Positions 1 through 64,000 of a stretch of DNA of 64,000 nucleotides are shown one piece after another. The notes below the pieces were generated by a model that searched no databases, had not been told where the DNA came from, and worked only from the letters and a program-made list of their open reading frames with translations. Position numbers and translations under genes: made by a program. How positions within the stretch are numbered: position 1 is the stretch's first letter; each line of letters starts with the position of its first letter. Origin of the DNA: Prevotella sp. GTDB lineage: Bacteria; Bacteroidota; Bacteroidia; Bacteroidales; Bacteroidaceae. The stretch spans positions 1-64,000 of the forward strand of contig JAFTFX010000035.1 in the NCBI GenBank assembly GCA_017458225.1, read 5' to 3'.

Positions 1-441
1 ATTATGAAGATGTTTGGCCTGCTTGACTTCGGAGAACGGGCTGGCAGTGGCATCCCAGATTTGTTTGATATTTGTAAATCGGAACTCGATACACAGCCTG
101 AATACCAAGTTACTTATGCTCCAGCCCGCACAACATTGACTATAGACATTAGTAAAATGACACAGACGGAGCGGACGACAAAAGCGGACGATAAAGAAAA
201 AATGGACGATAATGACAAAGCGGACGATAAGCGGACGATAAAAGCGGACGATAAGCGGACGATAGTTATTGACTACATTCGTAGAAATGGTGAAGTAAAA
301 ACAGAAGATCTCGTAAAACTTCTAGGTTCTAGTACAACAAGAACAAAGATGCTGATCTATCAACTAGTGGACGAGGGGGTACTTGTCGCTTGCGGAGGAA
401 ACAGAAATCGCACTTACAAACTGAGAGAACAACTAAGGTGA
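1..441 (+). CDS. C-terminal part of AlbA/HATPase-type putative DNA-binding protein (5' end outside window)
   Basis: The frame is open from base 1, so the gene starts upstream of the window; the ATG at 4 is probably internal. The visible start (FGLLDFGERAGSGIPDLFDI) matches the end of the HATPase_c_4-like domain found in AlbA_2 'putative DNA-binding domain' proteins, where an E.aGSGIP motif is typical. A charged repeat linker follows (residues about 55-88, KADDK/RTI units), then a C-terminal winged-helix-like segment (about 88-145, IVIDYIRRNGEVKTEDLVKL...). Such proteins are thought to be transcriptional regulators or nucleic-acid-binding ATPases of uncertain role. The next gene has its own promoter, so this one is not in the fructan operon. 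The family call is inference from a fragment. Confidence 0.6.
   Translation: MMKMFGLLDFGERAGSGIPDLFDICKSELDTQPEYQVTYAPARTTLTIDISKMTQTERTTKADDKEKMDDNDKADDKRTIKADDKRTIVIDYIRRNGEVKTEDLVKLLGSSTTRTKMLIYQLVDEGVLVACGGNRNRTYKLREQLR
171..264 (+). repeat. in-frame GCGGACGATAA coding repeat
   Basis: The unit GCGGACGAYA(A) recurs at 171, 184, 220, 231, 244 and 255, with a variant ATGGACGATAA at 202. It encodes a hydrophilic linker of KADDK and RTI units between the ATPase-like and winged-helix-like parts of the protein. Unit spacing (11, 13 and 18 bases) is irregular, and the reading frame is kept. Confidence 0.75.
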
Positions 442-664
442 CACCCAAGAAACAATACTTTTAAAAGAACATACAAAATACTAAAAATCAGATTGTTACG
501 GTGAATATTTCGCAATTTTACATTTACTTCAACTATGCATGCCTAACGGGTAACAAAACAAGCGTAAGCGTGAAAAAGTCATAGAGCGATCAAAAGCTGG
601 GCACGATGAACGAAATTTTGCATCATTTGAAACAATTGTTACATGCGGAACATAGGATTTTCCG

Positions 665-672
665 TAATTTTG
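665..672 (+). promoter_or_regulatory. predicted -7 promoter element before LamG-GH32 gene
   Basis: TAATTTTG followed by C fits the Bacteroidetes -7 consensus TAnnTTTG and lies 31 bases before the ATG at 704. The gap 442-703 shows nothing else that I can support. No Shine-Dalgarno is visible before 704, which is usual in this phylum. Confidence 0.55.
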
Positions 673-703
673 CAGCACCAACTTAAGACAATCTGATTAT
701 AAC

Positions 704-3031
704 ATGAATCTACCAAAAACATTGTTTCTCGCCTTTCTGGCCATGCCATTTACGGCTCTACAGGCGCAACAGGCACTTCATTTTGACATGTCACTGACAG
801 GTGGACAGATTACAGAGTCTGTCAGTCAGCAGTCGTTCACCGTACAGTCGCAACTGCCAGCCTGCACTGCAACAGGCATTGACGGCCAGGCCCTGCGCTT
901 CGACGGCTACAGCAACTACGTGAAAGCTGCCGTTCCTACCAGCGGTCTGAGCACTGCGACACTCACGGTCAGCGTGGTGCTGGCAGCCGAGAGCTATCCC
1001 ATGATGCAGGTCGACGTGGCTGAGACCACGCCTACCTATGCCACCATCTTCGGCAATCTGGTCGACAAGAAAGGCTTCGCCCTGCAGCTGTCGTCACAGG
1101 GCGACCTGCGTTTTCAGTTCGGATCGGCCTACGCTAACGGCTATCTGTTCACCGTCAACGGCACGCAGAAACTTCCGCGTGGTAAGTGGTGCATGGTGAC
1201 CGCCGTGCTCGACAAGGCCAGCAATGCTGCCAAGCTCTATCTCGACGGAAAGGAAATCGGCACCAGCAGGATGAGCCGCTCCGACATGGTACACAGCACC
1301 ACCGAGTTCTATATCGGCAAGGATGCCACCGACCTGAAGTCGGGCCCCTTCCTCATCAACACGTTCTGCGGACTGATTGACGACATCAGCATCAGCAATG
1401 AAGTCACAGACTTTACGCTCGCCGACCCCGTGGACTATAGTCAGTTCCCATCACCCGATTTCAGCTATCCTGCCTCCCGCTATGAATCTTCATTATGGCG
1501 TCCACTGTTCCACGCCATGCCATCGGGTTCTTGGACCAACGAGACCCATGGCATGCTCTACAGCGGCGGCCGCTACCATCTGTTCTTCCAGAAGAATGCC
1601 AACGGTCCCTACATGTCACGCCTGCATTGGGGGCACATCTCCAGCGAGAATCTCTACGACTGGCGCGACGAGCCCATCGCCATCTATCCTGGCGAGGACT
1701 TCGACCTGAAAGGCTGCTGGAGCGGCTGCGTATACACAGACGGCGGCACACCTTATATATTATATACTGCCGTCGACAACGCCAAGGCGCGCATTGTGCA
1801 GGCCATGGCTACCGATGAGGCACTGGATAACTGGGGCAACAAGACGGTCGTCATCGACGGTCGTCCGGCTGGACTCAGCGACGACTTCCGCGACCCCTAC
1901 TGGTTCGAGGCTGGCGGTCAGCAGTATATTATTGTTGGCACGGGCAAGAACGGCATAGGTGCCTGCACGCTCCACAAACTGCAGAACGGCACATGGACCA
2001 ACGATGGCACCATCTTCTATCAGGGCTACACCGTGAGCCAGCACGGCACGTTCTGGGAGATGCCCAACGTTACTCCACTTGGCGACGGTAAGTATCTCTT
2101 CACCTGCACCCCTTTGGGCACTGCTCAGGGTGTGCGCACGCTCTGCTGGGTGGGCACCATCGGCAGCGACGGTAAGTTTAAGCCGCAGGGCGACATGCAG
2201 TATCTGGAAATGGGAGGCATCAGCCGCGACGGCTATGGACTGCTCTCACCGACCATCTATCAGAAAGACGGCAAGACCCTGCTGCTGGGCATCGTCCCCG
2301 ACAAGCTGCCCACACAGACAAATTTCGAGATGGGTTGGGCGCATAACTATTCGCTGCCTCGCGAAATATCTTTGGCAGCCGATGGTTCGTTGGTGCAGAA
2401 ACCTTATAGCGGTCTTTCGGCCATGCGCTCTGAGACGGCTTTCCAGAAGCAGCTTTCGCTGCAAGGCAGTGAGTCGTTACAGCCAGTCAGTGGTCGTCAG
2501 ATAGAGATGCGTGGCGAGTTCACCATTGCCACTGGCACCAGCTGTGGTTTCCGTTTCTTGAAGTCGGGCAATCGTGGGGCATCGCTCACCTACGAGGCTT
2601 CGACGGGCATGCTCACTCTGGACCTCACGTCGCTCAGCCGCACCAGCAATGATGGCGGCTCTTACAGTGGCATCTATTCAGCCGCGCTGCCTGAGAAGGT
2701 GAAGACGGGCGAGAAACTTGTCCTGCACGTTTTTCTGGACGGTTCCATCGCCGACATTTTTGTTTGCGACCGCTGGGCTTTCTCGGTGCGACTGTTCCCC
2801 ACTGATGCTAATGCTGTGGAGGCTGAGGCTTTTGCCAACCAGCCTACTGATGCTACGCTACAGGCCTGGACGCTCGACGTGAACCGCGATGTGCCGGAGG
2901 GTATTCATGGAGTTGACTATTTCGCCGTTTCACCATCTGACCATTGCTACGACCTGCAAGGTCGCCGACTGACATCGGTTCCCCAAAAGGGCATTTACAT
3001 CAAGAACGGTCGCAAACACGTAAAGTTCTAA
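704..3031 (+). CDS. secreted LamG-GH32 protein with altered nucleophile motif
   Basis: A 775-residue protein: signal peptide (about 1-22, ending LQAQ), LamG/concanavalin-type domain (about 25-235), a GH32 five-bladed propeller (about 265-560), the GH32 beta-sandwich (to about 735), and a C-terminal surface tag (YDLQGRRL...KGIYIKNGRK). GH32 enzymes hydrolyse fructans or sucrose with three acidic residues. The transition-state stabiliser (D397 in FRDP) and acid/base (E452 in FWEMPN) are present. The nucleophile motif, normally WMNDPNG, reads WTNETHG, so Glu280 replaces the nucleophilic Asp. The protein may be a fructan-binding protein, a weakened enzyme, or an enzyme of different specificity. 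Next to DUF1573, fructanase, transporter and fructokinase genes, it most likely acts on or binds fructan at the cell surface. Confidence 0.85.
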   Translation: MNLPKTLFLAFLAMPFTALQAQQALHFDMSLTGGQITESVSQQSFTVQSQLPACTATGIDGQALRFDGYSNYVKAAVPTSGLSTATLTVSVVLAAESYPMMQVDVAETTPTYATIFGNLVDKKGFALQLSSQGDLRFQFGSAYANGYLFTVNGTQKLPRGKWCMVTAVLDKASNAAKLYLDGKEIGTSRMSRSDMVHSTTEFYIGKDATDLKSGPFLINTFCGLIDDISISNEVTDFTLADPVDYSQFPSPDFSYPASRYESSLWRPLFHAMPSGSWTNETHGMLYSGGRYHLFFQKNANGPYMSRLHWGHISSENLYDWRDEPIAIYPGEDFDLKGCWSGCVYTDGGTPYILYTAVDNAKARIVQAMATDEALDNWGNKTVVIDGRPAGLSDDFRDPYWFEAGGQQYIIVGTGKNGIGACTLHKLQNGTWTNDGTIFYQGYTVSQHGTFWEMPNVTPLGDGKYLFTCTPLGTAQGVRTLCWVGTIGSDGKFKPQGDMQYLEMGGISRDGYGLLSPTIYQKDGKTLLLGIVPDKLPTQTNFEMGWAHNYSLPREISLAADGSLVQKPYSGLSAMRSETAFQKQLSLQGSESLQPVSGRQIEMRGEFTIATGTSCGFRFLKSGNRGASLTYEASTGMLTLDLTSLSRTSNDGGSYSGIYSAALPEKVKTGEKLVLHVFLDGSIADIFVCDRWAFSVRLFPTDANAVEAEAFANQPTDATLQAWTLDVNRDVPEGIHGVDYFAVSPSDHCYDLQGRRLTSVPQKGIYIKNGRKHVKF

Positions 3032-3047
3032 AGTCTAAAGCTTAAAT

Positions 3048-3641
3048 ATGCTTGACTCGCTCATCGTCATCGGTCTTGCCACCGTCGGTCTCGGCACTAT
3101 TCATGAGGCCGACGGTGTGCAGGAGCGTTCGTTCTGGCTGCGCAATGTGGGCACCGACAGTGTTATGCTCCGGCAGGGCTACACCTCGTGCGGCTGCACC
3201 ACCATCAGCTTTGCCCAGGGCTGCCGACTGGCTCCTGACGACAGTACGCGCGTAGACCTGCACTTCAATCCCCGTGGCAAGGGTGGTGACTTTCTGGAGC
3301 AGGGCACCATTGTCTACGGCGAGGGGCGCAAACGTGTGACGATGGGGCTTGAGGGCACCTGCATCAGCAGCGAAGAGAGCCTGCTGCGGCAGTTTCCTAT
3401 CCGCCTGAGCGACAGTCTTCGCCTGTCGGCCAACCGCTTCGATCTGGGCATCATGCATGTAGGCGAGCGTAAGGAGCGTGGCGTGGTGGTGCTCCATCGC
3501 AACGAGGGCGACCGTCAGGAGCGCATTCCCATCAGTTTCGCGATCACTCCCGACATGCCCAAGGGGTTGCAGCATGTGCCCGTCACTTTGACCATTAAAG
3601 ATTTGAAGGCTATTGTTGTGCTGGATGTAGTTGTCAGATGA
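3048..3641 (+). CDS. DUF1573-domain protein
   Basis: A 197-residue protein starting 16 bases after the GH32 stop, so it is probably co-transcribed. Residues about 15-105 match DUF1573, an Ig-like beta-sandwich frequent in Bacteroidetes: RNVGTDSV, then the conserved SCGCTT (about 47-52), then LAPDDSTRVDLHFNPRG. The second half (about 115-197) looks like another, more divergent sandwich. No convincing signal peptide is seen at the chosen ATG; the hydrophobic stretch at residues 4-15 is weak. DUF1573 has no established biochemical role. Element copy 1 of the 22-bp repeat family begins about 20 bases after its stop. Confidence 0.75.
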   Translation: MLDSLIVIGLATVGLGTIHEADGVQERSFWLRNVGTDSVMLRQGYTSCGCTTISFAQGCRLAPDDSTRVDLHFNPRGKGGDFLEQGTIVYGEGRKRVTMGLEGTCISSEESLLRQFPIRLSDSLRLSANRFDLGIMHVGERKERGVVVLHRNEGDRQERIPISFAITPDMPKGLQHVPVTLTIKDLKAIVVLDVVVR

Positions 3642-3661
3642 GTCGAACCGTATAAAACAGT

Positions 3662-3946
3662 CAAAAAAATTTTTGTCGTTTTTGCATACACTGCTGTCAC
3701 TATATCGCTACTGCCGCGATAACTGCGTTTCCGCAATCTGCGTCACTTTATACTGCAACGGATAGTCCGTTTCGCTGCAGTTAATATTGAATCTCGCTGC
3801 AATCTAAGTTTAATCACACCGGAATTTGACGTTAATCAGAGCAGAGAATGACGCAAACGAGAGCAGAGAATGACGCAAACGGTAGTAGAGATTGATGCAA
3901 ACGGTAGTGACAGCAGTGTATGCAAATTTTGCAAAAAGATTTTTCA
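3662..3946. repeat. 22-bp-unit intergenic element, copy 1, with terminal inverted repeats
   Basis: The core 3683-3924 is bounded by perfect 18-bp inverted repeats: TGCATACACTGCTGTCAC at 3683-3700 and its reverse complement at 3907-3924. A looser A/T-rich extension reaches 3662 and 3946. The core is 242 bp, exactly 11 x 22. Inside, related 22-bp units run in register, for example starting at 3774, 3796, 3818, 3840, 3862, 3884 and 3906. The units drift from GCTGCAGTTAAT-type to AGCAGAGAATGACGCAAACG-type. There is no open reading frame of note. Copies 2 (23291) and 3 (54411) share units. It fills most of the left half of the 562-base gap 3642-4203. Confidence 0.85.
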
Positions 3947-4057
3947 CATAAGAATCCTCATGTCGCTGTGCAGTGAGGAAAAAGAGTGGAAAATTTGTTG
4001 AAATCTATATTATTTACCTCAGTTCGGGATAAAATAGACTGTTAGTAGTTTCTCTGA

Positions 4058-4103
4058 AAAAATCGTTCATTGTACGGAAAATGCGTTACGATGAACGATT
4101 TTT
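4058..4103 (+). terminator. stem-loop, possible terminator upstream of fructanase
   Basis: AAAAATCGTTCAT at 4058-4070 and ATGAACGATTTTT at 4091-4103 form a perfect 13-bp stem with a 20-base loop, ending in a T run on the plus strand. It lies 46 bases before the next promoter (4150). It could end transcription from the GH32/DUF1573 unit or be an operator. The rest of the gap up to 4149 shows nothing further. Confidence 0.45.
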
Positions 4104-4149
4104 CTTAGCCTTTGTATCATAATTTACACGGTTTTAAGGTGAAAAGGCA

Positions 4150-4157
4150 TAATTTTG
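4150..4157 (+). promoter_or_regulatory. predicted -7 promoter element of the fructanase operon
   Basis: TAATTTTG followed by CAGCAC, 46 bases before the ATG at 4204. The stretch TTTTGCAGCAC also follows the -7 element at 665, so the two fructan promoters look alike and may be co-regulated. Confidence 0.6.
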
Positions 4158-4203
4158 CAGCACAGAAATCGTTAGAAAAGAAATACTAAGAACCCAAAAC
4201 AAC

Positions 4204-5919
4204 ATGAAAAGATTATTGACCGCAATGACAATGCTGCTGTTGGCTGCAGGGCTGCAGGCCCAGACACCGATGGTGCTGGGGAAGAGCCATGCCATGCAGC
4301 GTGTGAAGGCAACTGAGCGCTATCTGCTGTTGCCCGTGCAGGAGAGAGAGGAGAATGCAAACATTCGCGTGCTGGTGGCTGGCGAGCAGCGGCAGTCGCT
4401 GAACGTAAAGCTGGCTGTTGATCAGGTGGACTACTACGTGCCACTGGACATTCAGCGGTTTGGCTCGAAGGACATTCTGCTGGACATCACGTTCTATGGC
4501 GACCGCCGTTTCACGGGAGCCATGAAGGATTTTCTGTGCTGGAAAGAGATGAAGCAGGCTGGCGAGTTTGACACGACGAACCGTGAACGCTTCCGCCCGG
4601 CCTACCACCACACGCCCCTATATGGCTGGATGAATGATCCCAATGGTATGTTCTATAAGGATGGTGTTTATCATCTGTACTACCAGTGGAACCCCTATGG
4701 TTCGCAGTGGGAGAACATGACGTGGGGACATAGCACGTCGAAGGACTTGATTCACTGGAAGGCTCAGCCCATGGCTATTGAGAGTGACGCGCTGGGTGAC
4801 ATTTTCAGCGGCTCGTGCGTGGTAGACCAGAAGAACGACCAGGTGGTGGCTTTCTACACTTCGGCAGGCAAGTGCCAGGTGCAGTCGATGGCCATCTCGA
4901 AGGATAACGGCATGACGTTCCAGAAATATAGCGGCAACCCTGTGCTGGTGAGCAACGAGGAGGACTTCCGCGACCCGAAGGCTTTCTGGAACGAGGACAT
5001 CAAGAAGTGGAACCTGGTGCTGGCTGTGGGTCAGGAGATGCGCATCTACTCGAGCGAGAACCTGAAAGACTGGCAGTACGAGAGTTCGTTTGGTAAGGAC
5101 TATGGCTGCCACGACGGTGTGTGGGAGTGCCCCGACCTGATGAAGCTGCCGGTGAGGACTGCCGCTGTTTCCGACGGTTCTTCGTCGGGTGTTAAGACCA
5201 AGTGGATGCTGATCTGCAACATCAACCCTGGCGGTCCTTTTGGCGGCTCGGCCACACAGTACTTCATCGGCGACTTCGACGGACACAGGTTCACTTGCGA
5301 GCACAAGGACACTCGCTGGATGGACTATGGCAAGGACCACTATGCCACCGTTACCTTTGACAATGCCCCAGAGGGTCGCAAGATTGCCCTGGCATGGATG
5401 TCGAACTGGCAGTATGCCAATCAGGTGCCCACGAAGCAGTTCCGCTCGGCTAACTCGGTGCCTCGCGACCTGGACCTCTTCGAATATAACGGTCAGACCT
5501 ACTGCGGTGTGACTCCTTCAAAGGAGCTGCTGGCCCTGCGCGGACCAGTGGTGAAGAAGTTGCCGCAGACTTGCGAGATTGTGGTAGACGTGAAAGAATC
5601 GGCAGAGGTGGTGCTGAGCAACGCGCTGGGCGAGCAGGTGGTGATGAGGTATGACGCATCGGCACGCACGTTCTCGATGGACCGCACGCGCAGCTATGCC
5701 AGCTTCAGCGAGGCTTTCCCCTGCGTGACCACCGCCCCGGTGTATGGCGACATGAAGCAGTTGCGCATCTTTGTAGACCACTGCTCTATTGAGGCCTTCG
5801 ACAGCGAGGGACACATGGCCATGACCAATCTGGTGTTCCCCCAGGAGCCTTATAATCAGATGAAGGTGAAGGGCGGAAAGGCAACCATTTATAGACTCTC
5901 CCCCGACCCCTCCCTGTGA
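4204..5919 (+). CDS. secreted GH32 fructanase (levanase/inulinase type)
   Basis: A 571-residue protein with a signal peptide (about 1-19, ending LQAQ), a short N-terminal beta domain (about 25-125), a GH32 propeller (about 130-450) and a beta-sandwich. All three catalytic motifs are intact: WMNDPNG (nucleophile D145), FRDPK (D257) and WECPD (acid/base E308). Family knowledge: it hydrolyses beta-fructosidic bonds in levan, inulin or sucrose, releasing fructose, probably in the periplasm or at the surface. It heads an operon with the transporter (5982) and fructokinase (7221). The last residues (RLSPDPSL) and the stop codon are supplied by a GC-rich palindrome (5907-5927), so the original C-terminus has probably been replaced by a REP-like insertion. 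Confidence 0.92.
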   Translation: MKRLLTAMTMLLLAAGLQAQTPMVLGKSHAMQRVKATERYLLLPVQEREENANIRVLVAGEQRQSLNVKLAVDQVDYYVPLDIQRFGSKDILLDITFYGDRRFTGAMKDFLCWKEMKQAGEFDTTNRERFRPAYHHTPLYGWMNDPNGMFYKDGVYHLYYQWNPYGSQWENMTWGHSTSKDLIHWKAQPMAIESDALGDIFSGSCVVDQKNDQVVAFYTSAGKCQVQSMAISKDNGMTFQKYSGNPVLVSNEEDFRDPKAFWNEDIKKWNLVLAVGQEMRIYSSENLKDWQYESSFGKDYGCHDGVWECPDLMKLPVRTAAVSDGSSSGVKTKWMLICNINPGGPFGGSATQYFIGDFDGHRFTCEHKDTRWMDYGKDHYATVTFDNAPEGRKIALAWMSNWQYANQVPTKQFRSANSVPRDLDLFEYNGQTYCGVTPSKELLALRGPVVKKLPQTCEIVVDVKESAEVVLSNALGEQVVMRYDASARTFSMDRTRSYASFSEAFPCVTTAPVYGDMKQLRIFVDHCSIEAFDSEGHMAMTNLVFPQEPYNQMKVKGGKATIYRLSPDPSL

Positions 5920-5927
5920 GGGAGGGG
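5907..5927. repeat. REP-like palindrome at the 3' end of the fructanase gene
   Basis: CCCCTCCCT-GTG-AGGGAGGGG is a perfect 9-bp stem with a 3-base loop, and the fructanase stop TGA (5917-5919) sits in it. A near reverse-complement copy of the wider sequence lies at about 6003-6040. The pair therefore forms an inverted doublet around the intergenic gap, like REP doublets. Confidence 0.75.
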
Positions 5928-5981
5928 AGTCTGAGACTCTTCGCATCGAATATCAATAATATGCTAATAAACTGAAAAAAT

Positions 5982-7187
5982 ATGCAACAGAACAATGTAA
6001 CTACTCCCCTCCATCACAGGGAGGGGAAAGGGGGTGGGTCTTTTGTACTCGTTCCCTTGATGCTCTGCTTTTTCTGCATGGGCTTCGTGGACCTGGTGGG
6101 CATTGCCTCCAACTATGTGAAAGAAGACCTGGGTCTGAGTGACTCGGTGGCCAACGTGCTACCCTCGCTGGTGTTCTTCTGGTTCCTTATCTTCTCGGTG
6201 CCTACGGGCATGCTGATGAACAAGATTGGCCGCAAGAAGACGGTGGTGCTGTCGCTGGTGGTGACGGTCTTCTCGCTGCTGCTGCCGCTGATTGCCAACA
6301 ATTTCTACGTGATGCTCTGTGCCTTCTCGCTGCTGGGCATCGGCAATGCCCTGATGCAGACCTCGCTGAACCCACTGGTGAGCGGTGTGATAGGCGGTGA
6401 GAACCTGGCCTCGACGCTCACCTTCGGACAGTTTGTGAAGGCCATTGCCTCGTTCTCGGCTCCTTATCTGGCCATGTGGGGTGCCACGCAGGCCATCCCC
6501 ACGTTCGGACTGGACTGGCGCGTGTTGTTCGCCATCTTCTTCGTGGTGGGCACGCTCTCTACGCTGTGGCTGTGGGTGACCCCCATCGAGGAGGAACCCA
6601 TCACGGGCAAGCCCTCCACCTTCGTTGAGTGCTTCAAGCTGCTGGGCACGCCCATCGTGCTGCTGTCGTTCCTCGGCATCATGTGCCATGTAGGTATCGA
6701 TGTAGGTACAAACACCACGGCTCCGAAAATCCTGATGGAACGCCTGGGCATGACGCTCAACGAGGCCGCCTTTGCCACCTCGCTCTACTTCATCTTCCGC
6801 ACCATAGGCTGTCTGACGGGCTCGTTCTTCCTGCGCGTCATGAACAACCGCACGTTCTTCATCATCTCCGTCTGCATGATGGCACTGTCAATGTGCGGTC
6901 TGTTCTTCGGACAAGAGGAGTGGATGCTCTACACAGCCATCGCACTGGTGGGCTACGGCAACTCGAACATCTTCTCGCTGGTGTTTGCACAGGCACTGAC
7001 CGCCATGCCGCAGAAGCAGAACGAGGTCTCGGGACTGATGATCATGGGCCTATTCGGCGGAACCATCTTCCCATTGCTGATGGGCTTTGCCAGCGATGCC
7101 ATGGGACAGGCAGGTGCCGTGCTCGTCATGGCCGTGGGCGTGGTGTATCTGTTCAGCTATATCTCGCAATTGAAAACATCGAAATAA
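5982..7187 (+). CDS. MFS fructose/hexose transporter (FucP-like)
   Basis: A 401-residue integral membrane protein with about 12 hydrophobic segments. Typical MFS loop motif: GMLMNKIGRKKTVV (about residues 75-88). The overall pattern fits the FHS/FucP proton-symporter family, which in Bacteroidetes fructan loci imports fructose across the inner membrane. It lies 62 bases after the fructanase and 33 bases before fructokinase, supporting fructose as substrate. Residues about 8-20 (TPLHHREGKGGG) are encoded by a REP-like palindrome (6006-6026) just before TM1, so the native N-terminus may have been altered. A start at MLCFFCMGF (residue 27) would cut into TM1 and is less likely. Confidence 0.85.
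   Translation: MQQNNVTTPLHHREGKGGGSFVLVPLMLCFFCMGFVDLVGIASNYVKEDLGLSDSVANVLPSLVFFWFLIFSVPTGMLMNKIGRKKTVVLSLVVTVFSLLLPLIANNFYVMLCAFSLLGIGNALMQTSLNPLVSGVIGGENLASTLTFGQFVKAIASFSAPYLAMWGATQAIPTFGLDWRVLFAIFFVVGTLSTLWLWVTPIEEEPITGKPSTFVECFKLLGTPIVLLSFLGIMCHVGIDVGTNTTAPKILMERLGMTLNEAAFATSLYFIFRTIGCLTGSFFLRVMNNRTFFIISVCMMALSMCGLFFGQEEWMLYTAIALVGYGNSNIFSLVFAQALTAMPQKQNEVSGLMIMGLFGGTIFPLLMGFASDAMGQAGAVLVMAVGVVYLFSYISQLKTSK
6006..6026. repeat. REP-like palindrome inside the 5' end of the transporter gene
   Basis: CCCCTCC...GGAGGGG (7-bp stem) followed by AAAGGGGGTGGG. The wider sequence is close to the reverse complement of the copy at 5907-5927. It is translated in the transporter as part of TPLHHREGKGGG, a peptide type recognisable as repeat-derived. 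Confidence 0.7.
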
Positions 7188-7220
7188 CATCATGACGTAA
7201 TAACGAAAAACCAAATAACT

Positions 7221-8105
7221 ATGAATCAGAAACGCTATGTAGTAGGACTCGGAGAAGTCCTGTGGGATGTACTTCCCGAAGGTAAGAAACTGGGTGGTGC
7301 ACCTGCCAATTTCGCCTATCATGCAGGCCAGTTCCTGGGCTGCGACAATACCATCGCCATCAGTGCGCTGGGCGAAGACAAGCTGGCCGACGAGACCATC
7401 GACGCACTGCGCGAGCATGGGCTGAACGATCTGATGCCTCATGTGCCCTACCCCACCGGTACCGTGCAGGTGACACTCGACGAGCAGGGCATCCCCACCT
7501 ATGATATTAAAGAGAACGTGGCTTGGGACAATATTCCCTACGATGAGGACATCCGCCAGATAGCCCGCAACTGCCGTGCCGTGTGCTTCGGCTCGCTGGC
7601 TCAGCGCAACGTGGTCAGCCGCGAAACCATTCATCGTTTCCTCGACGACACGCCTGCCGACTGCGTAAAAATCTTCGACATCAACCTGCGCCAGCAGTTC
7701 TACACCAAGGAGGTTATCAAGGAATCGCTGCAGCGTTGCAACATCCTGAAGATTAACGACGAGGAGCTGGTGCTCATCGGCCGCATGTTCGGCTATCCTG
7801 GTCTTGACATCGAGAACAAGTGCTGGCTCATTTTGGGCAAGTACAATCTGGACATGCTGGTGCTGACCTGCGGCACGAACGGCAGCTATGTCTTCACCCC
7901 CGGACAGATGAGTTTCCAGGAGACACCGAAGGTAAAGGTGGCCGACACCGTAGGAGCCGGCGACTCGTTCACAGGCTCGTTCTGTGCCGCCATCCTCAAT
8001 GGCAAGCCCGTGACCGAGGCCCACAAGAAGGCTGTTGAAGTATCGGCCTACGTATGCACCCAAAACGGTGCCATGCCCACGCTGCCTGCCGAGATTCTGG
8101 CATAA
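7221..8105 (+). CDS. PfkB-family fructokinase
   Basis: A 294-residue cytoplasmic sugar kinase of the ribokinase/PfkB family. The N-terminal signature is clear (GLGEVLWDVLP, then KLGGAPANFAYH at about residues 27-38). The C-terminal signature DTVGAGDSF carries the catalytic base D248. Family reaction: ATP + fructose to fructose-phosphate. Its position after the fructanase and MFS transporter makes fructose the likely substrate. There is no terminator directly after it; the next gene has its own promoter at 8187. Confidence 0.88.
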   Translation: MNQKRYVVGLGEVLWDVLPEGKKLGGAPANFAYHAGQFLGCDNTIAISALGEDKLADETIDALREHGLNDLMPHVPYPTGTVQVTLDEQGIPTYDIKENVAWDNIPYDEDIRQIARNCRAVCFGSLAQRNVVSRETIHRFLDDTPADCVKIFDINLRQQFYTKEVIKESLQRCNILKINDEELVLIGRMFGYPGLDIENKCWLILGKYNLDMLVLTCGTNGSYVFTPGQMSFQETPKVKVADTVGAGDSFTGSFCAAILNGKPVTEAHKKAVEVSAYVCTQNGAMPTLPAEILA

Positions 8106-8130
8106 CAGCTGGGGGTGATATGCTTGCTCT

Positions 8131-8155
8131 GTACGAACTTATACGTTTTTAAACG
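8131..8155 (+). promoter_or_regulatory. candidate operator shared with the 18038 site
   Basis: GTACGAACTTATACGTTTTTAAACG lies 32 bases before the -7 element at 8187. The 14-mer TACGTTTTTAAACG (8142-8155) recurs exactly at 18062-18075, upstream of the PL11 pseudogene and opposite the minus-strand operon. CGTTT/AAACG is an inverted repeat with a 2-base spacer. The nearby broken hybrid regulator (18781-21562) ends in an AraC-type DNA-binding domain and is the obvious, unproven, cognate protein. Confidence 0.45.
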
Positions 8156-8186
8156 TTTTTATAGTCATTCGATGCCGTACATTCAG

Positions 8187-8194
8187 TAATTTTG
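8187..8194 (+). promoter_or_regulatory. predicted -7 promoter element of GH2 gene
   Basis: TAATTTTG followed by C, 18 bases before the ATG at 8212, which implies a very short leader. Confidence 0.6.
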
Positions 8195-8211
8195 CGACAA
8201 AATTATTTGAC

Positions 8212-11034
8212 ATGTACACGAACAGAATCTTTTCAACCGCATTACTGGCTGGCATCGCCATGACCTGTATCGCACAGAACACCATCACCATCAGTGGTAA
8301 CGACCAGTGGCAGTTCCGTTTGGCAAAAACTGCCGCTGAAGCCGATGAAATCGTAAAAAACGGATTTGGGCAGGAAGACTATTCTGCAACAGGGTTCCTC
8401 AAAGTCTACGTACCGTCCAACTGGGCTGTACAAGGCTTTGAGGAACCTGTTTATCGCGGATTTTCTGACAAGACGAAGACCGACAACAGCAACGATCAGG
8501 CCAGCGAAGGACTGTACATCCGGCATTTCGAACTGCCAGCATCCTTCGCCGGCAAGCGTTTGCTGCTGCATTTCGGAGGAGTGTGGAACTCGGCCGAAGT
8601 GTGGCTGAACGGCAAGTGGATGGGGCGGCATGACAGTGGTTACACATCGTTCTCCTTCGACGCTACAGGAATAGCAAGAAAAGGAAAGAACACGCTGGCC
8701 GTCAGGGTGCGTCAGGTATATCCCGGCTACAAAACTGACACTTACGACGACTGGACGCTGGGTGGCATCTATCGCGACGTGACAGTGGAAGCCATGCCCA
8801 AGCGCAGATGGATAGACCGCGTTACGGCTATTACCGACTTCGACCCCAGCTATCAGGATGCCCAACTACGACTGAAGATTATGGTGGCCGATGACCATAA
8901 GAACTCGCTGCCCGGCAATTATCGTTCACCAGGACAGCCCTACCAGTTGCACGTCGTGCTGACAGGCCCTGACGGAAAGGTAGTTGCCGATGAGACCTAC
9001 GACTGTCCGTCGCACACTGCCAACTATCGTGAGCACACCAAGGTGCTCAGCATCAAGAATGCTCAAAAGTGGACTGCCGAGACACCTTATTTATACAGAC
9101 TGCGTGTTGAGCTCAAAGAGAGCGACGGACAGGTGGCACAACAACACGAGGAGCGCATTGGTCTGAGGAAAATTGAGGCCAAGGGAGGTGTGCTCCGTCT
9201 GAACGGACAGCCCATTAAACTGCGCGGCGTAAACCGTCACGACGAATGGCCCACCGCTGGACGCGCTACCACTCGCGAGCACTGGCTGAAGGACCTGACG
9301 CTGATGAAGCAGGCAAACATCAACTACATACGTGCTGCTCACTACCAGCATGCCAAGGGATTCATCGAGATGTGCGACTCAATGGGTATGTATGTCGGTG
9401 CCGAAGTATCGCTGGGCGGTGCTGGCACCCGCATGTTCGACCCCTCGTTCGTGGCTCCTGTCATGCTGCGTGCATACGAGACCGTGATGCGCGACCTGAA
9501 CAACCCTTCCATCATCTACTGGTCTGTAGGCAACGAAGACCCGCTGACCGACCTTCATCTGCAGGCCGTGAAAGCCGTGAAAGCCTTCGACCCCACCCGT
9601 CCTGTCTGTCTGCCGTGGGATGCCGATGAGACGTTGCCCGAAGAAGTGGACATTCTGGCTCCCCACTACTGGACAGCCCATGAATATGATTCCATCGCCT
9701 CGCGTTCTAAACGCCCCATTATCACCACAGAATACGTCCATGCCTACGGCGAGATGCGCTTCGGTGGCTTGGAAGACTGTTTCCATGCCCTGACCCAACA
9801 TCCGGCAGGTGCCGGCGGTGCCGTGTGGATGTGGGCCGACCAAGGCATCTACACCCCAGTCCCCAAAGACACAAAGAAATACAAAAGCATTGAGAAGGAC
9901 AGCCTCTACCTGCGCATCGACAGTCAGGGATGGGACGGTATCACCGACAGCTATCGCCACCCCACTCGCGACTACGCTGAAGTGAAGGCAGTCTATTGTC
10001 CTGTCTATCCGCTCGCCTCCGGGCTGAAGTTTAACAGCACAGCCCTCTCCATCCCCTTCTATAACGGCTATGATTTCCTCACCACCGAGGGAATGACCAT
10101 CGACTACCAGATTTTCGTGGACGGCACGCCAACTGCAAAGGGCACACAGACCATCAATATCCAGCCACATGCAACTGGCCAGCTGACTATCAACAAGACA
10201 GGCTTCAAGGAGTTGAAAGCTGGTCAAACGGCCTATGCCCACTTCACCATAAAAGACCGCCAGGGAAACGAACTGGGTCGTAAAAGCATCATCTTGGCCG
10301 AAGAGGAGAGCAAAAGAGGCAAGCAGGTAACTATGGATATCAGCGAAAGCGAGACAGCCCTCACCGTCAAGGCCGGCAAGCACACCTATACCTTCAGTCG
10401 CGAGACAGGCATGCCAGCAGGACTGCGGCCTACCTTCTGGCACAAGATGAACGAGGGCGACCTGATCATCAAGGACCGGTTCAACGACGATAAATGGCAA
10501 TTGAAGCAGGCCGCCACCAGCTACGAGAAGAAAGGCGACCAGCTAATCATCACCACACGCTCCACATACGCCGTCAACGACTCTAACTGCGTGAAGGGCG
10601 AGTACACATTCACCGTAGAAAGCGACGGCACGTTGACCGTCAACTACAACATGACTCCCACCATCACTGCCAAATACTTGCCCGTCATCGGCATGGCCCT
10701 GAAAGCCCAGCCCGTGCAGTGGCTCGGACTGGGCCCTGAGGATGCCTATCCCAACAAAAAAGCCGCCCCCTTGATGGGACTATACGATGCCCACACATGG
10801 AGCGGCACCCGTGCCGCCCGGTGGATAGACACCACGGTGGGCCGCGTCACGTTGAAGCCCAGCATCGGCGACTTCGCCTATATAGACCGCGATGCTCCCG
10901 ACAGCAAGGAGATTCGCATTCTGGGCCATGTGCTGGGCCGATCGGAAAAAGGCCGTCTGAACGACAAGCGCTACCGCATAGTCTCAGGCACCACCTATAG
11001 TGGCACCTTCCTGCTCAATCCTTCGAAAGAGTAG
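8212..11034 (+). CDS. secreted GH2 beta-galactosidase-like glycosidase
   Basis: A 940-residue protein with a signal peptide (about 1-22, MTCIAQ end). GH2 order: sugar-binding jelly roll (about 25-205), Ig-like domain (about 210-325), TIM barrel (about 328-600), further Ig-like domain, and a C-terminal Bgal small-chain-like sandwich (about 690-935, with WLGLGPEDAYPNKK). The acid/base is E442 in SVGNED; the probable nucleophile is E507 in ITTEYVHAYGE. The family cleaves terminal beta-galactosides or related beta-glycosides. With PL11 and a second GH2 next door, galactan side chains of rhamnogalacturonan are a plausible substrate (inference). It is monocistronic: own promoter upstream and a strong terminator downstream. 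Confidence 0.88.
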   Translation: MYTNRIFSTALLAGIAMTCIAQNTITISGNDQWQFRLAKTAAEADEIVKNGFGQEDYSATGFLKVYVPSNWAVQGFEEPVYRGFSDKTKTDNSNDQASEGLYIRHFELPASFAGKRLLLHFGGVWNSAEVWLNGKWMGRHDSGYTSFSFDATGIARKGKNTLAVRVRQVYPGYKTDTYDDWTLGGIYRDVTVEAMPKRRWIDRVTAITDFDPSYQDAQLRLKIMVADDHKNSLPGNYRSPGQPYQLHVVLTGPDGKVVADETYDCPSHTANYREHTKVLSIKNAQKWTAETPYLYRLRVELKESDGQVAQQHEERIGLRKIEAKGGVLRLNGQPIKLRGVNRHDEWPTAGRATTREHWLKDLTLMKQANINYIRAAHYQHAKGFIEMCDSMGMYVGAEVSLGGAGTRMFDPSFVAPVMLRAYETVMRDLNNPSIIYWSVGNEDPLTDLHLQAVKAVKAFDPTRPVCLPWDADETLPEEVDILAPHYWTAHEYDSIASRSKRPIITTEYVHAYGEMRFGGLEDCFHALTQHPAGAGGAVWMWADQGIYTPVPKDTKKYKSIEKDSLYLRIDSQGWDGITDSYRHPTRDYAEVKAVYCPVYPLASGLKFNSTALSIPFYNGYDFLTTEGMTIDYQIFVDGTPTAKGTQTINIQPHATGQLTINKTGFKELKAGQTAYAHFTIKDRQGNELGRKSIILAEEESKRGKQVTMDISESETALTVKAGKHTYTFSRETGMPAGLRPTFWHKMNEGDLIIKDRFNDDKWQLKQAATSYEKKGDQLIITTRSTYAVNDSNCVKGEYTFTVESDGTLTVNYNMTPTITAKYLPVIGMALKAQPVQWLGLGPEDAYPNKKAAPLMGLYDAHTWSGTRAARWIDTTVGRVTLKPSIGDFAYIDRDAPDSKEIRILGHVLGRSEKGRLNDKRYRIVSGTTYSGTFLLNPSKE

Positions 11035-11085
11035 TTCAATTTCAAAAATAATTTTTGTTAGTTTTAATTAGTTGTAGTAATTACG

Positions 11086-11124
11086 AAAAAAACGGCTGCG
11101 CGTGATGCGTAGCCGTTTTTGTTT
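11086..11124. terminator. bidirectional intrinsic terminator between convergent GH2 and PL11 genes
   Basis: AAAAACGGCT (11088-11097) pairs perfectly with AGCCGTTTTT (11111-11120), with T-rich sequence after it on the plus strand and A/T-rich sequence on the other side. It sits in the 105-base gap between stops of convergent genes. Confidence 0.8.
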
Positions 11125-11139
11125 TTGCTGTTTTGATTG

Positions 11140-13464
11140 CTATTTCCTAAACACCTTCTTTCCATTCCAGATAATGACTTCCTGCCGCTTCGATGCCGAA
11201 ACAGGTCGTCCGGCCATATCAAAAGCCTGAATATCGGCATTGGGACGGTACACGATGCCATTGACGGCTGTTGTTCCGCGAACGATGTCCAGTTCAATCT
11301 CAGTACAGCCTTTTTCCAGAAAGAAAGAAACATCACCTCGATACACCCCACCGGTGAAGTTCACATATTTGGCATAGTACGTGCGCCCAGCTATAAGCTG
11401 TCCATTGTCAATCTTGCTGGTAAAGAGCGAGTCGCGATAGATGGTGATGTTAGGCTTCAGTCCGTTCACCTCGGTGAACGTCACTGTTGTCAGCAGGTCG
11501 CTGCCCAGATAGAAACTCGTTTCCGTGGGCTGGTTATAGCCCATCTGCTGGTTCAGTACCGACATCTCGTAGTGATGGTCCTGCAACAGACAAGGAAAAC
11601 GATAGTCGGTAGGATACCAAGTAGAGAAAATCTTCAGACAAGTCTCAGCAGAGTCTACATAGATAATTTCCTCGCGCCAGTCGCCAAAGAGGTCGGCGTA
11701 GAGGCAGGGATTCTCTTTCGTGCCGTTGATGGCCTTTGCATTGAAGTAGTTGGCACGCAGGGCACGTCGCTCCTTGCCATCGCTGGCATTGTTGGTACAC
11801 ACCTTGTTGCCGTCCAGCAACTGACGGTTGATGCTGCCACTGAACCATACGGCCATGTTGTTGGCAGCAGCCTTGATGGGGTTGCCGTCATCGGTTTTAA
11901 TCTCTCGTCCGTCACTGGTCATGATGTTGCCGCCATACCACCACATCTCACAACCAGGATATTCAGGCATGATGTCAGCTACAGAACAGCGTCCCACATC
12001 CTCAGGCGACTTGAAGCACCATATCGTTTCGCCCGTTTGGGCATCGCGCAGGGCAGCCCCATATTCACCAGTCTCGTAGCAGGCCCATATCTCCATGCCA
12101 TCACGATCAGGCAGGAAGTCGCCCATGTGCAGGGCATCACCATGCCCATAGCCCAAGAAGTCCTTGTCATAGTTCCTTCCACTAATCACCGTCTCCACAC
12201 CGTTTTTAGCACCCGACACATAGAGCGGTGTGCCATCGTGATCAAGAGTCATCGAACCGTAACACATCTCGTCGAGCCCATCGCCGTCAACATCGCCCAC
12301 AAAGAGTGAGTGATAGCCTTGCGCCCCGTAGTTCTGACAGCCTTCGTCATCGCTGTCGAAGTGCCAACGGCGCGACAACTGGCCATTCTGATAATCCCAT
12401 GCCTCAATGACGCTCTTGGCATAGACACCACGTCCCACTAAGATAGAAGTGATATCCTCGTCGCAGCGAATGATGCCCACACGGATGGAAGCAGCGCGTT
12501 TCCAGTAGCTGTCGCCCCAGGCCTCACTGCTCTTTCCTGCAGGAATGAACTCAGCCCGTGCCAGCTCCTTGCCAGTCATGCCGTCCATCACACAGATAAA
12601 TTCTGCCATGCCATGCGCATGATTGGTGGAATAGGTGCGATAATCGGTGCGCCCGTCGTGGTTCTCGTCGCCTATCGTCTGACCATCGCCGAAGACGGCA
12701 CCCTCAGAGAGGCGCGTCACAAACTCACAGCGCCCGTCGCCATCAAAGTCATAGACAACAAAGTTGCTGCTGTTGCCCGTCTCGATGTTGGGACCCGAAC
12801 AGACGCGCCACAAGAAAGTTCCATCCAGTTTGTAGGCCTCCCAGATAACAGTATGAGTCACCTGACGGCGATCTTCATCGCTCAGTCCATCATTTACCAA
12901 CAGTTTGTCTTCGGTGCGCGCACCGCGTTTCACGACAATCTCTGGCACACCGTCGCCATCCAGGTCACCATAGCTACAGTCGTTCACCTTATAGATAAAT
13001 CCTGAAGGTGTTCCCTCCCACTTCTGCAGCGGCATGCTCACGTATGGCACGCCAGCCTGCAGCTGTTCCTTTTTGACCGTATAGCTAGCCAGTACCTCGC
13101 TCTGTCCCTTGTAGCACAGTTCGTAGGTAATATCTTTCGAGAAATCCTTATAGCTATCCTGAAAGCAGGTTGAGGCAATGATGCCATTGGCACCGCTCAC
13201 CTTGGTGCGCTGTCCGCCAGCAGGTTGGCGATACAGGTCGAAGACTGTTTCGTAGCTGTCTTCCGGCATCATGCGCCACGACACCAGAATCTTGCCCAGT
13301 GCAGGCTGATACTCACTATCTTTCTGCGGATAGATACTTTCGCTTACATTATTGATACTTGCCCACAAACAACGATTATTACGATAGGCAGTGGACTCGT
13401 CGGCCATCACCGCCTGCAAGCTGGCCATCATACAGACCATTATCAAGCAACACAGTTTTTTCAT
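11140..13464 (-). CDS. secreted PL11 rhamnogalacturonan lyase
   Basis: The start is placed at ATG 13464; the frame also extends to a TTG at 13470. A signal peptide (MKKLCCLIMVCMMASLQAVMA) is followed by the PL11 eight-bladed propeller with calcium-binding repeats such as DLDGDGVPEIVVK, DFDGDGRCEFVTR and DVDGDGLDEM, then a beta-sandwich and a C-terminal surface tag-like end (FDMAGRPV...IIWNGKKVFRK). Length (774 residues) is somewhat above simple PL11 enzymes because of the C-terminal domains. PL11 enzymes cut the rhamnogalacturonan I backbone by beta-elimination. It is the last gene of a minus-strand operon with GH2 (16012), the small peptide (16222) and the secreted protein (17950). Its start lies inside the frameshifted tail of the GH2 frame. 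Confidence 0.88.
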   Translation of the reverse strand: MKKLCCLIMVCMMASLQAVMADESTAYRNNRCLWASINNVSESIYPQKDSEYQPALGKILVSWRMMPEDSYETVFDLYRQPAGGQRTKVSGANGIIASTCFQDSYKDFSKDITYELCYKGQSEVLASYTVKKEQLQAGVPYVSMPLQKWEGTPSGFIYKVNDCSYGDLDGDGVPEIVVKRGARTEDKLLVNDGLSDEDRRQVTHTVIWEAYKLDGTFLWRVCSGPNIETGNSSNFVVYDFDGDGRCEFVTRLSEGAVFGDGQTIGDENHDGRTDYRTYSTNHAHGMAEFICVMDGMTGKELARAEFIPAGKSSEAWGDSYWKRAASIRVGIIRCDEDITSILVGRGVYAKSVIEAWDYQNGQLSRRWHFDSDDEGCQNYGAQGYHSLFVGDVDGDGLDEMCYGSMTLDHDGTPLYVSGAKNGVETVISGRNYDKDFLGYGHGDALHMGDFLPDRDGMEIWACYETGEYGAALRDAQTGETIWCFKSPEDVGRCSVADIMPEYPGCEMWWYGGNIMTSDGREIKTDDGNPIKAAANNMAVWFSGSINRQLLDGNKVCTNNASDGKERRALRANYFNAKAINGTKENPCLYADLFGDWREEIIYVDSAETCLKIFSTWYPTDYRFPCLLQDHHYEMSVLNQQMGYNQPTETSFYLGSDLLTTVTFTEVNGLKPNITIYRDSLFTSKIDNGQLIAGRTYYAKYVNFTGGVYRGDVSFFLEKGCTEIELDIVRGTTAVNGIVYRPNADIQAFDMAGRPVSASKRQEVIIWNGKKVFRK

Positions 13465-16012
13465 ATTCAAAAGATTTCATTTCATTTATAAGTTCTTCAA
13501 GAATTCTATCTCTACAATCTTCAGCGAGGTGCCTGCCGATGCCTCCTTCAGGAGCATCGCAGGGGGCTGCATAGATATCAACGGGATAGCTCATGGAGCG
13601 GAAGTTCTTCAGCTTCAGGCACACCTCGTCAATGGTTGTCGGCTCGGCCAAGGTATAGGTGATCCAAGCCTTGTCCAGCTTGCCCTCACTCTCCCAGATG
13701 GTGTTCTCGTAGGTGTCGAAGCTCAGCGTAGGGTCACCTGTACCAGCTACGGCATCGATGATAGCCACCTCACGGCGCGTCGGGATAAACGACGGTGTGA
13801 GCGGTGTTTCTCCCTTGTTAAGTCGTGGCATCAGACCGTCAGAGGGCTTGTAGGCAGTCAGTCCGCCCACCACACTGACAGGCTGCGTCTGCAGTTCGAT
13901 GGTGGCCTTTGGCAGTCCTTTGGCCTGAGCCGTCACCGTGATCTTGCCTGCTTTGGCAAGCGAGCGCAGCATCACTCTGTTGACACCACACTCCACAGGC
14001 AGCGTATCCTGCAACACATGGTTCAGATGGGCGTAGGTCTTGGCATCAATACCCAGAGGATTGTTGCTGCCAATCTTCTCACCCTTCAGCACAGGGGCAG
14101 CAGGGTTGGTTGCCAGTGAGAAAGGCTTCGTCTTGGCCACTCCACCGCGATATTCGGCCGGACCTTTCACGTTCCATTTGATGAGACGGTTGTCCAACGG
14201 ACAGCGACGGCCCTGCCCGTCGACCACCTCCACCTGAACAAGTGCCACGTCGGCACCGTCAGCCTTCCAGCCCACCACATACACTTCAGGCACCACGAAC
14301 GGCTCTGCATAGTTCCAGTGCCCCACGATATAGGTCTGCGACTTCAGGTCGTCCACCCACCCATTCCACAATACAATCTTCGTACCACCCGAATTGACCT
14401 TCGTTCCTGTGCCGGGCCGTTCCAGCCAGTATTCATGCCAGCGGCGCACCAGTTCCACTACGAAGCGGTCGTTATTGTGGTTGTAGGCCGAGGCTTTGGC
14501 TCCACGGAAGGTTGGTCCGTCGCCCTCTGCATGATACGGATAGGACCACGAGTTCCAGTACCAGCGCAGAGCCTCGTCGCGACAATACTCCATCATCCAT
14601 ACAGGCTTTGTGTCGCTCTTGTTCACATAAAGCATCTCGCCGCCATATTCAGCCTCCGGCTCGTCAAGCATCTCACGGCTGCCGATGGCACGGCCACCGT
14701 AGGGGTCATACTGGTTGCGCAACTGTTTCATCTCGCGCATGTGCTGGGCCGTGATGCGGTGGTTGCCACACTCGTAGAAAATGACAGAGGGCGAGTTTCG
14801 CATATAGATGATGGCATCGCGCATCAGTTCCTTGCGCTGCGTCCACCAGCGGCCTGTGGCATCTTTCTCGGAGTCGCCGGCAGGCATGGCCTGCAGTAAG
14901 CCCACGCGGTCGCACGACTCCACATCCTGTTTCCACGGACAAGTGTGCATCCAGCGCACCAGATTGCCGCCGCTCTGCACAAACAGGTCGTTGCTATAGT
15001 CGCTCAGCCAGGCTGGCACACACTGGCCCACGCCAGGCCACTCATTGGTGGTGCGCTGGGCATAGCCGTGTACCATCAGCACACGGTCGTTCAGGTAGAT
15101 CATGCCATCCTTGAACTCCGTTTTGCGGAAACCGGTTGTAGTTTCTACTTCATCCTGTCCCACCACCGTTTTCACCTTATATAGATAACCATAGCCCCAC
15201 GACCAGAAGTGCAGACCAGTAACGCGCTTCTCTGCCCTCAGCATGGCCATGCCATGCGCAGGAATGGTGACAGGCTGTCCCTCAAAGCGAGCCAGCTCCC
15301 GTCCGTCCATTTCCTCAAGAACCACCTGACAGCTACGAGTGACAGGCTGGTCGCTGTCGTTCATCACCTGACTCTCGACATGAATTGTGGCTGCGTGACC
15401 CGGAATGTCGTAGTGCGTACCATAGATATAGGTGCCCGTAGTGCCCAGATTCGACATCAGGGGCAGTGTCTGATAGACCTGGTCGGTGACGTGCAGCCAC
15501 ACGTTCTTGTTCAGTCCGCCATAGCTCACGTTGAACGAACGGCTCTGCCACTGGAAGGTGCTGCCGGTAGCTTCTTCCCGATAGTCGAAATCGTTATCCG
15601 TGCGCACTTCTATTTTGTTGACACCCTCCTTGACAAAAGGTGTCAGATCGAAGCCGAAGGCCATCACTCCGTTCTCAGAGATGCCCACACGCTGGCCGTT
15701 TACGAACACCTCGGCAGCCTGACGGGCACCCTCGAACTCAATGAAGATCTTCTTTGAGGAGAGAGGGGCAAGATGGTCAAGCGAGAACTCCTTGCGATAC
15801 CAGCGCACGCCAGTCGATGTTTCGAACGTGCTGACACCGAAAGCCTCGTCCTCATTCCAGGCATGGGGCAAAGTCACCGTTTGCTTCTGCTGGTCTATTC
15901 GCCAGCCGCTATTGAAATTATAGGTCTCACGAGCCTCGGCACTGACTGTTGCCAGCAGTGCCAAGGCTACTATCATGATTGGTCTTTTCATGTTCATGGG
16001 GTTATCTGTCAA
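13379..16012 (-). CDS. secreted GH2 glycosidase with disrupted C-terminus
   Basis: An 877-codon frame with a signal peptide (MKRPIMIVALALLATVSAEA, from M8 at 15991). Domains: sugar-binding jelly roll, Ig-like, TIM barrel, and a C-terminal region that should be a discoidin-like domain. The likely nucleophile is E475 (VWMMEYCRDE). The usual acid/base pair NE is GNH (H418), with E414 in FYECGN nearby. After PVDIYAA the frame runs 92 bases into the PL11 gene. Another frame instead gives ...AGTSLKIVEIEFLKNL and a stop at 13486-13488, 21 bases before the PL11 ATG. That is what a normal GH2 end and normal operon spacing would look like. A deletion with frameshift near 13560 is inferred. Activity may persist, because the catalytic barrel is intact. 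Confidence 0.78.
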   Translation of the reverse strand: MTDNPMNMKRPIMIVALALLATVSAEARETYNFNSGWRIDQQKQTVTLPHAWNEDEAFGVSTFETSTGVRWYRKEFSLDHLAPLSSKKIFIEFEGARQAAEVFVNGQRVGISENGVMAFGFDLTPFVKEGVNKIEVRTDNDFDYREEATGSTFQWQSRSFNVSYGGLNKNVWLHVTDQVYQTLPLMSNLGTTGTYIYGTHYDIPGHAATIHVESQVMNDSDQPVTRSCQVVLEEMDGRELARFEGQPVTIPAHGMAMLRAEKRVTGLHFWSWGYGYLYKVKTVVGQDEVETTTGFRKTEFKDGMIYLNDRVLMVHGYAQRTTNEWPGVGQCVPAWLSDYSNDLFVQSGGNLVRWMHTCPWKQDVESCDRVGLLQAMPAGDSEKDATGRWWTQRKELMRDAIIYMRNSPSVIFYECGNHRITAQHMREMKQLRNQYDPYGGRAIGSREMLDEPEAEYGGEMLYVNKSDTKPVWMMEYCRDEALRWYWNSWSYPYHAEGDGPTFRGAKASAYNHNNDRFVVELVRRWHEYWLERPGTGTKVNSGGTKIVLWNGWVDDLKSQTYIVGHWNYAEPFVVPEVYVVGWKADGADVALVQVEVVDGQGRRCPLDNRLIKWNVKGPAEYRGGVAKTKPFSLATNPAAPVLKGEKIGSNNPLGIDAKTYAHLNHVLQDTLPVECGVNRVMLRSLAKAGKITVTAQAKGLPKATIELQTQPVSVVGGLTAYKPSDGLMPRLNKGETPLTPSFIPTRREVAIIDAVAGTGDPTLSFDTYENTIWESEGKLDKAWITYTLAEPTTIDEVCLKLKNFRSMSYPVDIYAAPCDAPEGGIGRHLAEDCRDRILEELINEMKSFEYEKTVLLDNGLYDGQLAGGDGRRVHCLS

Positions 16013-16018
16013 AAGGTG

Positions 16019-16222
16019 TTAGAATCCGTTTTCGTATTCTTCGTCTTCCTCCACTTCTTCGTCATCCCAAACTTTTCGTGATCGGCGACGGGAGAGCGAC
16101 TCATTGCCGCCCGCCGTTTCGTTGTCAATCAACTGTGTGGGTTCGCCGGAAGCGGCCATCAGACTTTCTCTTCCACTCATCATTAAACAAACGAGAGTAG
16201 GGCTGATATATTCCTTTTTCAT
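16019..16222 (-). CDS. small acidic-tailed peptide with strong Shine-Dalgarno (family member 1)
   Basis: A 67-residue peptide. The start at 16222 is set by AAGGAGG about 8 bases upstream, an unusually strong ribosome site for this phylum; the frame extends 6 codons further to 16240 without such a site. Layout: KxYIxP start, hydrophobic middle ending LMAASG, a polar stretch, LSRRRSRKVWDDEE, then an acidic tail. The same architecture is seen at 23626-23796. It lies between the secreted protein (16241) and GH2 (16012) in one operon. There is no cysteine-rich or catalytic motif, and no known function that I can name. It could be an exported or ribosomally made modified peptide, but nothing here proves it. 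Confidence 0.75.
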   Translation of the reverse strand: MKKEYISPTLVCLMMSGRESLMAASGEPTQLIDNETAGGNESLSRRRSRKVWDDEEVEEDEEYENGF

Positions 16223-16240
16223 AATCATATCCTCCTTCAA

Positions 16241-17950
16241 TTACTTAATGATTACCTTTTTGCCATTCTTGATGTAGATGCCACCCTTAGGCTGAGCCAC
16301 ACGCAGTCTTTGACCATTCAAGTTGTAGACGATATTATCGTTTCTCATTTCCTCATTTCTGTTAAGACGCGAAGCGTCGCTAATGCCTGTCGTAGTACCC
16401 TCTGCATCAATGCCTATGAACAGACGGGCCTCGCTGCCGCCATTACCTTCCTTGGGAGCTATGGTAATGCTGGCAATATTCACGCTGCGGTTCCCGTGGA
16501 AAGCATACGTGCCGGCGGCCTTGATCTCGAACACACAGTCCTGCTGGGCGGTGCTCTCCTTGTCACCGCCAATCATTTCCACGTTTGTCTCATCGTCGCA
16601 CACCATGTAGCCGGCATAGCTGCCATTGCTGGTGCGGGCGTTGATGGTGACGGTGTGGTTGGGTTTCAGGTCGGGGATGATGACCGAGGTCAGGCCGTTG
16701 CCGAAGTAAATACGGCCCGCTGCGTTGCGGTTGTCGATGCCAAGACGGTCGCCAGCCGACGTAAAGAGCAGTCCCTCAGTCTCGGTAATGACGTTGCCGT
16801 TGGCGGTAAGGGCTGCATTGTCAAGAGCCGCCACGTTGTGGTAGCGATAGCGCTCGCCGTTTGCTGCGCCCTGTTTCCAAATGTCGGGGGTATCCTTGGT
16901 GCGCTCTGCCTCCAGATCGCTGACGCTGGCATCGCTCCATGTAGTGAAACTCCACGAGCGGTTGTCGGCACTCTCGTCCACGATACTCAGGTAGGCCTTG
17001 CCTGCGGTAATGGTGCCTTCGCCACTCGACTTGTAGAAGCCTACGCCATGTTCCTTGTTGGCAAAGATATAGTTCACCATGCCTCCTTCAGTTGCTGGCA
17101 CGGTCATGTCGGCAGTCACGGACACCATCAGGTTGTCGCCCTCGTAGGTCGAGGCTGTCTCTGTGCGCTCCAGCGTATAGTCGCCGGCGACATCGGCCTT
17201 TAGAATGACACCCACGCCTGCTGGAATCACATTATACTCAGCAAATACCACGATGCCGTCGCTGACCGACGATACACCATAGGCCTTCAGCCCTGTGGGC
17301 AAACTCAGCGTCACGCCGCTGTTGTTGCCAAACGTGGCGTAGGTGGTCTCGCCTATAGTGACATCGACCGATGTCTGTGGGCGCTCCACCACAATCTTGA
17401 TGACGTTGATGCGAGTGTTACCCGAGCGACCGAAGTAGAGCACGCTCTGGTCGGCGGTCAGCGTATAGCTGAACTCCTGTGGGTCGCCAGCCTCCTCGTG
17501 GCCATCGGTCACGGTCTTCTCTGTAGCGGTACCGCCAGTGGTGAAAAGCTCGGTGTTCGCAGCATCCTTAATCACGATGTTGGCATACTTAGAGCCTCCC
17601 GTGAAATCAGCCGTCGACATATTGGTGAACGGCTGAAAGGTCACCACATCACCCACCTTGAAGTCGCCCTCCAGCTTGATGGCATGGTTGAAGTCACCAG
17701 CCGAATAGCCGATGCTGCTGGTGAAGGTGATTACGTTGACTGTAGTTTTGTTCGAGTTGTACTTCTGAGTCACCTGGGCATTGTCCTTCGAGGCATCCAG
17801 CCAGAAGGCATTGCCGATGGAAGTCCACGTACCGCCGTTGATGGTGCCTTTGTCCCATGATGCGATGGTGGTTGATTGCGCTTTCACGCCTGTTGCTGCT
17901 GCCAGCATGGCCAGCAGTGCGATTGCTTTTGTCAGTAATTGTTTTTTCAT
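16241..17950 (-). CDS. secreted protein with shared YATF domain and C-terminal tag
   Basis: A 569-residue protein: signal peptide (about 1-24, ending GVKAQ), a beta-rich N-terminal region, then a domain starting ETTYATFGNNSGVTLSLP (about residues 205-325). That domain has the pattern GVILKA, NYIFA, GVGFYK, GKAYLSI and is also present in the gene at 23816-25057. A second beta-rich region follows, then the surface tag YNLNGQRL...GIYIKNGKKVIIK. No catalytic domain is recognised. It is the first gene of the operon secreted protein / small peptide / GH2 / PL11, so a role in binding or processing rhamnogalacturonan at the cell surface is plausible but unproven. Confidence 0.75.
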   Translation of the reverse strand: MKKQLLTKAIALLAMLAAATGVKAQSTTIASWDKGTINGGTWTSIGNAFWLDASKDNAQVTQKYNSNKTTVNVITFTSSIGYSAGDFNHAIKLEGDFKVGDVVTFQPFTNMSTADFTGGSKYANIVIKDAANTELFTTGGTATEKTVTDGHEEAGDPQEFSYTLTADQSVLYFGRSGNTRINVIKIVVERPQTSVDVTIGETTYATFGNNSGVTLSLPTGLKAYGVSSVSDGIVVFAEYNVIPAGVGVILKADVAGDYTLERTETASTYEGDNLMVSVTADMTVPATEGGMVNYIFANKEHGVGFYKSSGEGTITAGKAYLSIVDESADNRSWSFTTWSDASVSDLEAERTKDTPDIWKQGAANGERYRYHNVAALDNAALTANGNVITETEGLLFTSAGDRLGIDNRNAAGRIYFGNGLTSVIIPDLKPNHTVTINARTSNGSYAGYMVCDDETNVEMIGGDKESTAQQDCVFEIKAAGTYAFHGNRSVNIASITIAPKEGNGGSEARLFIGIDAEGTTTGISDASRLNRNEEMRNDNIVYNLNGQRLRVAQPKGGIYIKNGKKVIIK

Positions 17951-18001
17951 TGTTAGTGGATAAAATGATGATTAATTTATAATATTTGTACGTTCTTGCC
18001 G

Positions 18002-18009
18002 CAAATATA
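18002..18009 (-). promoter_or_regulatory. predicted -7 promoter element of the PL11/GH2 operon
   Basis: On the minus strand this reads TATATTTG followed by C, fitting TAnnTTTG. It lies about 50 bases upstream of the ATG at 17950. Confidence 0.6.
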
Positions 18010-18037
18010 CGGCATTTCAGCTTCCTGCATCTCCCAA

Positions 18038-18075
18038 ATTGTACGTCCCTGTTCTTTATTGTACGTTTTTAAACG
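18038..18075. promoter_or_regulatory. candidate AraC-type operator, direct repeats ATTGTACGT
   Basis: ATTGTACGT occurs at 18038-18046 and again at 18058-18066, exactly 20 bases apart (about two helical turns), followed by TTTTAAACG. TACGTTTTTAAACG (18062-18075) is identical to 8142-8155. A third GTACGT lies at 17988. It sits between the divergent promoters at 18002 (minus) and 18116 (plus), as expected for a shared activator site. Confidence 0.5.
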
Positions 18076-18115
18076 CATCTGGATAAAATCAAATCCATAT
18101 CACCCCGTCTTACGC

Positions 18116-18123
18116 TACTTTTG
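18116..18123 (+). promoter_or_regulatory. predicted -7 promoter element of the PL11 pseudogene
   Basis: TACTTTTG followed by C, 30 bases before the ATG at 18153. The promoter seems intact although the gene behind it is not. Confidence 0.5.
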
Positions 18124-18152
18124 CAAGCAAAACCAGAAACAATAAAAAAGCA

Positions 18153-18713
18153 ATGCAAATGAAACAGACTATTTTGCTGCTTTTGGCAGCAACCATGGGC
18201 TTGCAGGCGTAGACTTGGGACCCAACATTCGCACAGGTAGCCACTACACGCAGTTCTTGTTCTATGATTTCAATGGTGACGGACGAGCCGAGATGATTTG
18301 TAAGACGGCATCTGGATCTATTGATGGTGTAGGCCAGTATGTGACCGAGGCTGCCGACGACGAAGTCATCAAGACTGCCGACAACACTGCTGACTATCGA
18401 AACTCGCAGGGTCGCATCTTGTCGGGACCGGAATATCTGACCGTATTCGACGGACTGTCGGGCCGCGCACTGCACACCATCTGGTACAGCCCCTACCGCA
18501 CCCTACTTGAAGGGAAGACAGAGAAGTTTATCGGTGTACCCAATGGTTTTACCTTCAGCTATGACAAAGCAACCATGAATTTCCGTCTGGAAGGGACACC
18601 CGAAAAGACGGGTCTCTATCAAATCATCCTGCGCACTTCAGGTGCAAGGTGTGCGAGTAAAATACCCTGGAAAAGGAATCTATATCCGCAACGGAAGAAA
18701 ATACAAATATTGA
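18153..18713 (+). pseudogene. chimeric remnant of a PL11 rhamnogalacturonan lyase
   Basis: A short frame from 18153 gives a complete signal peptide (MQMKQTILLLLAATMGLQA) and ends at TAG 18210-18212. Directly overlapping it, another frame reads DLGPNIRTGSHYTQFLFYDF and then NGDGRAEMICKTASGS, a PL11 propeller segment. This jumps at about 18500 to a different beta-domain (FSYDKATMNFRLEGTP). A third frame near 18650-18713 gives GVRVKYPGKGIYIRNGRKYKY and a stop, a surface tag. At least two deletions and two frame changes are needed. A full lyase would be over 600 residues; fewer than 190 codons remain. The promoter at 18116 and operator at 18038 are still present. Confidence 0.85.
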
Positions 18714-18765
18714 TTAGTGCCATCAAAAAAACAGCCGTTTCATGAGGGGTTTAGAAATAATTCGC

Positions 18766-18773
18766 TATCTTTG
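18766..18773 (+). promoter_or_regulatory. predicted -7 promoter element of the hybrid regulator
   Basis: TATCTTTG followed by CACC, 8 bases before the ATG at 18781. This implies a nearly leaderless transcript and argues for 18781 rather than the upstream ATG at 18742 as start. Confidence 0.55.
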
Positions 18774-18780
18774 CACCCGT

Positions 18781-21562
18781 ATGATACGACTATTACTATT
18801 ATCACTATACCTATTGCTTGCATTCTCGCTTCAGGCTAAGGATGAGATTGTGAGTTTCAAACTGTCGAGCCAGAACGGACTGCCCGACAACAGTGTGCGC
18901 TACATCCAACAGGCCCCCACGGGAGAATTGCTCCTCATGATACACTATGCCGCCTATAGCTTCGACGGCTATACTTACCGGCGCTTGCCACAGGAGGAGT
19001 TTGAACGGCTGAAAGCCGCCTCGCTGAAAGACCATTCGCTCAGCGTGGGGCACAACCGCGACAATATGGGCAACCATGTGGTGATGGAAGGCAATGCTAT
19101 TGTCTATACCGACCACGCGACGGGCGAGCAGATACGCTTGCAAGTGCTGGACCCTCAATGGGGAAAACTGACGCAGAACCTGAAATACCGTGTGGTGACC
19201 GACCATGAGGGACGTATCTGGGTGTCGATCAATGGCTTTGGCCTCTATGTCTACAACCGCCGGACGGAACAACTGCGCCACATCAGCGAAGATGATGGAA
19301 GCGGACTGATAGACACCAACTATCTGGTCTACATGATGCTCGACCGCGATGACCACGTCTGGGTGGCTGGTGAGCACTATGGACTCTTCTGCCTTCAGAC
19401 TGTCAACCAGGGCTATGAAGTGGTGCTTCCGTCGGGGCAGACGGACAAGGAGCGAACTGAGGAAATCCGCATGATGAGCCGTCTCAGCAACGGGCGCATC
19501 ATTCTGGCCAACAATGCCGGTGTGGTGATGACGGCTGACAGCCTGCTGGAAAACATAGTGCCGCTCTCTACCGACGGCGAGAACTATATCTCGGCCTGTC
19601 TCGACGGGGCGGGACGCTTGTGGTTAGGTTCACGAGTGAATGGTGTCAACGTGGATGGCCGCCACTATAGTCAGGGACGCATTGACTGTCTGTTGCTCGA
19701 CAGCAAGGGGCGCATGTGGGCCTGCGGACTGAAACGTGCTGTCTCCATGATGACGATTGACCATGAAGGCCGCTTCCATGAGCGGGGCTTCTTCGAAGAT
19801 TCTGTCGGTTTGCAGGCTCGCATGATGATTGAAGACCATCGTGGCGACATTTGGCTGGCCTCGGAGAAAGGACTGTTTGTGTTTAATCCAGACGAACTGC
19901 TTGCCGACTCGAAGGCCTATAAGAAGATTCTCGATGAGCCCATCCGCTGTCTCTGTCAGGATAGCCGTGGGGTGTTATGGGCTGGAACGCTGGCCGGTGG
20001 TGTGCTTCATGGAGACAATTCCGCCTGGCATCCCACTACTTTCACCCGTCTGGACCGCAGTGACGGACTGGTGGGCGATGCCGTACAGATGATAGCCGAG
20101 GACGGCAGCGCAACGTAGACCGCATGCTGCGGCTCATCAACCAACTGCTGGAATTCCGCCGCATGCAGAACAACAAGCTGTCGCTCGCACTCGAAGAGAC
20201 CGACATCGTCAACTTTGTGTACAACCTGTGTCAGAGCTTTCACGACACTGCCGACCAGAAACACATTGCCCTGACATTCGTTCCAGCCATGAAGAACTAC
20301 ACGATGTTCATTGACCGTGGATTCATTGACAAAGCCGTCTACAACCTGCTTTCAAACGCTTTCAAATACACGCCGAAAGGAGGCAGTGTGTGACGGTAAG
20401 GGTGAGGGAGACCGGCACCAACATGAGCATCATTGTCGAAGACACAGGCGTGGGAGTGCCCGAGAACATGCGCGAGAAAATATTCGACCGCTTCCAGCGA
20501 GGGCAATTAGGGCGCGACAGTCTGGGCATCGGTCTGGACCTGACGGCCGAACTGATACGAACCCATCACGGCAGCATCCGTTGTGATGCAAATCCCAATG
20601 GCGGCAGCATCTTCACCATCGAGTTGCCCACCGACAAGAATATCTATGAGGAGAAAGACTTCCTGAGCAGCGAGGCACCCCAACAGGCAGAGCAGGATGA
20701 CGACCGCAAGGGCTTCACCGAGTTGGTACGCGAGGCCACACCAGAGCCCATGAACGACCACTGCATCCTCATTGTGGAGGACGATGCCGACATTGCAGCC
20801 TTCCTGAAACAGGAACTGAGCCGCTACTTCCAGACAGAGACTGCCGCCGACGGAGAAGAAGCCCTCACCTCGCTCCACTCTTCTCCCTCCACTTTCAGTC
20901 TGGTCATCACCGATGCCATGATGCCTCGCATGAACGGCTTCGAACTGATCAGGCGGCTGCGGCGCGACGACCCCACGCGCCATCTGCCCGTCATCATGCT
21001 CACAGCCCTTGATGCACAGGAACAGCAACTGAAAGGTATGGAGGCCGGTGCCGATGCCTATATCACCAAACCTTTCTCAGTGCCCTTACTGCTGCTGTAT
21101 TGCCGCAACCTGATTCAGCGCAGCTACAACCTGAGAAAAGAAACCGAGAGGCAACAGGCAGACAACAATCCTATTGATGCCGACTCACAAAAGAAGAAAG
21201 CCATGGCCGTCGCACAGGTCATCATGGAAGAACGCGACCAGAAACTGTTGGCCCAGTTATCGGTATGGGTAGAATCGCACTTGGCCGCCCCCGACCTCAG
21301 CGTCGACAAGTTTGCCGAAGACATGGGCTACGGCCGCACTTCGTTCTATATCAAACTGAAGGCCCTGACGGGAATGACACCTAACGAGTACATCAAGGAG
21401 CGCCGGCTGCAAAAGGCCTACGAAATGCTGAAGGACGAACGTGTGACAGTGGCCGAGGTGGCCTATCAGGTGGGCATGGGCACACCACAGTATCTCTCAA
21501 CCACCTTCAAGAAACGCTTTGGAATCACGCCTACGCAGTATCAGAAAGGAAAAGTTTCTTAA
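18781..21562 (+). pseudogene. hybrid two-component regulator, broken by deletion and dinucleotide slip
   Basis: From 18781: signal peptide, then periplasmic Reg_prop propeller repeats (DHEGRIWVSINGFGLYVYN and similar) to about 20105. There it jumps out of frame into the second half of the HisKA domain (RNVDRMLRLINQLLEFRRM). The YYY domain, transmembrane segment and phospho-acceptor His are gone, about 400 residues against usual HTCS length. At 20386-20392 (GTGTGTG) an extra TG ends the frame after KYTPKGGSV; removing one TG restores TVRVRETG. The rest is intact: HATPase (VEDTGVGVP), receiver (VITDAMMPRMNG) and AraC helix-turn-helix (to 21562). Such regulators sense glycan fragments and activate adjacent loci. 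This one cannot make a working sensor, though a C-terminal receiver-AraC fragment might be translated. Confidence 0.88.
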
Positions 21563-21662
21563 TAGCCGTTGTCAGCTTCGTTCCTCAAAGCCAAGGAAGG
21601 AACTGAAGTATGGATTTGTCCGATTTTTCCCAATATTGCTTGGCTGTTTTAGCAAAAAGTAT

Positions 21663-21670
21663 TACATTTG
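21663..21670 (+). promoter_or_regulatory. predicted -7 promoter element
   Basis: TACATTTG followed by C, 32 bases before the ATG at 21702, supporting that start over earlier in-frame codons. Confidence 0.55.
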
Positions 21671-21701
21671 CAGTGTCACAACTATTCAAGACGCAAAAAA
21701 G

Positions 21702-23273
21702 ATGGGAATTTATATTGACAGAGGCAACTTAGACTTCACAGAAGCCAGAAACAGTGAATACGTTGACAAGTCAGGACTGATCAGTGTGGTAAACAAAACG
21801 CTCTTCACCCGACAGAAATTCAGCTGCGTGACACGTTGTCGCCGTTTCGGCAAGTCGATGGCCGCACAGATGCTGTGCGCCTATTACGACCGCACGTGCA
21901 ACTCTCGCCAACTCTTCGAAGACTTGGAGATTGCGAAAGACGACACCTTCGAGCGACACCTGAACAAGTATCCTGTCATCTACCTTGATATGACGGATTT
22001 CATCACCCGATACCGAGGCGATGAAGATATTGTCAGGCATATTGACCAAGAGGTGCGCGCGGAAATACAACGTGCCTATCCAGACATCCCCACCGAAGAG
22101 AACGATGACCTGATGGCACTGCTTCAACGCATCGTGCTGACAACGCAACAGCCGTTTTTCTTCATTGTCGACGAGTGGGATGCCATCTGCCGCGAGTTTC
22201 CTGCAGGCTCGAAGGGCATGGACAGCTATGTCAACTGGTTGCGCCGCATGTTTAAGAGTACAAGCGGCAATACAGTTTTTGCAGGAGTTTATATGACGGG
22301 CATACTGCCCATCAAGAAGTACAAGACCGAATCGGCCTTAAACAATTTCCAAGAGTATTCGATGGTGTCGCCACGCCAGATGGCAGGATTCTTCGGGTTC
22401 ACCAAGGAGGAAGTGCGTATGCTGGCAGAAAAGTATGGAATGGACTTCAGCGAACTGGAGAAATGGTATGACGGCTATCAGATTGGAGGGCTGACCTCCA
22501 TTTTCAACCCCAACTCGGTGATGCAGGCCATTTATAGCGACTATTGCGAGAGCTATTGGGGGAAAACGGGTGCTACGGATGCCGTAGCCCACTACATTAG
22601 AATGAATTACGAAGGGTTGAAAGACGACATCATCAGCATGCTGGCTGGTGCCCGCTGCAAAGTAGACCCTAAAGGATTCAAGAACGACCTGTCGCTGATA
22701 CTGAATCGCGATGACGTGCTGACCGTGCTCATTCACCTTGGCTATCTATCGTACGACCGGACAAAATCGGAATGCTATATCCCCAACCTTGAGGTTGCCG
22801 GCGAAATGGAGGAAGCCATCAAGACGAATAATTGGAAAAATGTTGTTGACGCTGTCAGACAGTCGGAAGAGCTGTTGCAAGCAACCCTTGACGGCGATGC
22901 CGAGGCCGTGGCCCGGGGTGTGGAGGCTGCCCACGACGACAATACCAGCATTCTCAGTTATAACAACGAGAACTCATTGGCCTGCGTGCTCTCTATAGCC
23001 TATTATTATGCACGCAACAACTACGTGATGCACCGTGAACTGGCATCAGGAAAAGGCTTTGCCGACATTGTGCTCATCCCTCGCAAAAACGTTGATTCGC
23101 CTGCAATCGTCCTTGAGCTGAAAGTAAACAAGGATGCTGACGCAGCCATCGATCAGATACACCGCAAACAATATCCCGCCAAGGTTGCCGAATATGCTGA
23201 CCGTCTCATCCTCGTCGGTATCAACTACGACCGAGAAACGAAGCAACACACCTGTAGAATAGAAAAGGTGTAG
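21702..23273 (+). CDS. AAA-ATPase-like / PD-(D/E)XK nuclease-like protein
   Basis: A 523-residue protein. The start is taken at MGIYIDRGNLDF (21702), behind a -7 element and typical for the family; the frame is open back to 21519. The N-terminal ATPase-like domain has CRRFGKSMAAQM (Walker A-like) and FFFIVDEWDAI (Walker B-like). The C-terminal PD-(D/E)XK-like domain reads GFADIVLIP then IVLELKVNKD, giving D...ELK. The family (AAA-ATPase_like plus PDDEXK_9, often called DUF1703) is multicopy in Prevotella and Bacteroides and has no settled function; links to mobile elements or defence have been suggested. Repeat copy 2 begins right after the stop. Confidence 0.85.
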   Translation: MGIYIDRGNLDFTEARNSEYVDKSGLISVVNKTLFTRQKFSCVTRCRRFGKSMAAQMLCAYYDRTCNSRQLFEDLEIAKDDTFERHLNKYPVIYLDMTDFITRYRGDEDIVRHIDQEVRAEIQRAYPDIPTEENDDLMALLQRIVLTTQQPFFFIVDEWDAICREFPAGSKGMDSYVNWLRRMFKSTSGNTVFAGVYMTGILPIKKYKTESALNNFQEYSMVSPRQMAGFFGFTKEEVRMLAEKYGMDFSELEKWYDGYQIGGLTSIFNPNSVMQAIYSDYCESYWGKTGATDAVAHYIRMNYEGLKDDIISMLAGARCKVDPKGFKNDLSLILNRDDVLTVLIHLGYLSYDRTKSECYIPNLEVAGEMEEAIKTNNWKNVVDAVRQSEELLQATLDGDAEAVARGVEAAHDDNTSILSYNNENSLACVLSIAYYYARNNYVMHRELASGKGFADIVLIPRKNVDSPAIVLELKVNKDADAAIDQIHRKQYPAKVAEYADRLILVGINYDRETKQHTCRIEKV

Positions 23274-23290
23274 TCACGACAACAGCACGC

Positions 23291-23527
23291 GCTGCAATCT
23301 GCGTCAATTTATACTGCAACGGATAGTCCGTTTCGCTGCAGTTAATATTGAATCTCGCTGCAATCCAAGTTTAATCACACCGGAATTTGACGTTAATCAG
23401 AGCAGAAAATGACGTTAATTAGAGCAGAGAATGACGCAAACGAGAGTAGAGAATGATGCAAACGGGAGCAGAGAATGATGCAAACGTTTAGTGACAGCAG
23501 TGTATGCAAATTTTGCAAAAAGTTTTT
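23291..23527. repeat. 22-bp-unit intergenic element, copy 2 (left end missing)
   Basis: It is nearly identical to copy 1 from CAATCTGCGTCA (23295) onward, but the left inverted repeat is absent and similarity begins about 20 bases after the upstream stop codon. Units run in 22-bp register from 23291, 23313, 23335 and so on to 23467. The right end GTGACAGCAGTGTATGCA is at 23491-23508, followed by AAATTTTGCAAAAAG as in copy 1. It contains one more 22-bp unit than copy 1 between the shared flanks (distance 156 versus 133 bases from GCTGCAGTTAAT to the right repeat). It accounts for most of the gene-free stretch 23274-23625. Confidence 0.85.
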
Positions 23528-23550
23528 TCGGTATTGCTATTATATATTTT

Positions 23551-23584
23551 GAGGCAGCAGAGCGCCACATGCGCCTGCTGCCTC
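23551..23584 (-). terminator. stem-loop after small-peptide gene
   Basis: GAGGCAGCAG (23551-23560) pairs with CTGCTGCCTC (23575-23584), a perfect 10-bp stem, about 40 bases downstream of the peptide stop on the minus strand. It is followed by an A/T-rich stretch without a clear T run. It probably ends the operon that starts at 25057. Confidence 0.5.
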
Positions 23585-23625
23585 AACAACTAATAACTAA
23601 CTAATATTATTGAAAAAAACTACTG

Positions 23626-23796
23626 CTATTCGTCATCGTCGTCCCAGAAAGAGCCGCCGCGAGAAAGTACGGCATCATCAGTACCCAGTGCAGTATCTGA
23701 GACTGTAACAGTTTCATCACCCGATGATGCTATCATGTGGCATGTCTCAATCATGGTAAACGTGGTCTGGGGCTGAATATAATGTTTCTTGTCCAT
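23626..23796 (-). CDS. small acidic-tailed peptide with strong Shine-Dalgarno (family member 2)
   Basis: A 56-residue peptide, not obvious from length alone. Support comes from AAGGAGGG seven bases before the ATG and from matching the peptide at 16019-16222. It starts MDKKHYIQPQTT, has a hydrophobic middle ending MIASSG, then a Thr/Asp-rich stretch, then LSRGGSFWDDDDE at the end. Shared features with member 1 are YIxP near the start, a (M/L)xAxSG-like centre, and LSR...W-DD-acid at the C-terminus. It follows 19 bases after the stop of the secreted protein 23816-25057, as member 1 follows its own secreted protein. Function unknown. Confidence 0.75.
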   Translation of the reverse strand: MDKKHYIQPQTTFTMIETCHMIASSGDETVTVSDTALGTDDAVLSRGGSFWDDDDE

Positions 23797-23815
23797 GGTT
23801 ATCCCTCCTTTTTGC

Positions 23816-25057
23816 TTATTTGATAATTAGTTTCTTGCCATTCACTATGTACAGTCCGTTTGCTGGCCTTGCTACACGCTGTCCATTCAGGTTGTATACA
23901 TTTCCGTTCTCGCAACTATTGTTTGTCAGCGTGTTGATGTGCGCAGTTTCGTCATCAAAAGCCATTGTTATGCCTTCACGTGCCGGACTGACTTCATCCG
24001 TTACGATGCTTAGATAAGCCTTGCCGCCCAGTCCTGTCTTTTGTGCGTCTACTTTGTAAAAGCCGACAACTCCGTCCTTATAGGCCAACAGATAGTTTGT
24101 GGTGGTCTTTCCATCGGCAGTTTCAGGAACCTTTACCTTTGTAGCATCATCCTTGATGTTCTTCAGCAGGTTATCGTTATACTTTGTGGTACTTGTTCCT
24201 GTGGCATAAGTATAGTTGCCTGGAGTAGCTTTAAGGAGTACGCCAACATTGGCGGGAACCTGTCCGTCAGTGATTTCCGTGAAAGTAACGTTGCCATCCT
24301 CATAAGCGGAAGCCCAGTAGACTTTTACCCCTGTTCCAGAGAAGCTAACTGCCGACGTGTTACTGAACGTGGCATAGCCAGTGCTGCCAATGTGAATACC
24401 GTTGGTGCCAACGGTCTTGATGGTCACCTTACGGAGGTACAAATCTGATGTTTCAGTCCAGGTGAAATCAAATGTCCCATCGCTCATCATCGTGTAAGGT
24501 GTTCCACTGACTAAAGCATTTCCTGCTGTTTTAGTCTTGCCTGTGGAAACTTTTGCTCCATTGGCTGTGTCGTATGAAACATTGGTAGATGTGATGTATA
24601 GTCCTCCTTCCGTCGACTCTGCTGTAACTGCACTGTTATGCCAGACAGTTACGACATCGCCAGCTTTCAGATTCAGAATAGAGATGGTCAGATTCTTATT
24701 TTTCAAGTGCAGACCAGCAGTCATCAATTCATCAGTTACAGTCCCGCTGGTAGCATACCCTTCAAACTTCGTCCAACCGTATGGATTAGTGTCTGCACTC
24801 TTCTCAAAGGCGAATCGCCCATTGAGGCTGTGCAATGTAGATCCGTCTTTATCAAAAAAGTTCTCTAGCAGGTAAACGGTCTTTCCTGTTGACGATGTGA
24901 CCAAGGATTCGAGGTTGAGAGTTTGATTGACAGCGGACTTCTTCGTCCAAGAGCCGAAGTCGTAGGTCTCGGTTGTTCCCTGTGCTTTCACCTCCCCCAC
25001 AGGCATGAGCATCATGGTGCAAAGCGCCATCATTGATAGTAGTTTTGTTTTCATCAT
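23816..25057 (-). CDS. secreted protein with shared YATF domain and C-terminal tag
   Basis: A 413-residue protein: signal peptide (about 1-25, ending GEVKAQ), a beta-rich N-terminal region (about 30-215), then the domain STGYATFSNTSAVSF...GVLLKA...NYLLA...GVVGFYK...GKAYLSIV (about 220-345). That domain is homologous in pattern to the gene at 16241-17950. It ends in the tag YNLNGQRVARPANGLYIVNG. No enzyme domain is recognised. It forms a two-gene unit with the small peptide downstream. A signal peptide plus tag suggests a secreted or surface location. Confidence 0.75.
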   Translation of the reverse strand: MMKTKLLSMMALCTMMLMPVGEVKAQGTTETYDFGSWTKKSAVNQTLNLESLVTSSTGKTVYLLENFFDKDGSTLHSLNGRFAFEKSADTNPYGWTKFEGYATSGTVTDELMTAGLHLKNKNLTISILNLKAGDVVTVWHNSAVTAESTEGGLYITSTNVSYDTANGAKVSTGKTKTAGNALVSGTPYTMMSDGTFDFTWTETSDLYLRKVTIKTVGTNGIHIGSTGYATFSNTSAVSFSGTGVKVYWASAYEDGNVTFTEITDGQVPANVGVLLKATPGNYTYATGTSTTKYNDNLLKNIKDDATKVKVPETADGKTTTNYLLAYKDGVVGFYKVDAQKTGLGGKAYLSIVTDEVSPAREGITMAFDDETAHINTLTNNSCENGNVYNLNGQRVARPANGLYIVNGKKLIIK

Positions 25058-25094
25058 TGCTTAGAGTTTTTAACAAATGAATAATTTCTGGGGG

Positions 25095-25102
25095 CAAAGG
25101 TA
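25095..25102 (-). promoter_or_regulatory. predicted -7 promoter element
   Basis: On the minus strand this reads TACCTTTG followed by C, about 38 bases before the ATG at 25057. An imperfect inverted repeat (CGCCACCGGATG / CATCCGATGGCG, 25113-25144) lies just upstream and could be an operator or the terminator of the gene starting at 26502. Confidence 0.5.
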
Positions 25103-25293
25103 CGACGAGAAACGCCACCGGATGTTCGAATGCATCCGATGGCGTGTGTATTTGTACGAAATGTAATGTCTGCGAGGGTTGAAGAAGTACGGCCGCCGGC
25201 ACAACGCACCTGCGTACGAGCATAGACATTGAGCATAGAGAAGATAAGATACTGTTTTTGGCGACAACGGTAAGAATAATTATTGATATTTCA

Positions 25294-26502
25294 TTACACC
25301 AGTGTCTCTTTTTTTAAGAAGTCCCTGAGCGGGATGTGAATGATACCCTCATACTTGCTGGAATCCATAAAGGGTGTCATAGAGACTACATATTTCGGAT
25401 AGTTGTCGTTGATCTTCTGCAAATTGCCGAACTCACGTTGAAAGGTGGACTCCTCACTGATGAGGTAGGATGCCTGTACATAAATGGTATTGTCGCCCTT
25501 TGTCGCCACAAAGTCAATCTCTGTTGCGTACATCTGCCCAACGGTGACCTTATATCCCTGCCGTACAAGATGCTGATAGACTAGATTTTCCACTATCTTC
25601 TCAATGTCGTTGGCACGTCGGCCTCCCACGACGAAATTGCGCAGACCGACATCGCCAAAGTAGTATTTGTCGTTGTTCTCCAGAAGTTTCTTCCCATGCA
25701 GATTATAGCGGATGACGTTGTGCGTGAGGAATGCCTCTACGGTGGCCTTCAGGTATTTAAGAATAAGGTTCTTGGACACTTCATTCCTGTTGGAAGTCAT
25801 ATAATTCTGGATATTGGTGGCAGACAGCGGCTTACCAATATTGTCGCCTATATATCTGATCAGGTTTTCCAAAAAAGGAACGTTCCTCACTTTCTTCCGG
25901 CGGACAATATCCTTCACGAGAATGGTATTATAGACACCCTGAAGATACTGACGGATGACCTCTGGATCGTCCAACCCCATCGGACGAAGGCCAGGAAGAC
26001 CACCGTAGTTAATATACTTTTGCAAGGCATCGTCGTTGTCGTCCAGATTGTGGAATACGAGAAACTCCCCATAGCTGAGACCCTGCACGAAGATTTCCAT
26101 ATATCTGCCGGAAAGCATCGTTGCCAAGTCACTGGAGAGCGTGTCAGAATTACTGCCGGTTATGATGATGTCGATATCAGGACTATCGTAGTAATTTCTG
26201 AGCCCCCGTTCGAATTCCTCTATTTCCTGTACCTCATCAATTAGGATATACGTATGCTTACCCGGCTTCCTGCGTTGATCAACATATGCTACCAGATCCT
26301 TATAATTCTGAATGAAGTCGAAGTCCGTTTTCTCCTTGTCTATATAGATGACACTAGCATCGTCCTGCTGCTTCCTTTGAACGATCTCTCTCATCACATA
26401 ACTTTTGCCGACACGCCGCTGGCCGGTCAGGACAATCAGAATGCCTTTTCCAAGCAGTTTCTCTACTTTCGAATAATAATGAGGTCTTGCTATCAGTTCC
26501 AT
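25294..26502 (-). CDS. AAA_14/DUF4143 ATP-binding protein
   Basis: A 402-residue protein. The N-terminal AAA domain has the P-loop LTGQRRVGKSY (about residues 25-35) and Walker B ILIDEVQEIEEF; sensor-like ITGSNS follows. The C-terminal DUF4143 domain (about 200-360) ends with ATEIDFVATKGDNTIYVQASY, a PD-(D/E)XK-like core. This family is common and multicopy in Bacteroidetes, with no settled role. It is a single gene with its own -7 element at 26534-26541. Confidence 0.85.
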   Translation of the reverse strand: MELIARPHYYSKVEKLLGKGILIVLTGQRRVGKSYVMREIVQRKQQDDASVIYIDKEKTDFDFIQNYKDLVAYVDQRRKPGKHTYILIDEVQEIEEFERGLRNYYDSPDIDIIITGSNSDTLSSDLATMLSGRYMEIFVQGLSYGEFLVFHNLDDNDDALQKYINYGGLPGLRPMGLDDPEVIRQYLQGVYNTILVKDIVRRKKVRNVPFLENLIRYIGDNIGKPLSATNIQNYMTSNRNEVSKNLILKYLKATVEAFLTHNVIRYNLHGKKLLENNDKYYFGDVGLRNFVVGGRRANDIEKIVENLVYQHLVRQGYKVTVGQMYATEIDFVATKGDNTIYVQASYLISEESTFQREFGNLQKINDNYPKYVVSMTPFMDSSKYEGIIHIPLRDFLKKETLV

Positions 26503-26533
26503 AATAATCTATGCAGTCTTCACTTTTCGACGG

Positions 26534-26541
26534 CAAAGATA
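26534..26541 (-). promoter_or_regulatory. predicted -7 promoter element
   Basis: On the minus strand this reads TATCTTTG followed by C, 32 bases before the ATG at 26502. Confidence 0.55.
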
Positions 26542-26677
26542 ATGAATTTTGTTGACCATAAAGAACAGAATCGGAAGAAAACCAATTTTGTTCATTATAA
26601 TTAACGGTTGGATGGCAGACGCGAACACAAACATACGCAAACGGACAATTACATACATTGTTGCTGTCCGTTCTTGT

Positions 26678-26685
26678 TATCTTTG
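26678..26685 (+). promoter_or_regulatory. predicted -7 promoter element
   Basis: TATCTTTG followed by CACC, 32 bases before the ATG at 26718. The same TATCTTTGCACC string precedes the hybrid-regulator pseudogene at 18766. It supports 26718 as the start rather than the earlier in-frame codon at 26658. Confidence 0.6.
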
Positions 26686-26717
26686 CACCGAAAAAACCAC
26701 TAAAAACTTATAGAACA

Positions 26718-28979
26718 ATGAAAAAAATGCTTACCCTTATGCTGAGTGCAGCCATGATGCTGACTGCCAATGCCCAGAATGCAGGTGACTATGTCTACAC
26801 CGACAATGGGCGATTCAAGATTACAACAGGTGAGAATCTGCTGACCAACGGCGATTTTGACAATGGTTCCAATGGCTGGACTACCGACGGCGGTAATACG
26901 CTGAGTCCCGACACCTTCGCTATTGAAACAGAGAATGAGAACAACTACCTGAGCGTGTACAGCAAGGATAATGGTCCCGGCACTGGCAGCTCCCTGCTGC
27001 GCAGTCTTGCAGTGGAAAGCGGCAAGTGCTACGTCATCAACTACCAGGTGAAAGGCAACGACGATGCTGTCAGCACAACCGTCACATCAGGGGCTAACGC
27101 CAAGAACTACCAGAACTTCCTGTTCAGCACATCGGGATCGGTCTTTGACGAAGAAAATGTGTCGATAGGCAGCGAACAGACCTACGGCTTCAACTGGACA
27201 ACCATTCAGTATGCCTATCAGCCCAATACCGATGGCTACCTGCTGCTGCATTTCTACGCCCCCTACATCGGAACCTGTTTCGACAATTTCCAAGTCATGG
27301 AGGCTACCGAGGTGGTCGACGATCGGGCCGCAGCCAAAATTTTTGCACTGCTGAACAGCTATCTGCAGAATCCGCTGTTCCCGAACGGGCACGACATCCT
27401 TGAGAGTGTCATCATGGTTCTGCAAGAATGTGTAGACAACGACGACATAGACGGCTATCGTGAATATTCAAACTATGTTGACGAGGCCATCAGCGAATTC
27501 CTGAACATGAACACTACGGATGTCATCTCATTCGTGGCGAACGGAACATTCGATGACCTAAAGACAACCAGCGCCAACCAGACCAGTGCCGGTGCATGGG
27601 CTATTGACGACGGTCTGCGCGTGGAGAATCCTACCGGCAAGACCCGCTGGGCAGTAAAGTCGGCCGCAGAGACAGGAGCGCCCTTCACAGGCAACTACCT
27701 GCAGAACGACATCCCATACGGAAGCAAGAATAAACTTTACGAGGCTACCGTTCACCAGACCATCGAGAACATGCCTGCTGCACAGTACATGTTCACCATC
27801 AAGACGCGCGGCTACAAGTTTACAAGCAAGACAGCAAAAACTACCGAGATACGCGGCATGAAGGTGTTTATCAACAACGACAGCACCGAATGCTATCCTG
27901 TTGAAGAGGAGAACGCCACACGCTTCACCGTCTACAGCACACTAGCCGAGGCAGGCAACATGAAGATTGGATTCTATCTGCCTGATGCAGTGGCTAATCA
28001 TGTTGACCTTGACGTGGTAGACCTGCGCATCATAGGCTGGACACAAGACGAGGTCGACGAGTTCTTCTATGGCAAGGAACTGGCCGAAGCACGCCAGAAC
28101 CTGCGCCACAGTGTCGACTCTGCCCGTACACTCCATGCCGACCCACTGATGCTCTACGGCAAAGTTCGCCTTGACTCAGCCATCATTGCCTCGCAGAACT
28201 ATCTACAGACCTATAATCTAATCGATAGTCTCAACGATTCGCGTACCCGACTGAACAAGGAGATTACCCGTTATATTGGTTCGAACGGTGCACTCACCAA
28301 CCTGCACAAGGCCATTGCCAATGCTGAGGAACTGGCTGCCGATGACAGTTATGCAGAGGCCGACAGGAACAACCTGCGCCAAGCTATCGAGACAGCCAAG
28401 GCCTATCTGGCAACACTCTCTGCCGAAAACCACGAAGAGGAAGGCTACACCGATGCAGACACCAACTTGAAGCGTTCGCTCAACACCGCATACGGACTGA
28501 CGGTTAACTACACCAGCAAGAACAAGACCGTCATGGCACTGCTCAACCTGGAAGAGGGCGACATGGTAAGCATTGACTGGGCAATGGCCAACAACTCGCA
28601 CAGCATGATGATCGTATCGGCCAATGCCAAGGTGCTGCTGGCCGACGGAACATGGCAGGAGTACACCAAGACAGGCAAGGACAATGCCAATGTACTGCCA
28701 AAGTGGAACAACGACGGCCTGTCGGGCTCTACACGCAGCACCCTGTTGATGACCGCAAACGGAACACTCGACTTCTACCAGTCATCTACCAACAGCACGA
28801 TGCAGATCTACTATCTGGGCATCACCAAGGCTGAGAACGTGACATTGGGCGTGCGCAACATGGAAACAGCAACTCAACGCCTCAGCAATGGCAGCATCTA
28901 CGACCTTAGCGGACGCAAGGTTAGTGGCACAAAGCCCGGCCTCTACATCCGAGACGGAAAGAAGTTCATCGTGAAGTAG
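26718..28979 (+). CDS. secreted multidomain protein with C-terminal tag (paralogue of 55456-58413)
   Basis: A 753-residue protein: signal peptide (MKKMLTLMLSAAMMLTANAQ), then a domain beginning AGDYVYTDNGRFKITTGENL, with NLLTNGDFDNGSNGW, a carbohydrate-binding-like jelly roll. An alpha-helical middle follows (about 455-620, repeated FxxR-type segments), then another beta domain. It ends in SIYDLSGRKVSGTKPGLYIR, a surface tag. The N-terminus is clearly related to the protein at 55456-58413 (SGDYVFTATQKLKVSGENLL, TNGDF). No catalytic motif is recognised. It is likely an extracellular glycan-binding or structural protein. Confidence 0.72.
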   Translation: MKKMLTLMLSAAMMLTANAQNAGDYVYTDNGRFKITTGENLLTNGDFDNGSNGWTTDGGNTLSPDTFAIETENENNYLSVYSKDNGPGTGSSLLRSLAVESGKCYVINYQVKGNDDAVSTTVTSGANAKNYQNFLFSTSGSVFDEENVSIGSEQTYGFNWTTIQYAYQPNTDGYLLLHFYAPYIGTCFDNFQVMEATEVVDDRAAAKIFALLNSYLQNPLFPNGHDILESVIMVLQECVDNDDIDGYREYSNYVDEAISEFLNMNTTDVISFVANGTFDDLKTTSANQTSAGAWAIDDGLRVENPTGKTRWAVKSAAETGAPFTGNYLQNDIPYGSKNKLYEATVHQTIENMPAAQYMFTIKTRGYKFTSKTAKTTEIRGMKVFINNDSTECYPVEEENATRFTVYSTLAEAGNMKIGFYLPDAVANHVDLDVVDLRIIGWTQDEVDEFFYGKELAEARQNLRHSVDSARTLHADPLMLYGKVRLDSAIIASQNYLQTYNLIDSLNDSRTRLNKEITRYIGSNGALTNLHKAIANAEELAADDSYAEADRNNLRQAIETAKAYLATLSAENHEEEGYTDADTNLKRSLNTAYGLTVNYTSKNKTVMALLNLEEGDMVSIDWAMANNSHSMMIVSANAKVLLADGTWQEYTKTGKDNANVLPKWNNDGLSGSTRSTLLMTANGTLDFYQSSTNSTMQIYYLGITKAENVTLGVRNMETATQRLSNGSIYDLSGRKVSGTKPGLYIRDGKKFIVK

Positions 28980-29030
28980 AAGCAACGACAGATTACAGAA
29001 CATAGCCTGACACGAATACAGGAAACCATG

Positions 29031-29074
29031 CGATTGGCATGTCGGCAAGCAGCAGCTTGCAGGCATGCCAATCG
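29031..29074 (+). terminator. stem-loop after the secreted-protein gene
   Basis: CGATTGGCATG (29031-29041) pairs with CATGCCAATCG (29064-29074), and inside it GCAAGC pairs with GCTTGC around AGCA. This gives a long two-part hairpin 50 bases after the stop and just ahead of the next promoter. There is no strong T run after it. Confidence 0.5.
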
Positions 29075-29115
29075 TTAATGTTATCAAAATACTTGTCGTT
29101 TACGGAGTTTTTCCG

Positions 29116-29123
29116 TATTTTTG
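29116..29123 (+). promoter_or_regulatory. predicted -7 promoter element of the ATPase/DUF4435/GH51 operon
   Basis: TATTTTTG followed by CAG, 21 bases before the ATG at 29144. Confidence 0.6.
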
Positions 29124-29143
29124 CAGAAACAACCTAACGACCT

Positions 29144-29980
29144 ATGCAGAAATTTGCGGACTACATCAAAAAGATAGAAATCGATTCGCTCTGGAGCGGC
29201 ATGAAGCACATCGTATGGGAACTGGACCCGAAGGTGAACATTCTGAGCGGCATCAACGGCGTAGGCAAGAGCACCATCATCAATAAGGTGGTGAAGGGGC
29301 TGTCGGCCGGTGGTGAGTTTCCCAGTCACATGTTGAAGGGAGTGCGCCTCGACGTAGTGCCCGAAGATGCACGCTGGATTCGCTACGACATGATACGCTC
29401 GCTGGACAGCAACATTGCGGCCACGCTGGCCGAAGGCGACAACACCATGCGCCAGACGCTGTCGGCCATGAGCAACAACATGGGGGGCTCGCTGCTCGAC
29501 TTGCAGCTATACCAACTGCAACGCAAGTATCTGGACTACCAGGTGAACATAGGCAACCGCATCATAGAACAGTTGCAAGGCGGCAATATGGATGCCGCAC
29601 AACAACTGTCGGAGAAGAAGAAGCGCTTCCAAGACATCGTGGACGACCTGTTTGCTGACACAGGCAAACATATCATTCGCACGGAGAACGAGATCCGCTT
29701 CACGCAGATTGGCGAACAGCTGACCACCTACCAACTCTCAAGCGGCGAAAAACAGATGCTCATCATCCTGCTCACCGTGCTCGTGGAAGACGAGCAGCCC
29801 TACGTGCTCTTCATGGACGAACCAGAAGTGAGCCTGCACATTGAATGGCAGAAACGGCTCATCGACCTGTGTCTGGAGCTGAACCCCAACGTACAGATTA
29901 TTCTGACCACCCACTCGCCTGCCGTGGTCATGAACGGATGGGTGAACAGCGTGACGGAGGTGAGCGATATCACGGTATAA
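29144..29980 (+). CDS. SMC/ABC-like AAA ATPase, partner of DUF4435 protein
   Basis: A 278-residue cytoplasmic ATPase. Walker A GINGVGKST (G36-T44, K42), ABC-type signature LSSGEKQ (198-204), Walker B VLFMDEPE (D225, E226), and switch His in LTTHSPAVV. A short helical arm lies between (about 115-175). This matches AAA_15/AAA_21 overcoming-lysogenisation-like ATPases, of which the PARIS component AriA is one. It is smaller than the roughly 400-plus residues I recall for enterobacterial AriA. The DUF4435 gene follows after a 50-base purine-rich spacer. A defence role is plausible by analogy only. Confidence 0.85.
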   Translation: MQKFADYIKKIEIDSLWSGMKHIVWELDPKVNILSGINGVGKSTIINKVVKGLSAGGEFPSHMLKGVRLDVVPEDARWIRYDMIRSLDSNIAATLAEGDNTMRQTLSAMSNNMGGSLLDLQLYQLQRKYLDYQVNIGNRIIEQLQGGNMDAAQQLSEKKKRFQDIVDDLFADTGKHIIRTENEIRFTQIGEQLTTYQLSSGEKQMLIILLTVLVEDEQPYVLFMDEPEVSLHIEWQKRLIDLCLELNPNVQIILTTHSPAVVMNGWVNSVTEVSDITV

Positions 29981-30030
29981 AAAAAGAGGAGAGAGGAAAG
30001 GGAAGAGTGGAGAGAGAATAGTGAAAAGTT

Positions 30031-31050
30031 GTGGCACACCGACTGAAAGATAACATCAACAGCCAGTACTTCCAGGCAGCCAACGCCTTGAAGACGAAGC
30101 AAGCACGACGCAGGATTGTGGCCTACGTCGAGAGCTATGATGATGTCTATTTCTGGCGTACGGTGCTCAGTCCGTTTGAGAACGAGGAACGCTACTTCGA
30201 GGTGATGCTGCCCTCGAAACAGACACTGGTGAGGGGCAAGAAATCGGTGCTGATGAACTTCATTGAGGGACAGACGGGCCCCGACATGATTGCCTGCGTG
30301 GATGCCGACTACGACTATCTGCTGCAGGGAGAAACGGCCTGCTCGGAGAAAATATTGAACAGTCCCTACGTCTTCCACACCTACGTCTATGCCATTGAGA
30401 ACTACCAGTGCTACGCCCCGTCGCTGCACAATGTGTGCGTGTCGGTGACCCTCAACGACCACCGCATCTTCGACTTCGAGGAGTATTTCCGACAGTTCAG
30501 CGAGGCCATCTTCCCCCTGTTCGTATGGTCTATCTGGGCCTATCGCACAGATAACTACAAGCGGTTCTCGCTAACTGACTTCAATCGCATCTGCGACCCT
30601 GGCGGCTTCACGGTGCAGGAACCGGAGAGGTCTCTGCAGAACGTCCGCCGGAAGGCCTTCAACAAGGTGCGCGAACTGCAACGCATGTTCCCCGGCAACA
30701 AGGAAGCCTACCTGAAACTGAAGGACGAACTGCAACAGCTGGGCGTGAAGCCGCAGAACACCTATCTTTATATACAAGGCCACCACTTGTTCGACACCGT
30801 GACGGCTCCAATTCTGAGCAAGGTGTGCAACCTGCTACGGCAGGAACGCCAGACAGAAATCAGCAACTCACAGGCTCACCGTACCCAAAAGCGCAACGAG
30901 ATGTCGTGCTACGAGAATACCCGGCAGGACATTAAGACCATGCTGAAGAAAAACACGGGCTACGTGTTTTCAGAGCCCTTCCACCGCATTCAGGAAGACA
31001 TGCGACGCTATTTAGAATCATTTACACATAAAATTACCCAAACATCATGA
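30031..31050 (+). CDS. DUF4435 (TOPRIM-like) protein
   Basis: A 339-residue protein starting at GTG 30031; no in-frame ATG lies closer to the previous gene. DUF4435 is a TOPRIM-like fold: the acidic positions are visible as VAYVESYDDVYFW (E34) and IACVDADYDYL (D91, D93). The C-terminal half is helical and charged, without a known motif. In PARIS systems the DUF4435 protein (AriB) is released from an AAA ATPase after a phage trigger and cleaves tRNA; whether this pair works so is unknown. Its stop overlaps the GH51 start (ATGA at 31047-31050), so translation is probably coupled. Confidence 0.8.
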   Translation: MAHRLKDNINSQYFQAANALKTKQARRRIVAYVESYDDVYFWRTVLSPFENEERYFEVMLPSKQTLVRGKKSVLMNFIEGQTGPDMIACVDADYDYLLQGETACSEKILNSPYVFHTYVYAIENYQCYAPSLHNVCVSVTLNDHRIFDFEEYFRQFSEAIFPLFVWSIWAYRTDNYKRFSLTDFNRICDPGGFTVQEPERSLQNVRRKAFNKVRELQRMFPGNKEAYLKLKDELQQLGVKPQNTYLYIQGHHLFDTVTAPILSKVCNLLRQERQTEISNSQAHRTQKRNEMSCYENTRQDIKTMLKKNTGYVFSEPFHRIQEDMRRYLESFTHKITQTS

Positions 31051-33092
31051 ACAGACGTACATTACTATTGGCTTGCCTCACAGCAGCCGTCATGACCGTC
31101 GGCGCACAGAAGCCCATGAAGGCACCTGCCGGCGGAAAAGTCATCAGCGACCACTTGATCGGCATTTTCTTCGAGGACATCAGCAGCTCGGCCGACGGCG
31201 GTCTCTTTGCAGAACTGCTGCAGAACGGATCGTTTGAATACAACCCCAACGAGCGCGACGGATGGGGCCCAGGAACAGCCTGGCACATGTTGCGACCAGG
31301 ACACTCGCTGGGCAAGATGGAGGTCCGCATGGACCAGCCCATACACCCCAACAACCCCACCTATATGCGACTGCATGTGGAGCGTGTGAAGGAATACTAC
31401 GACTATCGCGGATGGAAAGGCTACGGACTGGAGAACAACGGCTTCGACGGTATCTCGGTAAAAGCAGGAGCCAAGTATGACTTCTCGGCCTTCATGCGTA
31501 ATCAGGATGCTGCTGCCAAACAGATTCGCATTGCCCTCGTAGAGCACCAAGGACGCGGTAAAGACCCGAAGCTACTGGCCGAAGCCACCTTCGAGGTGAA
31601 CGGCAAGGAGTGGAAGAAATACAGTGCAGAACTATGTCCGCAGCAAGACTGTCAGAAGGCAGCCCTGCAGGTACTGGTGCTGACGCAGGGCGACCTGGAT
31701 GTCGACATGCTGTCGCTGATGCCACAGGACACCTATAAAGGTCATGGTCTGCGCAAGGATCTGGCCCAAGCACTGGCCGACCTGCAGCCGCAGTTCATGC
31801 GCTTCCCCGGCGGATGCATCGTGCACGGTGGCGGCGACGGCTTCTGGAACACCTACCGCTGGAAGACAACCATCGGTCCGCGCGAGCAGCGCCAGGCTCT
31901 GAAGAACACGTGGGGCTACCACCAGTCAATGGGACTGGGCTATTATGAGTACTTCCAACTGTGCGAAGACCTCGGCATGCAGCCGCTGCCCATCCTGCCC
32001 TGTGGCGTAAGTTGTCAGGGCACAAACGGCGGCTGGGGCATGCGCGACCAGGCACAGGACGTGGTACCCATGAACGAAATGGACGAGTGGGTACAGGATG
32101 CACTCGACCTCATTGAGTGGGCCAACGGCGATGCTGCCACCTCGAAATGGGCCAAGATGCGTGCCGACCAGGGACACCCAGCACCCTTCAACCTGAAGTA
32201 TCTGGGCATCGGCAACGAAGAGCGTATATCGCCTGAGTTTGCCGAACGGTTCAAGTATATGTATGACCAGGTGACGAAGGCCCACCCTGAAATCATCATC
32301 GTGGGCACGGCCGGCCCCGGCTCACATCCCGGCAACTACGACTATGAGAACGGTTGGAAGCTGGCTGACGAACTGGGCATGCCCATCATGGACGAGCACT
32401 ACTACGAGCCGAACACCTACTTCCTGGACAGCCGCCAGTATGACAAATATCCTCGCGAAGGGCAACGGGTGGGCGAGCAAGGCTCGGGAATCCGCAAGAC
32501 GAAAGTCTACCTGGGTGAGTATGCAGCCAAGGACAAGAAGCTCATCGACGCACTGGCCGAAGGTCTCTACCTGTTGCACGTGGAGCGCAATGGCGACGTG
32601 GTCGACATGACCAGCTATGCACCGCTGTTTGCCCGTAAAAATGCGACCAACTGGAACCCCGACCTCATCTATTTCGACAACGAGCGCCCCATCCTCACCT
32701 GCAGCTACTATGTGCAGCAGATGTTCGGACAGTCGGCCGGCCAGTACTACTATGGCGACTGCGTAAGCTTTGAGGGCGACGAGGCTGGCATTGTTCAGCC
32801 TGTGGAGAAAAGCCGCTACGGACAGTCGGTGGTGCTGAATGCCAAGACTCGCCGTCTGTTTGTGAAACTCTGCAATGCCGGCAGCGAGGCCAAGACTGCC
32901 AACATCGACCTGAGCCGCTTCAAGGGCATGAAGAAGACTGCCCTGAAGACAGTGCTAAGCGGCCAGCCCAGCGACGAAAACAACTTTGAGCAGCAGCCCA
33001 TCGTGCCGCTGACAGAAAACATCAAAGCAGAAAAGAAGATGAAAGTGGAACTGGCTCCCTATAGCATGGTGATGTTTGAATACCAACTATAG
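31047..33092 (+). CDS. secreted GH51 alpha-L-arabinofuranosidase
   Basis: A 681-residue protein with a signal peptide (MNRRTLLLACLTAAVMTVGAQ). An N-terminal carbohydrate-binding-like domain is inserted between the early HLIGIFFEDISSSADGGL motif and the TIM barrel (about 265-560), then a beta-sandwich. The catalytic acid/base is E391 in IGNEER and the nucleophile is E491 in YLGEYAA. Family activity: release of arabinofuranose from arabinan or arabinoxylan, consistent with the pectin genes in the window. Unusually, it is the third gene of a unit headed by an ATPase/DUF4435 pair, sharing 4 bases with DUF4435. No promoter is visible between them. Confidence 0.9.
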   Translation: MNRRTLLLACLTAAVMTVGAQKPMKAPAGGKVISDHLIGIFFEDISSSADGGLFAELLQNGSFEYNPNERDGWGPGTAWHMLRPGHSLGKMEVRMDQPIHPNNPTYMRLHVERVKEYYDYRGWKGYGLENNGFDGISVKAGAKYDFSAFMRNQDAAAKQIRIALVEHQGRGKDPKLLAEATFEVNGKEWKKYSAELCPQQDCQKAALQVLVLTQGDLDVDMLSLMPQDTYKGHGLRKDLAQALADLQPQFMRFPGGCIVHGGGDGFWNTYRWKTTIGPREQRQALKNTWGYHQSMGLGYYEYFQLCEDLGMQPLPILPCGVSCQGTNGGWGMRDQAQDVVPMNEMDEWVQDALDLIEWANGDAATSKWAKMRADQGHPAPFNLKYLGIGNEERISPEFAERFKYMYDQVTKAHPEIIIVGTAGPGSHPGNYDYENGWKLADELGMPIMDEHYYEPNTYFLDSRQYDKYPREGQRVGEQGSGIRKTKVYLGEYAAKDKKLIDALAEGLYLLHVERNGDVVDMTSYAPLFARKNATNWNPDLIYFDNERPILTCSYYVQQMFGQSAGQYYYGDCVSFEGDEAGIVQPVEKSRYGQSVVLNAKTRRLFVKLCNAGSEAKTANIDLSRFKGMKKTALKTVLSGQPSDENNFEQQPIVPLTENIKAEKKMKVELAPYSMVMFEYQL

Positions 33093-33158
33093 ACTGCAGT
33101 TGCTTTTCAGAAGTCCTTCAGAAACTCTTTAGAAGCCCTTCAGAAACGCCGATACCGG

Positions 33159-35066
33159 CTATCGTGGCAGTTCGATGATGATTCGACAACCCTCACGGTA
33201 GCCGGTATCTAATATCAGGCGGCCACCCAGATTGACAATATGGCGTTTGGCCAGAGGAAGGCCCAAACCCAAGCCTTCAGAGAGTTCGTCGACCTTGACA
33301 AATGGTTCGAACATCCGTTCGCGGCTTTCCTCGTCGATGCCAGGGCCGGTGTCCTGAAATACGAAGCGGAAGGCCGTATCAGTCTGCGAGACCGAAAGCG
33401 ACACATGCTGTCCATCGGAGTATTTGGCGGAGTTGTAGAGAATTTCACGCAGACTGCGCATCAGATAGAGGCGATTGGTCAGCATGCAAGCCGAGTCGGG
33501 CAGTGAGGTATTAAAGGTAATGGGCAAATCGGGAAAATTCAGGTTCGTATGTTCAATGCTCTCACGCGCCACATCATTGCAGGGCACCTCCTCGCGCTGC
33601 AGACAGTTCAGCTCCTCGGTGACTCCCGTGTCGGAACTGTCGTACAACATCAGCACCATACGGTTCAACAGCATCGCATTATGCCTCATCATACCCTTGA
33701 TGTTCTTCAGTTCTTCATCGGGCAGCTGAGTGATACTCTCTCCCATCACCTGCGCAAATCCACCCACGATGTTCAACGGAGTACGTATCTGATGGGTCAT
33801 ATTCTGGATGAAAACAGCCTTCTGCCGGTCGGCCTCCTCAGCCAGCAGACTGGCTTGTCGCAGTTCCTCGTTGCGCTGTTCAGTCTCTTCGTTTACCTTC
33901 TTGATGGCACTGACGTGGCGGTTCAATGACTTCTGCATAATAGCAAAACTGTTTTGCAAGCGGCCCACCGCATCATGGCGGTCGGTATGGGCAATCCGTT
34001 CATCATAGCGGCCTTCGGCCAAGCGCTGCGACTGCTCCACCAGTCGGTTCAGCGGACTGATGGCATGGGCCACAATGCGGCGGCAGAGCATCAAGATGAA
34101 CAGCAGACCAATCACGATCAGTGGAATGAGGACTGCCGTCAGTTTGTTATAGGCCTGCAGGATGTCTTTCTCAGGGCACACTAATGCTATGCTCCACTGG
34201 GTGCCAGCAACAGGCTGGTAGCTCACCATGCAGAGAGCATCGCCAAAATTCACGCGCATAGTGCCCTGCTTACCAGTAGTCATCTCATGTCCCAGCGCAA
34301 TCACGTCAGGCTGCCGATGAGCATCGACACCACTGAAGATGGTGTGGTTGACCAACAAAGTAGAATCAGGATGAACAAAGTAGTGACCATCCTCGCCCAG
34401 CAACATGAAATAAGAATTCGGTGTTGGTCTCTCAGCCTGAATGGTCTCAGCCAGCCGTTGCAACGACAGGTCGGTGGCAATGATGCCAATGAACTTCCCG
34501 TTGCCATCATAGAGTGGCTTGCAGTAAGAGGCAATCATGTTCGAAGCCGACAGCGTACCTTCGTTGAAGTCGTCAAAGGGGTCTACCCAACAAGCCCTGC
34601 CCTGCTTGCACGGTTTCTTGTACCACTCTTTGTCAAAATATTCATATTCGCCCTCGCGTACCGTAATAATACTGTCGCCCTCGCGAACCGAATAGGCCGA
34701 GAAATAACGCCCATACTGTGGAAACAGATAAGGTTCGCCAGTAATAGAGCATCCATTGACATTGGCATTGAGTGCTACGATGCGGCGAGAGTATTCCAGG
34801 AACGATTCAGGATCCAGGTTTTCAGCAATCAACCAGTCATTGGCATTGGTAGCCGTCTCAATCGTCATCAGATAGCGATTCACGCGCTGTGTCACAGCAT
34901 TCAGTACACTGGCAGTACGCTCCATGGCCTCAACTTTGATATGCCAGCGTGACTGCAGGAACAAGATGCCCAGTGAGAGCACAAAGATGGGAACAGCCAT
35001 CAGCAGGATGCTGAGACTCAGCTTCAAGGAAAGCGACTGTCGGATATGTTGTATCGGCGTTCTCAA
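33159..35066 (-). CDS. Cache-HAMP sensor histidine kinase
   Basis: A 635-residue membrane kinase: TM1 (about 15-38), periplasmic double-Cache sensor (about 40-310), TM2 (about 315-335), HAMP (about 336-390), coiled segment, HisKA with phospho-acceptor H425 in NMTHQIRTPLN, and a HATPase domain with EILYNSAKYS (N box), DTGPGIDEE (G1) and GLGLGLPLAKRH (G2). It is complete by motif. It starts 4 bases after the stop of the related sensor at 35071-36579, so the two are co-expressed. No response regulator is adjacent. Cache sensors usually bind small metabolites. Confidence 0.88.
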   Translation of the reverse strand: MRTPIQHIRQSLSLKLSLSILLMAVPIFVLSLGILFLQSRWHIKVEAMERTASVLNAVTQRVNRYLMTIETATNANDWLIAENLDPESFLEYSRRIVALNANVNGCSITGEPYLFPQYGRYFSAYSVREGDSIITVREGEYEYFDKEWYKKPCKQGRACWVDPFDDFNEGTLSASNMIASYCKPLYDGNGKFIGIIATDLSLQRLAETIQAERPTPNSYFMLLGEDGHYFVHPDSTLLVNHTIFSGVDAHRQPDVIALGHEMTTGKQGTMRVNFGDALCMVSYQPVAGTQWSIALVCPEKDILQAYNKLTAVLIPLIVIGLLFILMLCRRIVAHAISPLNRLVEQSQRLAEGRYDERIAHTDRHDAVGRLQNSFAIMQKSLNRHVSAIKKVNEETEQRNEELRQASLLAEEADRQKAVFIQNMTHQIRTPLNIVGGFAQVMGESITQLPDEELKNIKGMMRHNAMLLNRMVLMLYDSSDTGVTEELNCLQREEVPCNDVARESIEHTNLNFPDLPITFNTSLPDSACMLTNRLYLMRSLREILYNSAKYSDGQHVSLSVSQTDTAFRFVFQDTGPGIDEESRERMFEPFVKVDELSEGLGLGLPLAKRHIVNLGGRLILDTGYREGCRIIIELPR

Positions 35067-35070
35067 TGTC

Positions 35071-36579
35071 TCAATCTATTTCATTTGTTTTCTGCTCTTC
35101 CTGCGACATACTCAGCAGTTCGTCAAGCAGTTTTGTCACCGTCTCACTCTGCTTTTGTATCTCGTCGACCATGCGGTCTATCTCCTGCTGTTCCAAATCG
35201 GCTCCCTGATGGCACAAGGTGTTTACATCCTCATAGATAACGCTGACGGGCGGCATCATCTGATTGGTCATATTGTGCAGGAAAGCAGTCTTCATGCAAT
35301 CGGCCTCCTTTGCGCGCTTGTAGGCTGCCGTCAGTACCTCGCCTTGCTTATTCAGCGCAGAATTGAGTCTTTCCAGTTCATCCATGTGTAAGGCCAGTGC
35401 TTTCTGCATCTCCATGAAGTGGAGCTGAAGACGCCCCACCTCGTCATAGTGGCGACTGCTGGGTATCGGTTCATAGAAATGGCCTTCGGAAATGCGCTGG
35501 GCCGACTTTGTAAGGATTCTTAGTGGCAGCAGCTGTTTGTGAGCGATGGTACGGCAGAGCACCTGCAACAGCAGCAGGCCTGCAACGGCCAAAAACAGCA
35601 CAATGTATACCAAGCGATGATAGCTGCCGAAGATATCGGCCTCAGGATAGACAATGCCAATGCTCCACCCCAGCGGCTCCAACGAGCGTTCTGATACGGC
35701 AGAACGCACATAAGGCTTATAGAACACATACTTGTTAGTGCCTTCAGAACGAACCTGCTGATAGCCACTCTCGCCTGCCAGCATCGCCTTACCAACTCTT
35801 TGTACATCAGGATTATCGCTATACAGCGTAAAGACCGTATGATGGAAGAGTGCATTGCTGTCGGGATGGACGATGAACGAACCGTCGCTGCCAAGCATCG
35901 TTGCATAAGAGTGTGGAGACGGCTTGGCTGCCAGCACCACTTGAGACAGTTGTGACACAGACACATCAACAGCCAGCACACCTACTTTTGTTCCGTTCGG
36001 TCTGAAAATAGGCAAACTGAACGTGATGATTGCTTCTCCCTCAGCCTGTCCCTCCTTCAATGGATTGATCCAGCATGGCACACCTGTTTCTATAGGCTTG
36101 GTATACCACACTTGTTCCGTATACGGTACATTACCGAAAGTCTCTGACTGGATGATTGGGGATTTTGATGCCTCGAAGGCACCGCCATGTGTACGATGCA
36201 CGTATGCCATGAAATACTGACCACGCTCCTGATAATAGTAAGGTTCGAAAGCAATGGCACAACCCACTATATACGGATTGGTCTCCACCAGTTTCCTGCT
36301 ATAGACGAACATCCGGTCGGGCTGGTCGAGATGGCTCAGCACCTCCCAGTAGAAATTGCCTGCCGACTGTTCAGCACTCAGCAGGATGTTGTCCACCTGC
36401 TGTACGGTAGTCTCCAGTGTCTGCTCAGCCTTTTGCACAGCCTCATTCCTAACCCCTTTCCTTGAAAAGTGGAACATCACGCAAAGTGCTGCCGACAGCA
36501 ACAGTGCAATAGCCGCAACGACCATCAAACTGATTCGCGTAGATAATGTGTTGGTTAAGGTTTTAGGCAATCGTATCAT
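35071..36579 (-). CDS. Cache-HAMP sensor with degenerate HisKA and no ATPase domain
   Basis: A 502-residue protein of the same architecture as its neighbour up to HisKA: TM1, double-Cache, TM2, HAMP and coiled coil. The H box reads FLHNMTNQMMPPV where the neighbour has FIQNMTHQIRTPL, so N439 replaces the phospho-acceptor His. The protein ends about 65 residues later without any HATPase motif. Both losses together indicate a sensor pseudokinase rather than a sequencing break; there is no HATPase-like sequence before the next gene. It may form heterodimers with the intact kinase and tune it (inference). Promoter at 36587-36594. Confidence 0.85.
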   Translation of the reverse strand: MIRLPKTLTNTLSTRISLMVVAAIALLLSAALCVMFHFSRKGVRNEAVQKAEQTLETTVQQVDNILLSAEQSAGNFYWEVLSHLDQPDRMFVYSRKLVETNPYIVGCAIAFEPYYYQERGQYFMAYVHRTHGGAFEASKSPIIQSETFGNVPYTEQVWYTKPIETGVPCWINPLKEGQAEGEAIITFSLPIFRPNGTKVGVLAVDVSVSQLSQVVLAAKPSPHSYATMLGSDGSFIVHPDSNALFHHTVFTLYSDNPDVQRVGKAMLAGESGYQQVRSEGTNKYVFYKPYVRSAVSERSLEPLGWSIGIVYPEADIFGSYHRLVYIVLFLAVAGLLLLQVLCRTIAHKQLLPLRILTKSAQRISEGHFYEPIPSSRHYDEVGRLQLHFMEMQKALALHMDELERLNSALNKQGEVLTAAYKRAKEADCMKTAFLHNMTNQMMPPVSVIYEDVNTLCHQGADLEQQEIDRMVDEIQKQSETVTKLLDELLSMSQEEQKTNEID

Positions 36580-36586
36580 TTGAGCA

Positions 36587-36594
36587 CAAAAGTA
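36587..36594 (-). promoter_or_regulatory. predicted -7 promoter element of the sensor pair
   Basis: On the minus strand this reads TACTTTTG followed by TGC, 8 bases before the ATG at 36579. It directly abuts the terminator of the SusC/SusD operon. Confidence 0.55.
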
Positions 36595-36595
36595 T

Positions 36596-36635
36596 AAAAA
36601 AAGACAGAATAAGCAAAACTTATCTGTCTTTTTTT
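36596..36635 (-). terminator. intrinsic terminator of the fasciclin/SusCD operon
   Basis: AAAAAAAGACAGA (36596-36608) and TCTGTCTTTTTTT (36623-36635) pair, extended by ATAAG/CTTAT with a one-base bulge. The hairpin is flanked by an A run and a T run, giving termination in both directions, 46 bases after the SusD stop. Confidence 0.8.
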
Positions 36636-36681
36636 ATCTAAATCATCCCTTGTTTGCTATTTCAGCATTGGGAATGTCTGT

Positions 36682-38628
36682 TTATTTGAAGGGAAGATAC
36701 CAGTTATTCTGGTTACGCAGATTAACTGTGGGGTTCTTAAATGCCAGTTTCTGGGCAAACCATCTATTACCAAAGTCAGCGCCATAAAGGCCGTCACGAT
36801 TCTTATGACGAGCCAAACGCATCAAGTCGTAATAGCGGCTGCCTTCGAATGCCAATTCCAATGCATATTCATCGCAAAGCATATCTTCGATAGCATTGAT
36901 TGTGTCACGCTTAGTTGCACCAACAGTAGCGCCATACGTATCCTGTATCTCCTGCATCTTCAACCCCACCATACGATCGAACGTGTAGGGAGTGGTTCGA
37001 TTGGGCACATAAGACAGCTGAATAACATTCTCATTGGCAATCTTCTTCACCTCATACCTAATGTTACTTGTTGCCTGACCAGCACCATGTCCATGAATGC
37101 CACTATAGACAGTAATACCATTCGTGGTGATATAACGGTTAGCCAATGTCGATGCAGACAACAGCGGATATGTGGTCTGTAGCTTTAACCATGTTTCAGC
37201 AGTAATATAACTGTTGGAATAAATAGCTGCACAATACATGCCATATCCTATTCCATCTTTTAATATACCAAAGGCTGCATCAGGCATGTCCAGACGATTC
37301 AGAGCCTCTGCTAAGCGCAGGAGCACCGTACTCAAACGATAGAGAACCACATTTGCATTGTCATACTTCGTAATCCACTGCAATTGCTCACTGTTCACCG
37401 TTTGCTGATCAATAATATTGCGCAGGCGCATATCTCCCACCTTTGCCGCAGCTACTGTATTATAGTCCACATTAGAGGCATCTGCCCAAGTGTAATGATA
37501 GAACTCAGTAGAGTCCGACAATGTGTTCAGTACAGACGAAGGCTTTACCTGGATCTCCGAAATAAGCGGCAGACCCGACGAACGCTTAATGCCAGAAGCC
37601 TCATCTGGAGTGGCATAATAGTCTGCGCCAAAGATAAGCGGCAATTGGGTAGTATAGCCATACTGTTTAGTGGATGCCATCGGAATATAGGAAATAATAT
37701 CCGACACACTGTTCGTGGAGAAAATCTGACTCCAAGAATTCAGCGAGGTAACCAGCTTTGAATCAGGCAACTGTTCAGCAGGCATTCCGTCTTCCGTCTC
37801 TACCGACTTACTGCGCATCGTGGCAGTCATATTACCAGGAAGTTCAGACGACACCTCGTTCAAGTATTTGATGAAATGGAGAGCAGCATTTGAATAGTCT
37901 CCCACCTCCAGATACATATCACCCAAGACCACATCTACTGGAATGTAGCATCGTTTGGGAGAAAAATACTTCTGTGTGTTCGACCAGTTAGGTGTTCCGA
38001 CAGAAATGATGCTTGAAGGATAGCCTGCATCTGGTACGCTGTATCCCGAGAACTGCTCCAGATCAGGAGCCAGTTGGGCTACCATCTCACTGAGTGTCAG
38101 TTCTGGGAAATGGTTGTCGTTGATATCTGAAATCTGTGTCAATGGCTGGGTGTAGAATGGAACTTTTTTATAGTTGCGTCCCAACTGCAGGTAAGCCCAT
38201 GCACGAATAGCTTTCACTGCAGCATACTCATTGATAACCACGTTCCTTGAGTTAGTGGTCAGCGTCGTGTCACGATATGCAAGATAGTAGTTGCAGTTAT
38301 TAATGACCCTGTAATATACGTATGCACTATCATACTTATTCTCTGTTGTTGCCGAGAAGTCAGCCAGACGACGCAGGTTATTGTCAGTATAAGAAGTCGT
38401 CTCCAGCAAATCTCCACGCATCTCTCCCAACATCACATATTGGTCAGCCAGTCTCTGCATGGCCTCAAAGATGCCAAAAGAATAGAACAGCGAGTCAGTC
38501 TTCTCATTCATGTCAGGATTAAAGTCCTGACGTGTACTGTCAGATTCCAACATATCAGAACAAGAGGCCATAGCCAAAGTCAATAAACAATAACCAATAG
38601 CCGTTATCGTGTTTCTTATCTTCTTCAT
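36682..38628 (-). CDS. SusD/RagB-like nutrient-binding lipoprotein
   Basis: About 648 residues, starting at MKKIRNTI (38628); the frame extends to 38655. The lipoprotein signal ends in LAMASC. SusD hallmarks: helical TPR-like N-terminal part (IFEAMQRLADQYVMLGEMRGD, INEYAAVKAIRAWAYLQLGR) and a C-terminal DEYALELAFEGSRYYDLMRL segment. Surface SusD proteins bind glycan or peptide for the TonB-dependent SusC partner, here the gene just upstream at 38678-42001. It is the last gene of the operon, followed by a strong terminator. Confidence 0.88.
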   Translation of the reverse strand: MKKIRNTITAIGYCLLTLAMASCSDMLESDSTRQDFNPDMNEKTDSLFYSFGIFEAMQRLADQYVMLGEMRGDLLETTSYTDNNLRRLADFSATTENKYDSAYVYYRVINNCNYYLAYRDTTLTTNSRNVVINEYAAVKAIRAWAYLQLGRNYKKVPFYTQPLTQISDINDNHFPELTLSEMVAQLAPDLEQFSGYSVPDAGYPSSIISVGTPNWSNTQKYFSPKRCYIPVDVVLGDMYLEVGDYSNAALHFIKYLNEVSSELPGNMTATMRSKSVETEDGMPAEQLPDSKLVTSLNSWSQIFSTNSVSDIISYIPMASTKQYGYTTQLPLIFGADYYATPDEASGIKRSSGLPLISEIQVKPSSVLNTLSDSTEFYHYTWADASNVDYNTVAAAKVGDMRLRNIIDQQTVNSEQLQWITKYDNANVVLYRLSTVLLRLAEALNRLDMPDAAFGILKDGIGYGMYCAAIYSNSYITAETWLKLQTTYPLLSASTLANRYITTNGITVYSGIHGHGAGQATSNIRYEVKKIANENVIQLSYVPNRTTPYTFDRMVGLKMQEIQDTYGATVGATKRDTINAIEDMLCDEYALELAFEGSRYYDLMRLARHKNRDGLYGADFGNRWFAQKLAFKNPTVNLRNQNNWYLPFK

Positions 38629-38677
38629 AATCATTGTTATTTCCATGTTGATCATTTTATGTTTATTGTTTATTGCA

Positions 38678-41600
38678 TTACAGGTTCACCTTCAGACCCA
38701 TGGTAATCGAACGGCTATGAGCCAGATTACCAGCATCAATACCCTGATAGAGTACGCCGTTGCCTATAGAGAATTCAGGATCACTGCCCAGATATTTGGT
38801 GAAGGTCAGCAAGTTCTGTCCTTCTGCCCAAACGGTCAGGTTCTGAAGCCAAGTCCAAGAACCGGGAATAGGCACGCGATAAGACAGCTTTACCGTCTTC
38901 AAACGCAAATAGCTGCCATCCTCTATCCAACGGTCACTGAAGCGGCTGTTGCCCATAGGATCTCCGTATGCCAGTTTCGGCATGTCGGTCCGCTGTCCCT
39001 CATAGCGCCAGTAATTCAGAATAGCCACCTGTTGGTTATACAAATTCTTTCCTGAGTTCATCACCATACGCTGGTAATTATACACGTCATTGCCAAGACT
39101 GTAGTTAAATCCGACATTGAGTGTGAAGTCCTTCCAATTCACTGTAGCAAAGATATTACCATAGATGTCAGGATTCGGGTTGCCGATAATCGTCTTGTCA
39201 TTCTCATCAATTTTCCCGTCGCTGTTCAGATCGATGAAATGCATGTCACCTGCTCTGAAGTCGTGATGGATGCCTGCGTTATCTTCCATATAAAGATAGG
39301 TTCCGTTGCCTGCAGCTTTTGCTTCTGCATCAGATGCAAACACACCTGCCGTGCGATAGCCATAGAAGAGTGCAATAGGCTTTCCCACTGCGGTCAGGAT
39401 ATTGTCATCGCCATACACCGAAGAGGTATAGTCGCCATCAGGCAACTCTGTCACCTTGTTCTGATAGTGGCCTACCGATGCACCCACCTCAATGTTCCAG
39501 TTCTTCGTGACGACTGGTTTGAAAGTAACCGTTGTCTCAAAACCTTCATTCTCCAGTTTGCCGCCATTACTCCAATAGCGGTTGATACCACCGATAGGAT
39601 TCGAGAATTTCTGCAGCGTCAGCAAGTTGTCGGTTTTGTGGATAAAGTAGTCAAACTTCACGCCAATTCGGTTGTCAACAAAGAAACCCTGTAGTCCGGC
39701 ATTAAACTTCTTCGTGCTCTCCCACTGAATCTTATCATTACCGATATTCGTCAACTGAGCACCGATAGCAGAATTATTGAAGCGAACTGTCGTATAGCTG
39801 GTACGGGCAGCATAATTGCTGATGCCGTCGTTACCACTTATGTCGAAACCAGCATTCACACGCAAATAGTTGATGCCGCGACTTTTCGGGAACCATTTCT
39901 CATTGGTCAGCGCCCATCCTAACTGAACACTGGGGAAGAGAGCCCATTTCACACCGCCCAATTTCAAGCCATCGGCATTCTCACCAAAACGGCTATTAGC
40001 TTCTGCCAGCAGAGAGACGGTAGCGAAGTAGCGATTCAAGTAATTATAATCCACATTGCCATACCACTGTATCTGCTTCCACTCATCGTTTACGCCATTG
40101 ATATCACGATAGCCGGCCGAACTCAATGTAGGATTCTTGTCAGGAGTCTTACCAGTAGCCTGCACGCTCACATCATTGCAGTCGAAGGTGAAAATATTGT
40201 AACGTCCTCCCACAAAAGCGCCCACATAGTGTTCGCCCATCTGGCGTGACCAGTCGAGTTGCAGTTTACCAACAAAGTTATTTTCCTTTGCGAACATCGA
40301 CTGCGTCTTCGCATAGACACGACCCAATCCAGGAACATTAAACGACGGCACGCTGGTATAGGGGCGATAATAGCGCTGTGCATTACGGTTCAGTGTATAG
40401 CTCAGCATGGCAGTCAGGCTGAAGCCTTTGCCCATGTTATAAACAGGTTCCACACGCACATTGAAGAAGGTACTCTCCAGCTTGTTCTTATTGTCGCCAT
40501 TGGCATATTTCAGAACAGCAGTGGGGTTAGCCAAAGCATATTCATTGCCAAGCTGGACGAAAATATCATCATAGTCAGACAGCAAGTTTGAAGGGTTACC
40601 ATTATTGTCGCGCTGATAAGGCGAAACAATAGGTGACTTAATAAGCGACAACACAGTAGGCGCAACCACTGTTCCCGTTGTAAAATCTTCCGGCATACTC
40701 GTGTCCAATACATCGCTGTTCGTACGGGCAATCGAAATATCGAACTTAGTCTTCAGGTTCCACAGAATGTTAATGTCAGTATTGAAACGCACGTTCATAC
40801 GGTCGAAGTTATTCTCCTTAGCCGCATATTTGGCATTCACATATCCCACCGAAAGGTTGTACATACCAATATCGTCACCACCCTGCACGTTGATGCTATA
40901 GTTTTGAGTGACAGCATTTTTATACACCTCGTCCGACCAGTCGGTATCATTGTCATACTTATGCAACACATTCCAGAACTTTGTCGGATCCGTATTCAAG
41001 AAGCGGAAATCTATGTTTTTCTCAGTAATACCATCAATTGTTCCCAGCATTTCAGAAGCATAGGTGCGATACTGTGTGGCATTCATAACTTTCTGCAACT
41101 GGGGCAGAAACGTGACACCTGCCGACACGTTGGCATCAATGCGGGTAGCCATAGAGTGTCCGCGCTTCGTTTCAATCAGCACCACACCATTAGCACCACG
41201 CGCGCCATAGAGTGCCGTAGCATTCTTCAGCACGGTTATCTTCTCAATGTCATCGGGTGCAATGTTCGACAACATATTGTTAAACTGCCCGTCATGCAGC
41301 GTATAGCGGTCGCGCTGCATATCCAGTTCAATACCGTCGACCACCACCAACGGCTGAGCATCAGCCGTGATACTGTTCAAACCACGGATAAACATTGTTG
41401 CACCGCCATCGAGGACAGCCGATCGCATCACCGTGCGCATGTCGCCGCCCAGTTTGCTGGAAATCTCGTTATCCACCGTCACGCCAGCATTCTCCATTTG
41501 GCTTTCCGACTGTGCTGTATAGGCCATTTTCTGACTATACATCGGCTGATACTTGTCTTTCAGCATCTTGATGTTGATGACCTGTGTGGAATCTCCTGCT

Positions 41601-42001
41601 GTAATAGCCACTTGCTGTGACAGGAACTCAGGGGCATGCACATAGAGTGCAGTTGCAAAGGTGGGCACCTTGATACTGAAGGTACCGTCTTCCTCCGTCA
41701 TGGCCGTATAGCGTACGTAGCCCACTGCCTGTAGTTGAATACCCGACAAAGGTTTTTTCGTTGCCAGATCTACCACAGTACCTTTCAATGTTATCACAGG
41801 ATATGTGGCCACAGCCTCCTTTTTCACAGGCTTTTTGATGGTGATTTCTTCCTCAGCATCATCATCTTCACTCTGGGCGGAGGCAGGCAGTACAGCCAAT
41901 CCGAACGCTATCGAGCAGAAAAAGAGTCTCTGACTTGATTTCTGCATGAAATTAATTATAGTGCTCTTCATTTTCATTTCTTTATTACTAAGTTTATTCA
42001 T
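38678..42001 (-). CDS. SusC/RagA-like TonB-dependent outer-membrane transporter
   Basis: A 1107-residue frame; M9 (41977) is an equally good start, directly before the signal peptide (RLFFCSIAFGLAVLPASAQ). An acidic segment (SEDDDAEEE) and a KKPVKKEA linker precede a carboxypeptidase-regulatory-like domain (VITLKGTVVDLATKKPLSG), then the plug (GGATMFIRGLNSITADAQPL, VLKNATALYGARGANGVVLI) and a beta-barrel ending in MGLKVNL. It imports a ligand across the outer membrane with TonB energy, paired with SusD (36682). The first codons overlap the previous gene's stop by 8 bases, showing tight operon packing. Confidence 0.9.
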   Translation of the reverse strand: MNKLSNKEMKMKSTIINFMQKSSQRLFFCSIAFGLAVLPASAQSEDDDAEEEITIKKPVKKEAVATYPVITLKGTVVDLATKKPLSGIQLQAVGYVRYTAMTEEDGTFSIKVPTFATALYVHAPEFLSQQVAITAGDSTQVINIKMLKDKYQPMYSQKMAYTAQSESQMENAGVTVDNEISSKLGGDMRTVMRSAVLDGGATMFIRGLNSITADAQPLVVVDGIELDMQRDRYTLHDGQFNNMLSNIAPDDIEKITVLKNATALYGARGANGVVLIETKRGHSMATRIDANVSAGVTFLPQLQKVMNATQYRTYASEMLGTIDGITEKNIDFRFLNTDPTKFWNVLHKYDNDTDWSDEVYKNAVTQNYSINVQGGDDIGMYNLSVGYVNAKYAAKENNFDRMNVRFNTDINILWNLKTKFDISIARTNSDVLDTSMPEDFTTGTVVAPTVLSLIKSPIVSPYQRDNNGNPSNLLSDYDDIFVQLGNEYALANPTAVLKYANGDNKNKLESTFFNVRVEPVYNMGKGFSLTAMLSYTLNRNAQRYYRPYTSVPSFNVPGLGRVYAKTQSMFAKENNFVGKLQLDWSRQMGEHYVGAFVGGRYNIFTFDCNDVSVQATGKTPDKNPTLSSAGYRDINGVNDEWKQIQWYGNVDYNYLNRYFATVSLLAEANSRFGENADGLKLGGVKWALFPSVQLGWALTNEKWFPKSRGINYLRVNAGFDISGNDGISNYAARTSYTTVRFNNSAIGAQLTNIGNDKIQWESTKKFNAGLQGFFVDNRIGVKFDYFIHKTDNLLTLQKFSNPIGGINRYWSNGGKLENEGFETTVTFKPVVTKNWNIEVGASVGHYQNKVTELPDGDYTSSVYGDDNILTAVGKPIALFYGYRTAGVFASDAEAKAAGNGTYLYMEDNAGIHHDFRAGDMHFIDLNSDGKIDENDKTIIGNPNPDIYGNIFATVNWKDFTLNVGFNYSLGNDVYNYQRMVMNSGKNLYNQQVAILNYWRYEGQRTDMPKLAYGDPMGNSRFSDRWIEDGSYLRLKTVKLSYRVPIPGSWTWLQNLTVWAEGQNLLTFTKYLGSDPEFSIGNGVLYQGIDAGNLAHSRSITMGLKVNL

Positions 42002-43733
42002 CCTGTGGTTTCAAGATAAACGACCAAATACGCAAGTCACGCGAGTTATTCTGCAGTTGTGTCTTCAACAAGACGTTAATAGGCGATGTTATCTCAAGCA
42101 TTGGGCAGAATTCTGAACTCTTTGTGCTCAGTCCTGAGTAGCAGATAGGGAATTCAAACTCGCCCAGATACATGGTGTCGGTTTTTTCAGGATCATTCAT
42201 AAAACTGGTATTGTTCAAGTCCAGCTTCGATGGATTCCTGTCTGTAGACTTACCTGTTCTGTTATACTTTGCGCTGAAAGCATACGTAGCTTGGGTGCCG
42301 TCAGCCTTACAATAGTGCAACTTATAGTTAAACGGACTGGGGTTTTGGTTTACGCTACCGCCGACAGACAAGGGCAGGAATACGCAGTAGAACTTATACT
42401 TCGTTGCGCGCACGCCAGGCAACTTGATGAACACCGTAGGCAGTTTCTTCGATTCCTCTCCACCCGATGGCTGAATAATCTTGTACTTGAAGTTCAGATA
42501 ATCGGGGCCCAGAATGGTCATAGAAGAGTCGGTGACCTGAATGGTATTTTCATCATGGTCGAAACATTTCATAGTCGCACTGACAGGGAATATCTCAAGT
42601 TCTGGATTATACACTTCCTCCGGACGGTAGGCAAGGCTATCCACCATGTACACATAGCCGTTACTCATCAGTTTGGGCTCACCCACCAAGTGGTCGGTCA
42701 ACAGTTCCTGAGGATTCGACAGTTTTGTCTTGGTGGTAGCACGCAGCGTATCAAGTGCGAACTTCTTGTCCAGAATGCCCTTGTTGTAGGTATCGTTATT
42801 GCTGAAGAACAAGTTGTAGGCAATATACTGCTTCGTGATAGAGTCGGCCAGCAATTCGGTATTATTGATGGTAATCGACACGGTAGAGTCGGCTGACTTA
42901 CTATCATATTTCGTAATATCATCACTAACCGTCTTTGTGGCATACTTATAGATTTTCTTAATCTTATCATACATGTCTGTATAAGCCTCATCAGTAGGAG
43001 CAACGAAGACATACGAGCTATCCTCATTAGACAGGCTGGCCTTGATATGGTTTTTGTCCAACATGTAGTTGCTCACTGTGATCACTGAGTCCACATAGGT
43101 CTGTACGCCATTGACCATCGGGCCCTTTTCACTCTTAGAGATATCCAGTGTCCGTGTTTCACAGTTGATGATGTAGTCACGAATCTTGTCGAATCCCGTC
43201 CCCAACCTCAGATACTCATAGATACTCGGCCTAAAGGGCAGCACGCTGTCCAGCAGGTGCAGTGTACCGTTGGTGCCTGGGATATTCGTATCCAATACCT
43301 TCACGTCACCAAAAGTATAGGTGCCGTTACCAACAAACTGGTATCTTTTCTTGTTTCTCACAAACACGTTCGTATTCACATCACCAGAAGCCACATAGTT
43401 GAACTCAGCAATATGGTTATTGATGACCTGTGCCAGCAGCAGTGAGTCACTCAAATTCTTGTAATCATCCAGGTTGAGGTTGCTATTGACCGGAGCCCAG
43501 ATGGTGAACGAGCGCGGTTCCATCAGTTTTTGTTCAAAGCCTGTTCTCTTAATCAACTCCATGAAGTTTGACAGTTCAGGCTTCTGACTGATGTTCTCCC
43601 ACAGCGTCAGACTCGCGCCATTTGACGGATCAGACGAAGGCACCTCGTTGTAGTCATCAAAGTCGGTGCAAGATGCGGCAGTCAGCATCGTGGCTGCCAG
43701 CATCGTTATTCCTATATATTTATTTGTCTTCAT
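41994..43733 (-). CDS. fasciclin (FAS1) domain lipoprotein
   Basis: About 579 residues. The start is ATG 43733; the frame reaches a TTG at 43739. The lipobox is LTAASC. The first FAS1 domain is recognisable (SLTLWENISQKPELSNFMEL, then SFTIWAPVNSNLN), and a second one includes SSYVFVAPTDEAYTDMYDKI. A beta-rich C-terminal domain follows. FAS1 domains are adhesion or ligand-binding folds; in Bacteroidetes such lipoproteins sit beside SusCD pairs. It lies between the FAS1 gene at 43773 and SusC at 42001 in the same operon. Confidence 0.8.
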   Translation of the reverse strand: MKTNKYIGITMLAATMLTAASCTDFDDYNEVPSSDPSNGASLTLWENISQKPELSNFMELIKRTGFEQKLMEPRSFTIWAPVNSNLNLDDYKNLSDSLLLAQVINNHIAEFNYVASGDVNTNVFVRNKKRYQFVGNGTYTFGDVKVLDTNIPGTNGTLHLLDSVLPFRPSIYEYLRLGTGFDKIRDYIINCETRTLDISKSEKGPMVNGVQTYVDSVITVSNYMLDKNHIKASLSNEDSSYVFVAPTDEAYTDMYDKIKKIYKYATKTVSDDITKYDSKSADSTVSITINNTELLADSITKQYIAYNLFFSNNDTYNKGILDKKFALDTLRATTKTKLSNPQELLTDHLVGEPKLMSNGYVYMVDSLAYRPEEVYNPELEIFPVSATMKCFDHDENTIQVTDSSMTILGPDYLNFKYKIIQPSGGEESKKLPTVFIKLPGVRATKYKFYCVFLPLSVGGSVNQNPSPFNYKLHYCKADGTQATYAFSAKYNRTGKSTDRNPSKLDLNNTSFMNDPEKTDTMYLGEFEFPICYSGLSTKSSEFCPMLEITSPINVLLKTQLQNNSRDLRIWSFILKPQDE

Positions 43734-43772
43734 AATCAATTCTCAATTTTTAATTCTCAATTCTCAATTGAT

Positions 43773-45914
43773 TTAGAACCAGTCCTCCGAGTAGTCATCA
43801 TTGTTCACTACATTAAGAGGAACGAACTCCACAAAGTCGAGCTGCCACTTCAAGTCCGTCTCGTCAGCGATAACGTTCTTATAGCGGAACCAGAACTCCT
43901 CACTCTGCTTGACTGTTACCGTTCCCAGAATCTTACGCAGTGTGACTGTACCATCGCCACGGCAGTTCTGATCGGTATCATTACCTGTATTAGTATCCGG
44001 GTGACCCATAAAGCTGAACGGACCACGCATGTATCCGCGGTTACGCATAGCCACATCGGTACCAATGCCTTTATCATCCTCATTATAGAATACAGTCCAA
44101 CCAATACGAGGATCGCTTTCCTGAATTCGCACATCCAAGGGAATGTCGAGAGCCATCATGGTTTGCATATTGCTGGATGTGCCATAGTAGAACTGCATCA
44201 TTCCGCCATGAGCCATGGGCGAGTAGAACAGGCGGAACTCGTATGTGCCAGAAGGTATCGGCAGCATACGGATGGCCAAGTCATAGTTACCCCATCCCTG
44301 AAATGCATCGGCTTGATAGGCACGGAAGGCGCCCTTCACGTTATAGCGGAACTCATTCTCGTCGGTGTAGCTCTTCACACCGTCAAAATAGTTCAACGGG
44401 AATGCTACACGTGCACCGCTTCCACCGCCATTCAATGCAGCAATCTCTGCCTGGGTAGCCATGCGGATGCCATTATTGATGAATTCTGGCAAAATAGTCG
44501 TTGCATCAAAGCGCATACGTTCATGCAGCACGCCCTTTGGCACCATCTCGTCATAAAGCAACATATCACCGATGGCATGGATATAACCATTGTAAGCCTG
44601 GATGTTTGTTTCATACAACTGATCGGTAGAACGGTAGATTTTCACGCCCTTTCTCACCACCTCGTGCATATCGTCAGTACCCATCGTGGCCAGTTCGTTA
44701 GTCAGGGTGTTATTTCTGATATAGCGGTTGATGAACAATTCCTTGGCCGCAATAAGAGGCTTCGGTTGCCATATTTTCATCAGCGTATGGGGCAGCATGG
44801 TCTCGTAATAGTCATAGGGCTGTCCACCATTCACATAGTTCCACTGGTTCACACCTCTTGCGCCTTTCGACTCAAACACAATTTGGTCTTCAGGCATACC
44901 CACATACAGGATATGGTAAGCCACAAACATGTTCAGTGCATTGTTGCGCTCGGTATAGTCAGTACCCGTAGAGACGGTCTGTCCCTTTTCAATCATATAG
45001 TCGTACCATCCCGTGTTAGGATCAGCTGCATCCTTATAATACTTGTTGGCGTAGGCTATCAATCCGTTAATATCTTCAGAGAATCCTTCTTTTCTCAAGG
45101 CAGCCTTGATCACCTCGTCAGGTTCAGCAAAGATAGTATACATCTTCTTGCACTCTTTTGGATAGTACAAATCGGAGCCATTGGTGTCTTGCCTGTGTTT
45201 ACCTTCCAATGAATAAGAAGCATCCTTCCGAATATCTTCCATATTCTTTGCAAGTCCTGTCATACTCAGTGCCTGGAAGAAGATGCCGAATTGTTCCATG
45301 TGGCGTTCAAGTTCATCGAACATCACGTGGTTACTGCGCGGAATCACCTTGCTGATGATATGCACCACACCGTTGGTGACCACGCTGTCAGGTTCCAGAA
45401 TAACCGCAGTCTTCTCCAGCGTAACACGACCGATGGCATCCACGTTACTCTGTGCAGTGAACGTACGTCCCAACATGGTTCGTACCGAGGTGCCAACGCC
45501 CATTTCAATGGTAGTGTGAACGCCATTGGTCAGGTGATAGAGAGCAATGTCCGAGCAAAGACTGTCAGAAAGTCCTTCCAGCGAGTTTGCAGTCATGCTG
45601 TTGTGGGGAACCTTGGCCTTGACATCATTATACAGACTGTCGATATATTCAGCAATTGCATCATTGGTTGGTGCAAAGCAAGTGTATTCACCATACGACA
45701 TCAGGTTTCTGTCCAGTCGTGCCCGCTCCAATATATAGTTAAATGAAGTCAACTGCGGCTTACGTTTGATATAGTCATCAGCCGTCTCATCTGTCACAGT
45801 GTACATATCCGACTCGTCAGGTTCTGGATTGCATGCCGTCAGCATGTTCATACCGGCAAAAGCCAGTGTGACTGTCATCAGTCGGCCTATCGTCTTAAAG
45901 GTTGTCATTTTCAT
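43773..45914 (-). CDS. fasciclin (FAS1) domain lipoprotein
   Basis: A 713-residue protein with lipobox NMLTAC. The first FAS1 domain (about 50-190) has SFNYILERARLDRNLMSYGE, YTCFAPTNDAIAEYI and GVVHIISKVI. A second runs about 200-470 (NAYNGYIHAIGDMLLYDEMV). The C-terminal region (about 490-710) is a beta-sandwich with an ETDLKWQLDFVEFVPL end, possibly a ligand-binding module. It belongs to the minus-strand operon starting at 54240. Substrate unknown. Confidence 0.8.
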   Translation of the reverse strand: MKMTTFKTIGRLMTVTLAFAGMNMLTACNPEPDESDMYTVTDETADDYIKRKPQLTSFNYILERARLDRNLMSYGEYTCFAPTNDAIAEYIDSLYNDVKAKVPHNSMTANSLEGLSDSLCSDIALYHLTNGVHTTIEMGVGTSVRTMLGRTFTAQSNVDAIGRVTLEKTAVILEPDSVVTNGVVHIISKVIPRSNHVMFDELERHMEQFGIFFQALSMTGLAKNMEDIRKDASYSLEGKHRQDTNGSDLYYPKECKKMYTIFAEPDEVIKAALRKEGFSEDINGLIAYANKYYKDAADPNTGWYDYMIEKGQTVSTGTDYTERNNALNMFVAYHILYVGMPEDQIVFESKGARGVNQWNYVNGGQPYDYYETMLPHTLMKIWQPKPLIAAKELFINRYIRNNTLTNELATMGTDDMHEVVRKGVKIYRSTDQLYETNIQAYNGYIHAIGDMLLYDEMVPKGVLHERMRFDATTILPEFINNGIRMATQAEIAALNGGGSGARVAFPLNYFDGVKSYTDENEFRYNVKGAFRAYQADAFQGWGNYDLAIRMLPIPSGTYEFRLFYSPMAHGGMMQFYYGTSSNMQTMMALDIPLDVRIQESDPRIGWTVFYNEDDKGIGTDVAMRNRGYMRGPFSFMGHPDTNTGNDTDQNCRGDGTVTLRKILGTVTVKQSEEFWFRYKNVIADETDLKWQLDFVEFVPLNVVNNDDYSEDWF

Positions 45915-45932
45915 ATTTCAGTTCTCCTTTCT

Positions 45933-47744
45933 TTAGTTTCCAGTTGTTGAAGCATAGGCCGGATTCTGTTTCAATCCGCCATTCAGGATTATGTCATTAT
46001 AAGGTATCGGCATATAGAGATAGGCCTCATTGCGCATCTTTGCCTTTACGCCGGCACCCTCACCGCCACGATTTCTGACCATGATGTCAAGCATCTCCTT
46101 TGTATTGGCAGGAATTGAAGCTTCCGACTGACTGCCTAATATCGTGCTATAGTTAGGACGTTTCTCCATGTGACGATAGTTATAGCGCATCAAGTCGAAC
46201 CAGCGCTTACCCTCGAAGCAGAGCTCACGCAAGCGCTCTTCCAGCACCAGCAATTCCATTTTGCTGCCAGCGCGGTCCATACTGGCCAGAGAGGCCTGTT
46301 TTAGAGTGTCTGACGAGGTTGAAGGCCAGATTGAACGCGAGTTCACGGCCGTCACCAACCGATAGGCTGCAGTATAGCGCACCTGGTTGATTGAGTCCTG
46401 CACCTTTCGCTGATCTGTCGACATGCCTGTTGTATCTACAGCCTGCTGCACCAGGGCTTCAGCCTTCATCAGCAGGATATCAGCCAGGCGGTAAACAATA
46501 TAGTTCTGGTCATAACCCGAGAATGCACGACCTGAAGGACGATTCACCTGATCAATGGAACTTCCTGCCGTCTGGATATCGTCTTCAGCGGTCATTTTGC
46601 GGATGGCAAACGACTCAGCGCCACTTGAAGCCTTATACAAATAGGTATAGTAGCGCACGTCATTGGTGGGGTATACCTGTGCATCCACAGCCTTTGTAAT
46701 ATTGGAAGCCGACGTACTGGTCTGGAAGATAGACGAAGCCTCCAAAAGACCAGATGCCGAGTTATTATCCTTAAACTTGTAGAAAGACTTGCAGACAGCG
46801 GCATTACCTGTCGACTGCAATTCAAAGATACTCTCTTCGTCGTTGCCTGATGGAGAGAACAACCTATAGGTAGCCGAGAAAATTCTTGAACATCCCTCAG
46901 CAAGAGCCGGATAGGGTCTGCCTTTCGTCTCGTTGGGCGTAGTCACATGGTTCTTCTGTTTCGATTCGATGACCAAGTCACAATAGTCAATACACTTCTG
47001 ATAATCATCTGCACTGTTTTTCACCGATGCTCTCCACAGGTAGATGTCAGCCAAGATCGAGTGGATGCCCTCTGAGGTAATCCAACCCACCCTACGCCAG
47101 TTGTTACGTCCATACGACAGGGGTGACAATGCGTTCTTTGCAGCCTCTTCCAGGTCGGCAATACAGTGTTGCAACACCACATCAGGACTGGACTGCAGCA
47201 GGTTGCGGTCCTGACTGCTGGTCATGAAAGCTGCATCAACGTAGGGCACATCGCGGAAAGCACGTACCAAATAGAAATAACAGAGAGAGCGCAAGGCTAA
47301 CATCTGCGAGCGGTCCACCAGATAGTCACCCTCAGTGTAATTCGGGTCTACACCTTCGGCATACATTTTCTGGGCGCGTTCCAATACGATGTTGCACCTA
47401 TTGATAACTGCATACATCGATGCCCATGAGGCATAGCTGTTATTGGTCTGCACGCTGGCCGACATGATTTCCTGCATGTCGCTGACCGCATTGTTGTTCA
47501 AGGCATCATCGCCAAAGGCATACTCATCACCGCGCATGCCACCCCAGACAATCAGTTTCGAGACAACATCCTCGGCCGTCATAGCTGCATAGGCAGCATT
47601 GACCATCAGTGCCACGTCCGACTTCGACTGCCAAAAGTCCTCGTCCACCGTCTTGTCATCAGGCAGGATGATGGTGTCAAGGCACGAAGTCAAGGCAGTA
47701 GCCATACAGGCGACACACATTATTTTATATATCTTATTTTTCAT
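45933..47744 (-). CDS. SusD/RagB-like nutrient-binding lipoprotein
   Basis: About 603 residues from ATG 47744, with lipobox ATALTSC. Typical SusD sequence: DEDFWQSKSDVALMVNAAYA near the start, MLALRSLCYFYLVRAFRDVP in the TPR-like part, and LRELCFEGKRWFDLMRYNYR plus AYLYMPIPYNDIILNGGLKQ at the C-terminus. It is paired with the SusC directly upstream (47780-51256; 35-base gap) and followed by two FAS1 lipoproteins. Confidence 0.9.
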   Translation of the reverse strand: MKNKIYKIMCVACMATALTSCLDTIILPDDKTVDEDFWQSKSDVALMVNAAYAAMTAEDVVSKLIVWGGMRGDEYAFGDDALNNNAVSDMQEIMSASVQTNNSYASWASMYAVINRCNIVLERAQKMYAEGVDPNYTEGDYLVDRSQMLALRSLCYFYLVRAFRDVPYVDAAFMTSSQDRNLLQSSPDVVLQHCIADLEEAAKNALSPLSYGRNNWRRVGWITSEGIHSILADIYLWRASVKNSADDYQKCIDYCDLVIESKQKNHVTTPNETKGRPYPALAEGCSRIFSATYRLFSPSGNDEESIFELQSTGNAAVCKSFYKFKDNNSASGLLEASSIFQTSTSASNITKAVDAQVYPTNDVRYYTYLYKASSGAESFAIRKMTAEDDIQTAGSSIDQVNRPSGRAFSGYDQNYIVYRLADILLMKAEALVQQAVDTTGMSTDQRKVQDSINQVRYTAAYRLVTAVNSRSIWPSTSSDTLKQASLASMDRAGSKMELLVLEERLRELCFEGKRWFDLMRYNYRHMEKRPNYSTILGSQSEASIPANTKEMLDIMVRNRGGEGAGVKAKMRNEAYLYMPIPYNDIILNGGLKQNPAYASTTGN

Positions 47745-47779
47745 AATTACCAATTATCAATTATCGATTATCTATTCGG

Positions 47780-50700
47780 TTAGAATCCAACATTCACAGT
47801 GAACGTGAACTGCTTAGAGCGTGGTGTCTTCGACTGGTCGCGTGCAGGGAAGTAACCCGTTGCCGATACTTCGGGGTCGATACCACTATATCGGGTCCAT
47901 ACATAGAGGTTGTTCATAGAGGCGTATGCCTGCAGGTTGTTCAAGCCCATCGACTTGATCCACTTCTTGGGGAAGTTGTAGCTGACCTGCAGGTTCTGGA
48001 AGCGCACAAAGCCACCGTCTTCCACATAGCGGTCGCTACCCTGATAGTTATAGGGAGAAGCATCGCCTGACACATAGACGGCACGTGGCATCGGCGTCAC
48101 GTCGCCATCCTTGCGCCAACGATAGTTCACCGTTGAGCTCTGGTTGCTGGTGCCCGACATCGACTCCAGGTTCATACGGGCCAAGTTGATAATTTTGTTG
48201 CCAAAACGGTAGTTGAAACGTCCGGATACCTTCCAGTTACCGTAGCGCAGTGTGAGGTTGAAACCACCTTGCACCTTTGGCAGCGAGTTACCCAGATAGA
48301 CCACGTCAAGCTGGTCAATCTTACCGTCGTGGTTGATATCCTCATAGATGGCATCACCACCCTGGAACTTGTACAGCGGCTTGTAGTTGTCATCGTAAAC
48401 ATACACCAGTCGCTGGGGGTCACCCGTGCTTGTCATGATCACCTGTCCCTGGGCATCGGTGGCCACAGGAGCCGTCTTGCCGCTGGCCAGGAAAGAATTA
48501 ATCCAAGCCTCATACTGTGCATCGGTCAGGTTGTGCTCCTTACGGTAGTTCTGCAGATAGTCATAGCCGTACTGATAGACGCCCTTGTAGCGGAATCCAT
48601 AGATAGAACCCAGTGCATTGTTCAGCTGCACGCGGATGGGATAGCCCTGCTGCACTTTCGGGTCGCTGCTCACGTAATTGCCTCGAACAGTGGCATCCCA
48701 GTTTTCAGGTGTTCCGTTGATGGCATCCAGCACGCTCTGGTTCATCTCTTTCAGCAAGTTGCTGTTCTGTGCCACATTGAAGCTGAAGTCGGCCGAGAAC
48801 TTACCAATCTTCACAAACTTCTTAGCCGTGAAGTTCATTTCCCATCCGTCGTTCACCATGCGTCCCACGTTGGCATACGAAATTGACGAATAGCCCGAGG
48901 TTGAGGGGATGCTGATACCCTGCAACAGGTCAGTGGTGTTCTTGTGATAGTAGTCGAAGTCAATCTCGAACTTGTCGTCAAACAGTCCCAAGTTGAAACC
49001 AAGGTTATACGAAGTGGTCTTCTCCCACTTCAGATCGTCAAGTTTCAGACCATCGAGCGTGGCGTATGTTTCCTTGTTGTTACCTTTACCATAGCTTCCT
49101 GCATTGGTATTATAGGTGTTATAGAACAGATAGTCCTTGTCAGGAGCCTTACCATTGATACCCCATGAAGCACGGAGACCCAGCATGGACACCACCTTGC
49201 TCGACCACTTCATGAACGGCTCTTCGCTGATGTTATAACGGACAGCTGCACCGGGGAAGTATGCCCATTTATGCTCGGGTCCGAATTTCGAGTCACCATC
49301 GGCACGCAGCGAGAAGTTCAGGCTGTAGCGTCCATCCTTGTAGGCTACGTGTCCGTTATACAGAATGTTCTGCGAGTTCGAACGTCCGTTGCTGCTTGAA
49401 GGCGACTTGCTGATATAGCCGTTAGCTGTTGATGAGATAATGCCATTAGGCAGATGGCTCATGCTCACTTCCTGAGTGGTAGAGTTCTGTGTGCTCATCT
49501 CATAGCGCAACAGCATGGTGGCCGTCCAGTCCTCATTTTTAAAATAGGGCGTAAACACCAGTTCGGTACGTCCGCCAATCTTCATGCGATTATATTCGTA
49601 GTTGGTGCTTACATTATAGTCGCCGGTTGTCCAGTTATTAGCCGTAGAGAGAGCAGCAGGACGATAGGTGGGCTTACTCTCTGCAAAGATATCGAAGTCC
49701 ACACGGCCGTTGAAGGTCAGTCGGCTCTTCTTACTCTCGGTACCCAGAATCTCATACTTGATGGTGAAGTCAGGTGTCAGACGGTAGGTCTGGTCTTTCA
49801 CCCAAGCCAGATTGGCAATGGCCACGGGGTTTCCAAGTGCCAGCACATTACGCATCTCGTAAGAAGAATAGGCACCGTCGTAAGGCGTCAGCCATACCTT
49901 GTCAACCTGCTTATTGGGGTTCATGATATAGTACTCGTCGGTATCCACACCGTTGTTTTCGCGATAGACGGTCATATTCGGTGCCAGGTTCTGGGCAATC
50001 GAAAGCAAGCTCGGATAAGTGGTGCCATTGATCTTGCCCTCATAGTTCTTGTCGTTGTTCGTATAGGTCAGGGCAAAGTTGGTCATGAAGCGAATACGGT
50101 CTGACACATTGTAGTCCAAGGCCATACGGGTGGTGAACTGCTGGAACTTCTGCTTGATGATAGAACCGGTCTGGTGCTTGTAGCCGGCCGAGATACGGAA
50201 GGTTGCCTTCTGGCCACCACCCGTCAGGTTCACGTTGAAGTCGTGCATGGCACCAAACTGCTTCACCTCTTTCACCCAGTCGGTATTGTCGTTCCAGTTG
50301 TGATACTCACCCCAAGTCTCATCGTAGTTCAGCTCACGGATATTGAGCGTACTGTTCGACTTCTGCTTCTCGCGATAGAACTCGTCTTTGAGCAGCATGG
50401 TGTAGTCATCACCGTTCAGCAGGTTGTAGCCGTCGGGCTGCCAGGTTCCCGTGAACTTATAGGAGAAGTTCACCTTTGGTTTACCGCGAGTACCGCGCTT
50501 GGTGGTAATCTGGATAACGCCGTTGGCACCCTTGGAGCCCCATACTGCCGTAGCAGCAGCATCCTTCAGCACGGTGATGCTGGCAATATCTTCCACGTTC
50601 ACCGAAAGCAGTGATGAGTACTGTTCCTCGTCGGCATTGGCATAGTCGAAGTCTTCGTCGGGGTTGTCGAAGATCTTGTCGTCGACGACAATCAGGGGGT

Positions 50701-51256
50701 TGGCATTGGCCGAGAGGGTTGTCACACCACGCAGGCGCATCTGCGAGCCTGCACCCAGGTTACCTGAGTTCGACACGATGTCCAGACCGGCAATCTCACC
50801 CTGCAGAGCCTCGTCGGCCGAGGTGAAGGCCAGACCTTCCACGCTCTCCATGTTCATGGTCTGCTGAGCCACAGAAATCTCTTTCTTCTGGATTGACAGA
50901 CCGCCGGAACTCTGGCGGCGTCCTTTCACGGTCACCTCCTTCAGTACGGTGTTTGCCGGTTCAAGCTTAATCTTGAAAGTCGTTTTGTCACCGATGGTCA
51001 CCGACTTCGTCTTGTCGCCCACATACGAGAACTCCAGTCTGTTCTTCGTGCTCTTTATCTGCATGGAGAAGTTACCGTTGAAGTCGGTCTGGGCAGCTGA
51101 CACGATACGGTTGTTGGCATCTTTCTCCACAACGTTACCCATCATGATGGGGCCTTCGTTATCGCTCAGCGTACCTGATATGCGCACTCCCTGTGCCATG
51201 GCCCATTGTGCTATGACACTGAAAAGTGCTGTAAATAATAATTGTCTGATATTCAT
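47780..51256 (-). CDS. SusC/RagA-like TonB-dependent outer-membrane transporter
   Basis: A 1158-residue protein with a signal peptide (ending IAQWAMAQ), a carboxypeptidase-regulatory-like domain (VRISGTLSDNEGPIMMGNVV), a plug (ALQGEIAGLDIVSNSGN, MRLRGVTTLSANANPLIVVD, VLKDAAATAVWGSKGANGVI) and a long barrel ending KQFTFTVNVGF. It imports an unknown ligand with the SusD at 45933. It differs strongly from the second SusC in this operon, so two separate uptake pairs are present. Confidence 0.92.
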   Translation of the reverse strand: MNIRQLLFTALFSVIAQWAMAQGVRISGTLSDNEGPIMMGNVVEKDANNRIVSAAQTDFNGNFSMQIKSTKNRLEFSYVGDKTKSVTIGDKTTFKIKLEPANTVLKEVTVKGRRQSSGGLSIQKKEISVAQQTMNMESVEGLAFTSADEALQGEIAGLDIVSNSGNLGAGSQMRLRGVTTLSANANPLIVVDDKIFDNPDEDFDYANADEEQYSSLLSVNVEDIASITVLKDAAATAVWGSKGANGVIQITTKRGTRGKPKVNFSYKFTGTWQPDGYNLLNGDDYTMLLKDEFYREKQKSNSTLNIRELNYDETWGEYHNWNDNTDWVKEVKQFGAMHDFNVNLTGGGQKATFRISAGYKHQTGSIIKQKFQQFTTRMALDYNVSDRIRFMTNFALTYTNNDKNYEGKINGTTYPSLLSIAQNLAPNMTVYRENNGVDTDEYYIMNPNKQVDKVWLTPYDGAYSSYEMRNVLALGNPVAIANLAWVKDQTYRLTPDFTIKYEILGTESKKSRLTFNGRVDFDIFAESKPTYRPAALSTANNWTTGDYNVSTNYEYNRMKIGGRTELVFTPYFKNEDWTATMLLRYEMSTQNSTTQEVSMSHLPNGIISSTANGYISKSPSSSNGRSNSQNILYNGHVAYKDGRYSLNFSLRADGDSKFGPEHKWAYFPGAAVRYNISEEPFMKWSSKVVSMLGLRASWGINGKAPDKDYLFYNTYNTNAGSYGKGNNKETYATLDGLKLDDLKWEKTTSYNLGFNLGLFDDKFEIDFDYYHKNTTDLLQGISIPSTSGYSSISYANVGRMVNDGWEMNFTAKKFVKIGKFSADFSFNVAQNSNLLKEMNQSVLDAINGTPENWDATVRGNYVSSDPKVQQGYPIRVQLNNALGSIYGFRYKGVYQYGYDYLQNYRKEHNLTDAQYEAWINSFLASGKTAPVATDAQGQVIMTSTGDPQRLVYVYDDNYKPLYKFQGGDAIYEDINHDGKIDQLDVVYLGNSLPKVQGGFNLTLRYGNWKVSGRFNYRFGNKIINLARMNLESMSGTSNQSSTVNYRWRKDGDVTPMPRAVYVSGDASPYNYQGSDRYVEDGGFVRFQNLQVSYNFPKKWIKSMGLNNLQAYASMNNLYVWTRYSGIDPEVSATGYFPARDQSKTPRSKQFTFTVNVGF

Positions 51257-51297
51257 AACTTGTTTATACGCTTAGGTTCGTCGTTTGCTTTTAGTCT

Positions 51298-54240
51298 TCA
51301 CTTCTCTACGTTCTCGTCAAAACGTCCACTGGTCTCTCCGCAGAGGGGAGCAGAAATCTGGTGAACCGCGCAGAACGAAGAGGTGGTAATGGCTGATGCC
51401 TCCAACTTTGACTTGTTATACCAGTAGTCGCGTGTCATTTTGTTCACAACCTTCGAGTCTTTCTCGCTGTCGGAGACGGTGGCTACCACCTGTCCCGTTC
51501 TGTCTGTCAGATTGATGACACCGTTGCCACCAGAGAGGGTAAGCACTTTGGCTACGCCAAGTGCATCAGAGCTCAGCGTGTTCTGCTTGCCGGTCTGTAT
51601 CAGTTCATTGTCGGCAAAGACCGAATTGGTCATGAAGTGGTAGCGCACAAAGTCGCGCAGAGCCTTGATCATGCTCTTGGCCTTGGCCTGGTCGCTGGGT
51701 TCCTGTCTTTTCAGTTCTGCAATCTCGGCATCGCTCAGATCGTCTGTATCGTGATGCTTGACATAGAGTTTACTGATATCGTCCCACGAGGGCAGGCCTC
51801 TGCTATAGGCTATCTGCATGGCTTTGTTGTCAGGGGCAAACAGCGTATAGTTGAACGTGTTGAACATCTTCACGTTCAAGTCAACGCAGGCCTCCTTGAT
51901 TTCCTTGTCGCCTTCCTTGTATATATTTGTAAACACCATATATCCTTCCTGTTCGGTTCTGCCCAGCACTTTCTTGTCAGAAATGCCGGCCCACGTCAGC
52001 ACTTCTGAAGCATCGAAGCCTTGGCAAACAGCCAGGAATTCCGAGAATACCGACTCGCTGTTTTGTACCGTATTCTTCAGTACTGAATAGACGCTCTCCG
52101 TCACAGGCTGGATGACGCGGTCCAAACGATAGGCATGACCGTTCTTCTGGTTGTAGACAATCTTGATCTTGGCAGGATCGTCTGTCACCACCTGCGGACC
52201 AGCCATCACGCGGCTACCCACAGCATTGCCGTCCACAAAGAGGGCACCGCCGTGCTTGGTCAGATAATAGTGGTTGCCGTTATAGCCGATGGGTACGAAG
52301 CTGTCGCCGGTATTGTCTTCAATAGAGGGCAGCACCACCGTATGATAGTTCAATATGTCTACCAACTGAGTCTTCACGTTGGCAATTGCCACGTTGGCAT
52401 CAATCAGCTCACCCAGCGAACCTGTTGTGGGATCGAGTGCATAGCGCTCACACTTCAGATAGGGTTGGATTTTATTGTCCAGATAGTAGAACTTGAGCAC
52501 CTCGGGGCGCGTCTTGCCAGAAGCCTGTCCGTTGCTGGTGTGTCCCAGTGAGGTGGGATCAAGATAGTACAGGCTGAAGGCATCGTCTTCAGGAATGAAG
52601 AAAGCATAGTTAGCTTTCATGGCCATCAGGTAGAATCTGAAGTCGACACCCAGGTGATAGTCGCTGCTACCACGGTCCTGAACGGCCCATTTCATAATCT
52701 GCATATCGGGGTAGAACGTCGATGGTGCCAGCACAGCAGAATACTCACCAGGGGCAATCAGCTTATTAAGCACATAGAGTGCACCGTTGTTGGCGATGGT
52801 GATATCGCAGGTACCGTCTGCCTTACGCTGCAGCACATCGGTGGTAAGACCCATATTCTCACTGGTATCGTCAAGAATAGTGGGGAACTTACTGGGCACG
52901 TTGGCCGTGAACGACGATTTCATCAGGTTGTTCACAAATGCCGTAATGGCTCCCGGGTTTGCATTGTACAGGTAGTCAAGGTTCTCGGCCAGGTGCTCGG
53001 CCGTATTCTCCTCATACTTGTATTTTCCATAGATATCAATCAAGAAGGCTCCATTACCCCCCTTGAGGAAGTAGTCTTGCATGGCCTTGTCGCTGGGAGC
53101 GAAGATGGTACCCATATCCATGATGCTGATATCGGTATTACTCATACCCTGCATTTTGGGGTAGTAGCCATTCCATCCCGGGTCGAACGTCAATGTGTTG
53201 GTACCGGCAGAGACGCCGTTGAAGGCTGTATATCCTGCTCCTTCGGTATTGATATCTTTTTCTTCAGAACCAGTAGCAGAGCGCTTGCTCAGATAACGCC
53301 AGTGATAGATGGCTTCCTTACGGGGCTTGCCTTCTCTCTCGGCCCAGGCATTATAGTCCTCAGTGGTCTTCTCGGCATGTGTGTCGAAGACGGGGATGGC
53401 ATAATAGTCCACCAAACGGCTCATCAGCGTCGTGTTGTCCTTCTTGCGCAACACCTGTGCCAGGTTACCGGGAGGAACAATCACGTTGTCCATCTGGTGG
53501 ATATAGCCGTTCTGACAAGTCACGTCGGGAACGATGACGCGCTCATTGAAAATGTAGGCCGTGTTGCCCGTCGTGGGATAAGACTTGCCGGTAATCAGGG
53601 CGAAGTCGCTGTTCTCTCCGGTGAAGGTGATATTGTTGTTCAACATGAACTCACGAGTCAGGTGTACCATGCGGGGACGGCTGTTATCGGCCACCACGTT
53701 CAGTCCCGTCGAAGCGAATTCGGCCCACTTCGTGTTGTTTTTGGGAAGATCTGCCGGGGTCACAACCTGCACGGTGTCGATAATCTGCACGTTCGTCTCA
53801 TGCTTGAGTGCCTGACCGAGCATGGGCTCTACGCCGCCATTCGACACATTGGGCAGCAACTGCAGCAACAAGGGGTTGTCAAGCATCGACGACTTTAGCA
53901 GCAGCACCTTCTGCGCATACGACAGGTCTTCATACTTATGCACATCCCAGTCGTTCTTACCCGCAAAGAAACGGGCAAAAGCTTCATCATTGGCAGGGAA
54001 CACTGTCTTAGAGCCTGTACGGCTTAACACATCGGCCTGACCCAAGTCACTAATCAACCTCAGATAGGTGTTGAATGTTCCTTGAAGGCCGCCCGCAGCA
54101 CTGGGGCTTGAAAGTTCCGCATAAATACTGGAACCCAGCCACTCCGGCTTGCTCTCTGCATCCACCTCCTCGTACTTTTCTACGCAGGAGGACATCAATC
54201 CCGCCAGGGCGAGAGAGACACAGAAAAAGATTTTCTTCAT
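51298..54240 (-). CDS. large multi-fasciclin (FAS1) lipoprotein
   Basis: A 980-residue protein, first gene of the operon, with lipobox LMSSC. Several FAS1 repeats can be picked out: LRLISDLGQADVLSRTG with TVFPANDEAFARFF (about 55-95); the IFAPSDKAMQDYFLKGGNG region (about 380); AFFIPEDDAFSLYYLDP (about 545); and TLFAPDNKAMQIAYSRGLPS (about 800). It occupies the SusE/F-like place of a surface protein beside SusCD, but is unusually large. No enzyme motif is seen. Likely an extended surface adhesin or binding scaffold. Confidence 0.82.
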   Translation of the reverse strand: MKKIFFCVSLALAGLMSSCVEKYEEVDAESKPEWLGSSIYAELSSPSAAGGLQGTFNTYLRLISDLGQADVLSRTGSKTVFPANDEAFARFFAGKNDWDVHKYEDLSYAQKVLLLKSSMLDNPLLLQLLPNVSNGGVEPMLGQALKHETNVQIIDTVQVVTPADLPKNNTKWAEFASTGLNVVADNSRPRMVHLTREFMLNNNITFTGENSDFALITGKSYPTTGNTAYIFNERVIVPDVTCQNGYIHQMDNVIVPPGNLAQVLRKKDNTTLMSRLVDYYAIPVFDTHAEKTTEDYNAWAEREGKPRKEAIYHWRYLSKRSATGSEEKDINTEGAGYTAFNGVSAGTNTLTFDPGWNGYYPKMQGMSNTDISIMDMGTIFAPSDKAMQDYFLKGGNGAFLIDIYGKYKYEENTAEHLAENLDYLYNANPGAITAFVNNLMKSSFTANVPSKFPTILDDTSENMGLTTDVLQRKADGTCDITIANNGALYVLNKLIAPGEYSAVLAPSTFYPDMQIMKWAVQDRGSSDYHLGVDFRFYLMAMKANYAFFIPEDDAFSLYYLDPTSLGHTSNGQASGKTRPEVLKFYYLDNKIQPYLKCERYALDPTTGSLGELIDANVAIANVKTQLVDILNYHTVVLPSIEDNTGDSFVPIGYNGNHYYLTKHGGALFVDGNAVGSRVMAGPQVVTDDPAKIKIVYNQKNGHAYRLDRVIQPVTESVYSVLKNTVQNSESVFSEFLAVCQGFDASEVLTWAGISDKKVLGRTEQEGYMVFTNIYKEGDKEIKEACVDLNVKMFNTFNYTLFAPDNKAMQIAYSRGLPSWDDISKLYVKHHDTDDLSDAEIAELKRQEPSDQAKAKSMIKALRDFVRYHFMTNSVFADNELIQTGKQNTLSSDALGVAKVLTLSGGNGVINLTDRTGQVVATVSDSEKDSKVVNKMTRDYWYNKSKLEASAITTSSFCAVHQISAPLCGETSGRFDENVEK

Positions 54241-54410
54241 AAATTGTTTTTATTAGCTAATATTATTGTTTTTTTTCGAAATGCTTAGTAGTTTGCGCAA
54301 TACAAGATGCAAAATAACTAAATTTTTTTGAAACTACCAAAAAAATGTCTCTACAAATATTGACAATTAGCTACATTTTTTGAAAAAGCACTCAGCAGGC
54401 TGTACCACCA

Positions 54411-54656
54411 GTGACAGCAGTGTATGCAATTTCAAGAAAAATAAAAATCATTGTATTCGCTGCCGTTAACGTCAAACTCTGCTACAGTTAATAGCATTTT
54501 CCGCTACAGTTAACGTCAAACTCTGCTGCAATTAATATTAAATTCTACTACAGTTAACGTCAAACTCCGCTACAGTTAATATCACTTCTCACCGAAACGA
54601 ACGTCAAAACTCAGCACAACTCAATAGGGATTGCAGCGAAACGAACTACTTCCCGC
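54411..54656. repeat. 22-bp-unit intergenic element, copy 3 (rearranged)
   Basis: GTGACAGCAGTGTATGCA at 54411-54428 equals the right end repeat of copies 1 and 2. Nine consecutive 22-bp units fill 54459-54656, for example starting at 54459, 54481, 54503 and so on. GCTACAGTTAACGTCAAACT-type units dominate and drift to AGCGAAACGAACT. The end repeat has the opposite polarity relative to the array compared with copy 1. The last unit overlaps the stop codon of the gene at 54646-55164. It accounts for the right part of the gene-free stretch 54241-54645; the left part (54241-54410) is A/T-rich and shows nothing else. Confidence 0.82.
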
Positions 54657-55164
54657 TAACCTCTTTGATATTATCTTTTAGCATCTCAACGACATCCGCA
54701 TGCTTGTCTCTTGCTATCAAATGAATAAAGATACTATATCCCTGTCCATTAACATAATTATCGAGCCGTATTGGAGTGTTAGTAACACCTGTCACTTGAT
54801 GGCTCAACATATAAGTATCAAATATATGCGAGAATAAACGACTCCTATACTCATTGACTGGCAAATCTTTATTATCGCTACTTGCATTCCTTGACGGGAT
54901 TGGCATCATGTCATCACACGAATAGTAAATGATCAAATCGGTGTTAGATGCAAACATATCGGCTACCCAACCAGTTATATCATGGAGTACATCCTGTTCG
55001 GTAGTGCTTTCGCCTTTCACTCGATCAATAATCAACTCGCTTATGTCTATTCCTTTTCGTTGGATATAGTCATAAGCTGCCTCCGACAGAATGTTTAAGT
55101 TTGCTGGGGAAAGGAGAATACGATATTCGCTCCCTCGTTGCGAAATAGAGTAGGAGGCTTCCAT
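54646..55164 (-). CDS. hypothetical protein, second gene of a two-gene module
   Basis: A 172-residue soluble protein that I do not recognise. It starts MEASYSISQRGSEYRILLSP and contains a YYSCDDMMPIPSRN segment and EYRSRLFSHIFDTYM. Its ATG overlaps the stop of the upstream 48-codon gene (TAATG), so translation is coupled. The size ratio and arrangement recall toxin-antitoxin modules, but no toxin fold can be named. The stop codon lies inside repeat copy 3. Confidence 0.65.
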   Translation of the reverse strand: MEASYSISQRGSEYRILLSPANLNILSEAAYDYIQRKGIDISELIIDRVKGESTTEQDVLHDITGWVADMFASNTDLIIYYSCDDMMPIPSRNASSDNKDLPVNEYRSRLFSHIFDTYMLSHQVTGVTNTPIRLDNYVNGQGYSIFIHLIARDKHADVVEMLKDNIKEVSGK

Positions 55165-55310
55165 TATGCCAAGATTACACGACGTGAGAACTCCTCAGGT
55201 TTCATATTGCGCAATTTCTCTAACTGCACTAATTTCTGCTTCCTAAGTTCAGCCATAGCATCCATGAGTTTCGCTGATGGATTTTGAATAATTAAAGTCT
55301 CCTTTGTCAT
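55164..55310 (-). CDS. 48-residue hypothetical protein, first gene of a two-gene module
   Basis: It starts MTKETLIIQNPSAKLMDAMA and continues as a charged helix (ELRKQKLVQLEKLRNM), ending EEFSRRVILA. A small helical protein encoded before a larger coupled one is antitoxin-like in arrangement. Support: a -7 element 22 bases upstream and a 1-base overlap with the next gene. Confidence 0.6.
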   Translation of the reverse strand: MTKETLIIQNPSAKLMDAMAELRKQKLVQLEKLRNMKPEEFSRRVILA

Positions 55311-55331
55311 TGCATTTTACTATTTTGCCTG

Positions 55332-55339
55332 CAAATGTA
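55332..55339 (-). promoter_or_regulatory. predicted -7 promoter element of the two-gene module
   Basis: On the minus strand this reads TACATTTG followed by C, 22 bases before the ATG at 55310. Confidence 0.55.
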
Positions 55340-55380
55340 CGAACTATTTCTGAAAGAGCAAAATTTTGGGGATAAAATAT

Positions 55381-55408
55381 AGGAGGCACGCCGCTGGGCG
55401 TGCCTCCT
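55381..55408 (-). terminator. stem-loop after the 55456 gene
   Basis: AGGAGGCACGCC and GGCGTGCCTCCT form a perfect 12-bp stem with a GCTG loop, 48 bases downstream of the stop on the minus strand. It is followed there by TATATTTTAT. Confidence 0.65.
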
Positions 55409-55455
55409 GATAGATAAAAGCATAGTTAGAAACTTGAGTAAACTCAGTTCTTCAC

Positions 55456-58413
55456 TTACTTAACCACATACTTCTTGCCGTTGATGATGTAGAGACCAGA
55501 CTTCAGGTTCTTCAGACCTTCGGTCGTGGCAGCCACCTTCACACCGCTGAGCGTGTAGACACCGGCAGCAACCTGCACGGTTGTAGGCTCCTTAACGGTG
55601 TTGATGCTGGTGGCAATGTGATTCTCCGACTCAGCCAGCCTCTTGCCCAATTCCTCAACGAAGTAGGTAGCGTTGGCCAGAGCGGTCAGATCCTTTATCG
55701 TAGAAGTAGCGTTCTTAGCAGCCTGTGCGTCAGCCAGACGGCGCTGCAGACGAGAAGTCCATGTGGCAGCGGCAGCCTGTTCTTCCTCACCCAGAGTCAG
55801 GAAGTTGTCGTACTGTGCCTGAACGGCATTGATACGAGCGGTCATGTCAGCCACCATATCAGCCTTGAAGGCTTCAGTCTCACCCAAGTAGAACAGATGA
55901 GTATCGCCAAATCCGTAGTTGTTGCAACCTGCCTTATCTGTCTGTCCGAACGTGCTCATACCGAACTCTACGGTCACTGCATCCGAACCAGTCTTCTCGT
56001 AATAGACAGAATAGAGGTCAGCATCGTAGCCGAAAGAAGCAAGAGCAGAGCCTGAACCCGAGTTAGAGCTACCTGTAGCCAAACGCTGACGGTTAGCTAC
56101 ACGAACCGAGTCAGGAGCACCATCGAGACCGAAGAACACCTTCACCTCTGACTTGTTGTAAAGTGTATCAGCAGGCGTACCATTTTCTTCATCGGCAGGG
56201 ATGATTGTGGCAATCGCTGTCAGATAGCCAAAGTTCTCATTAGTAGCAGTTGCATGCACACGGAACTCATACACGCCGGGGTCAGTAATCTGATAAGTCT
56301 GCACCATCTTGCTCTGGGGAGATGCGGTGTTACCACGCCATACAGCGGTGTAGTAGCCTGCTTCCCAGCCAGCGCCTTGCGTAGCCTTCTTGAAGTTTTC
56401 CTTTTCAGTATTGTTGGCTGTGAAAGTCCAGTGGCTGTCGCTGCTGGTCTCAGGATTCTTATAGATGGCCTGCTCAGAAGGATCAGCATAGCTGGTCAGC
56501 GAGTTCTTGTAGTCGGCCTGTGCAGCAACTATCTCTTGTTTCTTGGCATCGAAAGCTTCTTTCTCGCTCTCTGCACCGGTAGCCTCAATCATGGCGCGGG
56601 CCTCTGAAACGAGAGCCTCCAGTGCAGCACGACGTGTAGCATTGCCCTTGCCTGCATTTACGGTCAGGAATGCCTCAGCCTCGTCGGCAATAGCAATCAG
56701 GTCGGTGTAAGAAGCGTTCAGAGACTCGTAGGCCTGCCAAGCTCTCTTGATGTTGTTCACCTGATCGAGCACACTGGTAGAAACCTTCACTTCGTCTTCC
56801 TGCAGACGCTCAACGATGCCATCCTCATTGATAACCTCACCGGCCTCATTGATATAGAGGTAAGAAGCCTGCAGGGCGCTGTCGGCACGCTCAATAGCCT
56901 CTTGCAGTGCTTCATGTCCCCAGGGGAAGCCGTCGGCCTTGGTCTTGGCTACTTTGGCCTGTGCCTCAGCAATGCGCTCCACCAGCACGGTCTGTTGCGT
57001 CTTGATGTCAGACACCTCCTTGATATAGTTGGCACCTGCCTGATCAACACCAAGCAGACGAAGCTGCGGGTTGCGGAGCTGAACGTTAGAGCCCTTACCC
57101 GTAGGTGCGTTGGCCTCGGGAACGTATGACATACCAAAGGTGATGGCCGTCTTGTTAGCCACCATTTCGTCGGTTACATCGTAGAACAGGACAACCGTCT
57201 CATAATACTGATGGTTCAGCGGATCAACACTTACTTTCACATTGTTAGAAGCCTCAATGACTGCTGCATCGGTCCACAGCGTATCAAGACCGGCCCAGAA
57301 GGTAGTACCATTGAAAGGAGTATCCCAGTCAACCGTATAGTTCAAAGACTTAGACACCATGTAGTAGCCCTGAGTCTCCACTGAGAACATATAGGTACCA
57401 GCCATAGTCGGGGTGATTGTGTAGTGCATAGAAGCAGCACCCGGATTGTTTCCGCCCTGCAGACGGTGTCCAATCTCGTCGCCTTCGCCACCACCGTTGT
57501 TCTTGTGGAACCAGCGACCGCCCGAACCAGCCCAGTTGCCAAAATTATTTTCTTTACGGGTATCGCCGTAAGAACTCCAGCGCTTCTCGTCCTTCAGCAT
57601 GTCAGAAGAATTCTCGTTCAGCCAACCAAGCAACATCTCGTCGAAAGACGCCAACAGGTCTTCAGTACCTTCCTTGTCGTCAAGATCGAACAAACTGGTG
57701 TCGCCATCCAATGCAGCACGCAATGCCTCTACGATATCAAGGAAACTCTCCGAGTCGTTTTCCATCTTCCCAGTTGCCACGATAGCATCGATGTAAGCCA
57801 AGTTACGCTCAACAATACGCGAGTCGTAAACCTCAACAACAGGATAGATGCTGAAGTTTGCCACCTGTACGCCCGTCAACAGCTTGTGCATGTTGATAGA
57901 CAGCGACTGTCCTTCTTCCACAGTGAACATATAGGTTACCTCGCGCCATGTAGCAGTATAGCCGAAGGTACCTGCAACAGCAACATCACCATCAGCTTTG
58001 ACAACAGTGCTGTTAGCCGTCAGGAAAATGTCTAAATAGTTGTTGGCATCAGCGGTCTGCTGCATTGTACCAGCATCATTGCCTCTTACCCAGAAAGAGA
58101 TGACATAAGTACCAGCCTCCAAGCCGATGTTACGGGTCAGGTGATTACCATCGGTGGCACCCTGACTGGTCACTACAGCCTCGCCGTTAGGACCGAGACC
58201 AGCCTCAACAGCAAACGTCTCAGCAGAGGGAGCGCTACCAGTTTCGTCCTCCCAGTCAGCAAAGTTCTGACTGAAGTCACCATTGGTCAACAGGTTTTCG
58301 CCGCTAACCTTCAACTTCTGCGTGGCAGTGAACACATAGTCACCCGACTGATAAGCGAATGACGACAAAGCACCCACCAAAGCAAAAGCAGCTAAAAGTA
58401 GTCTTTTCTTCAT
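55456..58413 (-). CDS. large secreted multidomain protein with C-terminal tag (paralogue of 26718-28979)
   Basis: About 985 residues from MKKRLLLAAFALVGALSSFA (58413); the frame extends to 58446. The N-terminal domain (SGDYVFTATQKLKVSGENLL, TNGDFSQNFADW) matches the 26718 protein. A second beta domain (about 285-465) follows, then a long helical region (about 470-640) with repeated coiled segments, another beta-sandwich (about 650-850), a helical stretch, and the end VYTLSGVKVAA...LKSGLYIINGKKYVVK. It has no catalytic motif. A signal peptide plus tag suggests export to the cell surface. It lies downstream of the PL11 fusion gene but has its own promoter at 58499. Confidence 0.72.
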   Translation of the reverse strand: MKKRLLLAAFALVGALSSFAYQSGDYVFTATQKLKVSGENLLTNGDFSQNFADWEDETGSAPSAETFAVEAGLGPNGEAVVTSQGATDGNHLTRNIGLEAGTYVISFWVRGNDAGTMQQTADANNYLDIFLTANSTVVKADGDVAVAGTFGYTATWREVTYMFTVEEGQSLSINMHKLLTGVQVANFSIYPVVEVYDSRIVERNLAYIDAIVATGKMENDSESFLDIVEALRAALDGDTSLFDLDDKEGTEDLLASFDEMLLGWLNENSSDMLKDEKRWSSYGDTRKENNFGNWAGSGGRWFHKNNGGGEGDEIGHRLQGGNNPGAASMHYTITPTMAGTYMFSVETQGYYMVSKSLNYTVDWDTPFNGTTFWAGLDTLWTDAAVIEASNNVKVSVDPLNHQYYETVVLFYDVTDEMVANKTAITFGMSYVPEANAPTGKGSNVQLRNPQLRLLGVDQAGANYIKEVSDIKTQQTVLVERIAEAQAKVAKTKADGFPWGHEALQEAIERADSALQASYLYINEAGEVINEDGIVERLQEDEVKVSTSVLDQVNNIKRAWQAYESLNASYTDLIAIADEAEAFLTVNAGKGNATRRAALEALVSEARAMIEATGAESEKEAFDAKKQEIVAAQADYKNSLTSYADPSEQAIYKNPETSSDSHWTFTANNTEKENFKKATQGAGWEAGYYTAVWRGNTASPQSKMVQTYQITDPGVYEFRVHATATNENFGYLTAIATIIPADEENGTPADTLYNKSEVKVFFGLDGAPDSVRVANRQRLATGSSNSGSGSALASFGYDADLYSVYYEKTGSDAVTVEFGMSTFGQTDKAGCNNYGFGDTHLFYLGETEAFKADMVADMTARINAVQAQYDNFLTLGEEEQAAAATWTSRLQRRLADAQAAKNATSTIKDLTALANATYFVEELGKRLAESENHIATSINTVKEPTTVQVAAGVYTLSGVKVAATTEGLKNLKSGLYIINGKKYVVK

Positions 58414-58498
58414 AATTTTAAAATTTTTGATAGTTATTAATAACAAAAAAAGATTAAAAAATCGAGTTAATTAACGTCTAATTATAGTAGTTCGGGTG

Positions 58499-58506
58499 CA
58501 AAGATA
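58499..58506 (-). promoter_or_regulatory. predicted -7 promoter element
   Basis: On the minus strand this reads TATCTTTG followed by CACC, 86 bases before the ATG at 58413. The same TATCTTTGCACC string is found at 18766 and 26678. Confidence 0.6.
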
Positions 58507-58565
58507 GGTATTTTCACAATAGCCCACAAACAAACCCGACCGTTTTTTTTGTCAAACTACTACAT

Positions 58566-58613
58566 TTTTTGGGGCCACGAACGGCACAGACACACCGTTC
58601 GCAGCCCCAAAAA
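58566..58613. repeat. long inverted repeat downstream of the PL11 fusion gene
   Basis: GGGGCCACGAACGG (58571-58584) pairs, with two mismatches, with CCGTTCGCAGCCCC (58595-58608). T and A runs outside extend the stem. For minus-strand transcription the A run follows the stem, so it is not a textbook intrinsic terminator, but its place directly after the stop suggests a 3'-end role. Confidence 0.5.
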
Positions 58614-58616
58614 GGC

Positions 58617-61600
58617 TTATCGCACTACTACTTTCTGGGCTTCCGAGCGCCAGCCGTCGCGCATCTTGATGATGAACGTGCCGTTCTGCAGGCCCTGACG
58701 GCGAGCCTCGTCGGCGGCAGCGCCCTTGGTGCTGGTGAACGAAGCCACCTTGGCACCGCTCAGCGTGAACACCTCGCACTCCACCTGGCTGTCGCTGGCC
58801 ATGCGGCCAATGCCAGTTGGCTCTGAAGTGATGCGCAGCACACCGGTCTTCTGGTTCACACCAGTGACATCCCAGTAGAGACCCTCGGGCAGCTCAGGCA
58901 AGTCGAACAGAGGCGTCGACTTGTTGTAGGTAGACGAGACCGTCCAGAGCGTAAACTCATCACCTGCAGCAGGCTCAAAGCCATCGAGAAGCTGCACCTT
59001 GACCGTTCCGTTCATAGTCAGTGCCCTCGGCGTGAGTGTCGACTGGGCATCCTTGCCAAACAGGAAGGTAACGGTGGCACCATTAGCAACACGCAGCAGG
59101 GCATTGGTCTTGATGGTGCCCGGCGTGGTCTCGTTGGTGTAGGAGCCGCAAGGCATCACCACCGCGCCACTATCAGCATAGAGCACGTTGAACACGCCCT
59201 GGCCTACCAAGCGGCCCTGATCCTTGACAGTGGTTGTAGTAGCACCGGTGACCAGCGTGCTGATATTCTTGTCGTAGAAGGCAACGGTACCATCCTCAAT
59301 AGTAAGGTCGCCATAGACGCTGCCCACCGAGGCAATAGTCATCTTGCCGGCACCACGCTTCACAACAGGCGACTTGCTCGTGCTGATAGTTTTACCATAG
59401 GGATCAGTACGTGCAGAGGTGACGCCAATCTCAGTGCTCAGCACTAAGTCGTTACCATTTGAGCCCAGAATCCACTTGCCCGAGCCCACGAGTGTGCCGG
59501 TACCCGACAGGCCGCCCAGTTCGATATCCTTGCCCTCATTGCTGACACGCACGTCGGCCGAGACGCTGAGTTTGGCATTGGGCAGGCCGTTCACATTGCG
59601 GAAAGCCCAGATAGGATCGTATGCCTTCTTGTTCTGACGGTTCTCTTTCTTCGCCGTGATGGTGCCTTCAAACTGGCTCCAGTCGCCGTCGAAGTAGCAG
59701 CGAATACCACCCGTGTAGACGGTGAACGTGCCCGAACCGGTCAGCGTGCCGGTATACGTAGAACGATAGCCTGCATAGAACGTGCCTGTCTTGCCTGCAG
59801 GAACCGAGAAGTTGGCGCGGTTGGTGATATTGTTTTCCTCGTCATTGTCGGCCCATACCGTACCACCCTGGAACTCCACGTTGGAAGGCAACTGGTCAAC
59901 ATGGTTATTGGCGATGGCATTTACACGTCCCTGCTTGACAATCAGGTCGCTGAACGTATTGTCAACGCCAAGGGTCATGGTTCCTGCACCCGTCTTGGTG
60001 ACCGAGGCACCATTGCCCTTCAGCCCCTTGTTGAAGGTCAGCGTCTGGCTGGTAGGCACATTGATGGTGACAGCACCATTGACATAGAACGGCTGATCGG
60101 TAATGATGGGGGCCGAAATCTGGAAGGTACTGCCGTCGTTGAGGGTCACTTTCTGGTTGACGTCGCCCAAAGCGCCATAGGTGATGCCCGACAGGTTAGC
60201 CAAAGCGTTCACGATGAGCTTACCGCCATTGACGGTAGTAGAGCCCACACGGTTCTCATTGTTGATGGTCACCTGCTGGGTACCATTCTTCACAATGGGA
60301 GCACCGCCGAGGATGCTGTCGCCCTTCAGGGTGTAGACACGAGTGTTGTTGTTGAACGTGATGCTATTAGGACGCACGGCACCCTTCACGGTTACAGTGC
60401 CCGACTTGGCCGTATCGTCAAACACAACATCGTCGCCCTGTGCAGCATAAGCAGCCTCGCCATCGCTGTTCAGGAAGTTCTGGGTCTCGGCCAGATCCCA
60501 TGTATTGCTGGTGGTAGTGCCATTCCAAGTGACCACCGTTGCCTCGCGCATATCTTCCAGAACCAAGTTGAGTTTTCCATCCTTTACTTGCAGCAAGAAG
60601 CGCTTACCCGTGATGCCTTCAATCAGAATATCGCTGAGCGAACCTGAAGTGGCAGCCACAGAACCGAGCTCATAGGTGCCGGCAGGCAGGTTGTTGACAT
60701 CGCCCGTAAACTCGAAAATGGGGGTCTTATACTTTGGTCCAAAGCTCCAGTCACGGGTATCGATGACGAGTTTTGCGGTAGCATTGAGCTGGTCGATAGC
60801 AACGGTGCCGCCGTCGGGAGCCGTAACATCGAAGACTACGCGCGAGCCGAAGCCCAGCGTCAGTGTAGAAGCGGTCACGCTGCCCACGTGCTCTTTTCCG
60901 CCAGGATAGATGGTTGCATTATAGTCGGCCTTCAATCCTGCCTTGAACTGTCCGCCATCGCTGATGAGCGTGGTGTGGCGGTTCAGCCATACAGACGATG
61001 ACTCCATGGTGCCGTCGAACTGCAGGGTGCCGTTCCAAACGTCGGTCTTGCCGGTATAGGTCTCTACTACGTTGGGCAGTACGAGCGTTCCCTCGCCCTG
61101 CTTCACCAGACGAGTGGCACCCGAGAAGGCACCGCCCGTAAGGGTAGTTGTATAGTTAATAATGGTACGCGCGGGAGCTTTCGGTGTAGCAGCAACAGCC
61201 TGCTTGGCACCCGAGCCCTGCACCCAAGCCGGTGCATTGACCGTCAGAATATAAGGAGAAGCACCGTCGGCTACGCTGATGGTCTTATTCTCATAGCCGG
61301 AAATCAGCAGATGGTCGGCAGTGGTCTGAATGGTTGCTCCATTGGCCACCTCGGTACGTCCACGCAGCATGAGAGGCGGCGGAGCAATGGTGATGCCTTC
61401 CAGTTCACCGAGGAAGAAACTGGGATGAGGCGGCTGGTTGTAGCCCACGCACTGCCACGCCATGGCATTGCGATACTCATGGTCGTGCCAAAGGGTGTAG
61501 AGGGCATAATCGGTGGGAATATTGGTGGTATAGATGTGGAGCTGCTCACCCTGACGTACAACCACTTCCTCGCGCCAGTCGCCCAAAATATCGCCCTGCG

Positions 61601-63260
61601 CACAGGGGTTGTTCTTCGACGAGTTGTTCAGCTGACCAGTGGCCGAAGTCAGAATACGGCCATTGCCCCACTTGGTAATCTTCAGCACACGTCCTACACC
61701 CGGAGAGTTAAGCAACTCGTCGCAGAGGTCGCCATCCCAATAGATACGCATATTCAAGTCGCCCCAAGCTAACTTGGAATCGCCATCGGTGACAATCACC
61801 TTGTCGCTGGAAAGGCCAATGATGCCCGAAGAAACGCTACGTCCCTGTCCGCCAGGATAGTCGTTGGTGAAGTTGCCTGCCATAGAACGGCCGTCATCAC
61901 CGCCATCACTCTTGCGATAGTAGAGATCGCCCGTGGTTGGATTCCAGTAGGAGTTACCCTGAGAGCCTTCCTGACAAGTGAACTGCTCAAGGCCCCAACG
62001 GTAAGGATCGAGATCACCGCAATGCTGAGCATCGCCATGACCAAGACCTGTGGTAGAGAGACCAAACCCCGTATCGTCAAGACACATGGAGCCGAACATA
62101 ATCTCGTCGCGACCATCCATATCGACATCGGCAATCTGGAAGTTATGGAAGCCATTGCCATACCAAGGTGACTTGCTGTCGTAGCAGTTCCAACGCCAGC
62201 GCTGAGTGAGTTCATGAGTGGTAGGATTGACATCAAGGGCACACATCTTATGACGGGTGTAGCAACCACGACCCAGGAAGATGCTGGGGTTGCGACCATC
62301 CAGATAGGGAGCACCCATATAGTGCTTGCGCGAACGGTGACCTGTGTCGTTGTCGCCCCAGACAGCCTTGTACTCTGCTGCTGTCTGATTATAGACATCA
62401 GCAGCTTCGCCTGCCTCAAAACGGGGCAGCGGATAGAGCATAGGTGTCCACTTGTCAGAACCGTCCCAGCCCAGATAGGGCTCACCTGTCTCACCATTCA
62501 GATAGAGCAGATACTCCTTGCCAAAATGGGTGTATTCATCGCGTGGTGCCACATAGGTCATATCGCCCACATAGATGGTCTTGCCTGTAGCGGTGTGGAT
62601 AATCATGTTGTCGGCACCAATCATCAGAGCCTCGGCCTTGCCATCACGATCCCAGTCGTAGGCAATCATATCCCACTGCTCGTCAGGACCCGACAGCATG
62701 TTGGGACCCAAGTCGATCCACCAGAGGCGCTCACCCGTCATGGTGATGCACTCATAATGATGGAAACGGTTGGTCTCACCAGTCGCACCAGCCACATCCG
62801 AAGGACGCTTGATGAGGAACTCGGCAATGCCGTCGCCCGTAACATCAGCCAGAGAAATGTCGTTCAGGTGGTAATTGGCCGTCACATCGGTTCCATCGCG
62901 ACCAATAACAGGCGGTACATCAATGGCCTTATACTGACGCGGCCATGCCTGCACAGCGGCAGACTTGCCCTGAGAGACACCATTCACAACGGCCTCGACG
63001 GCATACGACGACGTTGAAGTGCCGCTCTCATCTACGTAACTGGACTTAGTCAAATCGCCCACTATCTTCGTGCCATCACGATAGACGATGTACTTGGTGT
63101 CATAATACTCTTCACCAAACATGCGCCAAGAGACCAATATGCCTCCCGTGCTCGCCGGAACAGCCACAATACCGCGATCGAGCTTATCGGTGTAACGCTG
63201 TGCCTGAGCGGTACTGACAGAGAACAGTGCCACTATGGCCAAAAACAATAGTTTCTTCAT
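58617..63260 (-). CDS. PL11 rhamnogalacturonan lyase fused to autotransporter-type repeats
   Basis: 1547 residues from MKKLLFLAIVALFSVSTAQA. Residues to about 640 are a PL11 lyase: GGILVSWRMFGEEYYDTKY, ISLADVTGDGIAEFLIKR, YDWDRDGKAEALMIG, GDILGDWREEVVVRQ, and YNQPPHPSFFLG. From about 690 to 1470 come repeats of the autotransporter passenger type (VKQGEGTLVLPNVVETYTGK, VTKTGAGTMTLGVDN with DLIVKQGRVNA, VVKRGAGKMTIASVG with DLTIEDGTVAFYD), predicted to form a beta-helix. The C-terminus is a tag-like domain (VFTLSGAKVASF). The lyase presumably cuts rhamnogalacturonan outside the cell; the helix could act as stalk or binding surface. Divergent from another PL11 gene at 63509. Confidence 0.87.
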   Translation of the reverse strand: MKKLLFLAIVALFSVSTAQAQRYTDKLDRGIVAVPASTGGILVSWRMFGEEYYDTKYIVYRDGTKIVGDLTKSSYVDESGTSTSSYAVEAVVNGVSQGKSAAVQAWPRQYKAIDVPPVIGRDGTDVTANYHLNDISLADVTGDGIAEFLIKRPSDVAGATGETNRFHHYECITMTGERLWWIDLGPNMLSGPDEQWDMIAYDWDRDGKAEALMIGADNMIIHTATGKTIYVGDMTYVAPRDEYTHFGKEYLLYLNGETGEPYLGWDGSDKWTPMLYPLPRFEAGEAADVYNQTAAEYKAVWGDNDTGHRSRKHYMGAPYLDGRNPSIFLGRGCYTRHKMCALDVNPTTHELTQRWRWNCYDSKSPWYGNGFHNFQIADVDMDGRDEIMFGSMCLDDTGFGLSTTGLGHGDAQHCGDLDPYRWGLEQFTCQEGSQGNSYWNPTTGDLYYRKSDGGDDGRSMAGNFTNDYPGGQGRSVSSGIIGLSSDKVIVTDGDSKLAWGDLNMRIYWDGDLCDELLNSPGVGRVLKITKWGNGRILTSATGQLNNSSKNNPCAQGDILGDWREEVVVRQGEQLHIYTTNIPTDYALYTLWHDHEYRNAMAWQCVGYNQPPHPSFFLGELEGITIAPPPLMLRGRTEVANGATIQTTADHLLISGYENKTISVADGASPYILTVNAPAWVQGSGAKQAVAATPKAPARTIINYTTTLTGGAFSGATRLVKQGEGTLVLPNVVETYTGKTDVWNGTLQFDGTMESSSVWLNRHTTLISDGGQFKAGLKADYNATIYPGGKEHVGSVTASTLTLGFGSRVVFDVTAPDGGTVAIDQLNATAKLVIDTRDWSFGPKYKTPIFEFTGDVNNLPAGTYELGSVAATSGSLSDILIEGITGKRFLLQVKDGKLNLVLEDMREATVVTWNGTTTSNTWDLAETQNFLNSDGEAAYAAQGDDVVFDDTAKSGTVTVKGAVRPNSITFNNNTRVYTLKGDSILGGAPIVKNGTQQVTINNENRVGSTTVNGGKLIVNALANLSGITYGALGDVNQKVTLNDGSTFQISAPIITDQPFYVNGAVTINVPTSQTLTFNKGLKGNGASVTKTGAGTMTLGVDNTFSDLIVKQGRVNAIANNHVDQLPSNVEFQGGTVWADNDEENNITNRANFSVPAGKTGTFYAGYRSTYTGTLTGSGTFTVYTGGIRCYFDGDWSQFEGTITAKKENRQNKKAYDPIWAFRNVNGLPNAKLSVSADVRVSNEGKDIELGGLSGTGTLVGSGKWILGSNGNDLVLSTEIGVTSARTDPYGKTISTSKSPVVKRGAGKMTIASVGSVYGDLTIEDGTVAFYDKNISTLVTGATTTTVKDQGRLVGQGVFNVLYADSGAVVMPCGSYTNETTPGTIKTNALLRVANGATVTFLFGKDAQSTLTPRALTMNGTVKVQLLDGFEPAAGDEFTLWTVSSTYNKSTPLFDLPELPEGLYWDVTGVNQKTGVLRITSEPTGIGRMASDSQVECEVFTLSGAKVASFTSTKGAAADEARRQGLQNGTFIIKMRDGWRSEAQKVVVR

Positions 63261-63313
63261 GATCATGTTTATTGATTTTAGTTATTAGTCTTAAAAAATA
63301 TAGTTCTCGGTGG

Positions 63314-63321
63314 CAAAATTA
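63314..63321 (-). promoter_or_regulatory. predicted -7 promoter element of the PL11 fusion gene
   Basis: On the minus strand this reads TAATTTTG followed by CC, 54 bases before the ATG at 63260. Confidence 0.6.
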
Positions 63322-63450
63322 CGAAAAAAAATATAAACAATCATATACAATTATTACAAAAATCTTTAATTTTATATCAAAACAACTCATAATTAACGGC
63401 AAAACGCTTTACTATTTGACCGTTTCTTTCGCATTTCTGAAAATTAGTCG

Positions 63451-63458
63451 TAACTTTG
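63451..63458 (+). promoter_or_regulatory. predicted -7 promoter element of the second PL11 gene
   Basis: TAACTTTG followed by CC, 51 bases before the ATG at 63509. The 242-base gap 63267-63508 therefore holds two divergent promoters, and nothing else is seen. Confidence 0.6.
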
Positions 63459-63508
63459 CCACCATCATTACATTATTATATATAATAACACAACTAAAGA
63501 CTACTAAA

Positions 63509-64000
63509 ATGAAAAAGAAACTCTACGCATTGGCTTTAGCGACAATTGCCACCGTGTCGGCAAACGCACAGAACACGTCTGCCAGCCAGATGGAGAAACT
63601 GGACCGTGGACTGGTTGCCCTGCCTGCAGCAAGCGGGTCTTCAGGCATCTTTCTGAGTTGGCGACTGTTTGGAACTGACGATGAAAGCAAGACAACCTTT
63701 ACCTTGCTACGAAACAACTCAGCATTATCAGGAGCATCGAAAGTAACCAAGACGAACTATCTGGACACAGGCGGCAAGTCTACCGACCAATACAGAGTGG
63801 TGACACTGAAAGACGGAGTGCCCGTGGACACCAGCAAAGCGGTCACACCATGGGCCAACGCCTATAAGATCATCACCCTGGATCAGCCGGCTGCAGGAAC
63901 ACTGGGCGGCACCTATTCGCCTAACGATGCCTCGGTAGGCGACGTGGACGGCGACGGTGAATACGAAATCATCCTGAAATGGGATCCGTCTAACGCGAAG
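63509..64000 (+). CDS. PL11-type rhamnogalacturonan lyase, 5' part only
   Basis: The frame is open to the end of the window (164 codons). A signal peptide (MKKKLYALALATIATVSANAQ) is followed by the PL11 start: MEKLDRGLVALPA, GIFLSWRLFGTDDESKTTF, and the first calcium-binding repeat SVGDVDGDGEYEIILKWDPS. It is closely similar in layout to the first 160 residues of the lyase at 58617-63260, with which it shares a divergent promoter region, so they are likely paralogues under common control. Completeness cannot be judged. Confidence 0.85.
   Translation, partial: MKKKLYALALATIATVSANAQNTSASQMEKLDRGLVALPAASGSSGIFLSWRLFGTDDESKTTFTLLRNNSALSGASKVTKTNYLDTGGKSTDQYRVVTLKDGVPVDTSKAVTPWANAYKIITLDQPAAGTLGGTYSPNDASVGDVDGDGEYEIILKWDPSNAK

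Follow-up and report, generated by a model that had tools for sequence, protein, structure and literature searches.

On the minus strand of a Prevotella sp. contig (JAFTFX010000035.1) lies a small gene that appears to encode one of roughly 26 precursor peptides of this Prevotella-type genome. We consider it probable that its 56-amino-acid product gives rise to a linear RiPP-like peptide, probably phosphorylated, and that some 26 such precursors, dispersed over the genome, are matured in trans and act at the cell surface. This reading builds on a peptide family, its pairing with neighbouring genes, its conserved motif, a gene cassette, and the co-occurrence of these elements. The gene lies in the first 64,000 nucleotides of the contig, which is the stretch of DNA analysed here and is referred to as the window.

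As the original prediction had claimed, a 56-codon frame is present at 23626..23796 on the minus strand, with an ATG at 23796-23794, a TAG stop at 23628-23626 and the ribosome-binding site AAGGAGGG at 23803..23810; its translation makes it a member of the peptide profile described below. The leader-like N-terminus (23722..23796), delineated from motif statistics and by analogy with LppA as presented in the main text of PMC13381572, contains Tyr6 (23779-23781) and Pro9 (23770-23772), the two YxxP leader residues, and extends to the conserved Ser25 (23722-23724), the predicted phosphoacceptor. By the same analogy, leader cleavage would be expected close to Ser25. The C-terminal SRGGSFWDDDDE motif, defined from the sequence and by paralogue comparison, occupies positions 23629..23664. 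All these features are on the minus strand.

The peptide gene had also been said to follow a secreted YATF-domain protein directly, and this holds: the stop of a 413-amino-acid partner (23816..25057, minus strand) with a signal-peptide-like start (judged by eye), a YATF domain and a T9SS-like C-terminal tail is 19 nt from the peptide start at 23796. On the 3′ side of the peptide gene, a strong terminator-like hairpin without a clear U run is found at 23549..23586 (minus strand); the fold of 23535-23595 has an energy of −32.6 kcal/mol (z −5.7), and the hairpin is absent from the list returned by a terminator consensus scan. Past the hairpin, at 23380-23490, there are imperfect repeats that by eye resemble GTTTGCATCATTCTCTGCTC. 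The unit of peptide and partner is flanked by an AAA-ATPase_like/PDDEXK_9 gene (21519-23273, plus strand) on one side and an AAA_14/DUF4143 gene (25294-26502, minus strand) on the other.

The window houses a second such pair, a 67-amino-acid peptide of the same layout (16019..16222, minus strand; an open reading frame and profile member) and its 569-amino-acid YATF/tail partner (16241..17950, minus strand). The start, centre and end of the two peptides, which had been described as the same, are similar but not identical, the 67-amino-acid peptide having YISP, AASG and LSRRRSRKVWDDEE; in the own-genome search the two align with 32% identity (E 0.013). A GH2-type glycosidase reading frame with a TTG start (13379-16012, minus strand) begins 6 nt past the peptide at 16019, and this unit may therefore be a three-gene run. 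Among 31 non-overlapping window reading frames of at least 150 amino acids, only these two partners are followed by a strict-motif peptide.

We have searched the genome (2.24 Mb, 75% complete) with a profile built from 13 peptides and with a profile of the 46-residue C-terminal tail of the upstream proteins. The peptide profile retrieved 24 family members, all with an E-value of 0.006 or better, and the tail profile gave 84 matches, some of them two per protein. Every one of the 24 peptides is preceded on its strand by a tail match, from which it is separated by 16-106 nt (match to match); the predicted recurrence of the pair is thereby borne out. Two additional, more divergent peptides were found behind seemingly unpaired tails, which brings the total to about 26; since they were located by inspecting tails, they are no independent evidence for pairing. 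The YATF/WxTxxPF domain is present in 25 of 26 paired partners versus 5 of 30 unpaired tail proteins (p = 6e-10), where 30 of 58 unpaired tails were checked and both search seeds derive from paired partners; the counts are 18/26 and 1/30 when the YATF seed is used by itself. The domain thus tracks pairing, and the peptide goes with a domain architecture and not with the tail alone.

Pairing was also observed in other species. A query with seven tails gave 468 loci from titled genomes, of which the best 80, mostly from Prevotella-labelled MAGs, were analysed; many of the relatives are metagenome assemblies. Among these best 80, and omitting four loci near a contig end, a strict-motif peptide stands behind 43 of 76 tail genes versus 2 of 117 other reading frames of at least 150 amino acids in the same loci (p = 1e-19), and both exceptions themselves end in a tail. 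The co-occurrence of the two genes, which the original prediction had proposed to check against chance across genomes, is therefore far above it. A loose pattern found a peptide in 58 of the 80 loci, of which 56 were kept after two (L148 and L151) were judged by eye to be chance matches; the YATF/WxTxxPF domain is present in 52 of the 56 loci with a peptide and in 6 of the 24 without. The peptide frame of Prevotella conceptionensis that follows the tail at position 2605 of L186 departs from its counterpart in Hoylesella loescheii (L159) after about 10 residues and is possibly a decayed copy.

The partner is usually a YATF protein, as predicted, but not always. Among 42 peptide loci of other Bacteroidales genomes, the peptide has a tail gene upstream in 22 and is instead immediately upstream of a predicted lipoprotein gene in 14, and six show neither arrangement; these counts were corrected by eye (L087, L207, L208, L211 and L213) from a script's 22 tail, 11 lipoprotein, one both and eight neither. 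What these arrangements have in common is an exported protein, not the T9SS alone. A link of the lipoprotein-type partners to fimbrillins was considered and dropped, as one of 13 matches Mfa_like_1 in Pfam (L196); the other 12 gave no Pfam family or weak matches below the cut-off. Upstream of lipoprotein-linked peptides, a KGRAEGR stretch is seen near the C-terminus of a protein in L207, L212, L215 and L196 (7493-7852).

The peptides share a layout in which a YxxP leader is followed, 19-20 residues after the Tyr, by a Ser and then by a variable acidic part; the mean column identity of the alignment is 27%. All but one of the 26 own peptides have the YxxP leader. A Ser at Y+19/20 is found in 23 of 25 own peptides and in 50 of 55 relatives, as compared to 0-8 of 25 and 1-13 of 55 at non-overlapping position pairs; the relatives in this count, but not the own peptides, were picked by a YxxP-type pattern. 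A W-acid motif at the C-terminus is present in 24 of 26 own paralogues versus 30 of 55 peptides of other species. For five close peptide pairs, dN/dS is about 0.25-0.38, two of the pairs resting on very few changes, which suggests that the frames are under purifying selection; values below 0.4 in all five also disfavour a feature that acts as RNA only. Extension of the partner by readthrough or frameshifting was ruled out, since the distance from the partner's stop to the start of the peptide takes all three values modulo 3 (23, 17 and 15 of 55). The excess of Shine-Dalgarno sites is weak (24/79 versus 1/19, p = 0.018; 7/24 own peptides counted by eye and 17/55 by script). Neither window peptide has a match at E ≤ 1 in Pfam or NCBIfam. 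Among 25 members scanned, the matches were isolated and confined to one member each, the best (E 8.5e-4) being to an SPT16 PH-like domain.

Candidate maturation genes emerged from a relative without a SprA/PorU match (G013), where the peptide gene (L195) lies in an operon-like run with genes for PqqD-like, NTP_transf_5, kinase-like, polysaccharide-export, Peptidase_S24 and ABC proteins. Because of this run, we searched for PqqD across genomes. Several of the 12 PqqD regions inspected carry a cassette of kinase, S24/S26-like peptidase and PqqD, and in the Prevotella genome under study the three genes are likewise adjacent (L228, at G000:C12). Its PqqD-type RRE (L228:8068-8337) matches PF05402 with 57 bits, and its HprK-like kinase (L228:6706-7584) matches TIGR04352 weakly (E 1.3e-4); the kinase Walker A motif SGxGKST is invariant in 10 of 10 sequences. 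The peptidase matches PF00717 (E 0.0022) and TIGR02227 (E 0.0015) below both cut-offs, and its relatives match TIGR02228 at 1.1e-5 and 6.7e-8. One Ser and one His are invariant in 9/9 peptidases, at a spacing of 38 residues (39 in LppS); no invariant Asp was found at the spacing of the third catalytic residue of LppS.

An NTP transferase (PF14907) is present in the loci of relatives (L195, L231, L250 and L251). An exporter relative, unlinked, is encoded at C16 of the genome (608 bits). In L195, L196, L229, L231 and L251, the distance between a precursor and a cassette gene is at most about 6 kb; the own cassette is not linked to the window, and in most genomes the majority of precursors have no cassette nearby. 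The claim of a two-component unit is right in that the pair recurs far above chance, but the unit is not self-contained, the putative RRE, kinase and peptidase genes being elsewhere in the genome. In four genomes of three genera (L246, L247, L248 and L249), an MsbA-like exporter relative adjoins ruvA, followed by sprA. The order exporter, ruvA, sprA is a common local one, in which the exporter and SprA are separated by ruvA, and we have left this neighbourhood out of the evidence.

Across 61 genomes, which are related, so that the Fisher values overstate independence, the kinase (E ≤ 1e-10) is present in 37 of 38 peptide-positive versus 9 of 23 negative genomes (p = 4e-7); the one positive genome without any match is G044, and among the 37 the match of G054 is only partial. 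PqqD (E ≤ 1e-3) is found in 38/38 versus 16/23 (p = 6e-4), an association weaker than that of SprA (p = 8e-6), and the exporter (E ≤ 1e-60) in 34/38 versus 10/23 (p = 2e-4). With thresholds set after the scores were known, PqqD at 40 bits or more is present in 38/38 versus 11/23 (p = 8e-7), and the exporter at 450 bits or more in 33/38 versus 6/23, five of the 38 peptide-positive genomes being without it; with the kinase counted at 200 bits or more, likewise a threshold set afterwards, the peptide is absent from 3 of 4 T9SS-positive genomes that lack the kinase and present in 4 of 7 T9SS-negative genomes that have it. In an order-wide set of 198 genomes, the kinase is present in all four other peptide-positive genomes versus 24 of the 193 remaining ones (p = 3e-4). 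One of the four matches, that of G136, is weak (58 bits); the counts become 3/4 and 8/193 (p = 5e-4) when 140 bits or more are required.

The peptide also tracks the T9SS, being present in 32 of 38 SprA-positive versus 6 of 23 SprA-negative genomes (p = 8e-6). As in bacteria with T9SS cargo of the type A sorting domain class, the own genome encodes SprA (SprA_N at G000:C18, E 3.4e-210) together with a C25 protease of PorU size. The partner tail of about 46 amino acids, which we infer to be a T9SS sorting signal, presumably resembles the last strands of a type A sorting domain (TIGR04183). When tails were compared with TIGR04183 and the Pfam sorting domains, no model recognised them, the best being an E-value of 0.1 to TIGR04183 for one of 13 tails; a profile of the YATF domain with the tail matches the C-terminal regions of the solved proteins 4kca and 7jvi. 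The genome G010 has 16 peptides and no SprA match; since it does contain a C25 protease the size of PorU, its assembly may lack SprA. The T9SS alone as the determinant of peptide presence is disfavoured, since the kinase is the better predictor of the peptide (p = 4e-7 versus 8e-6) and discordant genomes exist; PqqD outdoes SprA with the cut at 40 bits but not at E ≤ 1e-3.

Several other readings of the gene pair have to be weighed. The peptide might stay in the cytosol, unmodified, as a chaperone or escort that is made next to the nascent tail and serves the C-terminal module of T9SS cargo, with the PqqD/kinase cassette unrelated to it. The constant position of the own-genome peptides behind a tail gene, the absence of an apparent signal peptide (by eye) and the correlation with SprA agree with such a role, but it is rendered unlikely by the discordant T9SS and kinase genomes described above, by the 14 of 42 loci (counted by eye) where the partner is a predicted lipoprotein and not T9SS cargo, and by the YxxP and Ser pattern, for which it does not account. 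One can also imagine that the two genes are adjacent simply because they were inherited as a duplicated pair, with no functional coupling between them, since linked genes duplicate together and some pairs, such as L017/L018, are near-identical duplicates. This we regard as quite improbable: the peptides differ strongly (27% mean column identity), the partner changes between tail protein and lipoprotein, the peptide accompanies YATF-type partners and not just any tail protein (both seeds being from paired partners), and purifying selection seems to act on the frames.

A leader with a variable core in many paralogues and the small residue that often precedes the conserved Ser would suit an exported but unmodified peptide, bacteriocin-like or a signal, whose leader is cut by a double-glycine (C39) exporter; PMC10352776 contains a report of double-glycine leaders and C39 exporters for Bacteroidales RiPPs. 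The alignment consensus is without GG, however, and diversified bacteriocin cores would not be expected to pair 1:1 with surface proteins or to end in a motif common to most own paralogues, which leaves this reading very improbable. A lasso peptide precursor, to which the YxxP leader and the relation of PqqD to lasso B1 proteins could point, was rejected as highly implausible, since the lasso protease B2 (PF13471) has no match in the own genome (75% complete) and is over the cut-off in 2 of 61 genomes, including one of the 38 peptide-positive ones. At G005:C1:287251-289795 and G032:C3:863193-863803, PqqD and a PF13471 protease are no more than about 2 kb apart, and these regions are probably true lasso clusters of relatives.

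In the reading that we prefer, that of a linear RiPP-like peptide matured in trans, the PqqD-type RRE would bind the N-terminal YxxP leader, and the HprK-like kinase would phosphorylate the conserved Ser at Y+19/20. The signal-peptidase-like (S24/S26) protease would cut the leader off near this Ser, and the MsbA-like ABC transporter would export the acidic core. Each precursor would be expressed, probably by co-transcription, together with one exported surface protein, which carries the YATF domain and T9SS-like tail here and is a predicted lipoprotein in some other lineages. The mature peptide would most likely work at the cell surface with or on its partner. Since the W-acid motif is common to 24 of 26 own paralogues and most partners share the YATF domain and tail, the data suggest that the core meets this shared module, or a common component, and not the variable part of the partner.

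A more far-reaching proposal, which we put forward tentatively and consider possible but rather doubtful, is that Bacteroidales cells carry a surface repertoire of phosphorylated RiPP-like peptides. Each of the roughly 26 precursors would be wired to its own T9SS cargo protein (a surface lipoprotein in other lineages), and the mature peptide would be built onto it or bound by it outside the cell, the phospho-Ser, or a group added to it by the NTP transferase, serving as a handle for attachment. If true, a RiPP would serve as a structural component of surface proteins and not as a diffusible product. The genetic tie of each own precursor to one exported protein makes the role of the peptide directly testable. 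Under the preferred reading, the dozens of dispersed precursors in one genome are likely to be missed by cluster-based mining, and the system would account for a family of small genes, common in Prevotella, that carries no annotation.

The pair had been called undescribed. This stands insofar as the peptide has no Pfam or NCBIfam family, but the system resembles the linear polyphosphorylated peptides (LPP) described from Bacillota by Popov et al. 2026 (PMC13381572). According to the main text of that paper, LPP systems contain a discrete RRE, an HprK-like kinase, a SipW-like leader protease, an NTP transferase and an MsbA-like exporter; the precursors have the pattern YxxPxVLxHQxIxFETxxS with a variable C-terminus, and several phosphates are placed on core Ser3. 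According to its discussion, LPP and paeninodins are confined to Bacillota and the role of the peptides is unknown; no word beginning with "bacteroid" occurs in the main text. In the CC-licensed PMC literature, no account of such a system in Bacteroidota was found, and term searches of the Bacteroidales RiPP mining study PMC10352776, of RRE-Finder (PMC7470986), and of PMC12710340 and PMC7533575 returned no passage describing one.

Less close parallels are offered by two other systems. Paeninodin-type phosphorylated lasso peptides likewise involve an RRE, an HprK-like kinase and an NTP transferase, with a related leader motif (WxxP there, YxxP here), but the own genome is without the B2 protease. 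The HPr-rel-A system (TIGR04352/TIGR04353) is matched weakly by the kinase and PqqD, far below the curated cut-offs.

With LPP, the Prevotella system shares a discrete RRE, an HprK-like kinase and a signal-peptidase-like protease candidate, an NTP transferase and an MsbA-like exporter beside the cassette in relatives, peptides with a YxxP leader, a conserved Ser and a variable C-terminus, and the lack of a lasso B2 protease. N35, Y63 and D73 are invariant in 9/9 Bacteroidales PqqD proteins and align with N33, Y60 and D70 of LppB (with an offset of 18 between the LppB chain and the numbering of the paper, deduced from matching letters), which, as presented in PMC13381572, hold the YxxP leader. 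The differences are the host, Bacteroidales instead of Bacillota, the approximately 26 dispersed precursors apparently served in trans, the surface protein gene that adjoins each precursor, and a Tyr-to-Ser spacing of mostly 19-20 instead of 18. In addition, the HQ and FET positions of the LPP leader block VLxHQxIxFET are not conserved in our alignment, and the Bacteroidales RRE is not specially close to LppB, its profile scoring 31 bits with TfuB1, 21 with PbaB1, 19 with TbiB1 and 17 with LppB. If the preferred reading is true, RiPP chemistry of the LPP type extends to Bacteroidota; given the missing HQ and FET positions and an RRE nearer to that of lasso TfuB1, we refer to the system as LPP-like and not as an LPP.
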